The notes beneath the pieces are model-generated. The model made no database searches. It saw only the letters and a program-made list of their open reading frames with translations, and was not told where the DNA came from. A DNA stretch of 64,000 nt from Oligoflexales bacterium (GTDB taxonomy: Bacteria > Bdellovibrionota_B > Oligoflexia > Oligoflexales > RGVZ01). Below are positions 1-64,000 of the stretch, piece after piece; the stretch's first letter is position 1, and each line of letters begins with the position of its first letter. The stretch is from assembly GCA_947494335.1 (NCBI GenBank), contig CANLUT010000004.1, positions 248,001-312,000 of the forward strand, in the 5' to 3' direction. The translations under genes were made by a program, and so were the position numbers.

Positions 1-1998
1 TTGGTGAGTGCTGGAGTCTTTGGTTACTTCGGTTACAACTTAAGCCGCACATGGGCCAAGGTCCAACTAGGAAAAGGTGCTGACGACGTCAGAACAGATA
101 ATTTAGCCGAACGCGTGAAAGAAACGGTTCTCTTTGGCTTCCTTCAGCAAAAGATGTTCAAGGACCTTTCTGCTGGCATCATGCATGCGCTCATCTTCTG
201 GGGATTTGTCACGGTAACCATCGGCACTGGTGAGACCATCTTGTCAGGAATCATTCCTGGTTTTTCCTACAAGTGGATTCTAGGTGACGGACCTCTATTT
301 AACGTTTACCTGTTGTCGCAAGACTCCGGTAATACCGCCGTTGCTCTAGCGATTTCGTATGCCATCTTGCGACGTATGTTTTTCCCACCCAAGCGATTTG
401 AGGGACTGGCAAAGTCCAGCCGGGTCGATGCTTACATTGTGCTAAGCTTTATTTTGGCACTTGTCGTAACCACCATGCTTTACATGGGCGCAAAAGCGGG
501 ACTCTCAGATGAGCAAGCCATTTCCAGTTCTTTTGTCCCCCTCTCATGGTCTTTGGCAAGTTCTGTCGCATCTATTTTTGGCGTTGCATCATCGGAGGGG
601 TACGCCGGTTTTTACAAGTCTTGGTGGTTTGTGCACTGCCTGGTTCTGTTTAGTTTCACCACGTTCCTTCCTTTCTCAAAACACCAGCACCTCATCTGGG
701 TGTGGCCAAATATTTTCTTTAGAAGCCACAAAGGCCGCGGACGTCTGCGCCCCATGGAATTCAAGGATGACGCCGAAACTTTCGGCGCAGGAAAAATGGA
801 GGACTTCTCCTGGAAGCAACTACTTGACGGCATGACCTGCGTTGAGTGTGGTCGCTGCACCGAACAATGTCCCGCCAACTACACAGGAAAGCCACTTGAC
901 CCAAGAAAGATCATCCACCACCTGAAAGAGACTTTGCAGGATAGCGTTGCCAATCCAGATCCCAGCAAACGCAAACCACTCATTGGCGATGACTCAGCCC
1001 CTGGTATCGTGCACCGAGATGAACTCTGGAGCTGCACCACGTGTGGAGCTTGTATGGAAGCCTGCCCACTTTACATCGAACACATACCAGCTATCGTCGA
1101 TATGAGACGCTACATGACGCTGACTGAAGGAAACTTCCCTGCGGAACTTGGCAACACCTTCAAAAATCTTGAGAATAACTTTTCGCCTTGGGCCATGCCC
1201 CATAGCGATCGCGCTAAATGGGCTGACGGACTCGGCGTTACAACCATGGCGCAGAAAAGTGATGTTGACTACCTCTTCTGGGTCGGTTGCGCTGGTAGTT
1301 ACGATGATCGTTATAAAAAGGTCAGCAAATCAATCGCCAAGATCATGCAATCAGCCAACATCAGCTTCTCGATTCTCGGGACAGAAGAGAAGTGCAACGG
1401 TGATACAGCTCGCCGCTTAGGTAACGAATATCTAGCGAACATGGCGATTCAAGAAAATGTTGAAACCTTGAAAAAGTACAACGTAAAAAAGGTCGTCACA
1501 GGCTGCCCACATTGCTTTAACACCATCAAAAACGAGTACCCGGACTTTGGCTTTAACGCTGAGGTGATTCATCACAGCCAGCTGATCACAGACTTGGTTA
1601 ACGATGGAAAAATTAAAGCGTCAAGCGTTCCTCATGAAGCTAAATCTGTGACCTATCACGACAGCTGCTACCTCGGACGTCACAACGAAGTGTATGAGGA
1701 ACCGCGTAACGCCATAGCGAGCGTGACAAACGCACCGGTCGTTGAGATGGAGCGCAACAAAGAAAAGGGCTTTTGCTGTGGAGCCGGCGGAGGTCGGATG
1801 TGGCTTGAAGAGCACATTGGAAAGCGCGTCAACGTTGAACGCGCTCAAGAGGCAATTAAAACAGGCGCCAGCACTGTCGCTACAGCATGTCCTTTCTGTA
1901 TGACCATGATGACAGACGGCATCAAAGGCGAAGGCAAAGGCGAACAAGTCGTCGTAAAAGATATTGCAGAAATTGTGGCTGAACGCTTACCCACATAA
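1..1998 (+). CDS. Membrane-bound (Fe-S) oxidoreductase, HdrD/EtfD-like (5' end probably cut)
   Basis: The N-terminal ~250 residues hold several hydrophobic segments, like the cytochrome b/nitrate reductase gamma-like domain of this fusion family. Two ferredoxin-type 4Fe-4S motifs follow (Cys280/283/286/290 and Cys345/348/351/355). Two C-terminal CCG domains follow those: GCAGSYDD near 427 and [10 protein letters not shown] near 594. The family passes electrons between soluble flavoprotein donors, such as ETF in fatty acid oxidation, and the membrane quinone pool. The donor here is inferred, because no ETF or acyl-CoA dehydrogenase gene is in view. The frame is open at base 1, where a TTG happens to lie. 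The first membrane helix looks incomplete, so the true start is probably outside the window. An M16 peptidase gene follows 23 bases later on the same strand. Confidence 0.85.
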
Positions 1999-2021
1999 TC
2001 AAGCAAAAGATTGAGGTTAAC

Positions 2022-3401
2022 ATGAAAGTTTTTGGACTTCTGTTGGCAACCGGACTGTTGCTGGCGCAAACAGCATGGTCTTCCACCACGAAACCCTATC
2101 GCTCTGCTACAGCTGTAAACGGGATGGAAATATTGGCAGTACCAATGTCCAAGGTTCCCCTGGTCACCATCGTTTTGGTGGTCAAAGCCGGAGCTATGAC
2201 TGAGACACCAACAACCAATGGATTGACTCACGTATGGGAACACATGTTCTTCAAAGGCAATCAGCGCCTTCCCAATCAGGAAGCCTTCAGCAAAAGAGTC
2301 AGACAACTAGGCATCACGTTCAACGGTGACACCAGCGCTGAGATGGTGCGCTACTACTTCACACTGCCGTCCAAAAATCTCGACGAGGGCCTTCAGTTTA
2401 TGGCTGATGCCATCAGCACCCCGTTACTAGAGACCAACGAAATGGAGCGCGAAAGAAAGGTCGTCCTTGACGAGTATGATCGTAACGCGAGTCAGCCTGG
2501 TTTTGACCTGTTTAACCTGGAACGCATGACGATTTACGGCAATCAGGAGCACCTGCGCAATCCTTTAGGTCGACGATCAATTATTGAGAAGACGACCAGA
2601 GAGCAATTGTTGCAGATAAAGAAAGATGTCTTTGTTCCTGGAAACAGCGCCTTGATTGTGGCTGGTGATGTGGATCCAGCAAAGCTACCTGAAATGGTGA
2701 ATAAGCATTTTGCAGGCTGGACGACGCCGGCCGGATGGAAACCGCTCAATCGAGGAGATTTTCCAGCATTTCCGGCTACGACTGAGATTGTAAGAACTCA
2801 TCCGCTTGCTCAGAACGTCAACCAACAGATCACTTGGAAGGGTCCGCGCGCCAAGATCGATAAGGCTGACTCCTGGGCAGTCGACATCCTCATTCAGCTA
2901 CTGGATCACCGCTCAGGCAAGTTCTTTAAGAAATATATCGACAGTGGCTTAGCACTGAATGCTGGCTTCTCGTACCACACACAGAGCCAGGCTGGTGAAC
3001 TGGTCATGTATGCCATGACAACCCCTGAAAACGCCCTCAAGACAAGAGCCGAGCTTCTCAAAGAGCCAAAAGAATGGGCGAAGCCGGGATATTTCACCCA
3101 GTCTCAACTTGACGATGTGCGACGAAAACTCAAGATCGGTTACAAGATGGAGCTTAATAAGCCCAGCGCCTACGCCAAGACACTCGCCTTCTGGTGGGCT
3201 GTGACCGGGATGGATTATTACGACAACTATTTACGCTCTATGGACAAAGTCACACTCAAAGACGTTCAGAGTTTCGTTAAAAAATATTTAATCGATAAGC
3301 CATATGTTTCTGCGACATTGTTGAGTCCCCAAGATTCAGAAAAGGCGAACATCAAAGATAACTCCGCACCTTTGGCGGAAAAACTCCTTAAGAACTATTG
3401 A
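2022..3401 (+). CDS. M16 family zinc metallopeptidase, catalytic subunit
   Basis: A 459-residue secreted protein with an N-terminal signal peptide (hydrophobic stretch 4-18). It carries the inverted zinc motif HxxEH (His70, Glu73, His74), and Glu151 sits at exactly the HxxEH-x76-E spacing of pitrilysin/insulinase peptidases. It should therefore be catalytically active in the periplasm or cell surface. The start is an ATG with GAGG upstream. It lies 31 bases before a second M16 gene without the zinc motif. In this family, active and inactive subunits commonly form a heterodimer, as in mitochondrial processing peptidase and bacterial two-gene M16 pairs. The substrate is unknown; degradation of peptides or surface proteins is inferred from the family. 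Confidence 0.9.
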   Translation: MKVFGLLLATGLLLAQTAWSSTTKPYRSATAVNGMEILAVPMSKVPLVTIVLVVKAGAMTETPTTNGLTHVWEHMFFKGNQRLPNQEAFSKRVRQLGITFNGDTSAEMVRYYFTLPSKNLDEGLQFMADAISTPLLETNEMERERKVVLDEYDRNASQPGFDLFNLERMTIYGNQEHLRNPLGRRSIIEKTTREQLLQIKKDVFVPGNSALIVAGDVDPAKLPEMVNKHFAGWTTPAGWKPLNRGDFPAFPATTEIVRTHPLAQNVNQQITWKGPRAKIDKADSWAVDILIQLLDHRSGKFFKKYIDSGLALNAGFSYHTQSQAGELVMYAMTTPENALKTRAELLKEPKEWAKPGYFTQSQLDDVRRKLKIGYKMELNKPSAYAKTLAFWWAVTGMDYYDNYLRSMDKVTLKDVQSFVKKYLIDKPYVSATLLSPQDSEKANIKDNSAPLAEKLLKNY

Positions 3402-3432
3402 CCATCACTTTTGAGCACACGAGGATAGCAAC

Positions 3433-4776
3433 ATGAAGCGACGTTTATTTGTCTCCTTAGTGATCCTGATGCTGGGAACGCACGCGTTAGGAGCTGAGTC
3501 ATCAATTTCCGGCACAGATCGCAAACTCACCTCAAAAACCTGGCTTGAAAATGGAATTCCCGTCATCGCTAGAGAAACGCCAGGGAGTGATATCGTTCAT
3601 GTCGAAGTTCGATTCTTGACTGGCTCTTCACATCTGCCCGCGGAGCGACGCGCAGTCAATCTTGCCACTTTTTCAACCATGCCCTATGCCACGAAAAAGT
3701 TTTCTAAGGAGAAAATTTTTTCTATGACCGAAAAGTATTCCATTAGCGTCAACTGTAGCGGCGGCGTTGAAATGAGTGCTTGCGAAGTCGAGGCGATTAG
3801 TGAGTACTTGCCCCAAGCTCTGGATCTGCTGCTATCCGTTGTCACAGAGCCATCTTTTAATCCTCAAGACGTGGACCTGGTAAAGAAACGAAGAGTCGCG
3901 GACTTTCAGCAGGAGATGCAAAATCCAGAATCCCGGGTTAACTCGGTCGTTAACACGGTCTTCTATGACACGAACCACCCCTATCGACTATTACCCGAGG
4001 ACGGCATCAAACAAACAGAATCATTGACGGCAGAAAATTTACGCAGTTATTACAACACTGTCTTTGATGCGACGAATATTTTTGTGACCTATGCCGGCCC
4101 TAAAATCTCAAAAAAGACACTCTCCATCCTGGAATCCAAGCTTGGAAAACTAAGTAAAATTCAGCGACAAGGAAAGTCTGTTCCGGCACCCGCTTTCAAC
4201 GTCCAGAATGCTGTAGCATTTGAACATCGAGATATCCCGACAGCCTACATCAGGGCTAAGTTTAACGCCCCGTCTGCGACAGCCACCGATGCTGCCGCTG
4301 CCGAAGTCCTTTTTGAAATCTTAAGTGAAAAACTTCACGAAGAAGTTCGCACCAAGAAAAGTCTATCTTATGCCGTACACGCCAACACGTTACAAATGAA
4401 TCAAGGCATAGGAACAATCTCAGCATCCACATCCAAGCCAAAAGAAACCCTCGAAACTATTGCGTCCGTCATCAAGGGACTTCGCGACACAAAGATCTCG
4501 CCGGAAGAGCTCAAAGAATACAAGAACGTTTTCACTACAGCGTACTATTTAACAATGGAGACGCACGATCAACTTGCAGGAGCATTATCCAATGCCCAAG
4601 TTTACTTTGGTGATGCGTCAATTATGTACGAATGGCCAAGCCGCATTGAAGCTGTGACACCAGAAGATATTCAACGAGTCGCAAAAGAAATACTTAAAAA
4701 CTTCCGGGTTGGCATCGTCTATGACAAAGAGAAGTTCAAAAGCGAATGGATTAAACCTTTGCGAACATTCCAATAA
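3433..4776 (+). CDS. M16 family peptidase-like partner lacking the zinc motif
   Basis: A 447-residue protein with an N-terminal signal peptide (residues 1-20, ending ALGAE). The overall M16 fold is recognisable, including the RxxxSY-type signature (KKSLSYAVHA) in the second half. No HxxEH is present where the catalytic motif should be. It is best read as the non-catalytic partner of the upstream M16 peptidase, supplying the substrate-binding R/Y pair. The ribosome binding site (GAGGATAGCAAC before ATG) is clear. The gene ends seven bases before the convergent ExoD-like gene. The pairing of active and inactive subunits is known for the family; the specific complex is inferred. Confidence 0.88.
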   Translation: MKRRLFVSLVILMLGTHALGAESSISGTDRKLTSKTWLENGIPVIARETPGSDIVHVEVRFLTGSSHLPAERRAVNLATFSTMPYATKKFSKEKIFSMTEKYSISVNCSGGVEMSACEVEAISEYLPQALDLLLSVVTEPSFNPQDVDLVKKRRVADFQQEMQNPESRVNSVVNTVFYDTNHPYRLLPEDGIKQTESLTAENLRSYYNTVFDATNIFVTYAGPKISKKTLSILESKLGKLSKIQRQGKSVPAPAFNVQNAVAFEHRDIPTAYIRAKFNAPSATATDAAAAEVLFEILSEKLHEEVRTKKSLSYAVHANTLQMNQGIGTISASTSKPKETLETIASVIKGLRDTKISPEELKEYKNVFTTAYYLTMETHDQLAGALSNAQVYFGDASIMYEWPSRIEAVTPEDIQRVAKEILKNFRVGIVYDKEKFKSEWIKPLRTFQ

Positions 4777-4782
4777 CAAGAC

Positions 4783-5421
4783 TTAGATAAATCCGAGTAA
4801 CGCCTTCAAACCATCCATGCCAAGCGAGAAGACGGCCGTAAAAAGCAACACATTCAAGATCGCCAGAAGATAACCGGCGATCACCATCACGCCATCTTTT
4901 TCGAGGCTTCCAACAGTTAACACGATAATCGCTAAGGCAGGTGGCGCATTAAACCCTGGTGGCATTGGCAGTGAGAGAAGAGCTGCCGTCAACAAAACAA
5001 CCAAGGCATTGAAACGCACAAATCCTGGATGATGTGCAAAAAATCCAAGTCTTGGTTTAATCAATGTCTCGGTTCTTCTGAGAACGCGTTGTGCGGCCTC
5101 AAACATCTTGACTAATATGTCCGATGAAATTTTTCTATTGCGCCAGGAAGCAGGGACCCAGGGATCTTTACCTAAAATCACCTGCAATGAGGCCATCCCA
5201 ATCACAAATCCAAAAATAGTCGATAGTCCTGGCAGAGGAACGGGAAGCAGAAACGGCACGGCAAATAACAAACAAACTAACATATGCCCATAGACATTCA
5301 ATTCATGGAGCAGTGAACCAATCGTAACGTCCTGACGTTGACAGATTTGGGCAAGATGCTCCATCACGACCGAGAGTCGTTGATTCGAAAGCTGATCATT
5401 AGGGGCATTTAAGCGCATCAT
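4783..5421 (-). CDS. ExoD family membrane protein
   Basis: A 212-residue protein with a cytoplasmic N-terminal part (about 45 residues) and four to five hydrophobic segments. It contains the proline-rich LLPVPLPGLSTIFG motif and the LPMPPGFNAPPALAI stretch that are typical of ExoD proteins. ExoD was named from Sinorhizobium exopolysaccharide mutants, but its biochemical activity is not established. The gene is convergent with the M16 pair and 22 bases downstream of dtd on the same strand, so the two may be cotranscribed. No function beyond family membership is supported. Confidence 0.8.
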   Translation of the reverse strand: MMRLNAPNDQLSNQRLSVVMEHLAQICQRQDVTIGSLLHELNVYGHMLVCLLFAVPFLLPVPLPGLSTIFGFVIGMASLQVILGKDPWVPASWRNRKISSDILVKMFEAAQRVLRRTETLIKPRLGFFAHHPGFVRFNALVVLLTAALLSLPMPPGFNAPPALAIIVLTVGSLEKDGVMVIAGYLLAILNVLLFTAVFSLGMDGLKALLGFI

Positions 5422-5442
5422 CGATATGCCAACGCTCCGGCG

Positions 5443-5895
5443 TTATTTTGCAAGCTCTCTCGTATCTAACATCACCGTGACCGGACCGTCGTTGACCAAT
5501 GAGACCTTCATGTCAGCACCAAATGAGCCTGTCTCAACAGTAAGTCCTGAAGTGCGAAGAGACTCTACAAATTTTTCGTATAGGCGCCGCGCTTCATCAG
5601 GTGGAGCAGCATCGCTAAATCCCGGGCGTCGACCTCGACTACAGTCAGCAAAAAGCGTAAACTGACTGACCACTAAAAAGGCACCCTTGGTGTCTTGAAT
5701 TGACAGGTTAAAGCGACCATCTGCGTCAGAAAAAAGTCTAAGTCCCAGTATTTTATCAACTAATTTAGGGATGTCAGCCTCTGTGTCAGTCTTTGCAACG
5801 CCGAGTAACACAAGCCATCCCGCGGGAATTTCTCCAATTATTTCAGAAGAAACCGTCACCTTGGCCGATGAGACCCTTTGTAGTAACGCCTTCAC
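5443..5895 (-). CDS. dtd: D-aminoacyl-tRNA deacylase
   Basis: A 150-residue protein of the usual Dtd length. It carries the MKALLQRV N-terminus, the LVVSQFTLFADCSRGRRPGF core holding the SQFTL active-site motif, and the C-terminal VNDGPVTVMLDT (the family NxGPVT motif). Dtd hydrolyses D-amino acids, and mischarged glycine, from tRNA in the cytoplasm, guarding protein synthesis against wrong stereochemistry. The start is GTG, supported by a very strong GGGAGGGGG eight bases upstream. The 190 bases upstream to the SRP RNA contain a 16-bp palindrome. Confidence 0.95.
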   Translation of the reverse strand: MKALLQRVSSAKVTVSSEIIGEIPAGWLVLLGVAKTDTEADIPKLVDKILGLRLFSDADGRFNLSIQDTKGAFLVVSQFTLFADCSRGRRPGFSDAAPPDEARRLYEKFVESLRTSGLTVETGSFGADMKVSLVNDGPVTVMLDTRELAK

Positions 5896-5967
5896 TGGAC
5901 AACCCCCTCCCGCTCTCTATATAGTCTCGGCAGCCATGATGAACATTGCCTTTGTCTGCGGAAACCC

Positions 5968-5983
5968 CATCTATATATAGATG
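5968..5983. promoter_or_regulatory. 16-bp perfect palindrome upstream of dtd / ffs
   Basis: CATCTATATATAGATG is a perfect 16-bp palindrome in the divergent region between dtd (minus strand) and ffs (plus strand), about 75 bases from the dtd start and 100 bases before the SRP RNA. A related CTATATAG lies about 50 bases away, near 5917. It could be an operator or a simple cruciform. No regulator can be named. Confidence 0.35.
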
Positions 5984-6085
5984 TCGTGACAAAATTGACA
6001 GGCAATGTAGGTTTTTAGTCGAGCTCTCCGAAGTTTTATGCCATAACGGCGGCTGTCGGAGGACGTCTCATACGTCAATCTGACA

Positions 6086-6210
<125 letters not shown>

Positions 6211-6235
6211 TGTTTTTTTGGGATGCAGGTGAACA

Positions 6236-8029
6236 ATGACTCCCTCCAAAAGTTATATCCCTCTGGCCAGAAAATATCGTCCAGCAACTTTTAGTGAACT
6301 TGTAGGTCAAGACGCCACAGCTGTCGCTTTAGGTAACGCAATCAAACTTGGACGTGAATCTCACGCAGTGATTTTCAGTGGTGTACGCGGAATCGGTAAA
6401 ACCACATCAGCACGTCTTTATGCCAAGGCTTTAAACTGTGATGCCGCGATGTCAGCTGAGCCCTGCAACAAATGCGAGAGCTGTTTAGCCATCAATCAAG
6501 GTATTCACGAAGATGTAATTGAAATCGACGGCGCATCTAACACCGGAGTTGATGACGTCCGTGCACTAAGGGAAACCATCGCCTACGTCCCACAACGCTC
6601 AAGATTTAAAATCTATATCATCGACGAAGTTCATATGCTCTCGCAAAGCGCGTTCAATGCACTTCTAAAAACTTTGGAAGAACCACCTGCACACGTTGTG
6701 TTCATTTTTGCAACCACAGAACTCCATAAAATCCCACAGACGATCATGAGTCGTTGCCAGGTGTTTCACCTGCAACGCCTCCACACAAACACCATTCGCG
6801 ACCGTCTCGCGCAGGTACTTAAAGCCGAAAACATAGCGTTTGAAGACAAGGCTATTGCAGCCATCGCTCGCGAGGGCCATGGATCCATGCGCGATGCACT
6901 GACCTTACTTGATCACGCGATAGCTTTCGGCGAAGGTCAGGTTACGGTCGCAGCACTCGAAAAAATTATTTCCCACGCATCTTCCACTCAATTTATTGCG
7001 TTATTAGATGCTCTCGTGACTCGCTCTCCAGAAGACGTCATCGCCATTCTGGACGCCATGGAAAAAAGCGGTGTAAGCATGCAGGATGTTGCAGAAAAAA
7101 CTGCAGCTATTGCTCGCCATGGATTCATCGCTCGCGACATCGGAACAGATCATGTTGACTTTAAGGCTCTGGGACTAGATGACGAAGAGACGAGATGTAT
7201 TAGTGACATCGCGCGCAAAGCTGGTCCCGCAGATCTCAACCGAATCTTCAGAACGTTGGCTAAATCAAGATCTGAACTTGATGGCTCGGTTCTTGATCGT
7301 TACATCATGGAAAACTATTGCCTGGAATGGTGCTTGGATCCGGGAATTTTATTGCAAGCCAGCCCGCAACAAGGATCGCCAGTAAAAAGCTCGCCAAGCC
7401 CGCAGCTCGGTGCCGCAAAAACAATGGCAAACATCCGTGAGTCTCTGCATACCAAGCAGCAAGCACCTGCACCAGTTACTCCGATTACCGCTTCCGTCCA
7501 AACCCCAGCGCAAGTGCAGGCCCCAACTCCGGCTGCGGCAATGGAACCGTTAAGCAGCGTGCCCACCCCTCAAAATGCGATCACAGCCGAGGGCTCACAA
7601 ATCAAATCAATGCCGGCGACTTGGCGTGAGCTTGTCGATATCTGGAAAAAACACAAACCCCTCCAAGCCAAGCGACTAGAGGATGTTCACCCTGTAACTT
7701 ATTCTCCAACTAAGATTGAGTTGGTGATTCCAAGTGAAAGCTTTCTTTCAGCAGCTCTGCTGAAGGCCGATGAACAAAAGAAGCTCAAAGAGGCCTTTAG
7801 CGATCTCTTCGGCTTTAAAGGCTCTATTAGTTTCACAGCAAAGAAGGGTGCCACTACGACTCAGGCGGAGCCACAAAACTCCTTACCAGAGACACTATCG
7901 GTGATTCATCAGCGGGAGTCGGCTGAAAAAAAAGAACAAATACTCAACAATGCTCAAAATAATCCTCTAACCAAGGATGCTCTGAATTTATTTAATGCTA
8001 CAATAGAGTCAATTGAAGTGAATTCCTAA
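6236..8029 (+). CDS. dnaX: DNA polymerase III subunit tau (gamma/tau)
   Basis: A 597-residue clamp-loader ATPase. It has Walker A GVRGIGKTT (49-57), a four-cysteine zinc site (Cys68, 77, 80, 83), the DEVH Walker B (130-133) and the SRC motif of the sensor region. A Pro/Ala/Gln-rich linker (about 385-460) leads to a C-terminal domain that in the family contacts DnaE and DnaB. It loads the beta clamp during replication. The ATG follows a GCAGGTGAAC ribosome site just after ffs. The usual ybaB-recR neighbours are absent; an MglA-like GTPase follows 20 bases downstream instead. The A-run near codon 562 is too late to make a useful gamma form. Confidence 0.96.
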   Translation: MTPSKSYIPLARKYRPATFSELVGQDATAVALGNAIKLGRESHAVIFSGVRGIGKTTSARLYAKALNCDAAMSAEPCNKCESCLAINQGIHEDVIEIDGASNTGVDDVRALRETIAYVPQRSRFKIYIIDEVHMLSQSAFNALLKTLEEPPAHVVFIFATTELHKIPQTIMSRCQVFHLQRLHTNTIRDRLAQVLKAENIAFEDKAIAAIAREGHGSMRDALTLLDHAIAFGEGQVTVAALEKIISHASSTQFIALLDALVTRSPEDVIAILDAMEKSGVSMQDVAEKTAAIARHGFIARDIGTDHVDFKALGLDDEETRCISDIARKAGPADLNRIFRTLAKSRSELDGSVLDRYIMENYCLEWCLDPGILLQASPQQGSPVKSSPSPQLGAAKTMANIRESLHTKQQAPAPVTPITASVQTPAQVQAPTPAAAMEPLSSVPTPQNAITAEGSQIKSMPATWRELVDIWKKHKPLQAKRLEDVHPVTYSPTKIELVIPSESFLSAALLKADEQKKLKEAFSDLFGFKGSISFTAKKGATTTQAEPQNSLPETLSVIHQRESAEKKEQILNNAQNNPLTKDALNLFNATIESIEVNS

Positions 8030-8048
8030 TTCGATTGAAGGGCTGAAC

Positions 8049-8690
8049 GTGGCATTTACGAATTTTGAGACTAAAGATATTCATTGCAAGGTCATCTACT
8101 TTGGACCATCGTCTTCAGGAAAGTCAGAGAACCTTCGCTCGATTTTCAACCAAACATCAGCAGAAATACGCTCAGGACTTTTGGAGCTCCAGCAAGAAGA
8201 CGGCTCCACCAGATACTTCGACTTTTTACCGCTCAGTATCGGACAGCTCGGCGACTTTCACGTCAAATTGCATCTGTTCACGTTGCCAGTGAGTAGTCTC
8301 TATCAAAGCACAGCCTCGGTGATTCTTCGCGGGGTCGACGGATTTGTCTTTGTGGCGGACTCACGCATCGAAAGCCTGATCGAGAACACCAAGGCCATGA
8401 ACAAGTGTCGACGCCTCCTTCAAGACGAAGGCTATAACGTCGCTGAGTTGCCTCGCGTCATCCAATACAACAAACGAGATCTCGACGGCATTCTGCCCAT
8501 CGACATTCTCCGCCAAGAGCTTAATTCAGCTGGTTATCCAGACTTTGAGACATGTGCGACGCAGAATGTAGGTGTCATGGAGTGTCTAGAAAGTCTTGCG
8601 CGCCAGATTATGGACAAGCTCGAACAAGGACACCAATCCATCACCCCGTCAGGACAAAATTATGGCCACTCTGATCCACTGTCCTACTGA
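8049..8690 (+). CDS. MglA-like small Ras-type GTPase with an altered switch II
   Basis: A 213-residue protein closely following Myxococcus MglA. It has the P-loop GPSSSGKS (19-26), FDFLPLSIG (58-66), RGVDGFVFVADSR and the base-recognition NKRD (141-144). MglA proteins set cell polarity and gliding or twitching motility together with the GAP MglB. The MglA TVPGQ switch-II motif, whose Gln is catalytic, reads TLPVS here, so Gly and Gln are both lost. This predicts poor intrinsic hydrolysis. No MglB-like gene is adjacent. The start is GTG after GAAGGGCTGAAC. The next gene overlaps its 3' end, which suggests translational coupling. Confidence 0.88.
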   Translation: MAFTNFETKDIHCKVIYFGPSSSGKSENLRSIFNQTSAEIRSGLLELQQEDGSTRYFDFLPLSIGQLGDFHVKLHLFTLPVSSLYQSTASVILRGVDGFVFVADSRIESLIENTKAMNKCRRLLQDEGYNVAELPRVIQYNKRDLDGILPIDILRQELNSAGYPDFETCATQNVGVMECLESLARQIMDKLEQGHQSITPSGQNYGHSDPLSY

Positions 8691-9129
8691 TATGGCTGTT
8701 CTTCTAGTCGCGGTTAAACGAGAGGACGGATTGATTGTGATTCCGTCTGATCCTGGAGATGTTCCTGGCATTATCTGCGATGTAAATCCCAGCCTTCCTA
8801 TCAACCCACAATTGATCGATGCAGCTGCCGGGCGAACTGGTTTACCAAAAATTGAAATTTTTATTTGGCAGGAATTCCAGTGTGAGATTCAAATGCCAAA
8901 CGGCCTGCCTGCAACCGTCTATGCAGCAAGGACTCTTAAGATACCAGACCAGATTCCAGAAGATGCTCGTCCGCTTCCAGATCTCATGCGTTCGATGCCA
9001 CCCAACCGTAACAGGGTGGCCTACATGAAGGCTCTACAGGTATTTTCAGGCGCATTGGAAGAGCAGACGAAGGCCCTTGATCTTGATGATGTTCGTCGTC
9101 ACATTGAAAGTCTTACGCCTAAGAGTTAA
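8662..9129 (+). CDS. Conserved-looking protein of unknown function, coupled to the MglA-like gene
   Basis: About 155 residues with no signal peptide or membrane segment. I do not recognise the family with confidence. The best-ordered part is the C-terminal half, with PLPDLMRSMPPNRNRVAYM followed by an acidic helix. The chosen ATG at 8662 lies inside the 3' end of the MglA-like gene, 29 bases before its end, with AGGAC upstream. An ATG at 8692, right after the upstream stop, is equally possible. The overlap implies coexpression with the GTPase, so it could be a partner or regulator; that is inference only. Confidence 0.7.
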   Translation: MATLIHCPTDMAVLLVAVKREDGLIVIPSDPGDVPGIICDVNPSLPINPQLIDAAAGRTGLPKIEIFIWQEFQCEIQMPNGLPATVYAARTLKIPDQIPEDARPLPDLMRSMPPNRNRVAYMKALQVFSGALEEQTKALDLDDVRRHIESLTPKS

Positions 9130-9244
9130 TAAATCCCTTTGATTTCAAAGCTTTATTAGCGGGATGAGCCGCCTGAATTTTATTGAAATAACTCTTAAAA
9201 TATCATAAAAACTCGTCCTGTCTATTTTTAAGTCAGGTTTTGTC

Positions 9245-10339
9245 ATGAAGATTGCGGCCCTCGTTTCCGGAGGGGTTGATAGTTCGGTGGTGCTCAGCAT
9301 GCTTGCCCGAGAGGGGACGCATGACATCACCGCGTTTTATCTCAAAATATGGCTCGAAGATGAATTGCATTTCCTTGGTCAATGCCCCTGGGAGGAAGAC
9401 CTCTCATACGTCCGCGCTGTCTGCGACAAGTTAAACATTCCCTTGAAGGTCATTCCTCTTCAGCAGGAATATAACGAGCGCGTCGTAAGCTACACCATCT
9501 CTGAACTCAAAGCTGGTCGCACTCCGAGTCCTGATATTTTTTGTAATCAGCGTGTAAAATTCGGCGCTTTCCTCGACCACATTGACGATACCTACGACAG
9601 AATTGCTACTGGTCACTACGCATCCACGTATGAGGAAAACGGACGCGTTTATCTTCGTCAAGCGGTTGATCCCGTGAAAGATCAAACTTACTTTCTATCT
9701 CACCTGTCTCAAGAACAGTTGCAGCGTTGTTTGTTCCCCCTAGGCCCACTACCAAAGGCGCGCGTTCGTGAACTCGCTCACGAAATGGATCTTCCGACGA
9801 AAGATAGGCCCGACAGTCAGGGCATCTGCTTTCTCGGTAAAATCAAATATAACGAATTCGTAAAATTTCACCTCGGGGAGCGTCCAGGCGAAATCAGGGA
9901 ATGGGAAAGCGGAAAAAAACTCGGCAACCATCAGGGTTTTTGGTTTCATACCTATGGTCAACGCAAGGGACTAAGGCTGCACGGCGGTCCATGGTTTGTG
10001 GTCGATAAAGACTGCGACAAAAATGTTGTCTACGTCTCTCACAGCGACTTGCTACAGGATCTGGCGAGAAGAGATTTTATCGTTACTGACGTTAACTGGA
10101 TGAGCAACACCCCGCAAAATTTGGAATTAAAGGTGAAAGTTCGTCATGGACCGAAAAAAGTGGCCTGCCATCTAAATGCAATTAATGATGGCTCTTACTT
10201 AGTCAGCCTCAGCGAACCAGACCCCGGACTTGCTAATGGACAATTTGCCGTATTTTATGATGGTGACAATTGCTTGGGCTCCGGGATGATCCGGTTGCTA
10301 CCGGTTAAATCCCCATCAACTGACACTCTACTTCACTAG
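9245..10339 (+). CDS. mnmA: tRNA-specific 2-thiouridylase MnmA
   Basis: A 364-residue protein with the PP-loop SGGVDSS (8-14), the catalytic Cys100 in SPDIFCNQRVKF and the second catalytic cysteine, Cys195, in GICFLGK. It forms the 2-thio group of the wobble uridine (s2U34) in tRNA for Lys, Glu and Gln, using sulfur relayed from a cysteine desulfurase. Length and motif order are normal. The AT-rich 115 bases upstream are likely to hold its promoter. The hairpin GGAGGcctattggtCCTCC, about 60 bases downstream and followed by TTGTT, may be a weak terminator. Confidence 0.95.
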   Translation: MKIAALVSGGVDSSVVLSMLAREGTHDITAFYLKIWLEDELHFLGQCPWEEDLSYVRAVCDKLNIPLKVIPLQQEYNERVVSYTISELKAGRTPSPDIFCNQRVKFGAFLDHIDDTYDRIATGHYASTYEENGRVYLRQAVDPVKDQTYFLSHLSQEQLQRCLFPLGPLPKARVRELAHEMDLPTKDRPDSQGICFLGKIKYNEFVKFHLGERPGEIREWESGKKLGNHQGFWFHTYGQRKGLRLHGGPWFVVDKDCDKNVVYVSHSDLLQDLARRDFIVTDVNWMSNTPQNLELKVKVRHGPKKVACHLNAINDGSYLVSLSEPDPGLANGQFAVFYDGDNCLGSGMIRLLPVKSPSTDTLLH

Positions 10340-10446
10340 GGTAGACACAAGCATTTTCGCGCGTAACATGCTAAAATCTTTCTTCTAAGCACAACTTGCA
10401 CGGAGGCCTATTGGTCCTCCTTGTTGCATCGAGAGGAGAAAGGTTT

Positions 10447-12321
10447 ATGAAAGGTTTTGTGTCAGCGGCTTGGATGACTTTACTAGGCTTCACACTCTAT
10501 TCAAATGCAGCGTTGGCTCAAATCGGTGAAACAAACGCTCACGGACTCGCACTGGGAACCAAACCAATTTATGGACCAGATCTTAAATTCAAATGGGTCA
10601 ATGAAGCCGCCCCCAAAGGTGGCCGTATTGTTCTTGGGACAATCGGTACGTTCGACTCTCTAAATCCATTTGCGATAAAGAGCTCGGCCGATGGTCTTCT
10701 TTATGGAATCGATGGCAGCGGCACCGTCTTCGAAAATCTTCATATGAGATCCCTTGGGGAAGCCTTCACAACTTACAGTATGCTCGCCAAGGGTGTAGAC
10801 GTGGCCAAAGATGGCATGTCTGTCACATATTACCTTCATTCAGAAGCAAAATGGTCTGACGGCAAACCACTCACCGCTGATGACGTACTTTTCTCCTATA
10901 AAATTCTGACCACAGACAAAGCTCCACCACTGTTTCGCCTGTATTACGGTGACGTTAAAGGTGGACAGGTGATTGACAAAACGACGATTAAATTCACCTT
11001 TAAGACATTTAATCGTGAGCTCCCATTAATCATGGGCGAGTTGCCAATTCTTCCAAAACATATTTACGGCGCCCCTGGTAAAGACTTTATAAAAGCCTAT
11101 GTCAAACAAATGCCTGTGGGGAGTGGGCCATACATTGTCAAATCATACGAATTTGGAAAATACATCGAGTATGCACGTAACCCAAACTACTGGGGCAAGG
11201 ACAAAGCCTTTAGTAAGGGCGCGTGGAACTTCGATACGATTTATGTCAAATACTACAAAGACCAGAATGCCATGATGGAAGGATTTAAAGCTGGAGATTT
11301 CGATATCCGTCCAGAAAACTCTTCCAAGGCTTGGGCGGTGGATCATGCAGGTCCTAAGTGGGACAAAAAATGGATCATGAAGGAACTCTGGCCTCACAAT
11401 CAAAATCAAGGTGGACAAGGATTTGTTTTCAACCTGCGTAAACCAATATTTCAAGACCGACTTACACGAAAAGCCCTCTCGGTTGCTTTCGACTTCGATT
11501 GGGCAAACGAAACACTTTTTTACAAGCAATACACAGTCTCAACATCGTTTTTCAACAATAGCGAGTTCAACGCAAAAGGATTGCCTGATGCAAAAGAATT
11601 AGCTCTTTTAAATCCACTCAAAGACAAATTGCCGTCAGAAGTTTTCACCGAAGCCAAGGACGCTCTTGGGAAAGGCTTGACCGGAAAACGGCGCCTTGCC
11701 GAGGCATTAAATCTTCTGAAAAAAGCTGGCTGGGAGCTTAAAGACGGTGTTCAGACCAACAAGAAAGGCGAAAAACTTACGTTTACGTTCCTTCTCGACT
11801 CCCCGATCATGGGGCGCGTTGTTGAGCCCTATATTGCACAACTTGAAAAAATCGGTATCAAGGTCAATTTAAAGACTGAAGATCCCGCAAATTACGTCAA
11901 GCGCGTTGAGAAGTGGGATTTCGATATGATCAGCATGGCGTTTGGTCAAAGCGAATCTCCAGGTAACGAACAACGCGACTACTGGCACAGCAAAGCAGCG
12001 TCCCAATCGGAAAGTCGTAACTTCATGGGACTTAAAGATCCGGCCGTTGATGCACTCGTAGAAAAAGTCATCGCTGCTAAAAACCGTGAAGAACTTGTAA
12101 TCACGACGAGAGCCTTGGACCGAGTTCTTTGGAATCTGCATATCATGGTTCCTAACTGGTACATGGCAGCCCACCGCGTTTCTTGGTGGAACAAGTTTGG
12201 ACAGACTGGTGAAAAGCCTCTTCAGTATTCACCAACCGAGTTCATGGTTCGTTATGGCTGGTCTGATCAGAATAAAGAAACTGCACTACAGTCCGCCGTT
12301 AAAAACAATAAAAGTCTTTAA
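10447..12321 (+). CDS. yejA: Peptide ABC transporter periplasmic binding protein, YejA type
   Basis: A 624-residue family 5 solute-binding protein with a signal peptide (residues 1-23, ending ALAQ). The mature protein has the hallmark NEAAPKGGRIVLGTIGTFDSL region and YGxP-like loops of oligopeptide-binding proteins. The chosen ATG has GAGAGGAGAAAGG just upstream; an in-frame ATG 51 bases earlier lacks this and would bury the signal peptide. It begins a four-gene unit with two permeases and a double ATPase, the exact yejABEF order. In E. coli and alphaproteobacteria that importer takes up peptides, including microcin C. The cargo here is inferred from the family. Confidence 0.93.
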   Translation: MKGFVSAAWMTLLGFTLYSNAALAQIGETNAHGLALGTKPIYGPDLKFKWVNEAAPKGGRIVLGTIGTFDSLNPFAIKSSADGLLYGIDGSGTVFENLHMRSLGEAFTTYSMLAKGVDVAKDGMSVTYYLHSEAKWSDGKPLTADDVLFSYKILTTDKAPPLFRLYYGDVKGGQVIDKTTIKFTFKTFNRELPLIMGELPILPKHIYGAPGKDFIKAYVKQMPVGSGPYIVKSYEFGKYIEYARNPNYWGKDKAFSKGAWNFDTIYVKYYKDQNAMMEGFKAGDFDIRPENSSKAWAVDHAGPKWDKKWIMKELWPHNQNQGGQGFVFNLRKPIFQDRLTRKALSVAFDFDWANETLFYKQYTVSTSFFNNSEFNAKGLPDAKELALLNPLKDKLPSEVFTEAKDALGKGLTGKRRLAEALNLLKKAGWELKDGVQTNKKGEKLTFTFLLDSPIMGRVVEPYIAQLEKIGIKVNLKTEDPANYVKRVEKWDFDMISMAFGQSESPGNEQRDYWHSKAASQSESRNFMGLKDPAVDALVEKVIAAKNREELVITTRALDRVLWNLHIMVPNWYMAAHRVSWWNKFGQTGEKPLQYSPTEFMVRYGWSDQNKETALQSAVKNNKSL

Positions 12322-12348
12322 GGCATATGTGCTAATGCAAGGACTGTT

Positions 12349-13392
12349 ATGCTGACTTACATCTTTCGCCGTCTGTTACTGCTCGTTCCTACGATCATGG
12401 GAATTGTGATCGTCTGCTTTGCTCTGATGCAAGTGGTCCCGGGCGGTCCTGTTGAATTAGCAATTCAGCAACTGAGAGGGCAGCACTCCAGTGAGTCGGG
12501 CGGAGGCGGAGGAAATTCTTCGCGCAACGTCATCAGACCAGAGCAAATTGAGGAATTGAAGAAACAGTATGGTTTCGACAAGCCGGTCGGAGAGCGTTTA
12601 GCAAGCACGGTCGTGAGTCTTTTCACATTCGACTTTGGACAGTCGTTTAATTATCACGAGAACGTTATTGAGCTGATCAAAAAACGACTTCCGGTTTCAT
12701 TAACACTGGGCATCCCCAGCCTCATTCTCACATACTTGATTTGTATTCCCCTCGGAATCGCCAAAGCAAGGCGCCCATGGAGTCGATTTGATACGTCAAC
12801 GACCGTTGCACTTATGGTTGCCAGCAGCATTCCGAGCTTTGTCATGGGCATCTTGCTGCTAGTTCTTTTCGGCGGAGGCTCGTTTTTAAGCTGGTTCCCT
12901 ATCCGAGGACTTACCAGTGATGGTTTTGAATCATTTAGCACAATTGAAAAAATAAAAGACTACATCTGGCACATGGCTCTACCTGTATTCACATACACGT
13001 TTGCCGGTTTTGCTGGTCTGACAATTCTAACCCGTAACTGGTTTCTAGATGAATTACAGCAACTTTATGTGCAAACTGCGATGGCCAAAGGTGCCAGCGA
13101 AAAGACAATTCTGTACAAACATGTATTTCGTAACGCCATGATCTTGGTGATTGCCGGACTTCCCGCGGCATGCTTTAGCGTCTTCTTCGCGGGCAGCATT
13201 TTTGTGGAGCAAATTTTCTCTCTGGATGGCATCGGACTTTTAACCTGGGAAGCCACAACGCGGAGAGATTATCCGGTGGTTATGGGCATGCTTTTCATCA
13301 CTTCTTTACTCGGACTCTTGCTAAAAATTATGTCTGATCTCATTCTGGTTCTAGTTGACCCAAGAATCAGTCTTGATGCAAACCGGTCCTAG
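12349..13392 (+). CDS. yejB: Peptide ABC transporter permease YejB
   Basis: A 347-residue inner membrane permease of the DppB/OppB type. It has an N-terminal membrane helix (IFRRLLLLVPTIMGIV), a periplasmic loop with a Gly/Ser-rich stretch (GGGGGNSSRN), then five further helices. The EAA cytoplasmic loop (YVQTAMAKGASEKTILYKH) contacts the ATPase. An AAGGA ribosome site precedes the ATG, 27 bases after yejA. Pairing with yejE, whose likely start is 13 bases downstream of its stop, shows operon structure. Confidence 0.94.
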   Translation: MLTYIFRRLLLLVPTIMGIVIVCFALMQVVPGGPVELAIQQLRGQHSSESGGGGGNSSRNVIRPEQIEELKKQYGFDKPVGERLASTVVSLFTFDFGQSFNYHENVIELIKKRLPVSLTLGIPSLILTYLICIPLGIAKARRPWSRFDTSTTVALMVASSIPSFVMGILLLVLFGGGSFLSWFPIRGLTSDGFESFSTIEKIKDYIWHMALPVFTYTFAGFAGLTILTRNWFLDELQQLYVQTAMAKGASEKTILYKHVFRNAMILVIAGLPAACFSVFFAGSIFVEQIFSLDGIGLLTWEATTRRDYPVVMGMLFITSLLGLLLKIMSDLILVLVDPRISLDANRS

Positions 13393-13405
13393 GCGAGGAA
13401 GGGTC

Positions 13406-14452
13406 ATGACACTCGAAAAACCTAAACATCGAATCTCACCGGAAACACGACGTAAGCTTCTCGCTTTTAAACGCCAACGGATGGGCTACTACTCCTCGAT
13501 CGTTTTACTGATATTAATCGTCATTTCGATGGCTTCTGAAGTGATCTCAAATAGTCAGCCACTTGTGGTTCGTTATCAAGGTCAATGGTTCTATCCAATT
13601 GTTCACACCTATAGTGATAAGACTTTTGGGGGAATCTTTGATACGCCCGCTGATTATCATGACCCAGACACGAAGAAGGAGCTATCCGCTGAAGGCAACT
13701 TTGCCATCTGGCCGATCAATCGCTGGGACTATAAAACAATCAACCCAAATCCTGGTCTTCAGCACCCAAGCCCCCCGTCCTCTGAAAACTTCCTCGGCAC
13801 CGATGATCGAGGACGAGACCTCCTCGCAAGACTACTCTACGGTATTAGAATTTCAGTAGGTTTTGGTGTCGCTGGCGTACTTATCTATACAATTATTGGA
13901 ATCATCATTGGAGCGATTCAAGGGTACTTTGGCGGCTGGGTCGATATGATTATTCAGCGTGTCATCGAGATCTGGGACTCACTGCCCTACATTTATATGC
14001 TGATTATTTTAGCGTCCCTGTTCGAGCCAGGCCTGGGAATTCTACTTCTATTACTCGCACTCTTTAATTGGACAAGAGTTCAAGATTACGTACGGATCGA
14101 TTTTTTTAAGGCTCGCAATTTGGACTATGTAAAAGCTGCAAAAGCACTTGGTGTCAGTGATGTTGGCATCATGATGAGACACATACTTCCAAATGCGCTC
14201 ACAAACATTATCATCAGGCTTCCATTCGCGGTAATTGGCACCATCGAAGCACTTGTGTCCTTGGACTACCTTGGTTTTGGCGTACAAAGTCCAACACCGA
14301 GCATTGGTGAACTTTTCAAGCAGGCTCAATCACATCTCGACGCTTGGTGGTTGTTATTGTTTACAGGTGGAACCCTCCTTGTCTTAACCCTCTTGGTAAC
14401 CAATATTGGCTTTACCATTCTTGACACCCTTGATCCGAGACGAAATGGATGA
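13406..14452 (+). CDS. yejE: Peptide ABC transporter permease YejE
   Basis: About 348 residues of the DppC/OppC permease family. It has an N-terminal helix (about 25-45), a long periplasmic segment typical of YejE that ends in LGTDDRGRDLLARLLYGIR, then five helices with the EAA loop YVKAAKALGVSDVGIMMRH. The ATG at 13406 has GAGGAAGGG just before it. An in-frame ATG at 13355 inside yejB lacks such a site and is not preferred. The stop overlaps the start of the ATPase gene by four bases (ATGA), indicating translational coupling. Confidence 0.94.
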   Translation: MTLEKPKHRISPETRRKLLAFKRQRMGYYSSIVLLILIVISMASEVISNSQPLVVRYQGQWFYPIVHTYSDKTFGGIFDTPADYHDPDTKKELSAEGNFAIWPINRWDYKTINPNPGLQHPSPPSSENFLGTDDRGRDLLARLLYGIRISVGFGVAGVLIYTIIGIIIGAIQGYFGGWVDMIIQRVIEIWDSLPYIYMLIILASLFEPGLGILLLLLALFNWTRVQDYVRIDFFKARNLDYVKAAKALGVSDVGIMMRHILPNALTNIIIRLPFAVIGTIEALVSLDYLGFGVQSPTPSIGELFKQAQSHLDAWWLLLFTGGTLLVLTLLVTNIGFTILDTLDPRRNG

Positions 14453-16503
14453 GACAGAACCCGATGATACTGAAAGTTGACAATCTGCGGACATGGTTTG
14501 AGACAACGGCTGGAAAAGCTAAAGCTGTTGACGGTGTATCGTTTGACTTAGAAAAAGGTCGAACACTCGCGGTGGTCGGAGAATCTGGATGCGGTAAGAC
14601 CGTCCTGGCGACAACGATCATGCGACTATTTCGCAGGCCAGGAGTCTCTCACCCATCAGGGCAGGTGCTTTATAACAATCTTAATCTTTTAGACCTTTCA
14701 CCGATAGAAATGGAAGCTATTCGCGGTCGTCATATCGCCATGATCTTTCAAGAACCCATGGCTGCGCTCAATCCAGTCTGGACGGTGAGGGATCAAATCG
14801 CAGAGCCCATGATTCGGCACTTAAAAGCCAGCAAGGATTCGGCCTATCGTCGAGCGCTTGAGCTTTTGGAAGAATTAGGCGTTCCCTCTCCGGACCGCGT
14901 TATGACAACCTGGCCCCATACCTTGTCCGGAGGCATGCGTCAGCGTGTAGCGATCGCCATGGCACTAGCTTGTAAGCCTGATATCCTCATCGCCGATGAG
15001 CCGACCACCGCACTTGACGTCACTGTTCAGGCCCAGATTTTAAGACTGATTCGCGAAATGCAAAAGTCTCTTGGTATGGCTACCATTCTCATTACACATG
15101 ATCTCGGTGTGGTTAACGAAGTGGCCGACGACGTCATGGTGATGTACTCGGGACGCGTCATAGAAAAAGGTCTAACAAAGGATGTCTTGTTTAGCCCAAA
15201 ACATCCCTACACAGAGAAACTTCTAGCAGCTGTTCCGGTAATTTCTGGTGACCGTAAATTATTGGCCTCGATTGAAGGACAAGTGAAACCGGCCACAGCA
15301 TTTGTGGATGGATGCCGATTTGCCGATCGCTGCGGTGATGCAGGACCTCGCTGCCACGAGTCCACCGCACCAGACCTTTATTCTTCTGGGACTCAGCAAG
15401 TCGCTTGCTTCAAGTACGACAGCAAAAACCCCCTGAAAACGACCGCACAGAAAAAATCTGTAGAGCACGTCTCTGCCAAGAAAAAACTGCCCGCCATCGG
15501 AAAGCCTATTCTTGATCTGAAGCAATTGAAAACCTGGTTTCCTGTTCAGGCTGGGATATTCAGAAGCGTTGTTGGACACGTGAAGGCCGTTGATGACATC
15601 TCTTTAAAGATTTATCCCGGGCAAACGCTTGCACTGGTAGGGGAGTCAGGATGCGGAAAGTCAACACTCGGTCAGACGATCTTACGTCTGATCGATGCCA
15701 CATCCGGCGAAGCGATTCTTAGCACCGACGCCGAATTGACTGATATCCTCAAGACTGACCGAGCGCACTTGCGAACCCTACGCAAAGAAATGCAGATCAT
15801 ATTTCAGGATCCTTTTGCGTCGTTAAATCCAAGATTCTCGGTTCGAGAAATTATCGATGAGGGTCTGAAGATTCATGCACCGAGTCTAGGCCCGGATGAA
15901 CGTGAGAAACGAATTGGCGACACACTGGAAGAAGTCGGATTGCCACGTGACACGATGTATCGTTATCCTCATGAATTTAGTGGCGGCCAACGTCAGAGGA
16001 TCGCCATCGCCCGCGCTATTATCTTGAAACCGAAGCTTCTGATCTTGGACGAAGCCACCAGTGCTCTCGATGTATCAATTCAAGCTCAAGTGCTTAATCT
16101 ATTGCAAGAGCTGCAACAAAAACTTGGTCTTGCATACATCTTTATCACCCACAACTTGGGCGTTGTGCGCTACATCGCCGATCATGTGGCCGTCATGTAC
16201 CTTGGTAAAATAGTTGAGTTTGGCGCAGCCGATGACATCCTCCATAAGCCATCTCACCCCTATACCCAAAAACTCATCGCGAGTGTCCCTGAAATAAAGA
16301 TAGGAGCCGAACTCCCAGAACCACTAGAAGGAGACGTTCCATCTCCAGTCAAGCCACCTTCGGGTTGCACCTTTCATCCACGCTGTCCATTAATGAAGTC
16401 CAAAGATTCCCGTGGCGAAAACGTTGCCTCCTGCTCGGCCCAAGCTCCAGACCTTCGACCTTCCAGTGGTGACTCTGCGCTGGTTCGCTGCCATTTCGCT
16501 TAG
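14449..16503 (+). CDS. yejF: Peptide ABC transporter double ATP-binding protein YejF
   Basis: A 684-residue fusion of two DppD/DppF-like ATPase domains. Each has a Walker A (GESGCGKTVL near 45; GESGCGKSTL near 400), an ABC signature (LSGGMRQRVAI and FSGGQRQRIAI) and a Walker B (ILIADEPTTALD and LLILDEATSALD). Each half ends in the Cys-containing oligopeptide ABC C-terminal region (CRFADRC, CTFHPRCPL). It drives the YejBE channel. Starts at 14449 (ATGA overlap) and 14464 are both possible. The gene completes the importer; no dedicated peptidase is linked. Confidence 0.94.
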   Translation: MRQNPMILKVDNLRTWFETTAGKAKAVDGVSFDLEKGRTLAVVGESGCGKTVLATTIMRLFRRPGVSHPSGQVLYNNLNLLDLSPIEMEAIRGRHIAMIFQEPMAALNPVWTVRDQIAEPMIRHLKASKDSAYRRALELLEELGVPSPDRVMTTWPHTLSGGMRQRVAIAMALACKPDILIADEPTTALDVTVQAQILRLIREMQKSLGMATILITHDLGVVNEVADDVMVMYSGRVIEKGLTKDVLFSPKHPYTEKLLAAVPVISGDRKLLASIEGQVKPATAFVDGCRFADRCGDAGPRCHESTAPDLYSSGTQQVACFKYDSKNPLKTTAQKKSVEHVSAKKKLPAIGKPILDLKQLKTWFPVQAGIFRSVVGHVKAVDDISLKIYPGQTLALVGESGCGKSTLGQTILRLIDATSGEAILSTDAELTDILKTDRAHLRTLRKEMQIIFQDPFASLNPRFSVREIIDEGLKIHAPSLGPDEREKRIGDTLEEVGLPRDTMYRYPHEFSGGQRQRIAIARAIILKPKLLILDEATSALDVSIQAQVLNLLQELQQKLGLAYIFITHNLGVVRYIADHVAVMYLGKIVEFGAADDILHKPSHPYTQKLIASVPEIKIGAELPEPLEGDVPSPVKPPSGCTFHPRCPLMKSKDSRGENVASCSAQAPDLRPSSGDSALVRCHFA

Positions 16504-16512
16504 GCTCACCGA

Positions 16513-18909
16513 CTAACTTGGCATTACAGTAACCGCACCAGGAAGGGCCGCCGACGATGCTGTGGCAGGGAAAAACGCGTCATGAATCCCCAAGGCAACC
16601 TCTAGCACCTGACTGATATTTTCAACCAACGTGATGGTCATCTGTGACAAAACCTCCGATGGAACATCTGCCAGATCTTTCTCATTTCGCTTCGGAATCA
16701 ATACGTGCTCCACACCAGATCGATGCGCTGCCAAAATCTTTTCTTTGATACCACCAACGGGAGTTACTTGGCCCCGCAGTGTCACTTCTCCTGTCATGGC
16801 TAGCTTCGGATTGACCCTAAATCCTGTTAGTAACGATGCCAAGGCAGTTAGCATCGTCACACCTGCACTCGGACCATCTTTTGGAATCGCCCCTGAGGGC
16901 ACATGGATATGAAGATCACGTTTATCGAAGTCCGTCACCTTAAGAAAAACGGCTAAGTTGCTTCTGACTAAGCTCAGAGCAATCTGAGCTGACTCCTTCA
17001 TCACATCACCGAGCTGTCCTGTAAGAATTAGACGCCCACTACCAGCCATCTGTGCTGCTTCAACAAATAACACATCACCGCCAACTGGCGTCCAAGCAAG
17101 ACCCGTCACGACTCCCGGGGGAACAATCCGATCAGTCTCCTCATACTCGTAGCGTTCGGATCCAAGAGCCTCACGCACCCGATCGCCTGTGATAACCAAA
17201 CTTTCGTAGGTTGCGTCTGCAATCTTTTCCGCCGCATAGCGACAAATGGCCTGAATCTGCCTTTGAAGACCCCGAACACCAGCTTCTCTGGTGTAGGACT
17301 GAATGACTTTCAGAAGAGACGAGTCAGTAAATGAGACCTGCTCTGACGCAAGACCATGCTCCCCTAACTGCTTCGGCACTAAATGGTCACGAGCAATAGC
17401 AAGCTTTTCTGCCGTTATGTAGCCTGAAAGCTCGATGATTTCCATCCGGTCCAATAATGGACCAGGAATCGAATCTAACGTGTTCGCTGTGGCAATGAAA
17501 AACACATCACTTAAGTCAAATGGAACATCGAGATAATGATCGGTGAACTCCCTATTCTGCTCGGGATCGAGAACCTCCAGCAAGGCTGCCGCCGGATCTC
17601 CTGTGTAACCGCGACCCAATTTATCTATCTCATCGAGTAGAAAAACCGGATTTTTCACACCAACACGCTTGATTGACTGAATGATACGACCTGGCATTGC
17701 ACCAATATAGGTTTTCCGGTGTCCACGAATCTCGGCATCGTCACGCACACCACCCAAAGCTGTGCGAATAAACTTTCGTCCTAGGGCTTTAGCAATGCTC
17801 TCACCCAGAGACGTTTTCCCAACCCCTGGCGGACCGACAAATAAAATGATGGAACCGCGTTTATCTTTCTTCAGCTTCATCACAGCCAGATGCTGTACAA
17901 TTCGCTTTTTGATCTTTTCTAATCCATAGTGATCGGCATTCAAGACATCCCGCGCATGCCCCAAATCCAATTGATCCTCGGTTGAGATGTTCCATGGCAT
18001 TGCCAGTAGCAAATCTAGATAATTACGAATCACATGAGTTTCTGGACTACTTGGTCCGATGGAATCAAGGCGCTTTGCCTCGTCCATAGCTACCGCACGA
18101 ACAGACTCCGGCAGATTAGCCTCATTGATCCTACGAATGTAATCTTCATCGGCTTCGCTCTTGGTCTCACCAAGCTCGTCTCGGATTGTTTTGATCTGTT
18201 CTCGAAGAATGGCTTCACGCTGATGTTTACCTATCTTCTCATTGAGCTTGTTGCGAACATCAACCTGGATTTCCAATGTCTTCTTTTGATCTGCCATTAG
18301 CTCCAATACAACCAAAGCTCGCTGCTTGGAACTATCGATTTCCAGTATTTCCTGACGCTTAGGCAGAGAAACATCCAAATTCTCAATCATGATCGGCATA
18401 AACGCGTCGAGGTCATCGACAGCTTCTAGCAAGGCTTCGAGGTGCGAGGTATCACCAGGAATGAGAGCTAATATTTCTTTGGCAAGAATTTTTGCGTTCG
18501 CCAGCAATGCCTTACCAGTCGCCGGATCACAATCATCGAGCTCCTCAGCTGCAATAAACGCAGCAGAAAGATACGCGGCATCATCAGTAAGGTCGGAGAG
18601 GGTCACGCGCTCAAGCCCTGTAACCACGAGCTGAAACCCCTTTTTGGAGTCACCCACCTTTTTATCGATTCTGGCTAAAACGCCAGTAAGGTAGGTTTCA
18701 TCCTTATGGACTTTCGAGCCATCCCCAGTCTCAACACGCTGCGCAACAATGATGACGCGGTTATCAAATAACTCAGTGGCCGCGTTTACTGCCGCCACAC
18801 TTTGGGGGCGGTTGATAACCAAAGGAACCGTACGGCCGCGAAATAACACATAATTTCTTGTAACAATGACCGGTATACGGCCTGGTTTTTCCTTCAGCTT
18901 GGCATCCAT
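16513..18909 (-). CDS. lon: ATP-dependent protease Lon
   Basis: About 798 residues in three parts: an N-terminal substrate domain, a AAA+ domain with Walker A GPPGVGKTSLG and Walker B VFLLDEIDKLG, and a C-terminal Ser-Lys protease. The nucleophile lies in PKDGPSAGVTM and the lysine in GGIKEKILAAHR. It degrades misfolded and regulatory proteins in the cytoplasm. The ATG at 18909 is chosen because AAAGGTGG lies eight bases upstream and because a sigma-32-like promoter sits about 60 bases upstream. Earlier in-frame ATG (18960) and TTG (18993) codons would fall at or before the predicted transcription start. Confidence 0.95.
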   Translation of the reverse strand: MDAKLKEKPGRIPVIVTRNYVLFRGRTVPLVINRPQSVAAVNAATELFDNRVIIVAQRVETGDGSKVHKDETYLTGVLARIDKKVGDSKKGFQLVVTGLERVTLSDLTDDAAYLSAAFIAAEELDDCDPATGKALLANAKILAKEILALIPGDTSHLEALLEAVDDLDAFMPIMIENLDVSLPKRQEILEIDSSKQRALVVLELMADQKKTLEIQVDVRNKLNEKIGKHQREAILREQIKTIRDELGETKSEADEDYIRRINEANLPESVRAVAMDEAKRLDSIGPSSPETHVIRNYLDLLLAMPWNISTEDQLDLGHARDVLNADHYGLEKIKKRIVQHLAVMKLKKDKRGSIILFVGPPGVGKTSLGESIAKALGRKFIRTALGGVRDDAEIRGHRKTYIGAMPGRIIQSIKRVGVKNPVFLLDEIDKLGRGYTGDPAAALLEVLDPEQNREFTDHYLDVPFDLSDVFFIATANTLDSIPGPLLDRMEIIELSGYITAEKLAIARDHLVPKQLGEHGLASEQVSFTDSSLLKVIQSYTREAGVRGLQRQIQAICRYAAEKIADATYESLVITGDRVREALGSERYEYEETDRIVPPGVVTGLAWTPVGGDVLFVEAAQMAGSGRLILTGQLGDVMKESAQIALSLVRSNLAVFLKVTDFDKRDLHIHVPSGAIPKDGPSAGVTMLTALASLLTGFRVNPKLAMTGEVTLRGQVTPVGGIKEKILAAHRSGVEHVLIPKRNEKDLADVPSEVLSQMTITLVENISQVLEVALGIHDAFFPATASSAALPGAVTVMPS

Positions 18910-18966
18910 GACTATATCCACCTTTCGTAGAAAAACTCTGAGCGAGTCCAATTCGCTCATAGCGCA

Positions 18967-18994
18967 ATATGGGGCCGAATCGACCTCTGTCAAG
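18967..18994 (-). promoter_or_regulatory. Heat-shock (sigma-32/RpoH-like) promoter of lon
   Basis: Reading the minus strand, CTTGAC (18994-18989), 14 bases, then CCCCATAT (18974-18967). This matches the RpoH consensus CTTGAA, 13-17 bases, CCCCATNT, as known in proteobacteria. Transcription would begin near 18960, leaving a leader of about 50 bases before the ATG at 18909. Lon is a classic heat-shock gene, so the match makes sense. The same bases also give TTGACA as a sigma-70 -35 box. Confidence 0.7.
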
Positions 18995-19033
18995 GTCGGG
19001 GCAACCTGGTGAAAATGTCCAAATATTTATGTT

Positions 19034-19062
19034 TTGCAGGATGCCTCAAATTTTGCCATAAT
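19034..19062 (+). promoter_or_regulatory. Sigma-70-like promoter of the MTHFR gene
   Basis: TTGCAG (19034-19039), 17 bases, then CATAAT (19057-19062), about 60 bases upstream of the MTHFR ATG. Five of six positions match the -10 consensus, and the spacing is ideal. No riboswitch fold is evident in the leader. Confidence 0.5.
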
Positions 19063-19122
19063 CCGGCGCCCCTTGTGCCCTTAATATGTGAGACTTAGAA
19101 CCAATAGTTGGACTTTTGGATC

Positions 19123-20883
19123 ATGCAGATATTGGACAAAATCAAAGACTACGAAAGGCTTGGTAAGCCGTTCTTCTCCTTTGAGTATTTCCCACCAAAG
19201 ACCGAGACCGGACTCCACAACCTCTATTCGCGCCTGGACCGCATGGCCGGTCTTGAACCTTGTTTCATTGACATCACCTGGGGCGCTGGCGGCAGCACAT
19301 CTGAAACCACACTGACGTTAAGCAAAGACGCTCAAACCTATTTTGGTTTGGACGTCATGATGCATATTACCTGTGCCAATTTGAGTGAAACTCGTTTGCG
19401 GTCAGCTCTTGATCAGGCTCGTGATTGTGGCATCCGCAACATCATGGCACTGCGCGGAGATTCACCTCGTAGCGATCGCCATGCTGAGCCTTCGTTTATT
19501 GAAACCAGCATTGATTTGATCAAATGGATTCGCAAAAACTATGGTCAAACCTTCTGTATCGCAGTGGGCGGCTATCCTGAGGGGCATCCAGAGGCCAAAT
19601 CAAAAGACGATTGCGTGGCGTACCTAAAGAAAAAAGTCGACGCTGGAGCTGACTTTGTAGTCACCCAGTTGTTTTACGATGTGAGCGAGTACGACCAATT
19701 TCTGAAACGCTGTAAAAAGATCGGTATTCACTGTCCTATTATACCAGGCGTCATGCCGATCATGTCTTACGAGCGCTTTCTAAAGTTTACTGAGTTTACG
19801 GGGATCAAAGTTCCAGAGCATATTCGGCAAGCTCTAGAACCAATAAAGACCGACGACGAAGAAGTTAGGGCTTTTGGCGTCGACCTTTGCGTGAAAATGG
19901 CCCGCGAATTATTTGAGCTAGGTGCTCCGGGACTTCATTTCTACACTCTCAATCTTGAGTCGTCTGTAACTGAGGTCCTCGAGAACTTGGACCTGTTGGG
20001 AGACTGTCGAACAAGGCGCCCGATGCCATGGCGTGCGTCTACAGTTGCAAATCGCAAGTCTGAGGAGGTACGCCCAATCTTTTGGAGTAATCGACCGAAA
20101 AGCTATCTTGCGCGTACTTTGACTTGGGATGATTTCCCAAATGGTCGCTGGGGTGATAGCTTTTCCCCAACTTTTGGCTCGTTAAACGATTACTACATTT
20201 TCCGCAGAACCCAAGACACAGCTATGCGAGAAAATAGATTAAAAATTTGGGGCCAACCTAAATCTGCTAGTGATTTAACTGAGGTATTTGCCAAATTTTG
20301 CCGCGGTGAAATCAAATGGCTACCCTGGTGCGAGATGCCAATCCAAATCGAAACTGGCAGAATCGTCTCGCAACTCGTCTCAATTAATCTTAATGGCTAT
20401 CTAACCATCAATAGCCAACCACAGGTCAACGCCGCACCGAGTGATGCTCCGGATGTAGGTTGGGGCGGTGCTGGCGGCTTTGTGTTTCAAAAAGCATACG
20501 TCGAATTTTTCACGACTAAAGCCAAAATGCTTGAACTAATGGAGCGAGCCAAGAAGATTCCATCCATCACCATTCATGCCATCAATGAAAAAGGCGAAAG
20601 TTACTCCACGACAGACGATGTAAGCGTCAACGCTGTCACATGGGGCGTATTTCCTGGTCGAGAAATCATCCAACCGACCGTTGTCGACTCCAAAAGCTTT
20701 GCAATCTGGAAGGACGAGGCGTTTGACCTATGGTTGGATGAGTGGCGCTCTCTTTACTCCAAAAACAGCGAAAGCTGGAATTTTATCTCCAGCGTTCATG
20801 ACGACTACTTCTTGGTAAACGTCGTTGAAAACGATTTTGTGAATGGGGATATCTACAGGCTATTCCCCTGCATTAACTCTTAG
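19123..20883 (+). CDS. metF: Methylenetetrahydrofolate reductase, eukaryote-type with SAM-regulatory domain
   Basis: About 586 residues, twice the length of typical bacterial MetF. Residues 1-290 form the FAD-dependent TIM barrel with the active-site FEYFPPKT (Glu21) and ALRGD (Asp113). After a short linker, residues ~315-586 follow the human MTHFR regulatory domain: RPIFWSNRPKSYLART, FPNGRWGDS, TINSQP, VGWGGAGGFVFQKAY and FPGREIIQPTVVD. The residues that bind S-adenosyl groups in the human enzyme, as I recall them, have counterparts here (Glu410-Thr411, Ser431, Thr506, Thr519). The protein makes 5-methyl-THF for methionine synthesis, probably with SAM feedback. A TTG at 19108 is an alternative start. 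The 3' end overlaps convergent sufE by 11 bases. Confidence 0.93.
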   Translation: MQILDKIKDYERLGKPFFSFEYFPPKTETGLHNLYSRLDRMAGLEPCFIDITWGAGGSTSETTLTLSKDAQTYFGLDVMMHITCANLSETRLRSALDQARDCGIRNIMALRGDSPRSDRHAEPSFIETSIDLIKWIRKNYGQTFCIAVGGYPEGHPEAKSKDDCVAYLKKKVDAGADFVVTQLFYDVSEYDQFLKRCKKIGIHCPIIPGVMPIMSYERFLKFTEFTGIKVPEHIRQALEPIKTDDEEVRAFGVDLCVKMARELFELGAPGLHFYTLNLESSVTEVLENLDLLGDCRTRRPMPWRASTVANRKSEEVRPIFWSNRPKSYLARTLTWDDFPNGRWGDSFSPTFGSLNDYYIFRRTQDTAMRENRLKIWGQPKSASDLTEVFAKFCRGEIKWLPWCEMPIQIETGRIVSQLVSINLNGYLTINSQPQVNAAPSDAPDVGWGGAGGFVFQKAYVEFFTTKAKMLELMERAKKIPSITIHAINEKGESYSTTDDVSVNAVTWGVFPGREIIQPTVVDSKSFAIWKDEAFDLWLDEWRSLYSKNSESWNFISSVHDDYFLVNVVENDFVNGDIYRLFPCINS

Positions 20884-21301
20884 ACACAGCCTTAAAAGCG
20901 GTGGAGTAGAGCATGATCTGCTTGACCACGCTGGATAGTCCGTTGCGACGATTCATGGATAAATGCTCCGTGATGCCACCCTCTTTGAGAAAATCCGGGG
21001 GCAAAGACAGGTTTTCCGCTGGCGTATTTCCGCTGTAAACAGCCACGAGTACCGCCATAATGCCTTTAACAATGACGGCATCAGAATCGACGTAAAAAAA
21101 CACTCGTCCGTCTTTCATCTCAGGCACAAGCCATGCCTGCGACATGCAGCCTTCAACCAAATATTTATCCTGGCGCTGCTCGTCTTTTAAGGTTGGTAAT
21201 TCGCGGCCTTTTTCAATGATGAACTTGTAGCGATCATCACTGGAAGTGATCTCCGCGAGTTGATCTAACATATGTTTTTTCTTTGATTGAATATCACTCA
21301 T
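20873..21301 (-). CDS. sufE: SufE family Fe-S cluster assembly sulfur acceptor
   Basis: A 142-residue SufE protein with the active cysteine in VEGCMSQAWL. It takes persulfide sulfur from a SufS-type cysteine desulfurase and boosts its activity in iron-sulfur cluster assembly. The ATG at 21301 has GAGG seven bases upstream. The gene lies 18 bases downstream of the dihydroorotase gene on the same strand, so the two probably share a transcript. No other suf gene is in the window. Confidence 0.92.
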   Translation of the reverse strand: MSDIQSKKKHMLDQLAEITSSDDRYKFIIEKGRELPTLKDEQRQDKYLVEGCMSQAWLVPEMKDGRVFFYVDSDAVIVKGIMAVLVAVYSGNTPAENLSLPPDFLKEGGITEHLSMNRRNGLSSVVKQIMLYSTAFKAVSKS

Positions 21302-21319
21302 CAAAAAGCCTCACGTGGA

Positions 21320-22645
21320 TCAAGAAATGACATGAACATTTGATCCAAGAATCGTGGCTACAACCCTGCCCGGCAATCGAGCGTTCACAAAGCAGCTATT
21401 ACTCGAAAGTCCCACGAAATCAGATGCTAGAACCAAACGATCCGTAACCCGCACATCGCATATAACAGCATTGAAAGGCCGACCTTCCGCAATGTTACCG
21501 AACTGATTGGCAACCCCCAAAAATCTGGCAGGATTGGTTGCCCACGTCTGGACAAGACGCGAGGATGATAGTTTTCCCTTCTGCCAAAGCCAAATCAGGA
21601 CTCTCAATGAGGTCTCTAAACCGGTCGTCCCAAACGCGCTCGTCTTAAAGTTCACGGTCTTCACAGCTGCCTCATGAGGCGCGTGATCCGTTGCCATGAA
21701 GTCGCAATCCCCGTTTTCAAGTGCACTTTGCAAGCGCGCACGGTCCTCAGCTGAGCGAATAGGCGGATTCATTTTAAAAGATGAATTTTCCCGATCAATG
21801 TCTTCAGCGGTAAAAAACAGGTGGTGTGGGCTGACTTCACAGGAAACACTGAGCCCCGCCTGTCGAGCTTTTTTAACCAAATCGATGGTCTTAGCAGAGC
21901 TGACGTGAAGGACGTGATAACGGGCCTCTGGAACCTTATTCAAAAGATCTAAATCTCGTTTCACCATGTCAAATTCCGCAGCTTCTGGATAAGCCACTCC
22001 ACCTAAACGGCTCTGAACAGGTCCAGCTGCTAAAACGCCGCCGTGACCAGGCACCTCGGCATGCTGAAGAAGCGGGAGTCCCGTTCTTGCTGCTCCGCGA
22101 AGTACGTTTTCCATCACCTGATCGTCAGCAACACCGACACCATCATCCGTGAAAGCACTGACACCAGCTCGGGCGAGAGCCTCAAAGTCGACGCACTCAC
22201 GCCCCTTTTGTCCAATTGTCATCGCCGCTGAGAAAAGGACTTGAACTCCAGTCTCTGCAGCCGGCCCATTGATTTCACGCCGAGCCAATTCGAGCACGGA
22301 AACTCTGTCCAAAACAGGATGAGTATTAGGCATGGTCAAAAGAGCTCCGACGCCACCCGCGACCGCAGCCCAAAGGCCAGAGCTTGCGGTCTCCTTATGC
22401 GGCTGGCCGGGAACTCGAAGATGAACTTGCGCATCGACGCCCGCTGGCATCAGCACCAGCCCGTTACCATCAATTAAATAGGCATCAGGTGGATAAGACT
22501 TGGATAAATCTTCGGAAATTGACTCGACGATTCCATTTTGAACCAGAACATCAACCCGGTTTCGCTCAGAATCCGCATTCCAAAGGTCAACACCTCTGAT
22601 CAAGATCTTGGTCTCAAGCGACGATTTTATCTTGTTTTTGTGCAT
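21320..22645 (-). CDS. pyrC: Dihydroorotase-like amidohydrolase with altered metal motif
   Basis: A 441-residue class I dihydroorotase relative. Family landmarks present are MPNTHPV, SAFTDDGVGV (Asp bridging the metals), LLQHAE, HVSSAKTIDLV and ATDHAPHE. Dihydroorotase interconverts carbamoyl-aspartate and dihydroorotate in pyrimidine synthesis. The first metal site normally reads DxHxHLREPG, but here it is DAQVHLRVPG: the first His is Gln73 and the catalytic-loop Glu is Val. One metal ligand is therefore lost. The protein may be weakly active, or a structural partner of aspartate carbamoyltransferase as described for non-catalytic DHOase homologues. No pyrB is adjacent. ATG start with GGGGG upstream. 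Confidence 0.82.
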   Translation of the reverse strand: MHKNKIKSSLETKILIRGVDLWNADSERNRVDVLVQNGIVESISEDLSKSYPPDAYLIDGNGLVLMPAGVDAQVHLRVPGQPHKETASSGLWAAVAGGVGALLTMPNTHPVLDRVSVLELARREINGPAAETGVQVLFSAAMTIGQKGRECVDFEALARAGVSAFTDDGVGVADDQVMENVLRGAARTGLPLLQHAEVPGHGGVLAAGPVQSRLGGVAYPEAAEFDMVKRDLDLLNKVPEARYHVLHVSSAKTIDLVKKARQAGLSVSCEVSPHHLFFTAEDIDRENSSFKMNPPIRSAEDRARLQSALENGDCDFMATDHAPHEAAVKTVNFKTSAFGTTGLETSLRVLIWLWQKGKLSSSRLVQTWATNPARFLGVANQFGNIAEGRPFNAVICDVRVTDRLVLASDFVGLSSNSCFVNARLPGRVVATILGSNVHVIS

Positions 22646-22674
22646 ATTTATCCCCCAAAGCTAAGACTTAAGCC

Positions 22675-22706
22675 CGGACGGTTTTTCATCATAACGAGAA
22701 CGTCCG
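22675..22706. other. Inverted repeat in the pyrC/folE2 divergent promoter region
   Basis: CGGACG (22675-22680) and CGTCCG (22701-22706) form a six-bp perfect inverted repeat between the divergent dihydroorotase and folE2 genes. It lacks a T-run on the plus strand. It could be an operator or a leader hairpin; nothing more can be said. Confidence 0.3.
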
Positions 22707-22797
22707 AAAACTACTATAGATTTCCGTTCAATGAAATCCATTTCTCTGTTAAAAGGAGGGCCCAAAACGACTGGGATTTTGAGCCACGGAAGCGTTT

Positions 22798-23733
22798 ATG
22801 AAACGTCACCTTGAAGACATAGATGTAGCTAAAACCACGATCAACGATGCACAGCGTCTTGATCGCGTTGGCATGAGCAATATTGAATGCCCGATACTCA
22901 TCAAGTTTGATAGCCGTCCGGCGTGTATGGCCTCAGCGCGGGCCGATGCGTTCGTGAGCCTTGATCAGCCGCAAAAGGGCATCCATATGTCGCGTCTCTT
23001 CATTGCACTCACTGAAGCGCTTGAAGCGGACCCCGTTTCACCAGACCTACTTTCGAAAATTGCATCGTCTTTTCTGAAAAGTCATGACGGTATCAGCCAC
23101 TTGGCGCACGTTCGCGTCAATTTCGAGATGATGCTCAAGCGTCCTTCTCTCGTCAGTGAAAATGAAGGCTGGCGTTCATATCCCATGAGCCTTTGGGCTA
23201 CAGCGACAAAACAGGGCATACAATGCGGCATCGAGTTAACCGTACGTTACTCAAGCACCTGTCCGTGCTCAGCAGCTTTGGCGCGTCAGCTAATACAAAA
23301 CAAATTCTCTGAAAGCTTTGCGCCTGCGCAAGATCTAACCCGAGAGGCCGTGATTGAATGGCTTGGAAAAGAAGATTCCATTGCCGGCACCCCACACGGA
23401 CAGCGTAGTGAAGGCAAGGTGACCGCCACCCTTCGAGCTGTGCCAAAAGATCTTACCTTTGCGGTTTCGATGATTGAGCGTTTGGAAACAGCACTAAAAA
23501 CAGCTGTGCAGTCTACTGTTAAGCGCGAAGATGAGCAGGAGTTTGCTCGTCTCAACGCTCAGAATTTAATGTTTGCAGAAGATGCTGTTCGGAGAATGAG
23601 TCACGCCCTTAGTCGCGACCCCAACTTATCTGGGACATTATGCGAGGTGTCGCACCTCGAAAGCCTGCATCCCCACGATGCTGTTGCCAAGGTAGCAACA
23701 GGGGATCTTGCCAAAACATTCCAACAATTTTGA
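22798..23733 (+). CDS. folE2: GTP cyclohydrolase FolE2 (type IB)
   Basis: A 311-residue GCYH-IB enzyme with RLDRVGMSNIECPI near the N-terminus, the metal-binding Cys in SSTCPCSAAL and the GTPHGQRSEG motif. It makes dihydroneopterin triphosphate from GTP, the first step of folate synthesis, which ties in with the nearby MTHFR. FolE2 works with metals other than zinc and in many bacteria is switched on by zinc shortage; no Zur-type site was recognised here. ATG start with a GGAAGCG site. Confidence 0.92.
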   Translation: MKRHLEDIDVAKTTINDAQRLDRVGMSNIECPILIKFDSRPACMASARADAFVSLDQPQKGIHMSRLFIALTEALEADPVSPDLLSKIASSFLKSHDGISHLAHVRVNFEMMLKRPSLVSENEGWRSYPMSLWATATKQGIQCGIELTVRYSSTCPCSAALARQLIQNKFSESFAPAQDLTREAVIEWLGKEDSIAGTPHGQRSEGKVTATLRAVPKDLTFAVSMIERLETALKTAVQSTVKREDEQEFARLNAQNLMFAEDAVRRMSHALSRDPNLSGTLCEVSHLESLHPHDAVAKVATGDLAKTFQQF

Positions 23734-23744
23734 ATACTAGACTC

Positions 23745-25679
23745 TTATAATCCGAACTTCTTCAAGGCGTCTTTCGCCTTGTTTTTGACATCATCCTGCA
23801 ATTTTTTCGAGTCAGCTGATCCCTTCTCTCTGTATGCCTTTTCAAGCTCTGCTTGAAGGTTTTTGAACTCGGTGTCTTTTCCTTGCAGCAAACTATTGAA
23901 GGCACTTTGAACTTTCGTGTACTCGGCCACGAGTTTTCCACGCTCATCTTTGATACGATCATCAACAAATGATTTGAGCTTTGCCTTGGCCTGATCAATC
24001 TTTTGCTTCAAGTGACGTTCGAGACCAGACGCAAGCTCTGTTCCAAGATTTGAATCCAGACCAATCTTTGGATTGGTCAGACCACCTTCAAGGGTAACCT
24101 CCATTTCAAGGGCCTTTATCCGAGATGTCGCACTCGTCAAAGCCTCCTTCAAAATTGGTGACTTTGCATCAGTCTTAAAGACAGGGCTGACAATCATTTC
24201 TTTAATCTTGGCCTTAAGCTCTGAACCGTCAAACTCAGCGTCAACCATTAGACTCGCAGGAGCTGCTGCAACACCAAACGTGATATCTGAGCTCGATGCA
24301 AACATCTGCTCAGGGAACGGATGAGCACCAACCGATAAATCGACAGCCGTTGAACTTCTGTCGCCCTTGAAATCCATGACAATCTGTAGGTCCGCCTTCT
24401 TGATCTCTTGCTTTGGCGCATCACCAGATAGACGAACCTCGGTGGGTTTATTGATGAGCGATGCATCAGAAGATACGTTAAGAATCTTCCCTGCAAAATC
24501 GCCGGAGAAACCCTCCGGGGTTGATTTGCTGGATATCTCAGCCTTCTTTAGCCAGAACAGTGGATAACCTACGGTCACTGGAAACTTGTAGGTTCTGCCA
24601 GTTCCCCGAGGATGCGGAACAAACTCCGGCTCATCTTTCTCCTTTTTGTCGGGCATGTAAGCTTTCGCTTTATCGAGGAACCCCGTCAGCTTAACGAGTT
24701 TGTCGCCCATAACTTTATTGAGTAATGCCTTTGAGATGCTGGTCTTATCGATGCTGGGCAACTGAAATCGATTTTGAAGTGCTTCCATATCCTTGCGCGC
24801 CGCATCATCGATCTCTTTCAAACTACTATTAAATCCCGAAACATCTTGCTGAATATCTTTCTGGCTCTTTTGGTAAGCCGCCACAATATCTTGGACCTTA
24901 TTAATGTCCTTCTTTAATCCCTCTAATTGATTTTTTGCTTCCACTGGATTCGACGTATTGATCTTGGTCGATTTTACCTTCTCCACAACCGCCTTAACTT
25001 CGTCGGCCTTTGGCAAGGAATCGATTCGTTTAGTCCACTCGTCTTTCTTGGACGTTAACACCGTCTGAAGTTCTTTGATCTTAGCTTCGCTTTGCAGCTG
25101 ATCACGGATTTGTTTTAACTGCTCCGTCGCATCAGTCCCGGATAGTATATTGGCTATATCTCCGAATACGTTATTCTTGAGTTGAGCTTCCGCCTCAGCT
25201 TTCAGCTCATTGCCAATTTTTTCGGTCAGCCCTGGACCTGATGTTTTGCTTGGCGGCGCTGGGGGATAAACCTCTCCTGGGGTTTTTCTCGGTGAATACA
25301 GCGCAATGTCTTTAATTGACGACTCATCGATAACAACTTTAGCTCTTAATAAAGCGTCCCAAAGAAGTGCAAAGCGTATTTGCCCAATCGAAACCACATT
25401 CTGTTGTGGCTTGCTCTTATCTGTTACTTCGATTTTGCCAATTGTGAGAGACGGATCTGTGAACTTGATATTCAAAGAACCGACATCCACTTGCGCGCCG
25501 TAAATAGAAGACGCTGCAAGCTCCAAGCCTCGACGTACATGACCATCCAACATGGTCACCGCATAAAACCAAACCAGCGCGATAATGGTGGCGATGGGTA
25601 TGATGGCTTCAATTCTAAGAGGCCCTTTTGACTTCGGGGATTTGCTTTTTTTAACTTGAGCTGCTTTTTGGTCTGTCAT
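23745..25679 (-). CDS. TIGR03545 family membrane-anchored coiled-coil protein
   Basis: A 644-residue protein with one N-terminal membrane segment (about 24-44, IEAIIPIATIIALVWFYAVT). A long, charged, largely helical periplasmic part follows, with heptad-rich segments around 190-320 and 550-640, and beta-rich AsmA-like sections between. It is recognised as the family paired genomically with TIGR03546, which lies immediately upstream here (42 bases). No activity is known for either. The AsmA-like anchoring and large periplasmic body might suggest envelope or lipid transport work; that is inference. Confidence 0.8.
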   Translation of the reverse strand: MTDQKAAQVKKSKSPKSKGPLRIEAIIPIATIIALVWFYAVTMLDGHVRRGLELAASSIYGAQVDVGSLNIKFTDPSLTIGKIEVTDKSKPQQNVVSIGQIRFALLWDALLRAKVVIDESSIKDIALYSPRKTPGEVYPPAPPSKTSGPGLTEKIGNELKAEAEAQLKNNVFGDIANILSGTDATEQLKQIRDQLQSEAKIKELQTVLTSKKDEWTKRIDSLPKADEVKAVVEKVKSTKINTSNPVEAKNQLEGLKKDINKVQDIVAAYQKSQKDIQQDVSGFNSSLKEIDDAARKDMEALQNRFQLPSIDKTSISKALLNKVMGDKLVKLTGFLDKAKAYMPDKKEKDEPEFVPHPRGTGRTYKFPVTVGYPLFWLKKAEISSKSTPEGFSGDFAGKILNVSSDASLINKPTEVRLSGDAPKQEIKKADLQIVMDFKGDRSSTAVDLSVGAHPFPEQMFASSSDITFGVAAAPASLMVDAEFDGSELKAKIKEMIVSPVFKTDAKSPILKEALTSATSRIKALEMEVTLEGGLTNPKIGLDSNLGTELASGLERHLKQKIDQAKAKLKSFVDDRIKDERGKLVAEYTKVQSAFNSLLQGKDTEFKNLQAELEKAYREKGSADSKKLQDDVKNKAKDALKKFGL

Positions 25680-25721
25680 TTATATGATCTCTGTTGAGTG
25701 GTTGAGGAAATGGTCAAAATC

Positions 25722-26249
25722 TCAAGATCCGTACAATTCGTTATAGCTGGCGTACCATTTATAGAGTCCCGTCGCTTTCACAGCCTTCCAAAATTTTGTT
25801 TCCTGATAACGCTGAACAATCTTTTCGCGGTATTTAACAATTAAGATGCGCGAGGCGAAAAACACACAGGGCATCAACAAAACCGCGGTCACTCCAGATC
25901 CCATGACAATGGAGTTATTAAAGCGAGTCAACGGAACAAGAGGCATGTTATACAACACAGTAAATGTGCCTCTCAAAGAAGGCTGTTCCAAGACCATGGC
26001 GCCAACCGAGGCAAATACTGGATCCAAAAGATACGCTACAAATTTAAAGAAGAAAGCCGCAAGAAACGCAGCTCCCGCCTGTACGCGGAAAAATAAAATC
26101 AGCAGAAAGATCACGAAAGATTGCAATGAAAGCGCCGGGGACATTCCCAGAACAAACCCTGCGGCCACACCCCATGCAATTTGATTGGTGCCCGTTTCTG
26201 AGTTCAAAAGTTTTATCAGCCCAAAAATCTGCTTTAATAAGATAGTCAA
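25722..26249 (-). CDS. TIGR03546 family (DUF2062-like) membrane protein
   Basis: A 175-residue inner membrane protein with three to four hydrophobic helices and the TGTNQIAWGVAAGFVLGMSP motif of the TIGR03546 family. It probably starts at TTG 26249, where AGAGGA lies seven bases upstream. It forms a two-gene unit with the downstream TIGR03545 gene. The role is unknown; conserved pairing suggests a shared envelope complex. Confidence 0.8.
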   Translation of the reverse strand: MTILLKQIFGLIKLLNSETGTNQIAWGVAAGFVLGMSPALSLQSFVIFLLILFFRVQAGAAFLAAFFFKFVAYLLDPVFASVGAMVLEQPSLRGTFTVLYNMPLVPLTRFNNSIVMGSGVTAVLLMPCVFFASRILIVKYREKIVQRYQETKFWKAVKATGLYKWYASYNELYGS

Positions 26250-26321
26250 AATTTAATCCTCTCTGTAAGCGTCTTATCGCTTCTTTGTTCACATGAAGAT
26301 CTTAATGAGCAAATATTAGCA

Positions 26322-26350
26322 GGAAAACGAGGCAGCTGTCTCGTTTTTAT
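26322..26350 (-). terminator. Possible terminator downstream of the 573-residue membrane protein gene
   Basis: AACGAG and CTCGTT flank the loop GCAGCTGT, about 60 bases beyond the stop of the 26411-28132 gene. The T-tract on the minus strand is short (CGTTTTCC) and stronger on the plus strand, so termination is likely but not certain. Confidence 0.45.
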
Positions 26351-26410
26351 CAAACTCCCGCCGATGCCTTTAACAAGTTTTAAACTGAGTGACCGGACTT
26401 TAAACAGAAA

Positions 26411-28132
26411 TCAAAGACGCTCAATTCGGATGATTCCGCGCTTATTAAGAACCATACGAAAGTGATCATAAACGACCTGTTTGTCGCGACGGTGCTGAAG
26501 GGAATGCCTCAAAACTATATGCATATGATAAACCTTTGGAAGTTTTAGCGAGGACAATCGACCGTCAATGCTAATGATGTCTGTTCCTGCCTGAGGATCA
26601 TCGAGCCTAGTCAGATAGCCAGCAATATTTATGCGCAGAATATCGTGCACCGCACGAATCGGATAATCCATAAGGCTGATTGCTCGCGGATAAAGTTCAA
26701 CGACCTTTTTGTAATGAATAATGCTTTTAGGGGCGTCCTCAGCCTCTAGGTCGTCTGAATAGGATTGAATCCGCAGTTGTTTGACCTCAACCGGCAAGTC
26801 TTCAGGAGGTACGAAATGTGTATATTCGTTTACGTTGCCGACCTCAATCGCAGCTTCTGTTGCTGGTTCGTACAGAATACGTTCGCTGTTATCCGGAAGC
26901 TGGCTAAATATTTTACCAGAGAAAAAGCTCCTACCATTTTCCTTGATACGATCTTTCAAGACGTAAGCAATCATCGAAGCTGTGACGATCAGAAATCCAC
27001 TTGATTGCCAGAAGTCACTTTCAGCCGCCGCATTTCCACCTACGAAGGCCCCTCCGCGTAGCGTAATGAAGTACATCGCAATGACCCACCAAAGTGCGGC
27101 CAAACCGGCGGCGGCCATAGCACCAAGTTGACGCTGAAATTCGAATAGGGGCCTTGTTCGGATGCTTAGATAGAGTACTCCCCAGGTTCGCCTTTTTAAG
27201 ACTCCTCGGCGATGCATGTAACGCTCAACTTCATCGTCTGAACTGTCTTCGTCAATCCAGGCATAACCGCGCTTTTTTGCGTACCATCGCTCCAAGCGAT
27301 TCAAGGCTACACAACGCCTAAGGAACGCAAGATAGTCTATCTCTGGAACCAGTCTAGGATCAATTTCAGTTGCAACGCGCATCAAATTAGCAAGACCATC
27401 CCGCAGTCGATACGTGCAGTATTCATCTACAAATTTCAGCTCGTTGACTAGCGGTCGAAGATAGTCCTGATTTAGACTTTCGGCTTCGATCAAAAGCTTT
27501 CGCCATTGCTTGAGCAGATATAGCGCCTTACTCAAAAGCTCGCGTGTTTCATCGAGGTAGTGTTCAAGAGACTCGACTCCCTGACCGCGCTCATCGTAGA
27601 CCGTAGCGATATACTTATGAACTTTACGAATTGCCTTGGTGCGTTTGCCCATTCGCTTGAGAAAGTAGCTCGCAAATGAGCAGCCGAAAATTCTAGCTTC
27701 TGAAATAGCCCGCTGAATTGTCACCGGAGGATGACCGTCAGCAACCTGCTTTACGTAGTCCTCCAAAAACTTAATCGGTGAACGACTGCCGGTTAACCCA
27801 ATCAATTCACGAAACGAAAATCGCGGCTCACGAAAACGCACCAAAGGGCGCAAATCCGCGTAAAATCGATCTTTAGTATAGGTTTGTGGCGAGACGGCCA
27901 TCTGAGGCGGATAGAAAAACCAAGCCTCCACAACATATTTTTGCTTGCGCGTTGCACCAGCAAGATTCGGGATCACCGGATAATCGAATACTGTTTCTAG
28001 CTGTGTGCGATCATGAGCTGCAAAAGTAGACTTAACCTGTAAATCCTCGTCAACCGCTTTTGAACGAGACTTTCCTTTGCGAGGAAGCTCCGCTTCTTCA
28101 ACTCTGCTTTTGGTTGTGGCTTTTGCATACAT
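26411..28132 (-). CDS. Unknown membrane protein with large cytoplasmic parts
   Basis: A 573-residue protein I do not recognise. Residues 1-40 are Lys/Arg/Glu-rich and probably disordered. Residues 50-330 are helical and very charged, with FYADLRPLVRFREPRFSF near 90. Two membrane segments follow near 340-360 and 378-397. The last 170 residues are soluble and end in a basic segment (RHSLQHRRDK) and an RIERL tail. There is no signal peptide. The ATG context has only a weak ribosome site. It stands alone, between the TIGR03546 gene and a GDT1-type transporter, with AT-rich DNA upstream (28140-28280) that probably holds its promoter. Confidence 0.75.
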   Translation of the reverse strand: MYAKATTKSRVEEAELPRKGKSRSKAVDEDLQVKSTFAAHDRTQLETVFDYPVIPNLAGATRKQKYVVEAWFFYPPQMAVSPQTYTKDRFYADLRPLVRFREPRFSFRELIGLTGSRSPIKFLEDYVKQVADGHPPVTIQRAISEARIFGCSFASYFLKRMGKRTKAIRKVHKYIATVYDERGQGVESLEHYLDETRELLSKALYLLKQWRKLLIEAESLNQDYLRPLVNELKFVDEYCTYRLRDGLANLMRVATEIDPRLVPEIDYLAFLRRCVALNRLERWYAKKRGYAWIDEDSSDDEVERYMHRRGVLKRRTWGVLYLSIRTRPLFEFQRQLGAMAAAGLAALWWVIAMYFITLRGGAFVGGNAAAESDFWQSSGFLIVTASMIAYVLKDRIKENGRSFFSGKIFSQLPDNSERILYEPATEAAIEVGNVNEYTHFVPPEDLPVEVKQLRIQSYSDDLEAEDAPKSIIHYKKVVELYPRAISLMDYPIRAVHDILRINIAGYLTRLDDPQAGTDIISIDGRLSSLKLPKVYHMHIVLRHSLQHRRDKQVVYDHFRMVLNKRGIIRIERL

Positions 28133-28282
28133 AGACTGACCATCAGCGCAAATTAAAATACCAATGCCCTAAAATCACATTCATATTATCGGCTTAGTTT
28201 TTTGATAATCAATTTTTTAATTTGTTATTTTGGAAAAATCTATCTGTTAGTGACAATAATTGAATAGCTTACCAGTGACATT

Positions 28283-28831
28283 TTAAATTGGCAAAACTAG
28301 CAATCCAAAGATAAAAAAGAGCGCACTTGCTCCATACCGAATATAGTTCATCGGCAAAACTTTAACCAGACGCTCGCCGCCAAAAACACCTAGCGCGTTA
28401 GATACCATCATTCCCAGGGTGCTTCCGATCGTCACCATCATGACAGACTGATGCTGCGCACCCAATGCAATCGTCGCCAGTTGGGTTTTATCTCCCATCT
28501 CAGCAAGAAAAAACACCACCAATGTTGTTATGAAAGCTCCGTAGTGTGGCGAGCGTTCTACATCATCCATTTTGTCAGGAATCAGAATCCACAAACCAAA
28601 AATAAAAAAAACTGCGGCAAGGATGTAATGAAGCCATACTGTAGGTACGAGGTCGGATAGAAACGACCCAACCCATGTGGCACCAAAATGATTCGCGATG
28701 GTCGCAAAAAAGATCGCGGCCATGATCGTCCATGGCTTCTTGTAACGCAAAACGAGCAGCAGACTCAAAAGCTGGGTTTTATCACCCATCTCTGAAATTG
28801 CGACCAACCCAAATGACTGCAAGAGTGCCAT
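28283..28831 (-). CDS. TMEM165/GDT1 family cation (Mn2+) transporter
   Basis: A 182-residue inner membrane protein made of two homologous three-helix halves. Each half carries the E-x-G-D-K-[TS] signature (SEMGDKTQLLSL and AEMGDKTQLATI). Bacterial GDT1 proteins such as MneA export manganese, and eukaryotic ones move Mn2+/Ca2+ into the Golgi. The ATG at 28831 is chosen because GAGG precedes it. An in-frame GTG at 28858 lies inside the stem of the upstream gene's terminator and cannot be the start. No yybP-ykoY riboswitch was recognised in the short upstream gap. Confidence 0.88.
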   Translation of the reverse strand: MALLQSFGLVAISEMGDKTQLLSLLLVLRYKKPWTIMAAIFFATIANHFGATWVGSFLSDLVPTVWLHYILAAVFFIFGLWILIPDKMDDVERSPHYGAFITTLVVFFLAEMGDKTQLATIALGAQHQSVMMVTIGSTLGMMVSNALGVFGGERLVKVLPMNYIRYGASALFFIFGLLVLPI

Positions 28832-28846
28832 CAAAGTTTTAACCTC

Positions 28847-28885
28847 AAAAAAACACACCGTATCGTTTATAGCGATCCGGTGTGT
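28847..28885 (-). terminator. Intrinsic terminator of the repeat-bearing lipoprotein gene
   Basis: On the minus strand, ACACACCG-G-ATCG pairs with CGAT-A-CGGTGTGT around a seven-base loop and is followed by TTTTTT. The stem is 12 bp with one internal mismatch. The T-run ends only about 16 bases before the GDT1 ATG, so the downstream gene must rely on readthrough or on a promoter overlapping the hairpin. Confidence 0.85.
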
Positions 28886-28917
28886 CTACATAATTTGTGT
28901 CGATGTGACCAGTAATT

Positions 28918-29631
28918 TTAGCGATTATAAGCGCCGTAGCGGATTGGACGGATCGCGTTATTACCCTCGACAGTAACTTTGCCGACAATGTAGTCGTCGC
29001 GGTCAGCTGCTGAAGATTCGGTATCTTTACCCCAGCCCGAGGTCAGAAGAATCGAGTAAGCGCCCTTTTTGAGGGTCACATTACTGGCAGATGCCGTCGG
29101 AGAATTTAGAGGGATATTCTGACCTTGCAAACGGCTCGTCAGTCCATATATCTCGAATGTGTTGGTCTGGTAGTCAACACCACAAATTTTTGCGACGTTG
29201 ATATTAAGAGTCGTGTTGTCATTCAACACTTCAAATTGGAAGAAATAAGCTGTGCCTGTTAGTGGTAGCTGAGCAATTTCATCTTTACAAGATGTGTTTT
29301 GGAAGCGTCCATCACCGATGTGGAAGACCTTATCTTGACCGAAAATAATCGTGTTAGGGTTTGGCTGGCTAATTTGGTCAGCAGGACCTGTTTGAGGGTT
29401 TTGTCCGTTAACCGGATTCTGACCGTTGGTATTTTGGCCAAATGGGTTTTGACCATTCGGATTCTGACCGTTTGGGCTCTGACCATTCGGATTCTGACCG
29501 TTTGTATTCTGATTCTGCGTCACAGTCTCTTTGCGTTTGGAGCTGCCCCCACCAAAGAAACTAGCATTTCCACAAGCCACGGAAACCAACATGGTTACCG
29601 TCGTGACTAACAACATATTTCGATTCAACAT
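28918..29631 (-). CDS. Lipoprotein with Asn-Gly-Gln-Asn-Pro repeat tract
   Basis: About 237 residues. The signal peptide ends in a lipobox (LVSVAC), so the protein should be lipid-anchored. A low-complexity linker of repeated NGQNPNGQ-like hexapeptides (about residues 40-80) is encoded by near-identical 18-base units, suggesting repeat-number variation. The C-terminal ~150 residues look like a globular beta domain with two cysteines; I do not recognise it. The ATG at 29631 has GGAGCG upstream, and earlier in-frame starts would displace the signal peptide. A strong terminator follows. Confidence 0.8.
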   Translation of the reverse strand: MLNRNMLLVTTVTMLVSVACGNASFFGGGSSKRKETVTQNQNTNGQNPNGQSPNGQNPNGQNPFGQNTNGQNPVNGQNPQTGPADQISQPNPNTIIFGQDKVFHIGDGRFQNTSCKDEIAQLPLTGTAYFFQFEVLNDNTTLNINVAKICGVDYQTNTFEIYGLTSRLQGQNIPLNSPTASASNVTLKKGAYSILLTSGWGKDTESSAADRDDYIVGKVTVEGNNAIRPIRYGAYNR

Positions 29632-29872
29632 AAATACGCTCCACATCAACTGTTTTTCCGCTCCAACATCAAAATGAGCTCTTGTAAGCCCACCCCAGCA
29701 ACTGGGACCACGCCGCGTGACCAGCACCTTTTATGCCACCGCGATAGGGGACCTGTTTTCAGTAACTTAGCGGGTATTTCTGACCCCTGCTGTCAGAATA
29801 TTTGACACAATGTATGGAAATGGGTGATTGAAGGACCTACTTAAAACCGTGCGCTGGAGCACTGAGACCCCT

Positions 29873-30538
29873 ATGCAAATGAATACTGTTTTCAAGAACA
29901 ACCACTTTGTCGTCATTGAAAAGCCGGCAGGTACCCTAAGTACCCCTTCGCGTATGGGACGAACAGACCCGCGCCCTGTTGTAGGCATATTGTTACAACA
30001 GAATCTTGGACAAAAGATATATCCTGTTCATCGCTTAGACGAAGAAGTCTCAGGACTTTTACTTTTTGCCTTGGATGATTCCGCTCACAAGGCAGCCAAT
30101 CGCTGGTTTGAGCTGCACGAGGTGAGAAAAACCTATGAGGCCATTTCCGCTGCTCCATCAATAGGGACCCCCTTCAAACCAGGAGAGGTCAATATATGGA
30201 AAAGCAAACTGATGCGTGGAAAAAAAAGAGCTTACGAGGCGGATTATGGCAAAGAATCTATAACCAAGTCAAAACTGGTGACATTCGATGCAAATCGATC
30301 CATCTGGCATTTGCAACCGCTGACTGGAAGGTCGCATCAGCTGCGTTATGAAATGTCCAAGCACGGCTATCCCATCAATGGAGACAGCCTTTATGGTTCG
30401 ACTGATCCACATCAAGAAGACGGGGCCATTGCTTTGAGGGCTGTACATCTAGATTTCTCTGCGGCAAACCGGTACGGAGATTTTGGCCTACCGACCACAC
30501 TGTCACTGAAATCCATCGAACCGATTACTTTGATGTAA
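29873..30538 (+). CDS. RluA family RNA pseudouridine synthase
   Basis: About 221 residues. The catalytic Asp lies in HRLDEEVSGLLLFA, and the N-terminal FVVIEKPAG and the C-terminal LTGRSHQLRYEM motifs define the family. These enzymes isomerise uridine in rRNA or tRNA. There is no S4 domain, as in the short RluA-type enzymes; the target site cannot be told. The start is uncertain: ATG at 29873 or 29879 fits the family N-terminus, while TTG at 29828 has a GGAAATGGG upstream. It is divergent from the repeat-bearing lipoprotein gene. Confidence 0.88.
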   Translation: MQMNTVFKNNHFVVIEKPAGTLSTPSRMGRTDPRPVVGILLQQNLGQKIYPVHRLDEEVSGLLLFALDDSAHKAANRWFELHEVRKTYEAISAAPSIGTPFKPGEVNIWKSKLMRGKKRAYEADYGKESITKSKLVTFDANRSIWHLQPLTGRSHQLRYEMSKHGYPINGDSLYGSTDPHQEDGAIALRAVHLDFSAANRYGDFGLPTTLSLKSIEPITLM

Positions 30539-30543
30539 TAAAG

Positions 30544-31863
30544 CTAGTGGCTGAGTAAAGCTTCTGAAGCCTCAAAGGATCTTGATCCGAGTGCCTGCAC
30601 AGGCCTTGCATTTTGCCCCACCTTTGAGCGTAACTGAGCTAGCTGAGACGCAGACACCTCAACTGAATGGTCTAGCACATACCACGACACACCCTCCGTA
30701 CAAGGCGGTATGGTCAGTGAACCTTCATACTGATAGTGATCAAACTTTGCCGGCAAAAGATCACGGGCAATTACCTGATTTACAACTGGGGGAGCCTCCG
30801 TAGGAAGCGAGAATTGAGAGATAATTTTATCAAATTCTTTGTGAGAGGCTCCGATTTCAACAAATACGCCTAAAATGGCGATCTTTCCGCTCGGATGCTC
30901 TAAGTACAGCTGCATTTCCATCGGGTAGCTAAATCCATTGATCTGATGCTCACTTGGACTGTGAAATACGGACTTCTTGACAGCATAAGTTTCACCATTA
31001 AGAAATGCCTTAGTCTGCCCAGACCAGCTCAGTTCTCCGGATCGATGTTTACGATCGACAGTGATGGTCTCGGAGGCCCACTTAAATCGAATCGCATTCT
31101 TGGATTTCGCGGCTTTACGTGGAATGTCAATCGGTGACTGCCATTTACCCGAGCCACATTTCGAAAACTCCGCGCTTAAAGATGCCCAATTCGAAGGGCC
31201 AGTGGCCCCATCGTAGGACCAAGGTTTCGGCTGCTTATCAATAGGCTCAGAATATTTGGTGGTTAAACTCTTTGATGCCATGCCTGCAAACCAGTGCGCA
31301 CGTCCAGTTGAGACTCCAGCCATTGGATCATTGGACAAATCCTCACCCATCACAGCTGATTGATAGATCCATTCATGACTTGAACGCCAGCTCACACTAA
31401 GCAGCATAAGAACAGTAACAAAAGTAAAAAAAGATCCAACTAATTGCAGACCAAAGCGCCTAGACACCAGCAAAATGTAAGTCACCGCGAATAAGCTCAA
31501 GCTCATTAAAAGGGAAGAATAAGCTAAGCCTGCGGCCTCAAGGTCAAGTATGGAAAACAAGAAATAAGCTGCCACACCCCACAGCAAAGCTACCAATCCA
31601 TCAGCAAAAGAGCGCATTTGGGAGGATTCGCGATCAGACCGCAACGCCAAAAATCTGAGAAGACCAAACGAGAAACCAAGTCCACCTAGTAGCAGCCACA
31701 CACCGAAGGGTATTGCACCTGCAACAAAGATATGATGAACGAGAATCGCAACTGAAACAGGAATAAGAGCTACCAATGCAAACACCCGCGGATGAGCTGC
31801 CAAGTGTTCGGCGCGTTCCATGGTCCCGTGGCTCTTTGTAGGTGTCTTACGCATAAAATTCAT
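30544..31863 (-). CDS. Membrane-anchored alpha-carbonic-anhydrase-related protein, zinc site degraded
   Basis: About 439 residues. Residues ~25-160 carry four to five hydrophobic helices; residues ~214-435 form an alpha-carbonic anhydrase domain (GKWQSPIDI, PSEHQING, TIPPCTEGVSW). Active enzymes bind zinc through three His in FHxHxPSEH and ExHxVH. Here the first reads VFHSPSEH and the second MEMQLY, so two ligands are Val299 and Gln318 and only His301 remains. Carbonic anhydrase activity is unlikely. It resembles the inactive CARP proteins of animals and may bind a ligand or protein at the membrane. ATG 31863 with AGGACG upstream is preferred to a TTG 45 bases earlier. The fusion to a membrane domain is unusual. 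Confidence 0.85.
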   Translation of the reverse strand: MNFMRKTPTKSHGTMERAEHLAAHPRVFALVALIPVSVAILVHHIFVAGAIPFGVWLLLGGLGFSFGLLRFLALRSDRESSQMRSFADGLVALLWGVAAYFLFSILDLEAAGLAYSSLLMSLSLFAVTYILLVSRRFGLQLVGSFFTFVTVLMLLSVSWRSSHEWIYQSAVMGEDLSNDPMAGVSTGRAHWFAGMASKSLTTKYSEPIDKQPKPWSYDGATGPSNWASLSAEFSKCGSGKWQSPIDIPRKAAKSKNAIRFKWASETITVDRKHRSGELSWSGQTKAFLNGETYAVKKSVFHSPSEHQINGFSYPMEMQLYLEHPSGKIAILGVFVEIGASHKEFDKIISQFSLPTEAPPVVNQVIARDLLPAKFDHYQYEGSLTIPPCTEGVSWYVLDHSVEVSASQLAQLRSKVGQNARPVQALGSRSFEASEALLSH

Positions 31864-32030
31864 CGTCCTGTCAGGGGCAGACCCTAGCGGTCCACCGAAA
31901 AACCTCAATTATTTCGGTTGACCGATGATTTGCTTTAGACCAAACCTGTTATTACCCTGGATTTATGGGGAAAATTCTTATAAATTTGCAGTTATCCCAA
32001 TGCTGATAACCCCCTGATCCGAGATACAAA

Positions 32031-33317
32031 ATGTCTAATTTGTCCGAAATTGATTCGACTCTCATTTTGCAAACCTTCTTAGTCCTACGAATCATCCAGT
32101 ATGCAGTTGAGACGTGGCTCTCTAGAAAAAATCGCGAATGGTGGGGAGACAAATCCCGTCAGGAACAAGCAGCGAAAGCCCTAGGCATCTCAGCAGCTGA
32201 CATGGAAAAAACATCGCAATACTCTGAAGCAAAGTACGGGTTGTCACGCGCTTACGCCGTGACGACCATCATCATCTCAACACTATTCTTCGCACTCGGC
32301 GGTTTGGGTATCACAGAAAAAGTTTCCGCGGACCTGACGACAGGGATCAATGGAGGCGTGATTGCTGAAGGGCTTATATTTATCGGCCTGCTGACGCTTA
32401 TGAGTCAAGGCGTAAGTCTTCCGTTCAGCCTGTACGGCACGTTCGTGATTGAAGAAAAATTCGGTTATAACAAGCAAACCATAAAGGGATTTATGTCTGA
32501 TCTCCTCAAGGGCACCGTACTCGCAGTGCTGCTGGGGTCTGGCATTCTCTCGCTCGTTTTATGGATCATGGGCACCATGGGCTCTCTCTGGTGGTTGTAC
32601 GCTTGGGCGGCTCTATCTGTGTTTAGTCTTTTCACCGCGTGGATATACCCAACGCTGCTCGCTCCCATCTTTAACAAATTTACACCCCTGGCAGATGGCG
32701 AGCTGAAAGATCAAATAAACGCGTTGGCACAAAAAATCGGTTTTCGGACTGATGGACTTTTCGTGATGGATGCCTCCAAACGCTCCGGTCATGGCAATGC
32801 TTATTTCACGGGCGTCTTCGGCAAGAAAAGAATTGTGCTCTTCGACACGCTGCTATCGAGCATGTCAAATCACGAGGTCGTCGCGGTCTTGGCACACGAA
32901 TTGGGACACTTCAAACTCCACCATGTAAGAACCGGAATGATTCGGGGGCTGATCATTTCACTTCTGATCTTTGCGGGAATCGGGGCGATGCTACCCAACT
33001 CGAACTTTTACAAGGCATTTGAGCTAACAAAAGTTAGCCATTATGCAGGGCTTGTTATTTTTTCACTCTGGTTTGGCCTCATTGAATTCTACCTGCAACC
33101 AATTCAAACCTGGTTTTCCCGCAAAAATGAGTTTGCTGCCGATGAATTTGCTAAGACAACTCTTGGAACTGGAAGCCCACTGGTCGAAGCACTAAAAAAG
33201 CTAAGAGAAAAAAGCAGCGTAATGCCGATTGCTCACCCGCTATTTTCTGCCATGTATTATAGCCACCCACCCATGCTTGAGCGTATTGCAGCACTGCAGG
33301 CGAGCGAGCCTCGATAG
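32031..33317 (+). CDS. M48 (Ste24/CAAX-type) membrane zinc protease
   Basis: A 428-residue polytopic protease. It has the Ste24 N-terminal helices, the zinc motif HELGHFKLHH (about residue 288) and the third ligand region NEFAADEFA (about 366). The ISTLFFALGG-type helices and the PLFNKF-like APIFNKFTPL motif fit the Ste24p subfamily rather than HtpX. In eukaryotes the enzyme trims prenylated CAAX proteins; bacterial members cleave membrane or misfolded proteins, with substrates mostly unknown. It has its own upstream region and is divergent from the carbonic-anhydrase-like gene. Confidence 0.9.
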   Translation: MSNLSEIDSTLILQTFLVLRIIQYAVETWLSRKNREWWGDKSRQEQAAKALGISAADMEKTSQYSEAKYGLSRAYAVTTIIISTLFFALGGLGITEKVSADLTTGINGGVIAEGLIFIGLLTLMSQGVSLPFSLYGTFVIEEKFGYNKQTIKGFMSDLLKGTVLAVLLGSGILSLVLWIMGTMGSLWWLYAWAALSVFSLFTAWIYPTLLAPIFNKFTPLADGELKDQINALAQKIGFRTDGLFVMDASKRSGHGNAYFTGVFGKKRIVLFDTLLSSMSNHEVVAVLAHELGHFKLHHVRTGMIRGLIISLLIFAGIGAMLPNSNFYKAFELTKVSHYAGLVIFSLWFGLIEFYLQPIQTWFSRKNEFAADEFAKTTLGTGSPLVEALKKLREKSSVMPIAHPLFSAMYYSHPPMLERIAALQASEPR

Positions 33318-33475
33318 CTCGATTCGCAGTTATTAGACAATGGCAAAAAATTGAATTTTTCCATTGATTAATCATGTGATGCGATCATCTGGAAAAACGA
33401 TACTCACTGAAACATGCTAAACTTAATAGCATGTTTCATTTTTTTACCGCACGCACAGCGAAAGGAAAGCCCATC

Positions 33476-35044
33476 ATGCCAGCAACAATCAAAAAGCTGA
33501 GACCACTCGAGGTTTTGATCGCCGCAGTCGTTACTACTGGGAGTGCCGAGGCTGCGTCTGTCAGTGTTGGAGCCTACGCTGTTGCTAACCACTCAAGTTG
33601 TGGCGCTGGAAATATCCCTGGAACAATTGAGGAAATGAATCGATTCTTTGCCAGCCCCGACCTTCCCGCTGACATGCAAAAGAATTTTTACTGGAAGGAC
33701 GCGAGAGTCCGTCAAAACGAATGGACCAAAGATGGTGACCACAAAGCTTCGTCCGAAGCATCCAACGGATTTGATGGCGCCGACGCTAGCCTGCTCACTT
33801 ATATTGCCAGTCATGGTGTCACTAGTAGCGGCGTCTACAAAGCACTCGCAGGTTCAAAAAATGCTGGTGGCTGCTACATTCCAACCACAAGTTTAGAGCT
33901 TGGCAATAATACGAGCCGTTATACCATCCTTTCCACATGCCAAGGCTTAAAAATCGGAACTGGCGACTATCCCGAGTCGAGTGGAGAGAATCCAACGAGA
34001 ACCTGGAAAAACGCTGCAAAAGGACTTAATTGTATTTTCGGCTATTCAAACAATATGGCTGACGCTGACCAGTACGGCGAATACCTCCTTGCCAACCTGA
34101 AAGATGGCAGTACATCCCTGTCTAAGGCATTTATGGATGCCTCTGAGTCGGTTTCTGCTGATAATATCCCTGCCGTCCTCTGTTATGGGTCAAGCGAGCA
34201 AGATGCAGCTGACTACATTGAGGAAAACAAGACTTTTGAGTCACAGTCCCGTCCTAATGCAGCATCAGCCTGGGTTTATCGAAAAGTGTATGCCGCGAGC
34301 AAAGGCCCTTCTTTAAAGTCTTCCATCCCGGCGGCGTTAAAGCTGGTTCCCGTCAAATTAAATATCGAAAAATTTGCTAAGTCATTGGTGGGGGGCGGCG
34401 CAACCAAGTCAATTTCTGGCAAGATAACCACCTTCTCGTCAAATACTGGCGTTGCGACATACAATGAAAAAACGGGAACGCTAACGGTGAAAAACTTTCT
34501 CGCAGCTGATGCCAGAGGCGACGCCGTCCCATCATTAGAGGAATCGCAACAAATCGCCGAGCACGCTTTAAAGCTAACGGGCCTCAGCAAGGTCGATCGT
34601 TCCTTGGAATTGGCTGCGTTCGCTGAAGAGCGCATCGGAGGGGCGCAGGGCCTGGGCAAAATCACATCCCGTAAATTTACGTTCAAACAAAACCTAGCGG
34701 GAGGACGGTCGCTATCGCAGCAAGGTAGCGTCGACGTAACCGTTGGATCTGGTGGCGCCATCACAGAAATCAAGACGGCCCTCGTAAAGATCGACCCAGC
34801 GTTTACCCCCTCAAGCCGCCCCACCAGCCTCGCGTCTCGAGAGGTTGAATTAGAAACAAGTGCGATTGATCAGGTTGCGAAGCGTGCCCCCGGCGCAAGC
34901 TACAAGGTCATCAAGAGAAGAATTGGCTACGATGCTGGCAACTTCATGAAACGCAATCAGATTGCTCCAGCAGTGATTGAGTTTACTGTTGAAGCGTACA
35001 AAGGTGACTTTAAGCGCAACTTTGTCCAAAGAATTGCCCTTTAA
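33476..35044 (+). CDS. Secreted protein with caspase-like (clan CD) His/Cys candidate dyad
   Basis: About 522 residues with a signal peptide (cut near AEA-A, residue 26). The N-terminal half has the order expected of clan CD peptidase folds: a strand ending in His (LLTYIASHGV, His113), then a strand ending in Cys (YTILSTCQGL, Cys155). It recalls the uncharacterised DUF6345-type proteins, a resemblance I cannot confirm. The C-terminal ~220 residues look like a PepSY/fungalysin-propeptide-like beta region. Peptidase activity is inference. The ATG at 33476 has AAAGG upstream. A strong terminator follows, and lexA lies beyond it. Confidence 0.75.
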   Translation: MPATIKKLRPLEVLIAAVVTTGSAEAASVSVGAYAVANHSSCGAGNIPGTIEEMNRFFASPDLPADMQKNFYWKDARVRQNEWTKDGDHKASSEASNGFDGADASLLTYIASHGVTSSGVYKALAGSKNAGGCYIPTTSLELGNNTSRYTILSTCQGLKIGTGDYPESSGENPTRTWKNAAKGLNCIFGYSNNMADADQYGEYLLANLKDGSTSLSKAFMDASESVSADNIPAVLCYGSSEQDAADYIEENKTFESQSRPNAASAWVYRKVYAASKGPSLKSSIPAALKLVPVKLNIEKFAKSLVGGGATKSISGKITTFSSNTGVATYNEKTGTLTVKNFLAADARGDAVPSLEESQQIAEHALKLTGLSKVDRSLELAAFAEERIGGAQGLGKITSRKFTFKQNLAGGRSLSQQGSVDVTVGSGGAITEIKTALVKIDPAFTPSSRPTSLASREVELETSAIDQVAKRAPGASYKVIKRRIGYDAGNFMKRNQIAPAVIEFTVEAYKGDFKRNFVQRIAL

Positions 35045-35065
35045 AATAGTTAGAGACCCATCAAG

Positions 35066-35101
35066 ATCTCTGGGGGAATAAAGACCTCCAGAGATTTTTT
35101 A
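35066..35101 (+). terminator. Intrinsic terminator of the caspase-like gene
   Basis: ATCTCTGG (35066-35073) pairs with CCAGAGAT (35088-35095) and is followed by TTTTTT. It lies 20 bases after the stop codon and isolates the gene from lexA. Confidence 0.88.
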
Positions 35102-35161
35102 ATATCAATCAGTGCGCTATCGTAAACGGCTAGGACAATTACTCTTTCCTCCCGCACCAAA

Positions 35162-35187
35162 ACATGCCATACTTTTATATGGTATGT
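35162..35187. promoter_or_regulatory. Probable LexA operator upstream of lexA
   Basis: ATGCCATAC, TTTT, ATATGGTAT is an imperfect palindrome (arms with two mismatches). It lies 30 bases before the lexA ATG. Its core CCATAC-TTTT-ATATGG aligns base for base with the operator before imuA. LexA autoregulation is the rule across bacteria; that LexA binds here is inferred from the shared motif. Confidence 0.75.
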
Positions 35188-35216
35188 CGTTATAGTCCAT
35201 TTGGGAGACCGATCAC

Positions 35217-35876
35217 ATGGATAAGCTAACACCAACCCAGATGAAAGCCCTGACATTCATACGTTCTGCGATGGAGTCTACGGGAAGCGCCCCAACACTG
35301 CGTGAAATCTGTCAGTTCATGGGATACTCCGCAGTAGGCAGTGCGCAGGACCTGATCTCAGCACTGCGACGGAAGGGTTTTTTGGAGGAACCCTCCAAAC
35401 AGGCTGCCCGCGCAATTGTTCCAACTGTTGCGGGCCGGGACATCACTCCAGCACAAGACAGCGAAGACGATGATCCGTTTACCCTCATACTTCCATGTCT
35501 TGGCGCCGTTCCAGCCGGTAACCCCATCGAAGCCATTGAAGACCGTATTGGAACGCTTCGCATGTCAACCAGCATGCTACCCAAACCGACACCCCCGCGT
35601 ACGTCTTTATTTGCGCTTCGCGCAAAGGGTGAAAGCATGATCGGAGCCGGAATTATGGATGGAGACTGGCTTGTTGTCGCCAGTCAGCAGACCGCACCAA
35701 CTAACTCAATTGTCGTGGCTCGCCTGGAAGGCGAGGCGACCGTCAAGCGCCTTATGAAAGATCGCCAACGTGGCTGGTTTTTAAAACCAGAAAACCCAGA
35801 ATTCAAACCTGTTTTTGCGGAAGATCGCTCATTTGAAGTTATTGGACGAGTTGTAGCCCTGCAAAGAAGCTTTTGA
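35217..35876 (+). CDS. lexA: SOS repressor LexA
   Basis: A 219-residue protein. The N-terminal winged helix (about 1-68) is followed by an acidic linker and an S24 peptidase domain. The self-cleavage site is Ala100-Gly101 (VPAGNP), the nucleophile Ser140 (AKGESMIG) and the general base Lys177 (ATVKRLM). The Ser-Lys spacing of 37 equals that of E. coli LexA. It represses DNA-damage genes and is cleaved when RecA filaments form. The start ATG has GGGAG upstream. A palindrome shared with the imuA promoter lies 30 bases before it. The regulon includes at least the imu operon in this window. Confidence 0.93.
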   Translation: MDKLTPTQMKALTFIRSAMESTGSAPTLREICQFMGYSAVGSAQDLISALRRKGFLEEPSKQAARAIVPTVAGRDITPAQDSEDDDPFTLILPCLGAVPAGNPIEAIEDRIGTLRMSTSMLPKPTPPRTSLFALRAKGESMIGAGIMDGDWLVVASQQTAPTNSIVVARLEGEATVKRLMKDRQRGWFLKPENPEFKPVFAEDRSFEVIGRVVALQRSF

Positions 35877-35897
35877 TTTTTTATCTTTGGTGAAAAT

Positions 35898-37232
35898 CTA
35901 CACTGCTACTTTGAGTGCAACTTTTGGATGATAAAGACCCGACTGTTGACTCAATGATTTGAGCGAGTGTTTGGGACTGCGGACTTCGGAAACAAGTTGC
36001 CTGACCTTTGTAAGCCCTAGGCCCTTCAACTCAGCAAACCTTAAATCGGACAGTGAAAACTCGCGCTGAAGAAGTTCTGCCGTTTTTTCGCTAACCAGGA
36101 TCTCACCAGGATCAGCATTTGTCTGAACTCGACTGGCAACGTTGACAGCATCGCCCCACATATCAAAGCTAATCCGCTTTCCGGTAATAACGCCAGCAAT
36201 CACTGGCCCAGAGTGAATACCGATCCTTATATTCAAGTCTGTTCCGAATTTTTGATTAAATTTTGCAACCTGTTTGATCAAAGCTAAAGAGAATCTCGCA
36301 ATTCTCTGTGCGTGATCTGATGCACTTTGTGGACATCCGCTGGCAGCCATATACGCATCACCAATAGTCTTTATTTTTTCAACACCGTAGTGATCAGCGA
36401 GTCGATCAAACTGGTTGAACAACTCGTGCAGCATAGCCACCAGCTGCTTGGGCGGCAGGCCTGACGAGATTCTGGTGTAGTTAACAATATCAGCAAACAT
36501 AATTGTCACGTTTTTGTAATCACGCGCCATGTTGGACCCAGTAGCCTTCAATTCACGGGCGACTTGGGCTGGGAAAACGCGAGCAATCAGTTTGTCTGCG
36601 ACTCTCTTTTTTCTTTCGACGTTTTTTTCAAGCTTGAACTGTGTCCGCGCAATTATCCCTTGATCAAGAGACATAAAAACACCTAGACCATTTGCCAAGC
36701 TTAATTGGGTTATGATCTGCCAATTTGGCAGTTCAGCGAATGCTGGTATTTTTGCGCGCAAATAGAGAAAAAATACCGAGGAAACTAACCCTGTCAAAAT
36801 CGCATAGACGGGACTCAATTTCTCCAAAGCATAACTGGCAACGATCACTAAAACAGGAATGACTTGCGTCTGCAGAATCATCCCCTTGTTAGGAAGGTAA
36901 GGGGCGTATAGTGCCATGTATACATATAGAAAAAAAACGGGGAATACCGGAGTCATATAGTTCGCAAATAAGCGCAAACGGTTTCGCGCATCTAATAATA
37001 AATAATTAAAAACAATCCAGCCCTGAAACAAACCAAAATAAAGCCCGACGTTGGGCGACTGGTTGGTTTTGTAGCGAGTGATGAAGTAGAAAGTCCACGT
37101 GCAAAGGGAGACGAGGATCAAAGCCAGTTTAAATCGAGGACTATATAAATCCATCTGGCGATACTGGAATTCCATTTCCTGATTTGGTTTGAGTACACCC
37201 AAACCAGTAGAAAAATATGGTAACCCAGCCAT
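35898..37232 (-). CDS. Membrane class III adenylate cyclase
   Basis: A 444-residue protein with about six membrane helices (30-200), a short helical linker (KNVERKKRVADKL) and a class III cyclase domain. The metal Asp residues are in IMFADIVNYT and KTIGDAYMA, and the ATP-selecting Lys and Asp are in KIKTIGD and FDMWGDAVN. The transition-state Asn/Arg lie in AVNVASRV. All catalytic residues are present, so it should make cAMP in response to a membrane signal, presumably sensed by the helical domain. The ATG has GGAG upstream. Beyond it, 37233-37520 (288 bases) holds no gene I can see. Confidence 0.9.
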   Translation of the reverse strand: MAGLPYFSTGLGVLKPNQEMEFQYRQMDLYSPRFKLALILVSLCTWTFYFITRYKTNQSPNVGLYFGLFQGWIVFNYLLLDARNRLRLFANYMTPVFPVFFLYVYMALYAPYLPNKGMILQTQVIPVLVIVASYALEKLSPVYAILTGLVSSVFFLYLRAKIPAFAELPNWQIITQLSLANGLGVFMSLDQGIIARTQFKLEKNVERKKRVADKLIARVFPAQVARELKATGSNMARDYKNVTIMFADIVNYTRISSGLPPKQLVAMLHELFNQFDRLADHYGVEKIKTIGDAYMAASGCPQSASDHAQRIARFSLALIKQVAKFNQKFGTDLNIRIGIHSGPVIAGVITGKRISFDMWGDAVNVASRVQTNADPGEILVSEKTAELLQREFSLSDLRFAELKGLGLTKVRQLVSEVRSPKHSLKSLSQQSGLYHPKVALKVAV

Positions 37233-37520
37233 GAAGGAGCTCCTCGATGATAAATAACCACATGAAAATCATTCAAAGCTTTTGCGCGGTGGAAGAAGGA
37301 TCGGCAGCTCACTCAGCGTAATCAAGAAATGTTAAATTTATCAATGGGATCAGATGTTTGCCGAAGCAATTTTCCAGGATGTTTTGGACGCAAGATCGAA
37401 CTAACCAGCGATATCGTCCCGTTTTAACGAGTCCACGTAAATGGACCTGGAGATATTGCTAGGCTGTATCTCATACTTCCAAAAAGATTTTTCAGAAGAT
37501 CAGCTCGATGGGATTTAATC

Positions 37521-37919
37521 CTAACTTCCATTTTGCTCAATGATAACATCTTTGACCAGATAGTTGCCATCAGGCAAAAAAACTATCTGCCAAATCTCGT
37601 CATTTGACTTTTCTGCCCATGTAATCAAATAAGCGGGTATCGTGTCAGTAAAATAATATCCGTCATGATTTCCCAGCTCCTTTCGAATGTCCTCGATCGG
37701 TCGCCCGATCCATCTATTTTTATTCCGCAGTAATGAAGATGCCATTTTAGACCGCTCAGTTAGTCCTCCATTTTTAAATCGAGATGCGTCAAAACCCTCC
37801 CCTCCCCAGCGCTTTTCTGCCTTTTCAACGGTCATTTTTTTTCCAAACCAAACAAGCTGCGCAAAGGATGGTTCGCTCGCCGCTGTCATGACTAAAATGA
37901 AAATTATGATATTTTTCAC
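37521..37919 (-). CDS. Small secreted protein of unknown function
   Basis: About 132 residues with a signal peptide (residues 1-20, ending SFAQ). The mature part has the pattern of SmpA/BamE-like folds: WIGRPIEDIRKELG followed by a Tyr-rich hairpin and an IVFLPDGNYLVKDV strand. This resemblance is weak and unconfirmed. It starts at GTG, overlapping the stop of the upstream gene by four bases (GTGA). It is the third gene of a minus-strand unit headed by an AAA ATPase. It could act as a partner of the upstream secreted protein. Confidence 0.7.
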   Translation of the reverse strand: MKNIIIFILVMTAASEPSFAQLVWFGKKMTVEKAEKRWGGEGFDASRFKNGGLTERSKMASSLLRNKNRWIGRPIEDIRKELGNHDGYYFTDTIPAYLITWAEKSNDEIWQIVFLPDGNYLVKDVIIEQNGS

Positions 37920-38569
37920 TTAAATTTTTTCCCCCGCGGTGACAGAACAATTAATCTTTTTTGTACCAAAGAATCTAAAAATGTTTTTAGTAAATTTTCT
38001 CCATTACACTGACTGATCAGCCTCAAGTTCTCGCAAGCTAAAACTCCAGCACGATTATTTGCAAGGTCCATTGCCTTTTCTTCAACTGATTGAAGCAGCG
38101 TATCTTCGTGAGCATCTAGAACTGTAACAGAAAATCTCGGACCAAAATGACTCGTTAGCAATCCAGCCCAAACGAAATGCCTACAAGCATCACTTTCGTC
38201 ATTTGCTGTACTGCCTTTGTAAATTGTTAAGCACAATCGCTCTGCTTTCCATGAGTACGCATAAGCGCGCGTCATTTCCGATGGAAACTCTGAAACCAAA
38301 GCACGCTCTGACATTGTCAAAGCCGGATAAAGCTTGGAAATCTCAAAAAACGCAACGCCTCCGAAGTTGAGCTCGCAAAGATCTGCGCACCAGTTTGGGC
38401 AAATAGCCGTCGTTAGCGATGTCCTTATCGCCATACAATCTAGCATACACATTAGCCCAGGTCTCACCCGTGCCGCGGCGAACCAATCACTACAATACAA
38501 AGGCATTGCAGATAATAATTCTGTATTACCCAGGAGCAGAGCAGCTATTAATAGACGAACAAATCGCAT
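37916..38569 (-). CDS. Secreted cysteine-rich protein with DUF6973-like core
   Basis: A 217-residue protein with a signal peptide (about 1-21). A cysteine-rich stretch (about 26-67) is followed by the motif SDACRHFVWAGLLTSHFG, then AHE and MDLANNRAG. This order, [DN]AxRHxxW then AHE then DLxNNxxG, is that of the DUF6973-type domain found in secreted and toxin-like proteins; the match is by eye. Activity is unknown. An AAGGA site precedes the ATG, 29 bases after the ATPase gene on the same strand. Secretion plus a coupled small secreted partner could fit an effector with its partner; that is inference. Confidence 0.72.
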   Translation of the reverse strand: MRFVRLLIAALLLGNTELLSAMPLYCSDWFAAARVRPGLMCMLDCMAIRTSLTTAICPNWCADLCELNFGGVAFFEISKLYPALTMSERALVSEFPSEMTRAYAYSWKAERLCLTIYKGSTANDESDACRHFVWAGLLTSHFGPRFSVTVLDAHEDTLLQSVEEKAMDLANNRAGVLACENLRLISQCNGENLLKTFLDSLVQKRLIVLSPRGKKFK

Positions 38570-38598
38570 AGAATCCTTCGGGCATCAAAGCAATTTGT

Positions 38599-39768
38599 TT
38601 AACTCCAAGTCGTCCATGGCAAGACTCCAATTCCTCCAGATTTAGGGGGAATTTCTGCATGTCCAACTGGCGCAATTAAATAACCATGACGTGACCCCAG
38701 TTTTTGCATCGCACCTTCAAGTGAACGCTCCAAAAAACTTCGCTGCTGTAATGATGTAACAATTTTCATCGGGGAGTTATTCCAGATCCAATCAACTGCA
38801 GAGCCCCTAATACTTTTGAAATAGCAACGATCGTCAGTCATACCGTGGAAACCCATCAATGATGAAGTCTCAGTCCACAAGGCGTGACGAATTAAAGATA
38901 AAACTGCAGATGAGGATTTGACGTCTCCCATAACATAGCCTGCAAGTCCGGAGTCACCTAAAATCCAAATCTCTTTTCCCACACCCATTTCGTGACAAGA
39001 AATTCGTCGGACCAGAAAAATTGTCTCCATTGCCTCCAGATAATTACGAAGGCGTCGACTGTCATAATCAAAAGATGTCAGCGTCGGAAGCTCGCCTTGA
39101 ATTAACGACTTACCAATACTTCGGAGGATTCCTTTCGTAATTTCTGGCTGATAAGACTTCTTAAAACATTGCGCCAAGTCGCGATAGATTGTCGTCTCAA
39201 GCCATCCTTTCCAATAATCTTTAACTTGTGATTCATTCCTAAGAAACATGGGCACAGGCATGCCACCCCTTTGCGCATGAAAAAGCAGCTCTTCCCAACT
39301 GAAACGTCCGCGCAAGCCTTCCTCTAACTCAGGCAAGCCTTTTAAAGGATGAGCTTGTTGAGCCTCTGCCAGGGTCATTGGAAATAATTGGCACAAACCG
39401 ATTCGACCCGTAAGAGACTCCCTGACCCCAATTCTTGATGAAAACTGCGACGAACCAGTCACATAGAACTGTCCAGGAATTCTCTTATTATCTACTGACA
39501 TTTTTATTGCGTCGAAAAGCCTGGGTGCTTTCTGAATCTCGTCGATAACTACTGGACGATTTTGCCGAGCTAAGAAAATTTTGGGTGAGTCAATGGCGGA
39601 CTGCTGATAATCGTCGTCGTCTAGCGTGATGTAGTTAGCGATGCCAAGCTGCTCGCGAAATAGGGTAGTTTTGCCCGATTGCCTCAGCCCTACAACGCCA
39701 ACAACAGGCCAAAGCTTAGCCTGTTTTTTGAGGTATGGAGAAATGAATCGGGTCCGTCTGTGCGGCAC
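38599..39768 (-). CDS. AAA_14/DUF4143 family ATPase
   Basis: A 389-residue protein with the P-loop GLRQSGKTTL, the Walker B VVIDEIQKAP and the sensor TGSSQFSS, followed by the C-terminal DUF4143 half (ETIFLVRRIS). This family is widespread, patchily distributed and of unknown function; members are often near mobile or defence genes. It starts at GTG with AAGGA upstream. A 16-bp perfect inverted repeat lies 26 bases upstream of the start. Two secreted-protein genes follow in the same transcription direction. Confidence 0.88.
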   Translation of the reverse strand: MPHRRTRFISPYLKKQAKLWPVVGVVGLRQSGKTTLFREQLGIANYITLDDDDYQQSAIDSPKIFLARQNRPVVIDEIQKAPRLFDAIKMSVDNKRIPGQFYVTGSSQFSSRIGVRESLTGRIGLCQLFPMTLAEAQQAHPLKGLPELEEGLRGRFSWEELLFHAQRGGMPVPMFLRNESQVKDYWKGWLETTIYRDLAQCFKKSYQPEITKGILRSIGKSLIQGELPTLTSFDYDSRRLRNYLEAMETIFLVRRISCHEMGVGKEIWILGDSGLAGYVMGDVKSSSAVLSLIRHALWTETSSLMGFHGMTDDRCYFKSIRGSAVDWIWNNSPMKIVTSLQQRSFLERSLEGAMQKLGSRHGYLIAPVGHAEIPPKSGGIGVLPWTTWS

Positions 39769-39793
39769 GTTACACCGTTCCTTCAGCGTCTAA

Positions 39794-39840
39794 AAGTGCT
39801 ATCATTATTTTACATATAATGTTGAATAATGATAGCACTT
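39794..39840. repeat. 16-bp perfect inverted repeat upstream of the AAA_14 ATPase gene
   Basis: AAGTGCTATCATTATT (39794-39809) and its exact reverse complement (39825-39840) flank a 15-base loop. It lies in the promoter region of the ATPase gene. It has no T-run suitable for a terminator. It could be an operator, a cruciform or a remnant of a mobile element end. Confidence 0.7.
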
Positions 39841-39995
39841 ACGACTCGCATAAAAGCTTAAAAATGAATATTTCCCTATTAATATCGGTATCTTAATATG
39901 ATTTTTCGCTGAAAATAATGCTGTTATTTTCTCTTTACAGCACGCATTGGCTTGAGTAGGTTGCGCCCAGCATCACCGCCATAAAGGACCAACTT

Positions 39996-41147
39996 ATGAT
40001 TAAGAGCCTCAAATCACTTGCTTTGCTTGCAATGATCGTTTCCCTCGCAGCTTGCAGCCGAGGCGAGATTGCTCCCATGTCGACAAAAACCGTCGATATT
40101 CCGCAAACGCCAGTAAAGAGTCAGGGACATGTTGGTTTTTGTTGGTCTTACGCAACAATCGGACTGATTGAAAGCATCATACTTCGCAAAACTGGAGTCC
40201 AGATGGATTTAAGCGAAGAAAGTTTAGGATTTTACCGCATGGCTGAAGAGCTACATGCATTATCTCAGAAGGTTGAGGCCGCAGAGGTTGCTGATGCTGA
40301 CCTCGTCAAGAAAAAGGTTTTTGAAGATCTTGAAGGTTGGGACGTAACTTTCAATCCACTATACAATCCTGGTCTTTCCGTAAGAAGTGCACTTCAGCTT
40401 GTGCGAGACTTCGGAGTTGTGCCTGAAAGTTCGTGGTCCTACAAGTTTAAGGACGGCGATCAGGAAACTGCCTTGCTACAACATATCTATGCTGGCTTTG
40501 CAAAGCTCATGAACACACATGGCCGCTCAAAAGTAACTTGGGAGATGATCGTGGATCTTCTCTCGGAAAAAGAAGCTTTTGGTAGCAAACCACCTTCAAC
40601 GTTCGACTATCTGACTGCAAGCGGTGAGAAAAAAACGTACGACGCCAAAGAATTCATCGCAGATGTCGCCGGATTTACAGTTGACGATTACACCTACATG
40701 ATTCCGGATGCCACCATAGGCTACGATCAGATTGTGAAAGCTATCAAACTGACGCTCGAACGTGGCCTAGCAATTCCATTGAGCTACATGATTTATGAAG
40801 AAACCTTTAATGAATGGGACGCGTCCTATTCAGTGCAAGATCCAAATCGGGAGTTTAAACAAGACGGTGGGCACGTTGTGTTAGTAACCGACTTCGTAAA
40901 TGTAGGCGGTCGGCCTGGAAGTGTACCTCGCGATGAAATGCTGGCTGAAATGGCCAAGCCATCCTCGGCTTTGGATTATCTCATCGTAAAAAATTCGTGG
41001 GACTCACACCTTGCAAGCCCACTCCTTAGACATCCTGGCTATCACACGATGTATCAGAGCTACTTGCAACTTTTGGTAAAAAAGCCCGTTGATATAACCA
41101 TTGTTGTCCCAAGAGACATCGCGTTTCAGGTGAGATACGGCCGCTAA
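39996..41147 (+). CDS. Papain-like (C1 family) cysteine peptidase lipoprotein
   Basis: A 383-residue protein with a lipobox (VSLAAC, Cys20). It has a complete papain triad: Gln43 and Cys49 in SQGHVGFCWSYA, His293 in DGGHVVLV and Asn333 in IVKNSWDS. A ~200-residue insert separates Cys and His domains; it is helical and may limit access to the site. The protein should act at the outer surface or in the periplasm. The 72 bases downstream show no terminator. It is followed by an ATP-grasp gene on the same strand. Confidence 0.9.
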   Translation: MIKSLKSLALLAMIVSLAACSRGEIAPMSTKTVDIPQTPVKSQGHVGFCWSYATIGLIESIILRKTGVQMDLSEESLGFYRMAEELHALSQKVEAAEVADADLVKKKVFEDLEGWDVTFNPLYNPGLSVRSALQLVRDFGVVPESSWSYKFKDGDQETALLQHIYAGFAKLMNTHGRSKVTWEMIVDLLSEKEAFGSKPPSTFDYLTASGEKKTYDAKEFIADVAGFTVDDYTYMIPDATIGYDQIVKAIKLTLERGLAIPLSYMIYEETFNEWDASYSVQDPNREFKQDGGHVVLVTDFVNVGGRPGSVPRDEMLAEMAKPSSALDYLIVKNSWDSHLASPLLRHPGYHTMYQSYLQLLVKKPVDITIVVPRDIAFQVRYGR

Positions 41148-41219
41148 GGGTTCCAGTCGCCTCGGTAATGATGTAAAATTAATCAATACGATAGATTAAC
41201 CCAAGACGATGGACGTCCG

Positions 41220-42269
41220 ATGGCACGACCTCCTTTGCGAGTTCTGCTCATATACGACTTGCCCGAACCTGTTTCGGAGCATGATGATCCTCGCTACCTG
41301 ATTGATCATGACGATCGTCCAACAGAACGCGACGTCGTTCGCGCCATCAAGCGACTCGGGTTTGAACTGCACATCCACGGCGTGTTTAATGACATGCCAG
41401 GCCTTATAAGCAAAATCCTATCTCTAAAGCCTGATGTTATTTTTAATCTCTGCGAAACCTACCGCGGAAGCAGGTCTTACGAAGGCGATATTGCATCTCT
41501 GCTTGAGCTTTCCGGAGTTCCCTACACCGGATCACGTCCCGCAGCGCTTCATCTTTGCAAAGACAAAGGAACCACCAAAAAAATTGCCGGATGGGATAAT
41601 ATTCGAGTCCCGGCATTTAAGATGTTTACGCGAGATGACTTCAAGTTCGAACCGTTCGTTGCGAACTTCCCTTTAATCGTAAAACCTCTGGACCGAGAAG
41701 CCAGCGAAGGTATTTCCAAGGCCAGCATCGTACATGACTGGACGGACTGCGAAGAGCGAGCCGCTTGGGTCGCCCACAAACTAAAGTCAGACGTGATCGT
41801 TGAGGAATTCATTCACGGCAGAGAAGTATATATTGGCGTGATTAATCGCAACGGCATTATCGAAACCCTTCCGCCGCGCGAGCTTTTCTTTGATAATCTC
41901 GAAAAAGATGAGCCGATGATCGCGACCTATAAAGCAAAATGGGACGACAATTACCGGGCTCGCTGGGGAATTTCGACAAGTCGTGCAGCCAGCCTATCTA
42001 AGGCTCAACTTGAGATGCTGTCCTCTCAAAGCCTCAAAATTTTTAAAAGCCTAGGCTTACGTGGCTATGCTCGTATTGATTGGCGCCTGACAACAGACGG
42101 CGTTCCAGTATTTCTTGAAGCCAATCCCAACCCCGCACTGTCCCATGACGATGACTTTGCCAAAGCGGCAAAATCAAGCGGTATTCAATATCAAGAGCTC
42201 ATCTCCGACATCATTGCTGCATCTCTTGCTGAACAACAATTAACGAGTAGCTCAAGACAGGCTGGTTAG
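41220..42269 (+). CDS. ATP-grasp ligase, D-alanine-D-alanine ligase-like
   Basis: A 349-residue ATP-grasp protein. The N-terminal domain holds FNLCETYRGSRSYEG, in place of the Ddl HGxxGEDG loop. The ATP-binding part holds PLIVKPLDREASEGIS and VEEFIHGREVYIGVI, and the metal site is VFLEANPNPAL. The family joins a carboxylate to an amine; the substrate cannot be told, and the altered first loop argues against it being the cell-wall Ddl. It is tail to tail with a zinc metallopeptidase gene, seven bases apart. Confidence 0.82.
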   Translation: MARPPLRVLLIYDLPEPVSEHDDPRYLIDHDDRPTERDVVRAIKRLGFELHIHGVFNDMPGLISKILSLKPDVIFNLCETYRGSRSYEGDIASLLELSGVPYTGSRPAALHLCKDKGTTKKIAGWDNIRVPAFKMFTRDDFKFEPFVANFPLIVKPLDREASEGISKASIVHDWTDCEERAAWVAHKLKSDVIVEEFIHGREVYIGVINRNGIIETLPPRELFFDNLEKDEPMIATYKAKWDDNYRARWGISTSRAASLSKAQLEMLSSQSLKIFKSLGLRGYARIDWRLTTDGVPVFLEANPNPALSHDDDFAKAAKSSGIQYQELISDIIAASLAEQQLTSSSRQAG

Positions 42270-42276
42270 ATCTCTC

Positions 42277-43044
42277 TCAATGAACGTTGAGACTCTTCAA
42301 ACGTCCAACATAGTATGAGGCGAGTGTTCGTCGCATGCGTCGTGCATCAAAAATTCTTTGCTTTGATACACGCTTTGGGATTTCCAGGCCGACGTCACGC
42401 ATAAGCCTGTCGACAAATTCTAATTTCTTAAGTGCCACTGGAAATTTACTGTAGGTTTTTTTCCAGTGCGAATGTGGGTCAAGCCAGACGGCAAACGTTT
42501 CAGCAAAATCTTCATCGGGATGAGTCTGAGCGTATCCCCCGGGAAGATTTTTGACGTAATCTGGGTGCGACGAAAGTGTCGGAACAGAGTCGGGATCATA
42601 TTTCTGCTTGGGATTTCCAAAAACTGCACGCCAGTCGTCTCGCTTTGAAAGTCGGTAGGCGTGATCAACACAATGTCCTGCTTCATGACGCAGAAGACGC
42701 ATAAACTCCGCGCGACTGCCACCTTCGACAAAACCAATGAGCTTTTGTTCAATCTGTTTTAAGCGCGAATCAGCAAGCCAAAAGGGGATTGCGATTGCGG
42801 TTGTACCACTCGGACAAAACCATTCATCGCCCAAGTATGTTTCAATTTTCAAATGAACGAGATGCTTGCGACGAAGTTCTGCGTGAAGTTGCATGATCAA
42901 ATGATCAAATTTCGCAGCACTGCTCTGTGGAGTTAGCTCTGAAACTGATCGCGATAAAAGAGAACGCGCTCCTTTGGGAACACGTTTATAAATATTTGCG
43001 ACTACTGCTTCTTTTTTAAACACATCAAGTGCCATACAAGTCAT
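42277..43044 (-). CDS. Putative zinc-binding metallopeptidase (Peptidase_Mx-like)
   Basis: About 255 residues, cytoplasmic, with the zinc motif HEAGH (about 120-124) and a downstream DEDFAETFAVW that supplies a third ligand, in the pattern of PF15887-like peptidases. Substrate unknown. The ATG at 43044 has GAGGTG upstream; the frame runs open a further 117 bases into the LexA operator, but those codons are unlikely to be translated. It is divergent from imuA, and the LexA operator at 43151-43172 may also affect it. Confidence 0.8.
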   Translation of the reverse strand: MTCMALDVFKKEAVVANIYKRVPKGARSLLSRSVSELTPQSSAAKFDHLIMQLHAELRRKHLVHLKIETYLGDEWFCPSGTTAIAIPFWLADSRLKQIEQKLIGFVEGGSRAEFMRLLRHEAGHCVDHAYRLSKRDDWRAVFGNPKQKYDPDSVPTLSSHPDYVKNLPGGYAQTHPDEDFAETFAVWLDPHSHWKKTYSKFPVALKKLEFVDRLMRDVGLEIPKRVSKQRIFDARRMRRTLASYYVGRLKSLNVH

Positions 43045-43127
43045 CGCTATCACCTCAAATGGGGCGATGCAACAATCGATGTAACACTTGCAGAGTGGGG
43101 GTTTTAAAGAATTGTGTGGCGCGAGGC

Positions 43128-43157
43128 TTGACAGAGATCTTCGAAACGTAATACCAT
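43128..43157 (+). promoter_or_regulatory. Sigma-70-like promoter of the imu operon
   Basis: TTGACA at 43128-43133 and TACCAT at 43152-43157, 18 bases apart. The -10 box lies inside the palindromic operator at 43151-43172, so a bound repressor would block RNA polymerase directly. Confidence 0.6.
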
Positions 43158-43172
43158 ACATTTGTATGGTAT
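43151..43172. promoter_or_regulatory. Probable LexA operator of the imu operon
   Basis: ATACCATAC, ATTT, GTATGGTAT: two perfect 9-bp arms around four bases, 11 bases before the imuA start. It shares the CCATAC-N4-(A/G)TATGG core and spacing with the lexA site. imu cassettes are LexA-controlled in most bacteria. Confidence 0.82.
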
Positions 43173-43182
43173 GGAGTCTTTT

Positions 43183-43881
43183 ATGGTAGCTGCTGAAGTC
43201 TTAGAAATATTGTCTGATAACCGCATCCGAACTGCAAGTAGCAACCACCCAAAGTCCTTGCCCGTAACCTCAGCCACAACCGCAAACAACCCTCAGGAGG
43301 TGAAATTATGCTTTGGAATCAGCGCTTTGGACGAGCTCTTCAGTGGTGGATTGGCATTTGGAACCCTCTTGGAAATGGGTATACCCTTCGGCAACGGAGG
43401 CCGCAGACTCTTGGTCCAATTTATAGCGGCCGCCAGCTCCGGAGCCTCCGACGGACAGAGGCACTGGTGTTTGTGGATCTCTGCAAGGCAGCAGCCCGCA
43501 GCGTACCCACCAGCCTGGCAGGCCCTGGGCGTCGACCTACAGCGCCTGCGCTTTGCCTGGTCCGCGTCACCAGTCGGCGATCTTAAGTTTGCTCTGTTAA
43601 ACGATCTCTTTCGGGTCATTGTCATCGATCACCCAGCTCCTCTGAAACCGGACGATCATGTCTTTTTGGCGCAATGTGCGCGCCAGCATCGCAAGATCAT
43701 TGTTGTCGCTCGTGATGGCTTTTTGGACCCAAGAGACTCGAACACAGCAGCTAAGTATCGCTTAAATATATGGAGGCCGGCGCACCAAAACATTTTGGAG
43801 ATCACACCGGTGCGCGGCCTCCATCGATCCACGAAGGTCTCATCATTTTTTCAGCATCCTAATTTCAAAATAGATCCATGA
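43183..43881 (+). CDS. imuA: ImuA, RecA-like component of the SOS mutasome
   Basis: About 232 residues related to RecA/SulA. The N-terminal part has GISALDELFSGGLAFGTLLEM, and the P-loop place reads GIPFGNGGRR without the Lys-Ser/Thr of RecA, as in other ImuA proteins. ImuA works with ImuB and DnaE2 in damage-induced mutagenesis. The ATG at 43183 has GGAG six bases upstream and lies just downstream of the LexA operator. imuB follows 45 bases later. The protein is shorter than some ImuA but the core is present. Confidence 0.85.
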   Translation: MVAAEVLEILSDNRIRTASSNHPKSLPVTSATTANNPQEVKLCFGISALDELFSGGLAFGTLLEMGIPFGNGGRRLLVQFIAAASSGASDGQRHWCLWISARQQPAAYPPAWQALGVDLQRLRFAWSASPVGDLKFALLNDLFRVIVIDHPAPLKPDDHVFLAQCARQHRKIIVVARDGFLDPRDSNTAAKYRLNIWRPAHQNILEITPVRGLHRSTKVSSFFQHPNFKIDP

Positions 43882-43926
43882 AGCATCTATTTAACAGTCG
43901 CTTCCCATTTAAAAACGAGTTTGATC

Positions 43927-45399
43927 ATGACGTATCCCGTCCTCCCCTTTTCGTCCGCATTGTCTGGCGCATCCCGCCTAAGCAGCTTCGTAGCTGTTTA
44001 TACGGATGCGCCAGATGGCGGAGATTTCCTGAGCATCACACCACGGGTGATGCAGTGGAATCGCCACACGTTTATTCTTGATCTCAGTCATGTCACTCAA
44101 TACTGGACACAGATTGCTTCTGAGCAAGACCTCTCGTTTACCGAGTTTTTACCGAAACTGTTTGAGAGTTTGTCGCATAGACCTTCGTGCGTCACCATAG
44201 CTGATCATCCATGGCGAGCTCTAGTCGCTTTGTCGGTTGCATTAGAACGACCAACACTAAGCTTTCTTGATGTTCAAAGCCACCTTGGACGGAAAATCCT
44301 TCATGACGTTAGCTGGACAAACTGGCTAGCACTTTGTCGTGAGCTTCGTGATCACTTACTTGCAACTGGTAGCAAGAATATCCAAGCGTCATTTTCTGCC
44401 ATGACTAAAACGATTGAGCGTATGCGCCTTTCTAACATCTCCCAAATGGCTGATGTAGAAGCCACGGCCATGCAGCGCCGGTTTGGCAAACTGATTGCTA
44501 CCGCCTGGGATTGGACGTGGGGCAAACAAAGATCTCTCTTTGATGAAACCTTTATCGATGGATTTCCATGGCAAGGAGTCACCTACAAAGAATCACCAAA
44601 GATCAGTCGCTACCTTGAGTCATCTCTACGAGAGTGGGACCATATTGCTCCACTCCTGTGTGAAGACCTTAATAAAATCTGCAATCTCAATTGCTGGACG
44701 TCCAGCGAACGAGTTGTAAGCCTGGAGTGGGTGCTGTCCTTTTCCTGCAGCCCATCCCTCCGCATCCCCGTCTTGTTCCGCCATCCGCATGCCCTCCACC
44801 GCGAATCCGGCCACCACAAGACAGCACTGCTCCAGGCCTTCTATTCTTGGCAAAACGCCATGCGCTCACGGAAAAAACCGGAGGCTGATGGCGAGACATA
44901 TTTGAGTGATGATGCGGTGACAGAATGGAGTGTAAGTGTCGCTGAGCGACTGATCATGCCTTCCAGTATTCAAAGCCTATTTAAAGACGACTTATCCACA
45001 GAGTCTGCACAGCTCAGAGATCTTGAAAATTCTCTTCCGGTTCCTCTAGTTAGCTACACCACAACCGATCACTGGTCTCCGGAAAGATCGTTTACCCCAA
45101 CACACGCACAAAACATAAAAGACCTACAAAACATACCTTTTGGACACATTGCGAGGCTTGCCATGAACCAACGACGCCCTTTGTTTATGTATGATCATCC
45201 AGAGCCACTGGCCGAAAAGCATCAATCATCAGCCATGGTATTTTGCGAGCGTCTGGCCACATCCTGGTGGACAGATACCGCACCCTCACCGCGCGGGACA
45301 TGTCGCAATTACTATGTGCGTATGACCGACGACGGACTGTTACAGTGGGTTTTTCAAAATGACGACGGGAGTTTATGTCTCCATGGACTCTACGGTTAA
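43927..45399 (+). CDS. imuB: ImuB, Y-family polymerase-like mutasome hub
   Basis: About 490 residues. The N-terminal Y-family body is strongly diverged and shows no catalytic Asp/Glu motif, as known for ImuB. The C-terminus carries the family tail with RPLFMYDHPEPL, RNYYVRMTDDG and the closing LCLHGLYG. ImuB tethers DnaE2 to the beta clamp. A canonical clamp-binding motif was not identified with certainty. The ATG has GAG upstream. The dnaE2 frame overlaps its end by up to 41 bases. Confidence 0.83.
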   Translation: MTYPVLPFSSALSGASRLSSFVAVYTDAPDGGDFLSITPRVMQWNRHTFILDLSHVTQYWTQIASEQDLSFTEFLPKLFESLSHRPSCVTIADHPWRALVALSVALERPTLSFLDVQSHLGRKILHDVSWTNWLALCRELRDHLLATGSKNIQASFSAMTKTIERMRLSNISQMADVEATAMQRRFGKLIATAWDWTWGKQRSLFDETFIDGFPWQGVTYKESPKISRYLESSLREWDHIAPLLCEDLNKICNLNCWTSSERVVSLEWVLSFSCSPSLRIPVLFRHPHALHRESGHHKTALLQAFYSWQNAMRSRKKPEADGETYLSDDAVTEWSVSVAERLIMPSSIQSLFKDDLSTESAQLRDLENSLPVPLVSYTTTDHWSPERSFTPTHAQNIKDLQNIPFGHIARLAMNQRRPLFMYDHPEPLAEKHQSSAMVFCERLATSWWTDTAPSPRGTCRNYYVRMTDDGLLQWVFQNDDGSLCLHGLYG

Positions 45400-48300
45400 A
45401 CAAGAAGCATCCCATTGGATTGAGTGGCTCACGCACACCAATTTTAGCTTTCTGCATGGAGCATCCCACCCTCACGAGATGCTTGAGACGGCTAAAGATT
45501 GCGCCTATGCGGGCTTAGCTATCTGCGACTTTGATGGCGCTTACGGACTTGCTCGCACCTACCGCCATTGGAAATCGATGGATGAAAACACGAGGCCCGC
45601 ACTTTTTTACGGCGCCGAACTTCATCTGACCCAAGATCATCATGAGCCGGTGATCCAGCAAAATACGATCGCCTTGATTGCGCGCTCAGCCAGTGGCTAC
45701 GGACACCTTTGCCAAATACTTACGCGCGCGCATCGTGGTGGGAAGCATAACGCCTATCTATCTTTAGAGGACCTGTCATCCATGGTCCTAACAGATCTCA
45801 GCATCATTATTCCTATGCGCGGCTTGCTACGCAAAGACCCTGCAGCATGGGAATCACAATGTCAGACACTTAAAAGCCTATTTGGAGCAGATGATACGTT
45901 TATGGCATTTAGCTGCCATCTTTCAGCCTCAGAAGATATCTGGAGTAAACGTGCTCTCCGGGTACAGAAGAATCTTGAGATCAAGCCTTTAGTCTCCCTT
46001 GATCCTTTTATGCATGATCGCTCACGGAAAAAGCTATGCGATATGCTGGCGGCTATTCGCACCAATCTTCGTCTCGATGAGGCCGTCGCCCATACATTTG
46101 TTAATGATGAGCGCACACTGCTCACGGTAAATGATATTTATAAGCGCTTTCAAAAGTTTCCCTTATTCGATCAAGCGATACAAAACTCAAAAGAGCTTGC
46201 GGCTCGGTGTCACTTTTCTTTTGCTGAGCTTCGTTACCGTTACCCGAAAGAGATGATTCCTCCTGGACATACGGCGCAGTCATATCTCACTGCACTCACT
46301 TGGGCCGGTGCCCAGGAAACATACGATCAGCCACTACCACCAAAAGTACGTTCTCTGATTGAGCATGAGCTGCAGCTGATCGAAACCCTTGGGTTTGCCG
46401 ATTACTTTCTAACCGTCTGGGACATCGTAGCCTGGGCAAGAAAGCAGGGTATTTTGTGTCAGGGGAGGGGATCAGCGGCTAACTCTGCTGTTTGTTTTGT
46501 GCTCGGAGTTACCGCTGTTGATCCGATGAAGTTTGATCTCTTATTTGAGCGTTTTATCAGCGTCGAACGCGGAGACCCACCCGATATTGACGTGGATTTT
46601 GAGCACGAGCGCCGGGAAGAGGTGATTCAATACATCTACAAGCGCTACGGCCGAGAAAAATCCGCCATGGTCGCTAACGTCATAACATTCCGGAAAAAAG
46701 GCGCTCTTCGTGCCTGTGGAAAAGCTTTGGGTATCCCTGATGAACTCCTGGGGCAGGCCAGTGATTTTATGGCTTCAAGAGTGAACGTAGGAAAAACCAT
46801 AAAAGACGTGGTCGAACAGCTAAAAGAAGACTCTCCCCTCAAAGACATACCCTGGGAGCTGTGGCTTGAGCTCACCAGCGAGCTAAAGGGTTTTCCCCGT
46901 CATCTTGGTATTCATTCAGGTGGCTTCATGATCGCTGACCGTCCCCTATGTCAACTGGTCCCCCAGGAACCTGCGACAATGGAAGGACGGACGGTCATTC
47001 AGTGGTGCAAAGACGACATCGAAGATCTTGGCTTTTTTAAAATTGATATCTTGGCTCTCGGCATGCTGTCTGCAATCCGCAAGGCTCTTAGCCTTGTATC
47101 GCATCAGTATCAGCAGCCACTCACACTGGCCACCATACCCCAGGAGGACCCTGCCACCTATAAAATGATCCAACGGGCGGATACGGTCGGTACCTTTCAA
47201 ATTGAGTCACGGGCCCAGATGTCGATGCTGCCAAAACTTAGGCCAAAGACGTTTTATGATCTTGTGATTGAGGTGGCCATCATTCGTCCAGGACCAATTC
47301 AAGGCGGCATGGTGCATCCATTTTTGCGTCGACGCCATGGTCTTGAGCCTGTCACTTATCCTGATGAAAGACTAAGACCTATTCTTCACCGCACCTTAGG
47401 AATTCCCATCTTCCAGGAACAAGTCATGCGCATTGCTATGGCGATTGGAGATTTCTCTCCGGGAGAAGCAAACGAGCTGCGTAAAAACATGGGTGCTTGG
47501 TCCATGCGTGGAGATATCAACCCATGGCTCAACAAACTGGCTATCGGCATGCAAAAAAACGGCATTGCCCCTGATTTTGCAGAGGCCATCTTGGCACAGA
47601 TGAAAGGCTTCGCCGAATATGGATTTCCAGAATCGCACTCGGTATCGTTTGCGCTACTTGCGTATGCATCGTCTTATCTTAAGTGTCATTATCCAGCGGC
47701 CTTCTTTGCATCATTGTTGAACTCACAACCCATGGGATTTTATTCACCCCATGCACTGGTACAAGCTGCCAGAAGGCAAGGGATAGCCGTGCTGCCTGTG
47801 TGCGTCAATCAGTCCAGCTGGGCGTCAACATTAGAACCACTGTCACCAGGAAGCACGAGAGACTTTGCCATTCGTCTAGGCTTTGGACTGATCACAGGTC
47901 TTTCTAAAAAATCTGGAGAGCAAATTGAACGCACCAGAAAACGCCTCGGACCGTGGACCTCCTGGGAGCACTTTCTCCAGCACACTAAAATTCCACGTCA
48001 CGATCTTACGGCACTGGCCGCAGCCAATAGCTTTGCAATCTTTGGACTATCGCGGCGATCGGCTGTATGGATTGCTGCCGCCGCACCGCACGCTCACTGG
48101 CTTGAAGATATAGACCTTTCTTCACGACTTCCCGAGGAGACACGGGAAGAATCCATTCAGCAAGATTTTGCCAGCTTTCAGACCTGTCTATATGCACATC
48201 CCGCTCAGTTTATTCGTGATGAAGCTTGGTGCTATGAGGTGCCCACGTCAAAACTTAAACTCGCCAAAACTATCGAAGACATGATCCCTAATCAGGTCAT

Positions 48301-48616
48301 CACCGTCTTTGGGATGATCTTGATTCAGCAAAGACCACCAAGTGCCAATGGTATGATGTTTATTACACTGGAGGACGAAACAGGATTTTTCAATCTTGCC
48401 ATCACACCTGAAGTATTACAGCGCATTGGTCACAAAATATCAGGACAATCATTTTTATGTGTATCCGGAAAGCTACAAAGTAGCAGCGGAGCTCACTCCA
48501 TCCTGGTCAAAGATGCCTTTATACCGAAGATCACTAAGGCTGACGTCATCCCAATTCCTCCTCAACAAAATACCGGATACCCATCACCAGCTAAAGCAGC
48601 TATGATGAACTCATGA
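45359..48616 (+). CDS. dnaE2: Error-prone DNA polymerase DnaE2
   Basis: A 1085-residue C-family polymerase. It has an N-terminal PHP domain (THTNFSFLHGASHP), the catalytic Asp pair in PDIDVDFEHERR (about residue 405) and the third Asp in FFKIDILALGML. A helix-hairpin-helix region and an OB fold follow (ITVFGMILIQQRPPS). It performs mutagenic bypass of DNA lesions after SOS induction. The start could be ATG 45359 or ATG 45383 (GGGAG upstream). Its stop overlaps the next gene by four bases. Confidence 0.93.
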   Translation: MTTGVYVSMDSTVKQEASHWIEWLTHTNFSFLHGASHPHEMLETAKDCAYAGLAICDFDGAYGLARTYRHWKSMDENTRPALFYGAELHLTQDHHEPVIQQNTIALIARSASGYGHLCQILTRAHRGGKHNAYLSLEDLSSMVLTDLSIIIPMRGLLRKDPAAWESQCQTLKSLFGADDTFMAFSCHLSASEDIWSKRALRVQKNLEIKPLVSLDPFMHDRSRKKLCDMLAAIRTNLRLDEAVAHTFVNDERTLLTVNDIYKRFQKFPLFDQAIQNSKELAARCHFSFAELRYRYPKEMIPPGHTAQSYLTALTWAGAQETYDQPLPPKVRSLIEHELQLIETLGFADYFLTVWDIVAWARKQGILCQGRGSAANSAVCFVLGVTAVDPMKFDLLFERFISVERGDPPDIDVDFEHERREEVIQYIYKRYGREKSAMVANVITFRKKGALRACGKALGIPDELLGQASDFMASRVNVGKTIKDVVEQLKEDSPLKDIPWELWLELTSELKGFPRHLGIHSGGFMIADRPLCQLVPQEPATMEGRTVIQWCKDDIEDLGFFKIDILALGMLSAIRKALSLVSHQYQQPLTLATIPQEDPATYKMIQRADTVGTFQIESRAQMSMLPKLRPKTFYDLVIEVAIIRPGPIQGGMVHPFLRRRHGLEPVTYPDERLRPILHRTLGIPIFQEQVMRIAMAIGDFSPGEANELRKNMGAWSMRGDINPWLNKLAIGMQKNGIAPDFAEAILAQMKGFAEYGFPESHSVSFALLAYASSYLKCHYPAAFFASLLNSQPMGFYSPHALVQAARRQGIAVLPVCVNQSSWASTLEPLSPGSTRDFAIRLGFGLITGLSKKSGEQIERTRKRLGPWTSWEHFLQHTKIPRHDLTALAAANSFAIFGLSRRSAVWIAAAAPHAHWLEDIDLSSRLPEETREESIQQDFASFQTCLYAHPAQFIRDEAWCYEVPTSKLKLAKTIEDMIPNQVITVFGMILIQQRPPSANGMMFITLEDETGFFNLAITPEVLQRIGHKISGQSFLCVSGKLQSSSGAHSILVKDAFIPKITKADVIPIPPQQNTGYPSPAKAAMMNS

Positions 48617-49128
48617 GTCAGCCACCCAAAAAACCATCAAAATCCAAAAAAACCTTCTCTCCGGAGTGGGAGGAAGAGGAAGAGCATCAAGATCACAGCG
48701 AGCTTGACGCAAGGCTCCGCGAGGAGCAAGAAGCCAAGCTTTTCTTAGAGGCTGTCGAACGTCAAAAGTTTCGACCCAAAGACTCTGAACAAGAACTCGA
48801 AAAAATTAAAAACGCCCAACGCACGCAAAAATCAGCCAGCCGGCACACGATTGATCTTCACGGCATGACTGTAGCCGATGCTCAAGCTTATGTTGTTAGA
48901 ACAATCCACGACATCCTGAGCCAGGCCAAAGGACAATCTGTAGACATCAGAATTATCACCGGCAAAGGCCATCACTCCAAAGGACGCGGGCCCCAGCTTA
49001 TTTCTGAGATTCATCATGTTGTAGAGTCCACATTCCGTCAGCGGATTGTCAGCATAGAAGTAAGCCCCCATGAACTGAATCTTGGGGGCGTCTATCTAAA
49101 GGGTCACTTTGACGTAAAACTACGATGA
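48613..49128 (+). CDS. Smr domain protein
   Basis: A 171-residue protein with a charged, helical N-terminus (1-75) and a C-terminal Smr domain: TIDLHGMTVADAQ, IRIITGKGHHSKG and the VSPHELNLGG loop. Smr domains nick DNA or RNA and are known from MutS2 and stand-alone proteins. The ATGA overlap with dnaE2 makes it the fourth gene of the SOS mutagenesis operon, implying a damage-response role. That placement is not part of the classic cassette. Confidence 0.9.
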   Translation: MSQPPKKPSKSKKTFSPEWEEEEEHQDHSELDARLREEQEAKLFLEAVERQKFRPKDSEQELEKIKNAQRTQKSASRHTIDLHGMTVADAQAYVVRTIHDILSQAKGQSVDIRIITGKGHHSKGRGPQLISEIHHVVESTFRQRIVSIEVSPHELNLGGVYLKGHFDVKLR

Positions 49129-49144
49129 ATAAGCTACAAAAGAA

Positions 49145-50239
49145 TTATCTAAAAATCTGAGTGCCGTAGCAGGCGCCGCGAGAGTCTCTATGCACCCCAA
49201 CACCAATGGCACTAAATCCACCTAGCATATTGCGGCGGTGACCAGAGCTATTCCACCACTGGTTAACAAATGCCGATGCAGCATAGTCTTCATTTCCACG
49301 ACTACAGAAATTATAGGCCACGTTCTCTGCGGACATGGATACTGACGTATTAAACTCCTGGCGATACACAGCTAAACGAGAGCCTGGAAACCCCTCGTGA
49401 CCAATATCACCCCGGGCAGCCTGCTTTTTGGACCAATCACGGGAAACAAAGGAAATCTTTGAATCATACGCCAACTCACGAAGACCGGACTGTCTGCGGT
49501 AGGCATTGGTCTTTTGTGCGATCAAATATTCAATCTTACAAATAACCGCATCACCCTTATAGCAATTTGGATCTGCTGTGAGCTCTGAATTTGTAGCAGG
49601 CTGGTCTGAGTTACTGCTGATCGGACCAGACGAGTCTGGCAACGGCGATGCTCCATTACTTGTGCCGCTCGGCGTCAGAGTATTACTGGATGTTGATGGT
49701 GTCGGATCAAGAGGAACTCCTGATTGAGCGCCTAAGGCTGCCGTGCCGTCAGCAGTGAAATATAGCAATACAGATACTGGAACCTTTCCGCCCTTGTTCT
49801 GATCAGCAGTGATTTCAGTTCTTTTCCCGTCCATATCGTTTGTTAAATAAATTGTCTCAAGCTTTGTTTTGTCAGCACTGGCTTTACCCAAAGACAAAAC
49901 AAACGTGTAAGCACAGTTTGCTGTAATTTTTTCATTGATCAAAACATCAGATACTGAGAACAAACCAAACTTCTCTTTGTGACTAACGGGCGTCGTCGTT
50001 CCATTTGCACAGGCTCCACCCACGACGGAAAGAGCCCAAGCGTTGACCTTGTCGTCACCCATGTAAGGTTTTAGCTTTGCGGGAATCGGCATCGATACTG
50101 AGGATACGCGCGACGATCCACCACTTGCTCCGATATCATCTATAGGCTTTAACCGACATGAAACTCCGACTAATGTGAACCCAACGATCAAAGCATGGGT
50201 TAAGACAGACGGACTCAGCGGGGAGATCAAGGTTTTCAT
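49145..50239 (-). CDS. CAP (SCP/PR1) domain lipoprotein
   Basis: A 364-residue protein with a long signal peptide and lipobox (LVGVSC, Cys28). A Ser/Thr/Pro-rich linker (about 185-220) leads to a C-terminal CAP domain: AYRRQSGLREL, GHEGFPGSR, AENVAY and WWNSSGHRRNML. Bacterial CAP proteins are envelope or secreted proteins of mostly unknown activity. The ATG has AAGGAG upstream. It ends 16 bases after the convergent Smr gene. Confidence 0.88.
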   Translation of the reverse strand: MKTLISPLSPSVLTHALIVGFTLVGVSCRLKPIDDIGASGGSSRVSSVSMPIPAKLKPYMGDDKVNAWALSVVGGACANGTTTPVSHKEKFGLFSVSDVLINEKITANCAYTFVLSLGKASADKTKLETIYLTNDMDGKRTEITADQNKGGKVPVSVLLYFTADGTAALGAQSGVPLDPTPSTSSNTLTPSGTSNGASPLPDSSGPISSNSDQPATNSELTADPNCYKGDAVICKIEYLIAQKTNAYRRQSGLRELAYDSKISFVSRDWSKKQAARGDIGHEGFPGSRLAVYRQEFNTSVSMSAENVAYNFCSRGNEDYAASAFVNQWWNSSGHRRNMLGGFSAIGVGVHRDSRGACYGTQIFR

Positions 50240-50417
50240 GGTTTATCCACTCCTTAAAAACGACAATGCAGTCGAGCGTGTAGAGCTGCATGCAAAGACC
50301 AGCCCAAGGATCGATATCAGTAATTTCAATATCTTACGGAGATCTAGATAAACCTGTTGTGCAGACTTGGCAAACAAACTGTAATGATCTCTGACACCTA
50401 AACCAGGATCCCATCCT

Positions 50418-51143
50418 ATGATCTCTCTAACCGTTAAAAGCTTACCTGTCCTAACCGACAACTTTATTCATGTGCTGGTGAAAGACAGCTGTGCTGTGGT
50501 GGTTGATCCCGCGGAGGCAGCTCCCGTTGTTCAGTTCCTCAAGTCTCACAACCTAAATCTCAGTCATATTCTCATGACTCATCACCATGCTGATCACACA
50601 GGCGGCGTCAAAGAACTAAAGTCTCTTTACCCAAAGACTGAAGTTATCGGATTTCAAGGAGACCGCCACCGCTTACCACCGCTATCGCACACAGTAACTG
50701 ACGGCACCCAAATCACAATCCTTGGCATTGATTTTGACGTCTGGCATCTTCCTGGACACACCACCGGTCACATTGCATTTATTGCCACCAACCAGCACAT
50801 AGCCTTCACGGGGGATGTTCTGTTTGGCATGGGCTGCGGAAGAGTCTTCGAAGGAACCTATGAAGACATGTTTAACTCACTGCAGAGACTGAAAACACTG
50901 ACACCACAAACCAAAGTTTTCTGTACCCATGAATACACCGTCAATAACGGGCGATTTTGTGAAACGATTCTACCGAACCACGCCGCCATCAAAGAGCGTC
51001 TGAAAAACTGTCTCACTATTCGAGAAAAAGGTGAATTTACGGTGCCATTAAGGTTGAGCGAAGAACTCAACACAAACCCCTTTTTATTTGCCGAAAATCT
51101 GCAGCAGTTTTCTCAATACCGCGATGCTCGCAATCGATTTTAA
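50418..51143 (+). CDS. gloB: Hydroxyacylglutathione hydrolase (glyoxalase II)
   Basis: A 241-residue metallo-beta-lactamase-fold enzyme with THHHADHTGG, LPGHTTGHIAF, FTGDVLF and the C-terminal glutathione-binding region FCTHEYTVNNGRF. It releases lactate from S-lactoylglutathione in methylglyoxal detoxification. Normal length. AGGATCCCATCCT precedes the ATG. It ends at a bidirectional terminator shared with the convergent secreted hydrolase gene. Confidence 0.93.
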   Translation: MISLTVKSLPVLTDNFIHVLVKDSCAVVVDPAEAAPVVQFLKSHNLNLSHILMTHHHADHTGGVKELKSLYPKTEVIGFQGDRHRLPPLSHTVTDGTQITILGIDFDVWHLPGHTTGHIAFIATNQHIAFTGDVLFGMGCGRVFEGTYEDMFNSLQRLKTLTPQTKVFCTHEYTVNNGRFCETILPNHAAIKERLKNCLTIREKGEFTVPLRLSEELNTNPFLFAENLQQFSQYRDARNRF

Positions 51144-51160
51144 ATAAAAATAATTAGATA

Positions 51161-51189
51161 AAAAAACCCTCCATGAGGAGGGATTTTTC
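51161..51189. terminator. Bidirectional intrinsic terminator between gloB and a secreted hydrolase gene
   Basis: CCCTCC (51167-51172) and GGAGGG (51177-51182) enclose ATGA, with an A-run on the left and ATTTTTCT on the right, so it can work on both strands. Confidence 0.85.
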
Positions 51190-51207
51190 TATGATTAATT
51201 GCTGAGT

Positions 51208-52008
51208 TTAACGAAGATTTTCCATCACGAATTGGCGAACGTTAAACCAAACCGTGTAGTCCGACTCGATCGCTACGTGGTTTGCCAATACTCGGAGGTT
51301 GTAGTGAGCTGCTGGCATTGGACCAGAACCCAGAATAATCGCTGGCTGATGGTAGAGATTAAGCCAACGGGTCCGTGTGTTCAGCTGATACCACTCAGCT
51401 TGATTGAAATCCCGCGGCGCCTCACGACACCCATCATCTCGAAGACGCTGACATGTTGCGCGGCTCACTGGATCAAGTGACGCCAACAGAATCGGAACAG
51501 GAAGTGCGCCGATGTATGGGCTGGATGCCAATTTCATAGCTCTCCATCCAGCGTGAGAGTGGCCGATGATGATGATCTTGCGAACATTCTGCATCAAGCT
51601 TCCCACCAATCCGTCCAACTGGTTTTCATGCATCGGCGCCATGCCACGGCTGCCTCTTAGCACGAAGTACTGCATCTGAGGACTTAGCCACTCGTAGCAA
51701 GTATAAACAACATTATCGGCTGGAGTGACCACGCCCGAGTTAAGAAACCAGCGATTAAATGAATCAAATAAGATGACATCCTTTAATCCTGGGACCGCAG
51801 ATGAAAACCCGTTGCGGTTACAGGTACCGTTACCACCGAGCACTATATACAGAATCCCAGGCTGCGCGGCAGGAGTCACAACTCCGTTGTTCGGCGGGGG
51901 CATCGCAGCAGGGTTATAAGAGGGGACGGGCTGAGCTATCGCCACGTTAGCGACAGGCAAACCAATCAATCCCAACGAGAAACATACGGAAATTAAAGTC
52001 TTTTTCAT
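51208..52008 (-). CDS. Secreted alpha/beta-hydrolase-like protein
   Basis: A 266-residue protein with a signal peptide (about 1-25). A nucleophile-elbow-like IIIGHSHAGWRAM follows (Ser about 150), then LASLDPV (possible Asp) and LANHVAIESD (possible His). The elbow reads G-H-S-H-A-G rather than the strict GxSxG. A lipase or esterase role is inferred. Two cysteine pairs may form disulfides. The ribosome site GGAG is enclosed in a six-bp hairpin just before the ATG. Confidence 0.75.
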   Translation of the reverse strand: MKKTLISVCFSLGLIGLPVANVAIAQPVPSYNPAAMPPPNNGVVTPAAQPGILYIVLGGNGTCNRNGFSSAVPGLKDVILFDSFNRWFLNSGVVTPADNVVYTCYEWLSPQMQYFVLRGSRGMAPMHENQLDGLVGSLMQNVRKIIIIGHSHAGWRAMKLASSPYIGALPVPILLASLDPVSRATCQRLRDDGCREAPRDFNQAEWYQLNTRTRWLNLYHQPAIILGSGPMPAAHYNLRVLANHVAIESDYTVWFNVRQFVMENLR

Positions 52009-52012
52009 TTAA

Positions 52013-52032
52013 GGCTCCACTGAGAGGGAGCC
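52013..52032 (-). promoter_or_regulatory. Hairpin sequestering the ribosome binding site of the secreted hydrolase gene
   Basis: On the mRNA, GGCTCC pairs with GGAGCC around CTCTCAGT, and the GGAG is the Shine-Dalgarno six bases before the ATG. Translation would need the stem to open, allowing thermal or other control. A six-bp stem alone is modest. Confidence 0.5.
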
Positions 52033-52092
52033 CGACTTCTAATAACGATGCCAAGGGAAGTCAATACAATTTAAAATTATAATAATAGGAGT

Positions 52093-52127
52093 AAGGCTTT
52101 CCCTCCGCTAGGTCCGGAAAAAAGCCT
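52093..52127 (-). terminator. Hairpin after the Ig-repeat lipoprotein gene
   Basis: AGGCTTTCC pairs with GGAAAAAGCCT (bulge allowed) about 15 bases beyond the stop. The T-tract is poor, so it may be a weak terminator or a 3' stabiliser. Confidence 0.4.
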
Positions 52128-52141
52128 GTTATCATCTGAAT

Positions 52142-54145
52142 TTACTTACAATAGCAGCCGACGGTTATGTCAGTTTTGTCGTTATCCTGCTTCTGCGATT
52201 TGATAGAATTTGACCCATAGCAGCGTCCACCGACACTGTTCGAGTGATAAAACTCTCGCCCACCACCCCAAACTCCCTGGGTGTAGTTGATCCCAACAGC
52301 GTCGCCGCGAACCTCACCACTGACACACCGATTTTTGTACTGGGAAGAAGGAATACTAACTCGACCAACCCCTTTACAAACATTTTGGCAGACCCCGCCA
52401 TTCGTCTGCACCCAAACAGCAATTGACTCAACATTTGCAGAACAGGTCGCCTGACCTCCTGCTGAACCTTGCACCGTCGCTGAAATAGATTGCGCGGCGG
52501 CACTGCAAGCAATCAAACCTTCCCATGAAGCACCATTTTGGACCAAGGCCTTACCTGCGACGGTAGGCGCACCTGCCAGAGGGCCGCCAGTCGAATTGAC
52601 AACAACCTTACATTGCGCAGTGACATTAGAGGAGCGAGAAGCCGAAATTGAACAACTCGCAGGAATCACAGGTGGCACCGGTGGAGCCGCAACGGTCAAA
52701 GACGCCGAGCAAGTCTCAGTTGAAGCTGGATTCTGAACAGTACCAACAATTGAGAACACGCCGGCAGCTGTTGGTGTCAATATAACTGGATTTGAAACAT
52801 TAACATCTACTCCATTCAACTTAGATGACACCAGTTCACCGCCAGTTGAATTCAAAGTGACGTTTACAGACTGACCTAGGGTGGTCGACGCAGCGTCCAC
52901 CTGGAGTGAGCAGGCGGGCTTTGTAATTGCATCCACTGTAGCAGAGCAAGTGGAGCTACCACGAGGGTTGGTAACCGTGGCAGAAAACGGCACGGCACTT
53001 GCGGCACAATCGACTTCGGCCTCCCAAACAGCCATCCTCTGTACAAGGTTCGGAACTCCTGCGATCGAAGGCGTTCCGGAAATTTGACCGGCACCCGCCG
53101 ATGAAACACTCAATAAGCATTTCGTTGACACAGCCGACTTCCGAACAGCGGTCAAAGCGCATTGCGGCAAGGCAATCTCAGGAACGTTTGCCTGACAGCT
53201 AACCGAAGTATTCTGCGGATTTTTCACAGTAGCTGTGAAGGCCTGACCAACCGCCGCACAGTCAGCTTTTGCACTCCAAACACCAGCATTATTTGCCAGG
53301 ACAACATTATTGGACAAAATTGGTGACCCACTAATTGGGCCTCCAGTCGATACGACAGAAACGTCACACTTGGTCGACAAAGCATTCTCCCGTGCGGCAT
53401 TTATGGCGCAACTTGGAGGTATGACCGCTACTGTCGTAGGTGGATTATTGACCGTAACATCAAAAGAGCAGTGTTCTGTGGAGGTCTGATTTTGAACGCT
53501 TCCTTTGAGTGAAAACATCCCAGAATTTGCAGGCGTAAATGTCACAAATTGATCAAGACTTGCAACCACGTCATTGATCTTAATTTTACTAACTGGAACT
53601 TTGTCATCTTCCAAGACGACTTTCGCCTTCACTTGACCGCCAAGTGTAATCGTTTGTGACTCCACAACGAGGGAGCAGCCAGGTTTTTCGATTGGTTGAA
53701 CATCAACTCCACAGGTTGCAACTGTGACAATTTCAGATGACTCTCCATCGTTGTCACCAGAGTCAGACTCAACTTCCTGCTTGAATACCGCATCGATAGC
53801 AACACCAGTGGCGGGACAATTCACCTGAGTAAAAAATCCTCCAGTCTGCCTAGCTACGGAACCAACCGGTGTTGGTGAAATTTCTGGAGTCATTTCTGCC
53901 AGACCGCTACTTCCCGTGATGGAAACATTACAAAGAGTCGAGTCGGGCGATGTTCTTTCAGCCTCCAAACTACAGGCAACCATTGATCCCAAAAAACGAT
54001 CAACAACTTTGTCAATCTTACCGGTTGCATTCTTGATCTTCTCATTCGTTCTGGCAATGGAGCCCTTAAATTCTGTTGATTCCGCGCAAGATATCACGCC
54101 TAAAGCGCTGACAAGCCCTGCTACATAAAAAATTCCGCGCAACAT
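52142..54145 (-). CDS. Large lipoprotein with repeated Ig-like cysteine-bearing domains
   Basis: About 667 residues. The signal peptide has a lipobox (LGVISC). The body repeats a ~70-90 residue unit with a Cys near each end, of the types CSISASRSSNVTAQCKVVV and TCSANV. At least four to five units are visible (near residues 55, 150, 250, 350 and 520), alternating two subtypes. The last ~75 residues form a separate cysteine-rich domain (GGVCQNVCKGVGRVS to VGCYCK). It looks like a surface adhesin or stalk. ATG 54145 has GGGAGGGG upstream. Function unknown. Confidence 0.8.
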   Translation of the reverse strand: MLRGIFYVAGLVSALGVISCAESTEFKGSIARTNEKIKNATGKIDKVVDRFLGSMVACSLEAERTSPDSTLCNVSITGSSGLAEMTPEISPTPVGSVARQTGGFFTQVNCPATGVAIDAVFKQEVESDSGDNDGESSEIVTVATCGVDVQPIEKPGCSLVVESQTITLGGQVKAKVVLEDDKVPVSKIKINDVVASLDQFVTFTPANSGMFSLKGSVQNQTSTEHCSFDVTVNNPPTTVAVIPPSCAINAARENALSTKCDVSVVSTGGPISGSPILSNNVVLANNAGVWSAKADCAAVGQAFTATVKNPQNTSVSCQANVPEIALPQCALTAVRKSAVSTKCLLSVSSAGAGQISGTPSIAGVPNLVQRMAVWEAEVDCAASAVPFSATVTNPRGSSTCSATVDAITKPACSLQVDAASTTLGQSVNVTLNSTGGELVSSKLNGVDVNVSNPVILTPTAAGVFSIVGTVQNPASTETCSASLTVAAPPVPPVIPASCSISASRSSNVTAQCKVVVNSTGGPLAGAPTVAGKALVQNGASWEGLIACSAAAQSISATVQGSAGGQATCSANVESIAVWVQTNGGVCQNVCKGVGRVSIPSSQYKNRCVSGEVRGDAVGINYTQGVWGGGREFYHSNSVGGRCYGSNSIKSQKQDNDKTDITVGCYCK

Positions 54146-54333
54146 TCGCCCCTCCCGTACAAAATAGGTTCGGACGGAAACCAAGCCAATTTGAGATCTA
54201 TTAACTAATGCAATGATATTAAATATATAGGCTCGCTCTTTGAGCGTGCTAGGACATTATTACCCAGACGTTTTACAGCTAGGATATGAGAGAATGATTG
54301 AGTAATTAAAGCAACGACGCATCGAGGACACCC

Positions 54334-55674
54334 ATGAAAATTAACCTGATTTCTCTACTCTGGTTTGTATCGATGGCCTATTTATCTACGTGCAAAACTG
54401 CATCAAAAGACGGCTCAGATCTGAAGTTCTATGGAACGGACAACCAATCTGCAATCATGACGTTTGATGCAGATCTTGATTTTGAGCTTCCCAGAGGCGT
54501 CAAAAGTCAAGTGGATCTCTCAAAGCCCGATGTGAAATCGCAAATCCTCGAGCTAATAGACCTGCAAGTTCGACACCTTTACGGAACTTTTTCAGTCCAC
54601 GACGAGTTTCGAAATAATCCAGGAATCGTTGAAGGCAAAGGTGAAACACTCCTACGCTCAAGCTCGGTCGACCCTGGAAAAGGACGAGGACGCATCCGGT
54701 ACACTCACAAAGATAGAGTCGTATTCAAAAAAAGTGTTTTTAGGGGAGATAAACCGACGATCAAGTTCCAATTACCGCGAGATCCGGTTGCAATTTATTC
54801 CCGCGGTCTAGACCCCGACGGCCGTTTCAATCTGTGCACCGACGAACATTACAATTCCGAAGGAGACTTCTGGTACTTCTGGCATCCGACAAAACGTGGG
54901 TGCCCCATCGGGAGTGGAGATCTTCAATTGGTTACGGGAAATTTAGCGCCAATCCCGAACACCAAAAAGACCTATCCTGACTACGACAAATTATTAGGAG
55001 ATAACGGTAACGGCAAAGCCGTCAAAATTATGTATTTGGTTGGTGTTGACGAAAACTTTAAGGCTGGCGATTTAGGTAGCAATAGTTACCGCGAGGCATT
55101 TGACCTGCTTCGGCAAAACAATTTCAAGGTGAAATCCTCCATCCGTCGACGAAGCTCTTTGACCTACTCAACGCCCGACTACGACGTTGAAGTTGATATG
55201 CGACTTGTAAATCCTGGAACAGACCAATTTGTTAAGGCCGCAGCTGAAGGACTTGAGACTGCTGACATCTTCATCTACGACGGTCATTCGGGACTTGGCG
55301 GCTACCTGTATGTTGACAGATTTCAGCAAGTACTTGGGCGTCCGCTTAATCTGAATAAAGAAAAAAGTCAGATCTTCTATTTTAATGGATGCTCAACCTT
55401 TGCGTACTACAACCTCGATTACTTCAAACTAAAAAGCTCCAGCGCCGATCCAAAAGGAATTAAGTTTTTGGATGTAATCACAACGTCAATCGGGGCCACC
55501 TTTGATATTGGCGCTCGTCATGACGCCGTCGTTATCACAAACTTAGTGAACGGATCGAGACCCTCATGGCAGACCATTATGGACCAAGTCTACAAGGCAG
55601 ATCGTCGACAAACCGCTTTGACCCATGTCAATGGCGATGAGGATAATCCCAGCACCCCAGGCCTTGGCCGCTAA
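54334..55674 (+). CDS. Exported protein with caspase-like His/Cys candidate dyad
   Basis: A 446-residue protein with a signal peptide and a possible, non-standard lipobox (YLSTC, Cys20). The C-terminal half shows the clan CD pattern: a strand ending in His (IFIYDGHSGLGG, His318), then a strand ending in Cys (IFYFNGCSTFAYY, Cys353). The N-terminal 200 residues have Cys168 and Cys190 flanking an FWYFWHP motif. It differs in sequence from the 33476-35044 protein but shares the same His/Cys logic. Peptidase activity is inferred. Confidence 0.72.
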   Translation: MKINLISLLWFVSMAYLSTCKTASKDGSDLKFYGTDNQSAIMTFDADLDFELPRGVKSQVDLSKPDVKSQILELIDLQVRHLYGTFSVHDEFRNNPGIVEGKGETLLRSSSVDPGKGRGRIRYTHKDRVVFKKSVFRGDKPTIKFQLPRDPVAIYSRGLDPDGRFNLCTDEHYNSEGDFWYFWHPTKRGCPIGSGDLQLVTGNLAPIPNTKKTYPDYDKLLGDNGNGKAVKIMYLVGVDENFKAGDLGSNSYREAFDLLRQNNFKVKSSIRRRSSLTYSTPDYDVEVDMRLVNPGTDQFVKAAAEGLETADIFIYDGHSGLGGYLYVDRFQQVLGRPLNLNKEKSQIFYFNGCSTFAYYNLDYFKLKSSSADPKGIKFLDVITTSIGATFDIGARHDAVVITNLVNGSRPSWQTIMDQVYKADRRQTALTHVNGDEDNPSTPGLGR

Positions 55675-55688
55675 AAGCAGGACCGCAC

Positions 55689-57098
55689 ATGGACACCAAG
55701 GATCAATTTGATTTAGTGGTCATCGGCAGTGGCCCTGCAGGGGAAAAGGCTGCCGTTAAAGCTGCCTATTTTGGCAAAAAGGTCGCCATTATCGAAGCTC
55801 AACCGATGGTCGGAGGCGCAGGCGTCAACACCGGCACACTCCCGTCAAAGACCTTAAAGGAATCGGCTTTATTTTTTAGTGGAAAATATGAGCGAGGACT
55901 TCACGGTGTTGAGAAGAAACTGGAACAAAAGACAACGATCGACGACTTCTTCTACCGTGAGCGCCTGGTTCAAACCAATGTAGAAAACGAGGTCCGAAAA
56001 AATCTCAACATTCACAGCGTAGAAATCATTCACGGCTTTGCTAAATTTCAAGACGATCACCACATCCGAGTCAACTCAAGGGCGGGCGAAAGACTCATCC
56101 GCGGAGAGTTCATCTTGATCGCAACTGGGAGTTACCCCTTTCACCCTGCAAACATCCCGTTTGATCAGGATCTTGTCCACGACTCAGATACGATTCTAAA
56201 ACTTAAGAAAATTCCTGAAAGCCTAGTCGTCGTTGGAGCGGGCGTGATTGGCTGCGAATATGCCACCATCTTTGCCACGATGGGCTGCAAGGTTCACCTC
56301 ATCAACGACCGCGACCAGATCATGCCGTTTCTCGACGGAGATATTTCAAAGAGTCTGGTCGATCACATGCGAAAAGCTGGAACCGATATAAGATTCAAAA
56401 CGGGATTAGAATCAGTCACAAAAACGGCTACAGGTGTCGAAACCGTCCTAGATAACGGTCAAAAGATAACTAGCGAAATGTTTTTGTTTGCTGCAGGCCG
56501 CAGCGGCACAACGGCTGGATTAAACTGCGAGGCTGCGGGCGTAAAATTAGGAAAACGTGAGATTGTCGAAGTCGACAGCCAGTTTCGGACATCGACCCTT
56601 AATATATTCGCAGCCGGAGACGTCATCGGCTTCCCAGCCCTCGCCGCAACCAGCATGGACCAGGGGCGGGTGGCGGTATCGCACATGTTTGGGCTTAGCG
56701 ACATTTCAAGTGTCAGCAAAGACTTCCCTTACGGCATCTACACCGTACCAGAAGTTTCGATGGTTGGGATGACGGAGCAAGAAGCCAAAGACAAGGGCTT
56801 GGATGTCTGTACGGGTAGTGCAAGGTACGCTGACATGCACCGCGGACGGATCATGGGCGCAGAAGATGGCTTTCTAAAGATTGTTTTTGAACGTACTTCG
56901 CTGCGAGTGCTCGGTGTACACATCATCGGCCCAATTGCAACCGAGATCATTCATTACGGACTACTCCTTGTTCAAGAAAAGAAAGATCTTCCTGCTATCA
57001 TCGCGCAGATCTTCAATTATCCAACCCTTCATGACCTCTATAAGTACGCCGCCTATGACGGCCTTGGCAACCGCGCTGGTCATAAGGTTAAGAGCTGA
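55689..57098 (+). CDS. sthA: Soluble NAD(P)+ transhydrogenase
   Basis: A 469-residue flavoprotein disulfide reductase relative. The N-terminal FAD fold has GSGPAGEKAA, and the second GxGxxG (GAGVIGCEYA) lies in the NAD(P) domain. The redox cysteine pair is missing: GGAGVNTGTLPSKTL stands where CxxxxC would be, as in SthA. The C-terminal dimer domain includes GVHIIGPIATEIIHYG. It balances NADPH and NADH. ATG 15 bases after the upstream gene. Confidence 0.9.
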   Translation: MDTKDQFDLVVIGSGPAGEKAAVKAAYFGKKVAIIEAQPMVGGAGVNTGTLPSKTLKESALFFSGKYERGLHGVEKKLEQKTTIDDFFYRERLVQTNVENEVRKNLNIHSVEIIHGFAKFQDDHHIRVNSRAGERLIRGEFILIATGSYPFHPANIPFDQDLVHDSDTILKLKKIPESLVVVGAGVIGCEYATIFATMGCKVHLINDRDQIMPFLDGDISKSLVDHMRKAGTDIRFKTGLESVTKTATGVETVLDNGQKITSEMFLFAAGRSGTTAGLNCEAAGVKLGKREIVEVDSQFRTSTLNIFAAGDVIGFPALAATSMDQGRVAVSHMFGLSDISSVSKDFPYGIYTVPEVSMVGMTEQEAKDKGLDVCTGSARYADMHRGRIMGAEDGFLKIVFERTSLRVLGVHIIGPIATEIIHYGLLLVQEKKDLPAIIAQIFNYPTLHDLYKYAAYDGLGNRAGHKVKS

Positions 57099-57142
57099 CA
57101 ACGGCGGCACAAGGAACCTGTCGCATGTCTTTTGGAGCTTGA

Positions 57143-57655
57143 ATGCTGGAGCTTAGATTTTTGACAAAAAATGACGAGAGCACGTTTCGTGCTGCTGTAG
57201 ATGAATTTAAACTTCACAATCCAGACTGGGAGTTTGCATTTCATTTTTCCGATAGCATGAAATTTGAAGATTATTGCGATCTTTTGCGTAACCAGTCCGA
57301 AGGACGAGACCTAAGGGGTTTTGTTCCAAATAGCTATATGGGAGCGTTCTTAAACGGCAAGTGCGTGGGCAGAGCCTCAATTCGATACGAACTAAACGAT
57401 ATGCTGAGTGCGATCGGCGGCCACATTGGCTATGGCGTGATTCCATCGCAGCGTGGGAAAGGATACGCACGGGAGATTTTACGTCTCGCTCTAGAACACC
57501 TGAAAGCAAGAAACCTTAACCGAGCTTTGGTCACGTGTTCTGATCATAATGTCGCCTCAATTCGGACCATCGAAGCAAATGGCGGAATACTCGAAAATAA
57601 AATTTCACGCGCAGGGTCCAATGAACTAACCCGCAGATACTGGTTTAATCTCTAA
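57143..57655 (+). CDS. GNAT family N-acetyltransferase
   Basis: A 170-residue acetyltransferase. The acetyl-CoA motif is GYGVIPSQRGKGYAREIL, followed by NVASIRTIEANGGILEN. Substrate unknown. GGAG precedes the ATG. It is 45 bases downstream of sthA and may be cotranscribed with it. Gene-poor DNA and an IS91-type element follow. Confidence 0.88.
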   Translation: MLELRFLTKNDESTFRAAVDEFKLHNPDWEFAFHFSDSMKFEDYCDLLRNQSEGRDLRGFVPNSYMGAFLNGKCVGRASIRYELNDMLSAIGGHIGYGVIPSQRGKGYAREILRLALEHLKARNLNRALVTCSDHNVASIRTIEANGGILENKISRAGSNELTRRYWFNL

Positions 57656-58184
57656 AATTCATGCCACCCGATTAATTTTAATATCCCGTCCTCACTCCTG
57701 CGTCGGAGTCGGGGTTTCATGGCAGACAGATGCAGCAAAGATGTAAGACATCGAGACTGGGATGATGTGGTTTTCTGTTCGGATATTGTTGGGAGTAGTC
57801 GGGCTGAACGCCCAGCGTATAACTTGGCGACACCCCGAGGGATTTTTTATAACTGGTAGCAAGCGGAAGCGTTCAAGCTTAAATTCCTGCTTTACGGTAA
57901 TCATATATTAACCAAAAGAGTGGCCAGGATGCGAATTGACTCAAACTAAACTATACCGAAATTGGACACGGGGCTTTTGCTTAACTCAAGGTTAAAGACG
58001 TATGGCGTTTAAGCAGCATCGCAGGGGAGAATGGCACTTGATTCCTGCGCTACACTGCAGTTTGAGATGCCGTTCTATCCTGTAGACATTTCGTCCGGTG
58101 TATCTGTTTCCTTGCGTCAGTGGTTGACGGGGATTGTCATGTAGTATTGGCCTGGCTAGTGATTTTTCATTGGCGTAGGGCTTC
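57656..58184. other. 529-base region between the GNAT gene and the transposase
   Basis: It contains a possible 70-residue minus-strand gene (57692-57904), listed separately, and otherwise no clear genes. The right part (about 57930 onward) probably belongs to the IS91-type element's left end, but no terminal sequence was recognised. A short open frame at 58002-58085 is too small to support. Confidence 0.5.
57692..57904 (-). CDS. Possible small protein of unknown function
   Basis: A 70-residue frame starting ATTACCGTAAAG after ATG. Third-position use (many ATC, TAC, TTC, CCG codons) resembles coding DNA. There is no signal peptide, membrane segment or recognised motif, and the ribosome site (GGTTAAT) is weak. 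It may be an intact small gene or a remnant of a larger one broken by the nearby insertion. Confidence 0.35.
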   Translation of the reverse strand: MITVKQEFKLERFRLLPVIKNPSGCRQVIRWAFSPTTPNNIRTENHIIPVSMSYIFAASVCHETPTPTQE

Positions 58185-59870
58185 ATGGCAATTTACGAGC
58201 GTCACCGGCCGGAATCGACTGTGCTCTATCAATCAGTGGCTAGAGCTTGGCCAAAGGTTGAGGTCGAGTATGCTATTAATGAACAAACGATTGCACCCCA
58301 TGTGGCAGCAGAATTCGAGAGATACAAGCGTTGCGGAATCTTGGAACATGGATTTGTCAGGCTTTATTGCAAGGACTGCCAAGCTGAGCGGGTGATTGGA
58401 TTTTCATGCAAAGGAAGAGGTTTCTGTCCGGCATGCGGATCTCGGCGTGCGTTGCAAAAGGCAGACCGAATTGAGCGAGAAGTGTGGCCTCGCGTGAAAG
58501 CAAGGCAGTGGGTTTTGACGTTTCCGCATCAGGTTCGTGCGTGGCTGCTTCGCAGTGCTGAGCTGTTTAATGAAGTGATCTCAGTTGTCATAGACAGTAT
58601 TTCTTTTTTTTATGAACAGCATTCAGCGCTCGTGCTTGGCAAGGATCAGATCTATTTGCCGACGGCTGGGTCAGTTAGCTTTGTGCAGTTTTTTGGGTCC
58701 AGTTTGGCCCCAAACCCTCATCTTCACATGATGTTTCTCGATGGTGTATTTGCGAGTGGCAAAGACGGCGTTAAGTTTTTTGAGCATCGAGGCCTGAGCC
58801 AGGAATCGATGTTTGATGTGATTGAGATGATTTATTTGAGGCTAGCGAAACTATTTGCAAAGAAGGGCTATGTCGATGCATCAGGTGAGGTAAGTCTGCC
58901 TGAGGATTTTGACAGCGAAGATGATTTAAGTGTGCCGATGCCATTTCGCCCGCGTGCTCCGAAGGCTTACCGACGCAAGGGACGCCTTCTGTCAAATCCG
59001 TTATTTCAGCATCCAGATCCTGATATGATGTCGGTACAAGGCTGGCTTAACGTGCGATACAAATGGTTCTCTTTGCATGCCGCGGTGTCAATTGAGGGTG
59101 CAAACCGAGAGGGCCTTCGGCAACTATTTCATTACGGTGCTAGATCATCGGTGAATCTATCACTTCTGAGCTACATGGAGCCTGATGATCCAGATAGAAG
59201 CGAATTGGAGCTTCGTCTAAAGAGAAAATGGAACGACGGCACAGAGTCTTTAATCTTCAGTCAGCGTGACTTCGTAGAGAGACTCGCTGGAATTATTCCT
59301 CCCGCATGGTTTAATCTAACCAGATTTCACGGCGTTTTCGCTCCAAATCACGCATGGCGAGAATTTGTGGTGCCAGGTCCTACTAAGAAGCGAACGTGCC
59401 CAGCTCATGATGAACCTAACGACTCTGACCCGCCACCAACCGGCAAACCCTCAACTGGACGAGCACCAGCAGAGTTTTGGATTCCGTGGGCTGAGCTTCT
59501 TCGCAGAACGGTCGGCGTGGATCCTGAAATATGTATTTGCGGAGCAAGGATGATTGTCGATGAAGCGATCACCGACGGCGAAAAGATTTCTGAGGTACTT
59601 ACGCGCCTGGGTGTTGTTTCAACGGGCCCTCCAAAGAGACGGCAATCCACCGGGGAGCTTGATTATGTATATGATGTGTAAATGCAGGTGCTCAGGGCGC
59701 TGGCCATGGGGACGTGCGGCCAGATCGCAGTTTGCCGAGTGTAACGACTGAGTTTTCGGGTAGAAATGGATTGGGCAAATCGATATTTTTGGTGATTAGA
59801 CATAGGCCGGTGAAGTAGTATGACACCTTGTCGGGTTAAATGAGTCGACAAGATGTCCGGAAAATGCTGA
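57930..59870 (+). mobile_element. IS91-type insertion element (ends not defined)
   Basis: The element is inferred from its transposase (58185-59681) and the gene-poor flanks. IS91 elements transpose by rolling circle, lack inverted repeats and do not duplicate the target site, so ends cannot be fixed from one sequence. The boundaries given are estimates. Confidence 0.5.
58185..59681 (+). CDS. IS91 family transposase (HUH type)
   Basis: A 498-residue protein with an N-terminal zinc finger (Cys62, 65, 75, 81, 84; SCKGRGFCPACGSRR). The HUH-type metal site is in PNPHLHMMFLDG (His179, His181), and the Y2_Tnp C-terminal half holds HYGARSSVNLS, LRLKRKWNDGTE and PPAWFNLTRFHGVFAP. It is intact, with an ATG after TAGGG. 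It nicks and transfers single strands to mobilise the element and sometimes adjacent DNA. Confidence 0.92.
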   Translation: MAIYERHRPESTVLYQSVARAWPKVEVEYAINEQTIAPHVAAEFERYKRCGILEHGFVRLYCKDCQAERVIGFSCKGRGFCPACGSRRALQKADRIEREVWPRVKARQWVLTFPHQVRAWLLRSAELFNEVISVVIDSISFFYEQHSALVLGKDQIYLPTAGSVSFVQFFGSSLAPNPHLHMMFLDGVFASGKDGVKFFEHRGLSQESMFDVIEMIYLRLAKLFAKKGYVDASGEVSLPEDFDSEDDLSVPMPFRPRAPKAYRRKGRLLSNPLFQHPDPDMMSVQGWLNVRYKWFSLHAAVSIEGANREGLRQLFHYGARSSVNLSLLSYMEPDDPDRSELELRLKRKWNDGTESLIFSQRDFVERLAGIIPPAWFNLTRFHGVFAPNHAWREFVVPGPTKKRTCPAHDEPNDSDPPPTGKPSTGRAPAEFWIPWAELLRRTVGVDPEICICGARMIVDEAITDGEKISEVLTRLGVVSTGPPKRRQSTGELDYVYDV

Positions 59871-59999
59871 TTTTGCTAGTTATTTTTCCTAGCGCCTGCC
59901 AGCGACAAGAGCCTATTTGTGCACGAAGCTGACAATAAATAGATGCGGTATAAATAGAATCTTTTGGTGTTTCAAAAGATACCGTGTTACCCTAGAAGT
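59682..59999. other. 318-base region downstream of the transposase
   Basis: No gene is supported. The left part probably holds the right end of the IS91-type element. The right part is the promoter region of the 60000-60368 gene. Confidence 0.5.
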
Positions 60000-60368
60000 A
60001 TGTCCAAGTGGTTACATAAAATGCGTTTCGTGCTCGCAGTAATGGCTCTAGGCCTGTCTTGGCATTACGTCATTTTAGCCGGACATTTGGCCTGTGAAGT
60101 TCATCCAAATTGTGATGAAGATGCTGGCCAGATCTTTGGATCCTCATCTTCCCATGAACACGAGCACTGCCTAGTCCAAATTACTCCGTCCCGTGTAAAT
60201 GACACGTCCATTCAAGACGGGCATGATATCGTACTCTCTTACTTTTCAATTGCGCACGTTTTGCCTGAGGCACCACGAGTTGTGAAAGCATCTCGAACAC
60301 CGCATCCATTAATTATGCGGTCGAGAGCGGAATTTCAGTTTACCCACTCGGTCCGCATTATTTCATGA
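60000..60368 (+). CDS. Small exported His/Cys-containing protein
   Basis: About 122 residues with an N-terminal hydrophobic segment (residues 8-25). It is followed by CEVHPNCDED and SSSSHEHEHC, suggesting metal binding. Function not recognised. The start is ATG 60000, or possibly 60021. Its neighbours, a His-rich periplasmic protein and a metal efflux pump, support a role in metal sensing or handling. That is inference from context. Confidence 0.65.
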   Translation: MSKWLHKMRFVLAVMALGLSWHYVILAGHLACEVHPNCDEDAGQIFGSSSSHEHEHCLVQITPSRVNDTSIQDGHDIVLSYFSIAHVLPEAPRVVKASRTPHPLIMRSRAEFQFTHSVRIIS

Positions 60369-60463
60369 GAAATATCATCTGAATGATTCAATGCACCTTT
60401 CTGCGGTGGGTGCTCGCTATCTATGTTAAAAATTAAATTAAAAAAATTTCAAAGGAGTTTTTT

Positions 60464-60853
60464 ATGAAACTATTCAACCTATCATTGTTGTTTGCTTGCG
60501 TTGCTGGTGCCTCAATTGCTTCCGCGGCCGCTAAAGTTGAGCATAAATCCCACGAGGCTCATAAGCACGGTGAAAACTGCGGTCACGCTGCGATTAAGCA
60601 TAGTGACCATGTTGACTACATGCACGATGGCCATTTTCACAACACTGCAGCTAACGGCAAAGTTGTTGAGCACAAGGTGCGTGTAGCTGCGTCGAAAGAC
60701 CATGTTAAAGCTTCAGCTGAAAATGGCCATACACACGGCGTTAATTGTGGGCATGAGCGTATTGAGCACGGTGACCATAGCGACTACGTCGTCGATGGCA
60801 ACGTCCATCATGTTGACGGCGATCACTGTGATCAAAGAGCAACAGAGATCTGA
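60464..60853 (+). CDS. Periplasmic His-rich metal-binding protein with two repeats
   Basis: A 129-residue protein with a signal peptide (about 1-22). Two repeats of the pattern HGxNCGHxxIxHxDHxDY-x-x-DG-x-x-H follow (about 36-59 and 89-112). Each repeat is rich in His, Asp and one Cys, suited to zinc, cadmium, copper or similar ions. It would buffer metal in the periplasm for the downstream RND pump. AAAGGAG precedes the ATG. A strong terminator follows. Confidence 0.82.
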   Translation: MKLFNLSLLFACVAGASIASAAAKVEHKSHEAHKHGENCGHAAIKHSDHVDYMHDGHFHNTAANGKVVEHKVRVAASKDHVKASAENGHTHGVNCGHERIEHGDHSDYVVDGNVHHVDGDHCDQRATEI

Positions 60854-60882
60854 TTTTTAGGCCAAAGGTGGTTTGAAAAACC

Positions 60883-60917
60883 CCCCGTTGGGACCCATAA
60901 TCCCAACGGGGCTTTTT
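60883..60917 (+). terminator. Strong intrinsic terminator between the His-rich protein and the RND pump gene
   Basis: CCCCGTTGGGA (60883-60893) pairs perfectly with TCCCAACGGGG (60901-60911) and is followed by CTTTTT. It ends 15 bases before the pump's TTG start and six bases before its ribosome site. Confidence 0.9.
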
Positions 60918-60932
60918 ACCAACGGAGCTTAC

Positions 60933-63900
60933 TTGTTAAATCAGATCATTCGCTTTGCACTTAACCATAGGCTGCTTGTTCTGGCCATCACCGCATTATC
61001 AGTGGTCTTTGGCGGCGCGACGGTTACCAGTCTTCCTATTGATGTATTCCCTGACATCACAAAACCCACCGTCACCATCATGACGGAGTCACACGGTATG
61101 GCTCCAGAGGAAGTGGAGACAAGGGTCACATTACCCGTTGAGTCGTTTTTAAATGGAATTCCTGGCGTTGAAAGAGTTCGCTCCCAGTCAGGAGTTGGCC
61201 TTTCGGTTATTTATGTTGAATTTGATTGGGGCACGGAGATTTATCGCAATCGCCAGCTCGTTCAGGAGAAGATTAATCTTGCTCGAGAACGTCTTCCGAA
61301 AGACATCTCGCCGGTAATGGGACCTGTGGGGTCACTCATGGGTCAGATTCAGCAGATTGCCGTTTACTCGAAAGATAACGTTATTGATCCAATGGAAGTC
61401 AGGAATATCGCTGAGTGGGTCTTAAGACCAAGACTGATGACAATTCCTGGCGTGGCCCAAGTTATCTCCATAGGTGGTGGTCTTAAGCAGTACCAAATTC
61501 GGGTATCGGCATCCAAACTAAACTTACACCAGCTAACCATGGAACAAGTTGACGAAGAGCTTGCTCAAATTAGTCAAAACACCACCGGTGGCTTTCTCGA
61601 AAAAGACGGTCAGGAGTATCTTGTTCGCAATATCGGAATCGTTGAAAATCTTGATGACATCAAAGGTACGTTTGTTGGTCTTCATTTCGGAAAGCCTGTA
61701 TTGATTGGAGACATCGCCGAAGTCACTGAGGCGCCGCGCCTTAAGCGTGGTGATGGAAGCTTTAATGGCAAGCCCGCCGTAGTTATGACAATTCAAAAGC
61801 AGCCGGGTGCCGACACGGTCACGATCACTAAGGCTATTGCCAAGGCCATAAATGAGATCAGGCCGTCATTACCGGCGGGTATTGTGGTCAATCCTGATGT
61901 ATTCAAGCAGTCGGACTTCATCGAGGCATCCATCGACGGAATTGTTGGAAAGCTGAAATTGGGGACCGTTTTGGTGTTCGTGGTTTTATTGGTCTTTTTG
62001 GCCAATCTTCGGATGTCAATCATCACGATCACCGCGATTCCCGTGTCGTTTCTCGTTACAGCACTCGTATTTCGTCTTTTTGGCCTGAGTGTAAACACGA
62101 TGACTTTGGGCGGCCTTGCGATCGCCATCGGTGAGCTCGTCGATGACTCCATCGTGGATGTTGAAAATGTCTATAGACGGCTTAGAGAAAACACCAAAAG
62201 TCTTAGGCCACGCTCAGTTTTGAAAGTCATTTACGACGCCTCAAGTGAGGTCCGAAACTCAATTGTTCTTGCTACGGTAATTATTGCTCTCGTGTTTCTT
62301 CCGTTATTTAGCCTTGATGGACTCGAGGGTAGACTATTTGCTCCCCTTGGCGTTGCTTACCTGTCGGCGCTTGCGGCGTCGTTGCTGGTGTCTTTAACGC
62401 TGACGCCAGTTCTATGCTCTTTTTTTCTGAGAGGCAAAGTTAATGCGCATGGCGACACAAAATTTGTGCTTTGGCTCAAAAATTTAGACAAAAAAATTCT
62501 TGAATGGGCGCTGCCTCGAAGTCGACTTGTAATCGGTGTTGCTCTGAGCTTGTTTGCGGCATCCATGAGTTTGACTGGGTTTATGGGGCGGGACTTTTTG
62601 CCTAAATTTAACGAGGGGACTGCGATGATCGCGATCATCGCGCCTCCTGGAATTAGTCTCGCAGAGTCCAACAAAATAGGTGCTGCTGCTGAGTCGATCA
62701 TGCTTGCAATACCAGAGATCAGGTCGGTCTCGCGCAAAACCGGCCGAGCCGAGCTGGATGAGCATGCGGCAGGAGTTCATGTCTCAGAGATTGATGTAGA
62801 CTTTCATGAAAAAGGCCGCCCAAGAGAGGCGGTCTTAAATGACCTTCGCACTAAGCTCAAAGAAAAATTTCCCACCGTCGGGGTTAATGTGGGTCAGCCC
62901 ATCTCACATTTAATTGATCATATGTTATCTGGCGTTAATGCGGCATTGGCGATCAAGATATTTGGTAGAGACTTGAATGTCCTCCGAGAAAAAGCAATCG
63001 AACTTGAAGCGGCAATCGCTGATACCAATGGCATTGTGGACCTTCGAGTTGAAGAGCAAAGTCTCGTGCCACAAGTTAAAATTCACGTCATGAGAGACGA
63101 GGCAGCTAGATACGGCCTCAGTGCTGGTCAAGTGACGAAACTCCTTGAGGTGGCATTCAACGGCGAGGTCGTCGCTCAGATTCTTGAGGATAACCGGTCA
63201 TACGAAGTCTTCTTTCAGTTTGATGAGAGTTCAAGGGCAAGCATTGAAAATATGCAAAAAACTGTTTTGAAGATTATGCCAACCGGCCAGAAAGTTACTG
63301 TCGAAATGGTTGCCGACGTCTACGAGGTTTTCGGGCCAAACGAGATCAATCGAGAAAACGGCCAACGCCGTATTGTGATTAGTGGTAATTTAAGCGGGCG
63401 TGATTTGGGTGGGGTTGTGAAGGAAATTCAAGACAAGGTGCGAACAAAAGTTGAATTTCCCGAGGGGTACTATGTTGTCTATGGAGGACAGTTTGAAAGC
63501 CAGCAGGCTGCAACAAACAAAATAGTTCTTTTTGGTCTGATCTCCATATTGGGAATCGCACTAATATTGATGAACAATTACCAATCAAAAGCGATCACGG
63601 CGCAAATCATGGTGACCATTCCATTTGCCTTTATCGGTGGTGTGCTTTTGCTATTTTTTACTGATCGATCCATTACTGTAGCAAGCCTTGTGGGTTTTAT
63701 TACCCTTTGCGGAGTGGCATCGAGGAACGCGATTATGATGATTTCCCATTATCTTCATTTGATGCGGTATGAGAACGAGTCATTCACAAGAGATATGATC
63801 ATTCGCGGCTCTCAGGAACGATTGGTTCCAGTGCTGATGACCGCCTCCGTTACATCATTGGCGTTAATTCCACTGATATTTTCGAAAGGACAGCCCGGTA

Positions 63901-64000
63901 GTGAGGTCTTACATCCCGTGGCCGTCGTTATTGTGGGGGGACTACTTAGTTCCACGATCCTTGACATTATTGTAACCCCGACGATTTTTTACCGCTATGG
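60933..64000 (+). CDS. Heavy-metal efflux RND transporter, CzcA/CusA family (3' end cut)
   Basis: An open frame of 1022 codons runs off the right edge close to the expected family end. It begins TTG TTA AAT CAG with GGAG upstream. It has the RND N-terminus (LPIDVFPDITKPTVTI), two large periplasmic loops and the transmembrane motif GGLAIAIGELVDDSIVDVENV (Asp404, Asp405 in the proton-relay helix). The closing helices LVGFITLCGVASRNAIMMISH and VTPTIFYRYG also fit. HME-RND pumps use proton flow to export divalent or monovalent metals. No membrane fusion or outer-membrane partner gene lies upstream; they may be beyond the window. Metal specificity cannot be told. Confidence 0.9.
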   Translation, partial: MLNQIIRFALNHRLLVLAITALSVVFGGATVTSLPIDVFPDITKPTVTIMTESHGMAPEEVETRVTLPVESFLNGIPGVERVRSQSGVGLSVIYVEFDWGTEIYRNRQLVQEKINLARERLPKDISPVMGPVGSLMGQIQQIAVYSKDNVIDPMEVRNIAEWVLRPRLMTIPGVAQVISIGGGLKQYQIRVSASKLNLHQLTMEQVDEELAQISQNTTGGFLEKDGQEYLVRNIGIVENLDDIKGTFVGLHFGKPVLIGDIAEVTEAPRLKRGDGSFNGKPAVVMTIQKQPGADTVTITKAIAKAINEIRPSLPAGIVVNPDVFKQSDFIEASIDGIVGKLKLGTVLVFVVLLVFLANLRMSIITITAIPVSFLVTALVFRLFGLSVNTMTLGGLAIAIGELVDDSIVDVENVYRRLRENTKSLRPRSVLKVIYDASSEVRNSIVLATVIIALVFLPLFSLDGLEGRLFAPLGVAYLSALAASLLVSLTLTPVLCSFFLRGKVNAHGDTKFVLWLKNLDKKILEWALPRSRLVIGVALSLFAASMSLTGFMGRDFLPKFNEGTAMIAIIAPPGISLAESNKIGAAAESIMLAIPEIRSVSRKTGRAELDEHAAGVHVSEIDVDFHEKGRPREAVLNDLRTKLKEKFPTVGVNVGQPISHLIDHMLSGVNAALAIKIFGRDLNVLREKAIELEAAIADTNGIVDLRVEEQSLVPQVKIHVMRDEAARYGLSAGQVTKLLEVAFNGEVVAQILEDNRSYEVFFQFDESSRASIENMQKTVLKIMPTGQKVTVEMVADVYEVFGPNEINRENGQRRIVISGNLSGRDLGGVVKEIQDKVRTKVEFPEGYYVVYGGQFESQQAATNKIVLFGLISILGIALILMNNYQSKAITAQIMVTIPFAFIGGVLLLFFTDRSITVASLVGFITLCGVASRNAIMMISHYLHLMRYENESFTRDMIIRGSQERLVPVLMTASVTSLALIPLIFSKGQPGSEVLHPVAVVIVGGLLSSTILDIIVTPTIFYRY

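Follow-up and report, generated by a model that had tools for sequence, protein, structure and literature searches.

The locus examined here raises the question of whether a bacterium can carry an MTHFR equipped with the SAM-binding regulatory domain of the eukaryotic enzymes. No regulatory-domain sequence outside eukaryotic MTHFRs was found in 2018 (PMC5995969), and in 2024 the two-domain form was described as 'typical only for eukaryotes' (PMC11701544). Structural papers and a 2026 review likewise present the domain, with its unique SAM-binding fold, as confined to eukaryotes, and pose as a question why it evolved. Our literature search, which used partly narrow term sets and had preprints and subscription papers outside its scope, found no report of a bacterial two-domain MTHFR. 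Pfam's own MTHFR_C matches presumably include some bacterial cases.

The gene lies in a 64,000-nucleotide stretch (the window) of contig CANLUT010000004.1 from an Oligoflexales bacterium. It runs on the forward strand at 19123..20883, with an ATG at 19123 and a stop codon ending at 20883, and encodes 586 amino acids. The start is backed by alignment (MQILDKI against MKIIDKI in 20 or more relatives), and the protein begins at the barrel, without the N-terminal Ser-rich phosphorylation region of chordate MTHFR. Residues 7-289 (19141..19989, forward) form the catalytic TIM barrel (Pfam PF02219, MTHFR, E 1.3e-106), while residues 298-574 (20014..20844, forward) match PF21895, MTHFR_C, named 'SAM-binding regulatory domain' (E 7.4e-96; score 321 bits, cut-off 27), so that both domains stand on one chain and score far above the Pfam cut-off. 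The inter-domain linker (20011..20241, forward; approximately residues 297-373) was mapped to the human linker segments LS1-LS3 (PMC11018872), and its landmarks are PW (302-303), the sensor position S322, FPNGRW (338-343) and the plug YYIF (357-360). The original prediction, a bacterial MTHFR with a complete eukaryote-type SAM-regulatory domain, is borne out by the open reading frame, by both Pfam domains and by a full-length human match, and the three human regulatory-domain motifs that it named are all found in the protein.

In NCBIfam the window protein passes the cut-off for the eukaryotic equivalog TIGR00677 and stays under the one for the bacterial MetF equivalog TIGR00676 (280.9 vs 293.7 bits); TIGR00677 is also matched by each of the 27 bacterial two-domain proteins that were examined. 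Among the solved structures searched, it aligns end to end with human MTHFR (6fcx, E 7e-173) and matches Chaetomium thermophilum MTHFR with E 6e-165 (8uy2); every bacterial MetF structure ranks behind these two. Identity to the human enzyme is higher in the regulatory part (51%) than in the catalytic part (42%). The FAD/folate residues of the barrel are kept, E21, D50, T52, H81, Q182 and Y274 corresponding to human E63, D92, T94, H127, Q228 and Y321; the human loop DNDA (289-292) reads TDDE, and K270, L271 and S272 of human helix alpha-8, linked to NADPH preference, are replaced by E, F and T.

Taken over its whole length, human MTHFR (PDB 6fcx, 8qa4-8qa6) shares with the window protein both domains, both SAM sites, FPNGRW and the plug YY[IL]F, and differs from it in having the phosphorylation region and an alanine sensor. 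The Chaetomium enzyme (PDB 8uy1, 8uy2) has the same architecture and nearly identical site residues at about 44% identity (structural alignment), but its plug holds one tyrosine (Y361) where the window protein has two. Bacterial MetF (E. coli 1zp3, T. thermophilus 1v93), on the other hand, shares the barrel and the active-site residues, but with about 290 amino acids it lacks the regulatory domain and, according to the literature, oligomerises via the barrel. DUF6919 (PF21897) is a bacterial relative of the regulatory domain, matched by the window domain at E 6e-8 (Pfam), but it stands alone, unfused to MTHFR (PMC11701544). The window protein is of a known two-domain kind, found in hosts said to be without it.

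Conservation of the SAM/SAH contacts was assessed by transferring the human contact positions (PMC5995969, PMC11018872, PMC11183114) by alignment. Site 1 is identical throughout, human R345, P348, W349, E463, T464, T481, S484, Q485, T560 and T573 corresponding to R299, P302, W303, E410, T411, T428, S431, Q432, T506 and T519 of the window protein. The same holds for the cryptic SAM site 2 (human F384, N386, R388, W389 and W583; window F338, N340, R342, W343 and W529) and for the bridging Q509 (window Q456). With the sensor counted, 16 of the 17 site-1/site-2 residues are the same as in human (hypergeometric P = 1.4e-4, given the 51% identity of the regulatory part), the sole changed position being the sensor, where human Ala368 is Ser322. 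The original claim that the human SAM/SAH contacts are retained, checked against the published structures, thus stands for these 16 and fails at Ala368.

Across all 27 bacterial sequences, E463, S484, Q485, Q509, N386, R388, W389, W583, P348, W349, T560 and T573 are invariant. The sensor position carries Ala in 8 of 27 bacterial relatives, among them most of the Myxococcota-like and Thermoanaerobaculia ones, and Arg in Chaetomium; in the human enzyme A368L binds SAM with a lower response and A368G is normal, and the cited MTHFR papers hold no report on a Ser variant. The auto-inhibitory aromatic plug, human Y403-Y404, corresponds to Y357-Y358, with the flavin-stacking Tyr404 present. Human variants at E463, T573, Q485, F384, N386, R388, W389 and W583, as well as Y404A, abolish SAM inhibition (PMC11018872), which indicates that the residues kept in the window protein are the functionally important ones.

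An AlphaFold2 monomer model was built from 27 sequences, the window protein's own and related ones. Its mean pLDDT is 76, and the linker stretches 295-322 and 332-364 fall below 50 and are thus of low confidence. All of the top twelve Foldseek matches to this model are eukaryotic two-domain MTHFRs. TM values are higher for open states (6fcx_A 0.74, 8qa5 0.70, 8uy1 about 0.65) than for SAM-inhibited states (8qa6 0.46, 8uy2 0.48), the model being closest to the dis-inhibited state. The model supports a predicted two-domain MTHFR fold only, and carries no information on the SAM response.

Following these comparisons, we put at roughly 0.78 the probability that the window gene encodes a bacterial MTHFR working like the eukaryotic two-domain enzyme with SAM feedback, and derived from an old shared family. 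By analogy with the switch of the human and fungal enzymes (PMC5995969, PMC11018872, PMC11183114), the FAD barrel would reduce CH2-THF to CH3-THF for MetH, and the C-terminal domain, which by likeness to eukaryotes probably joins the dimer, would sense the SAM:SAH ratio, SAH or no ligand leaving the active site open. Two SAM molecules would bind, at site 1 around E410/T428/S431/T506/T519 and at site 2 around F338/N340/R342/W343/W529; the dual occupancy would rearrange the linker and let the YYIF loop (Y357/Y358) plug the folate/NAD(P)H site against FAD, placing methyl supply under end-product feedback. From the conserved residues we strongly infer that SAM would bind and inhibit the window enzyme, and the SAM feedback foreseen in the original prediction is well supported at the level of sequence.

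The distribution of the two-domain form among bacteria was assessed at two levels. A scan of 84,980 species, each represented by a single named genome, returned 43 loci, a lower bound since the scan relied on exact short patterns. These loci fall in Oligoflexales, Marinimicrobia (Fidelibacterota), Acidobacteriota (mainly Thermoanaerobaculia/Holophagales), a few Myxococcales/Deltaproteobacteria labels, one planctomycete and one Verrucomicrobiaceae. Profile counts gave 7 of 58 genomes in the window's phylum (four genera of four families), 16/396 in Acidobacteriota, 13/245 in Marinimicrobia, 3/5 in a small Myxococcota-like phylum and 1/392 in Planctomycetota; intact relatives are patchily spread over at least these five phyla, and some relatives within the window's own family are without the gene. 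Common occurrence across bacteria with vertical descent would have made the architecture unremarkable; the form is instead rare and patchy. The window genome has a single MTHFR gene, the two-domain one, as do 17 of 18 bacterial two-domain genomes checked, the exception being a Thermoanaerobaculia genome with an extra weak, distant PF02219 match. No two-domain relative was confirmed in the viral contigs searched, and none was found in the plasmids searched at protein level.

The neighbouring genes are bacterial. Upstream and divergent lies a Lon protease (16516..18924, reverse; Pfam Lon_C, AAA, LON_substr_bdg); downstream are a convergent SufE (20873..21304, reverse; Pfam SufE, E 7e-39), an amidohydrolase that is probably the dihydroorotase PyrC, a name inferred from its Amidohydro_1 match (21320..22645, reverse), and a FolE2 GTP cyclohydrolase of folate synthesis (22798..23733, forward; Pfam GCHY-1, E 2e-65). 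Two genus-mates keep the Lon-MTHFR-SufE-PyrC-FolE2 order as far as their contigs extend, and in genome G010, from another family, a SufE-like gene and FolE2 come after the MTHFR gene. Of the phylum's 7 carriers, 5 have FolE2 and the MTHFR gene on one contig, and this type of FolE2 occurs in 7/7 carriers vs 7/51 other genomes of the phylum, a co-occurrence that shared ancestry can partly explain. In most of those other 51 genomes the FolE2-like match is either missing or much more distant. Between 12000 and 28000 no Rfam match reached the gathering threshold, and therefore no known SAM riboswitch lies near the MTHFR gene. Beyond FolE2, positions 23748-25679 (reverse) encode a 644-aa protein with a possible transmembrane helix at its start followed by long, apparently helical stretches, and with no Pfam match at E 1e-5.

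The phylogeny of full-length MTHFRs places the window protein with bacteria only, in a group that unites Oligoflexales, Marinimicrobia, two Acidobacteria and the planctomycete (support 100/94) and that persists at 97/93 after removal of the two longest branches. Eukaryotes were represented by human, Chaetomium, a yeast catalytic domain and an intron-bearing pond contig, three of them full-length. Oligoflexales as one clade is rejected (AU p 0.008), the G010 sequence grouping with Marinimicrobia (99/97). Given the FolE2 linkage common to G010 and the window's family, this is most simply read as a transfer into Marinimicrobia from an Oligoflexales-like donor, and lateral transfer probably had a part in the spread of the two-domain form among bacteria. 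The catalytic-domain tree, rooted on single-domain and fusion MTHFRs, weakly unites the bacterial two-domain and eukaryotic sequences (91/55) and leaves the branching order within the group unresolved. The AU test does not reject the eukaryotes as one clade (p 0.26-0.41), nor does it reject the bacterial two-domain proteins as one clade (p 0.33); in the regulatory-domain tree the eukaryotes all lie on one side (81/75).

Several alternatives have to be weighed against the reading of a functional, regulated bacterial enzyme. The domain might be kept for dimerisation or stability with its SAM response lost, as the serine at the sensor, the differing plug residue among bacteria and the literature on the eukaryotic dimer interface, which the regulatory domain forms, could suggest; however, both SAM pockets are invariant or nearly so over 27 deeply diverged bacterial sequences, a conservation that dimerisation alone would not call for, which makes such a loss unlikely. 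An assembly chimera or eukaryotic contamination deserves thought because the relatives found by name all come from uncultured, metagenome-assembled genomes, and because one match is a truly eukaryotic contig. This match (L080, also L150; Verrucomicrobiaceae MAG JAIYDP010000498.1, about 17.5-22.5 kb of G073:C373, a species-representative genome) is interrupted in its coding sequence by nine introns (31-86 bases, mostly GT-AG) and splices to a clean 575-aa two-domain MTHFR; we rejected it as bacterial evidence on account of the introns, and it serves as a control for the appearance of contamination. The window gene and all other full-length matches, in contrast, are uninterrupted single frames without introns, a few of them cut by contig ends. 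Moreover, the window contig spans 319 kb of an 8-contig, 97% complete genome with bacterial genes as neighbours, and the gene is seen in four assemblies of the genus, so that contamination is hardly credible. A recent gain of the gene by the window's own lineage from a eukaryote would fit the human enzyme being the best solved-structure match and the gene missing in relatives of the same family, but it appears very improbable: outside Oligoflexales the nearest sequences come from bacteria, and the clade that holds them is bacteria-only with bootstrap support of 97-100, the GC content of the gene (0.473) equals that of the window (0.474) with GC3 close to its neighbours', and the gene order is common to the genus and partly to another family.

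The original prediction had offered a eukaryote transfer or an ancestral bacterial form as the origin. The bacteria-only clade disfavours a recent or private transfer, and an old two-domain form circulating among bacteria fits the data better, with neither a single eukaryotic nor a single bacterial clade rejected. Within this frame, an invention in bacteria, passed to the ancestor of eukaryotes with the living carriers as remnants of the source pool, comes only just short of an even chance, and it is compatible with the old shared family. It would account for the two deep groups of bacterial two-domain sequences, from which the eukaryotes are not clearly split, for the weak grouping of human with the Myxococcota-like/Thermoanaerobaculia group (90/68, 87/84), mostly with Ala at the sensor as in human, and for the stand-alone DUF6919 relatives in bacteria. 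Against it stand the sampling of three full-length eukaryotic sequences, the short and unsupported key branches, the one-sided position of eukaryotes in the regulatory-domain tree and the single bacterial clade that the AU test does not reject. An early eukaryote may instead have given the gene to a bacterium, once or twice, with later spread in aquatic and sponge-associated bacteria; the rarity and patchiness by phylum counted above, the reported generality of the two-domain form in eukaryotes and the lateral spread backed by the rejected Oligoflexales clade agree with this, but no bacterial clade nests inside eukaryotes with support and the bacterial groups diverge at roughly the depth of the bacteria-eukaryote split, leaving it possible but rather doubtful. 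That the feedback of SAM on MTHFR, and with it the dual-SAM 'block-and-lock' switch, is itself a bacterial invention inherited by eukaryotes can be proposed tentatively, at somewhat below even odds; if the bacterial origin were true, the accepted eukaryote-specific account of the regulatory domain would be wrong in both origin and range.

Under the preferred reading, the window protein would belong to an old two-domain MTHFR family common to several bacterial phyla and eukaryotes. In the window's phylum, the MTHFR-bearing genomes that are not carriers almost all have, mostly besides MetH, a fusion of about 620-680 aa with an N-terminal homocysteine S-methyltransferase and a distant C-terminal MTHFR (PRK08645-like, NF006396), the usual form there; examples without a two-domain MTHFR are L015, L016, L024 and L027. 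As in the window protein, the MTHFR domain of the fusion is expected to provide CH3-THF for methionine synthesis, but its domain partner is another one, its identity is about 25-29%, and it has no SAM-binding regulatory domain. All seven carriers have MetH and no fusion, the two forms being mutually exclusive in the phylum; each carrier shows exactly one S-methyltransferase match, in a frame of 1230-1255 aa for six of them and of 361 aa for the other. The window genome encodes a full MetH with its activation domain (NF007024, 2013 bits), and in carrier L074 MetH adjoins the two-domain gene convergently. Carriers thus appear to route methyl groups via a regulated MTHFR to MetH, with both the fusion and MetH present in sister genomes, and the two-domain enzyme would stand in for the fusion in its lineage. 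G001, of the same genus and 90% complete, has MetH and is without two-domain MTHFR, fusion and close FolE2, reflecting either an assembly gap or a lineage with the step lost.

A SAM feedback brake on MTHFR is therefore probably not confined to eukaryotes. With their two intact SAM sites, the bacterial versions extend the range of the domain and open the origin of the switch to phylogenetic tests; as short proteins without the phosphorylation region they are useful for study. They also lead to the prediction that in some bacteria the flux from folate to methionine is throttled through allostery of the protein, and not by gene control (for example SAM riboswitches, MetJ) alone. At plug position 404 the window genus has Tyr and most of the other bacterial two-domain proteins have His; this natural series lends itself to probing the block-and-lock mechanism.
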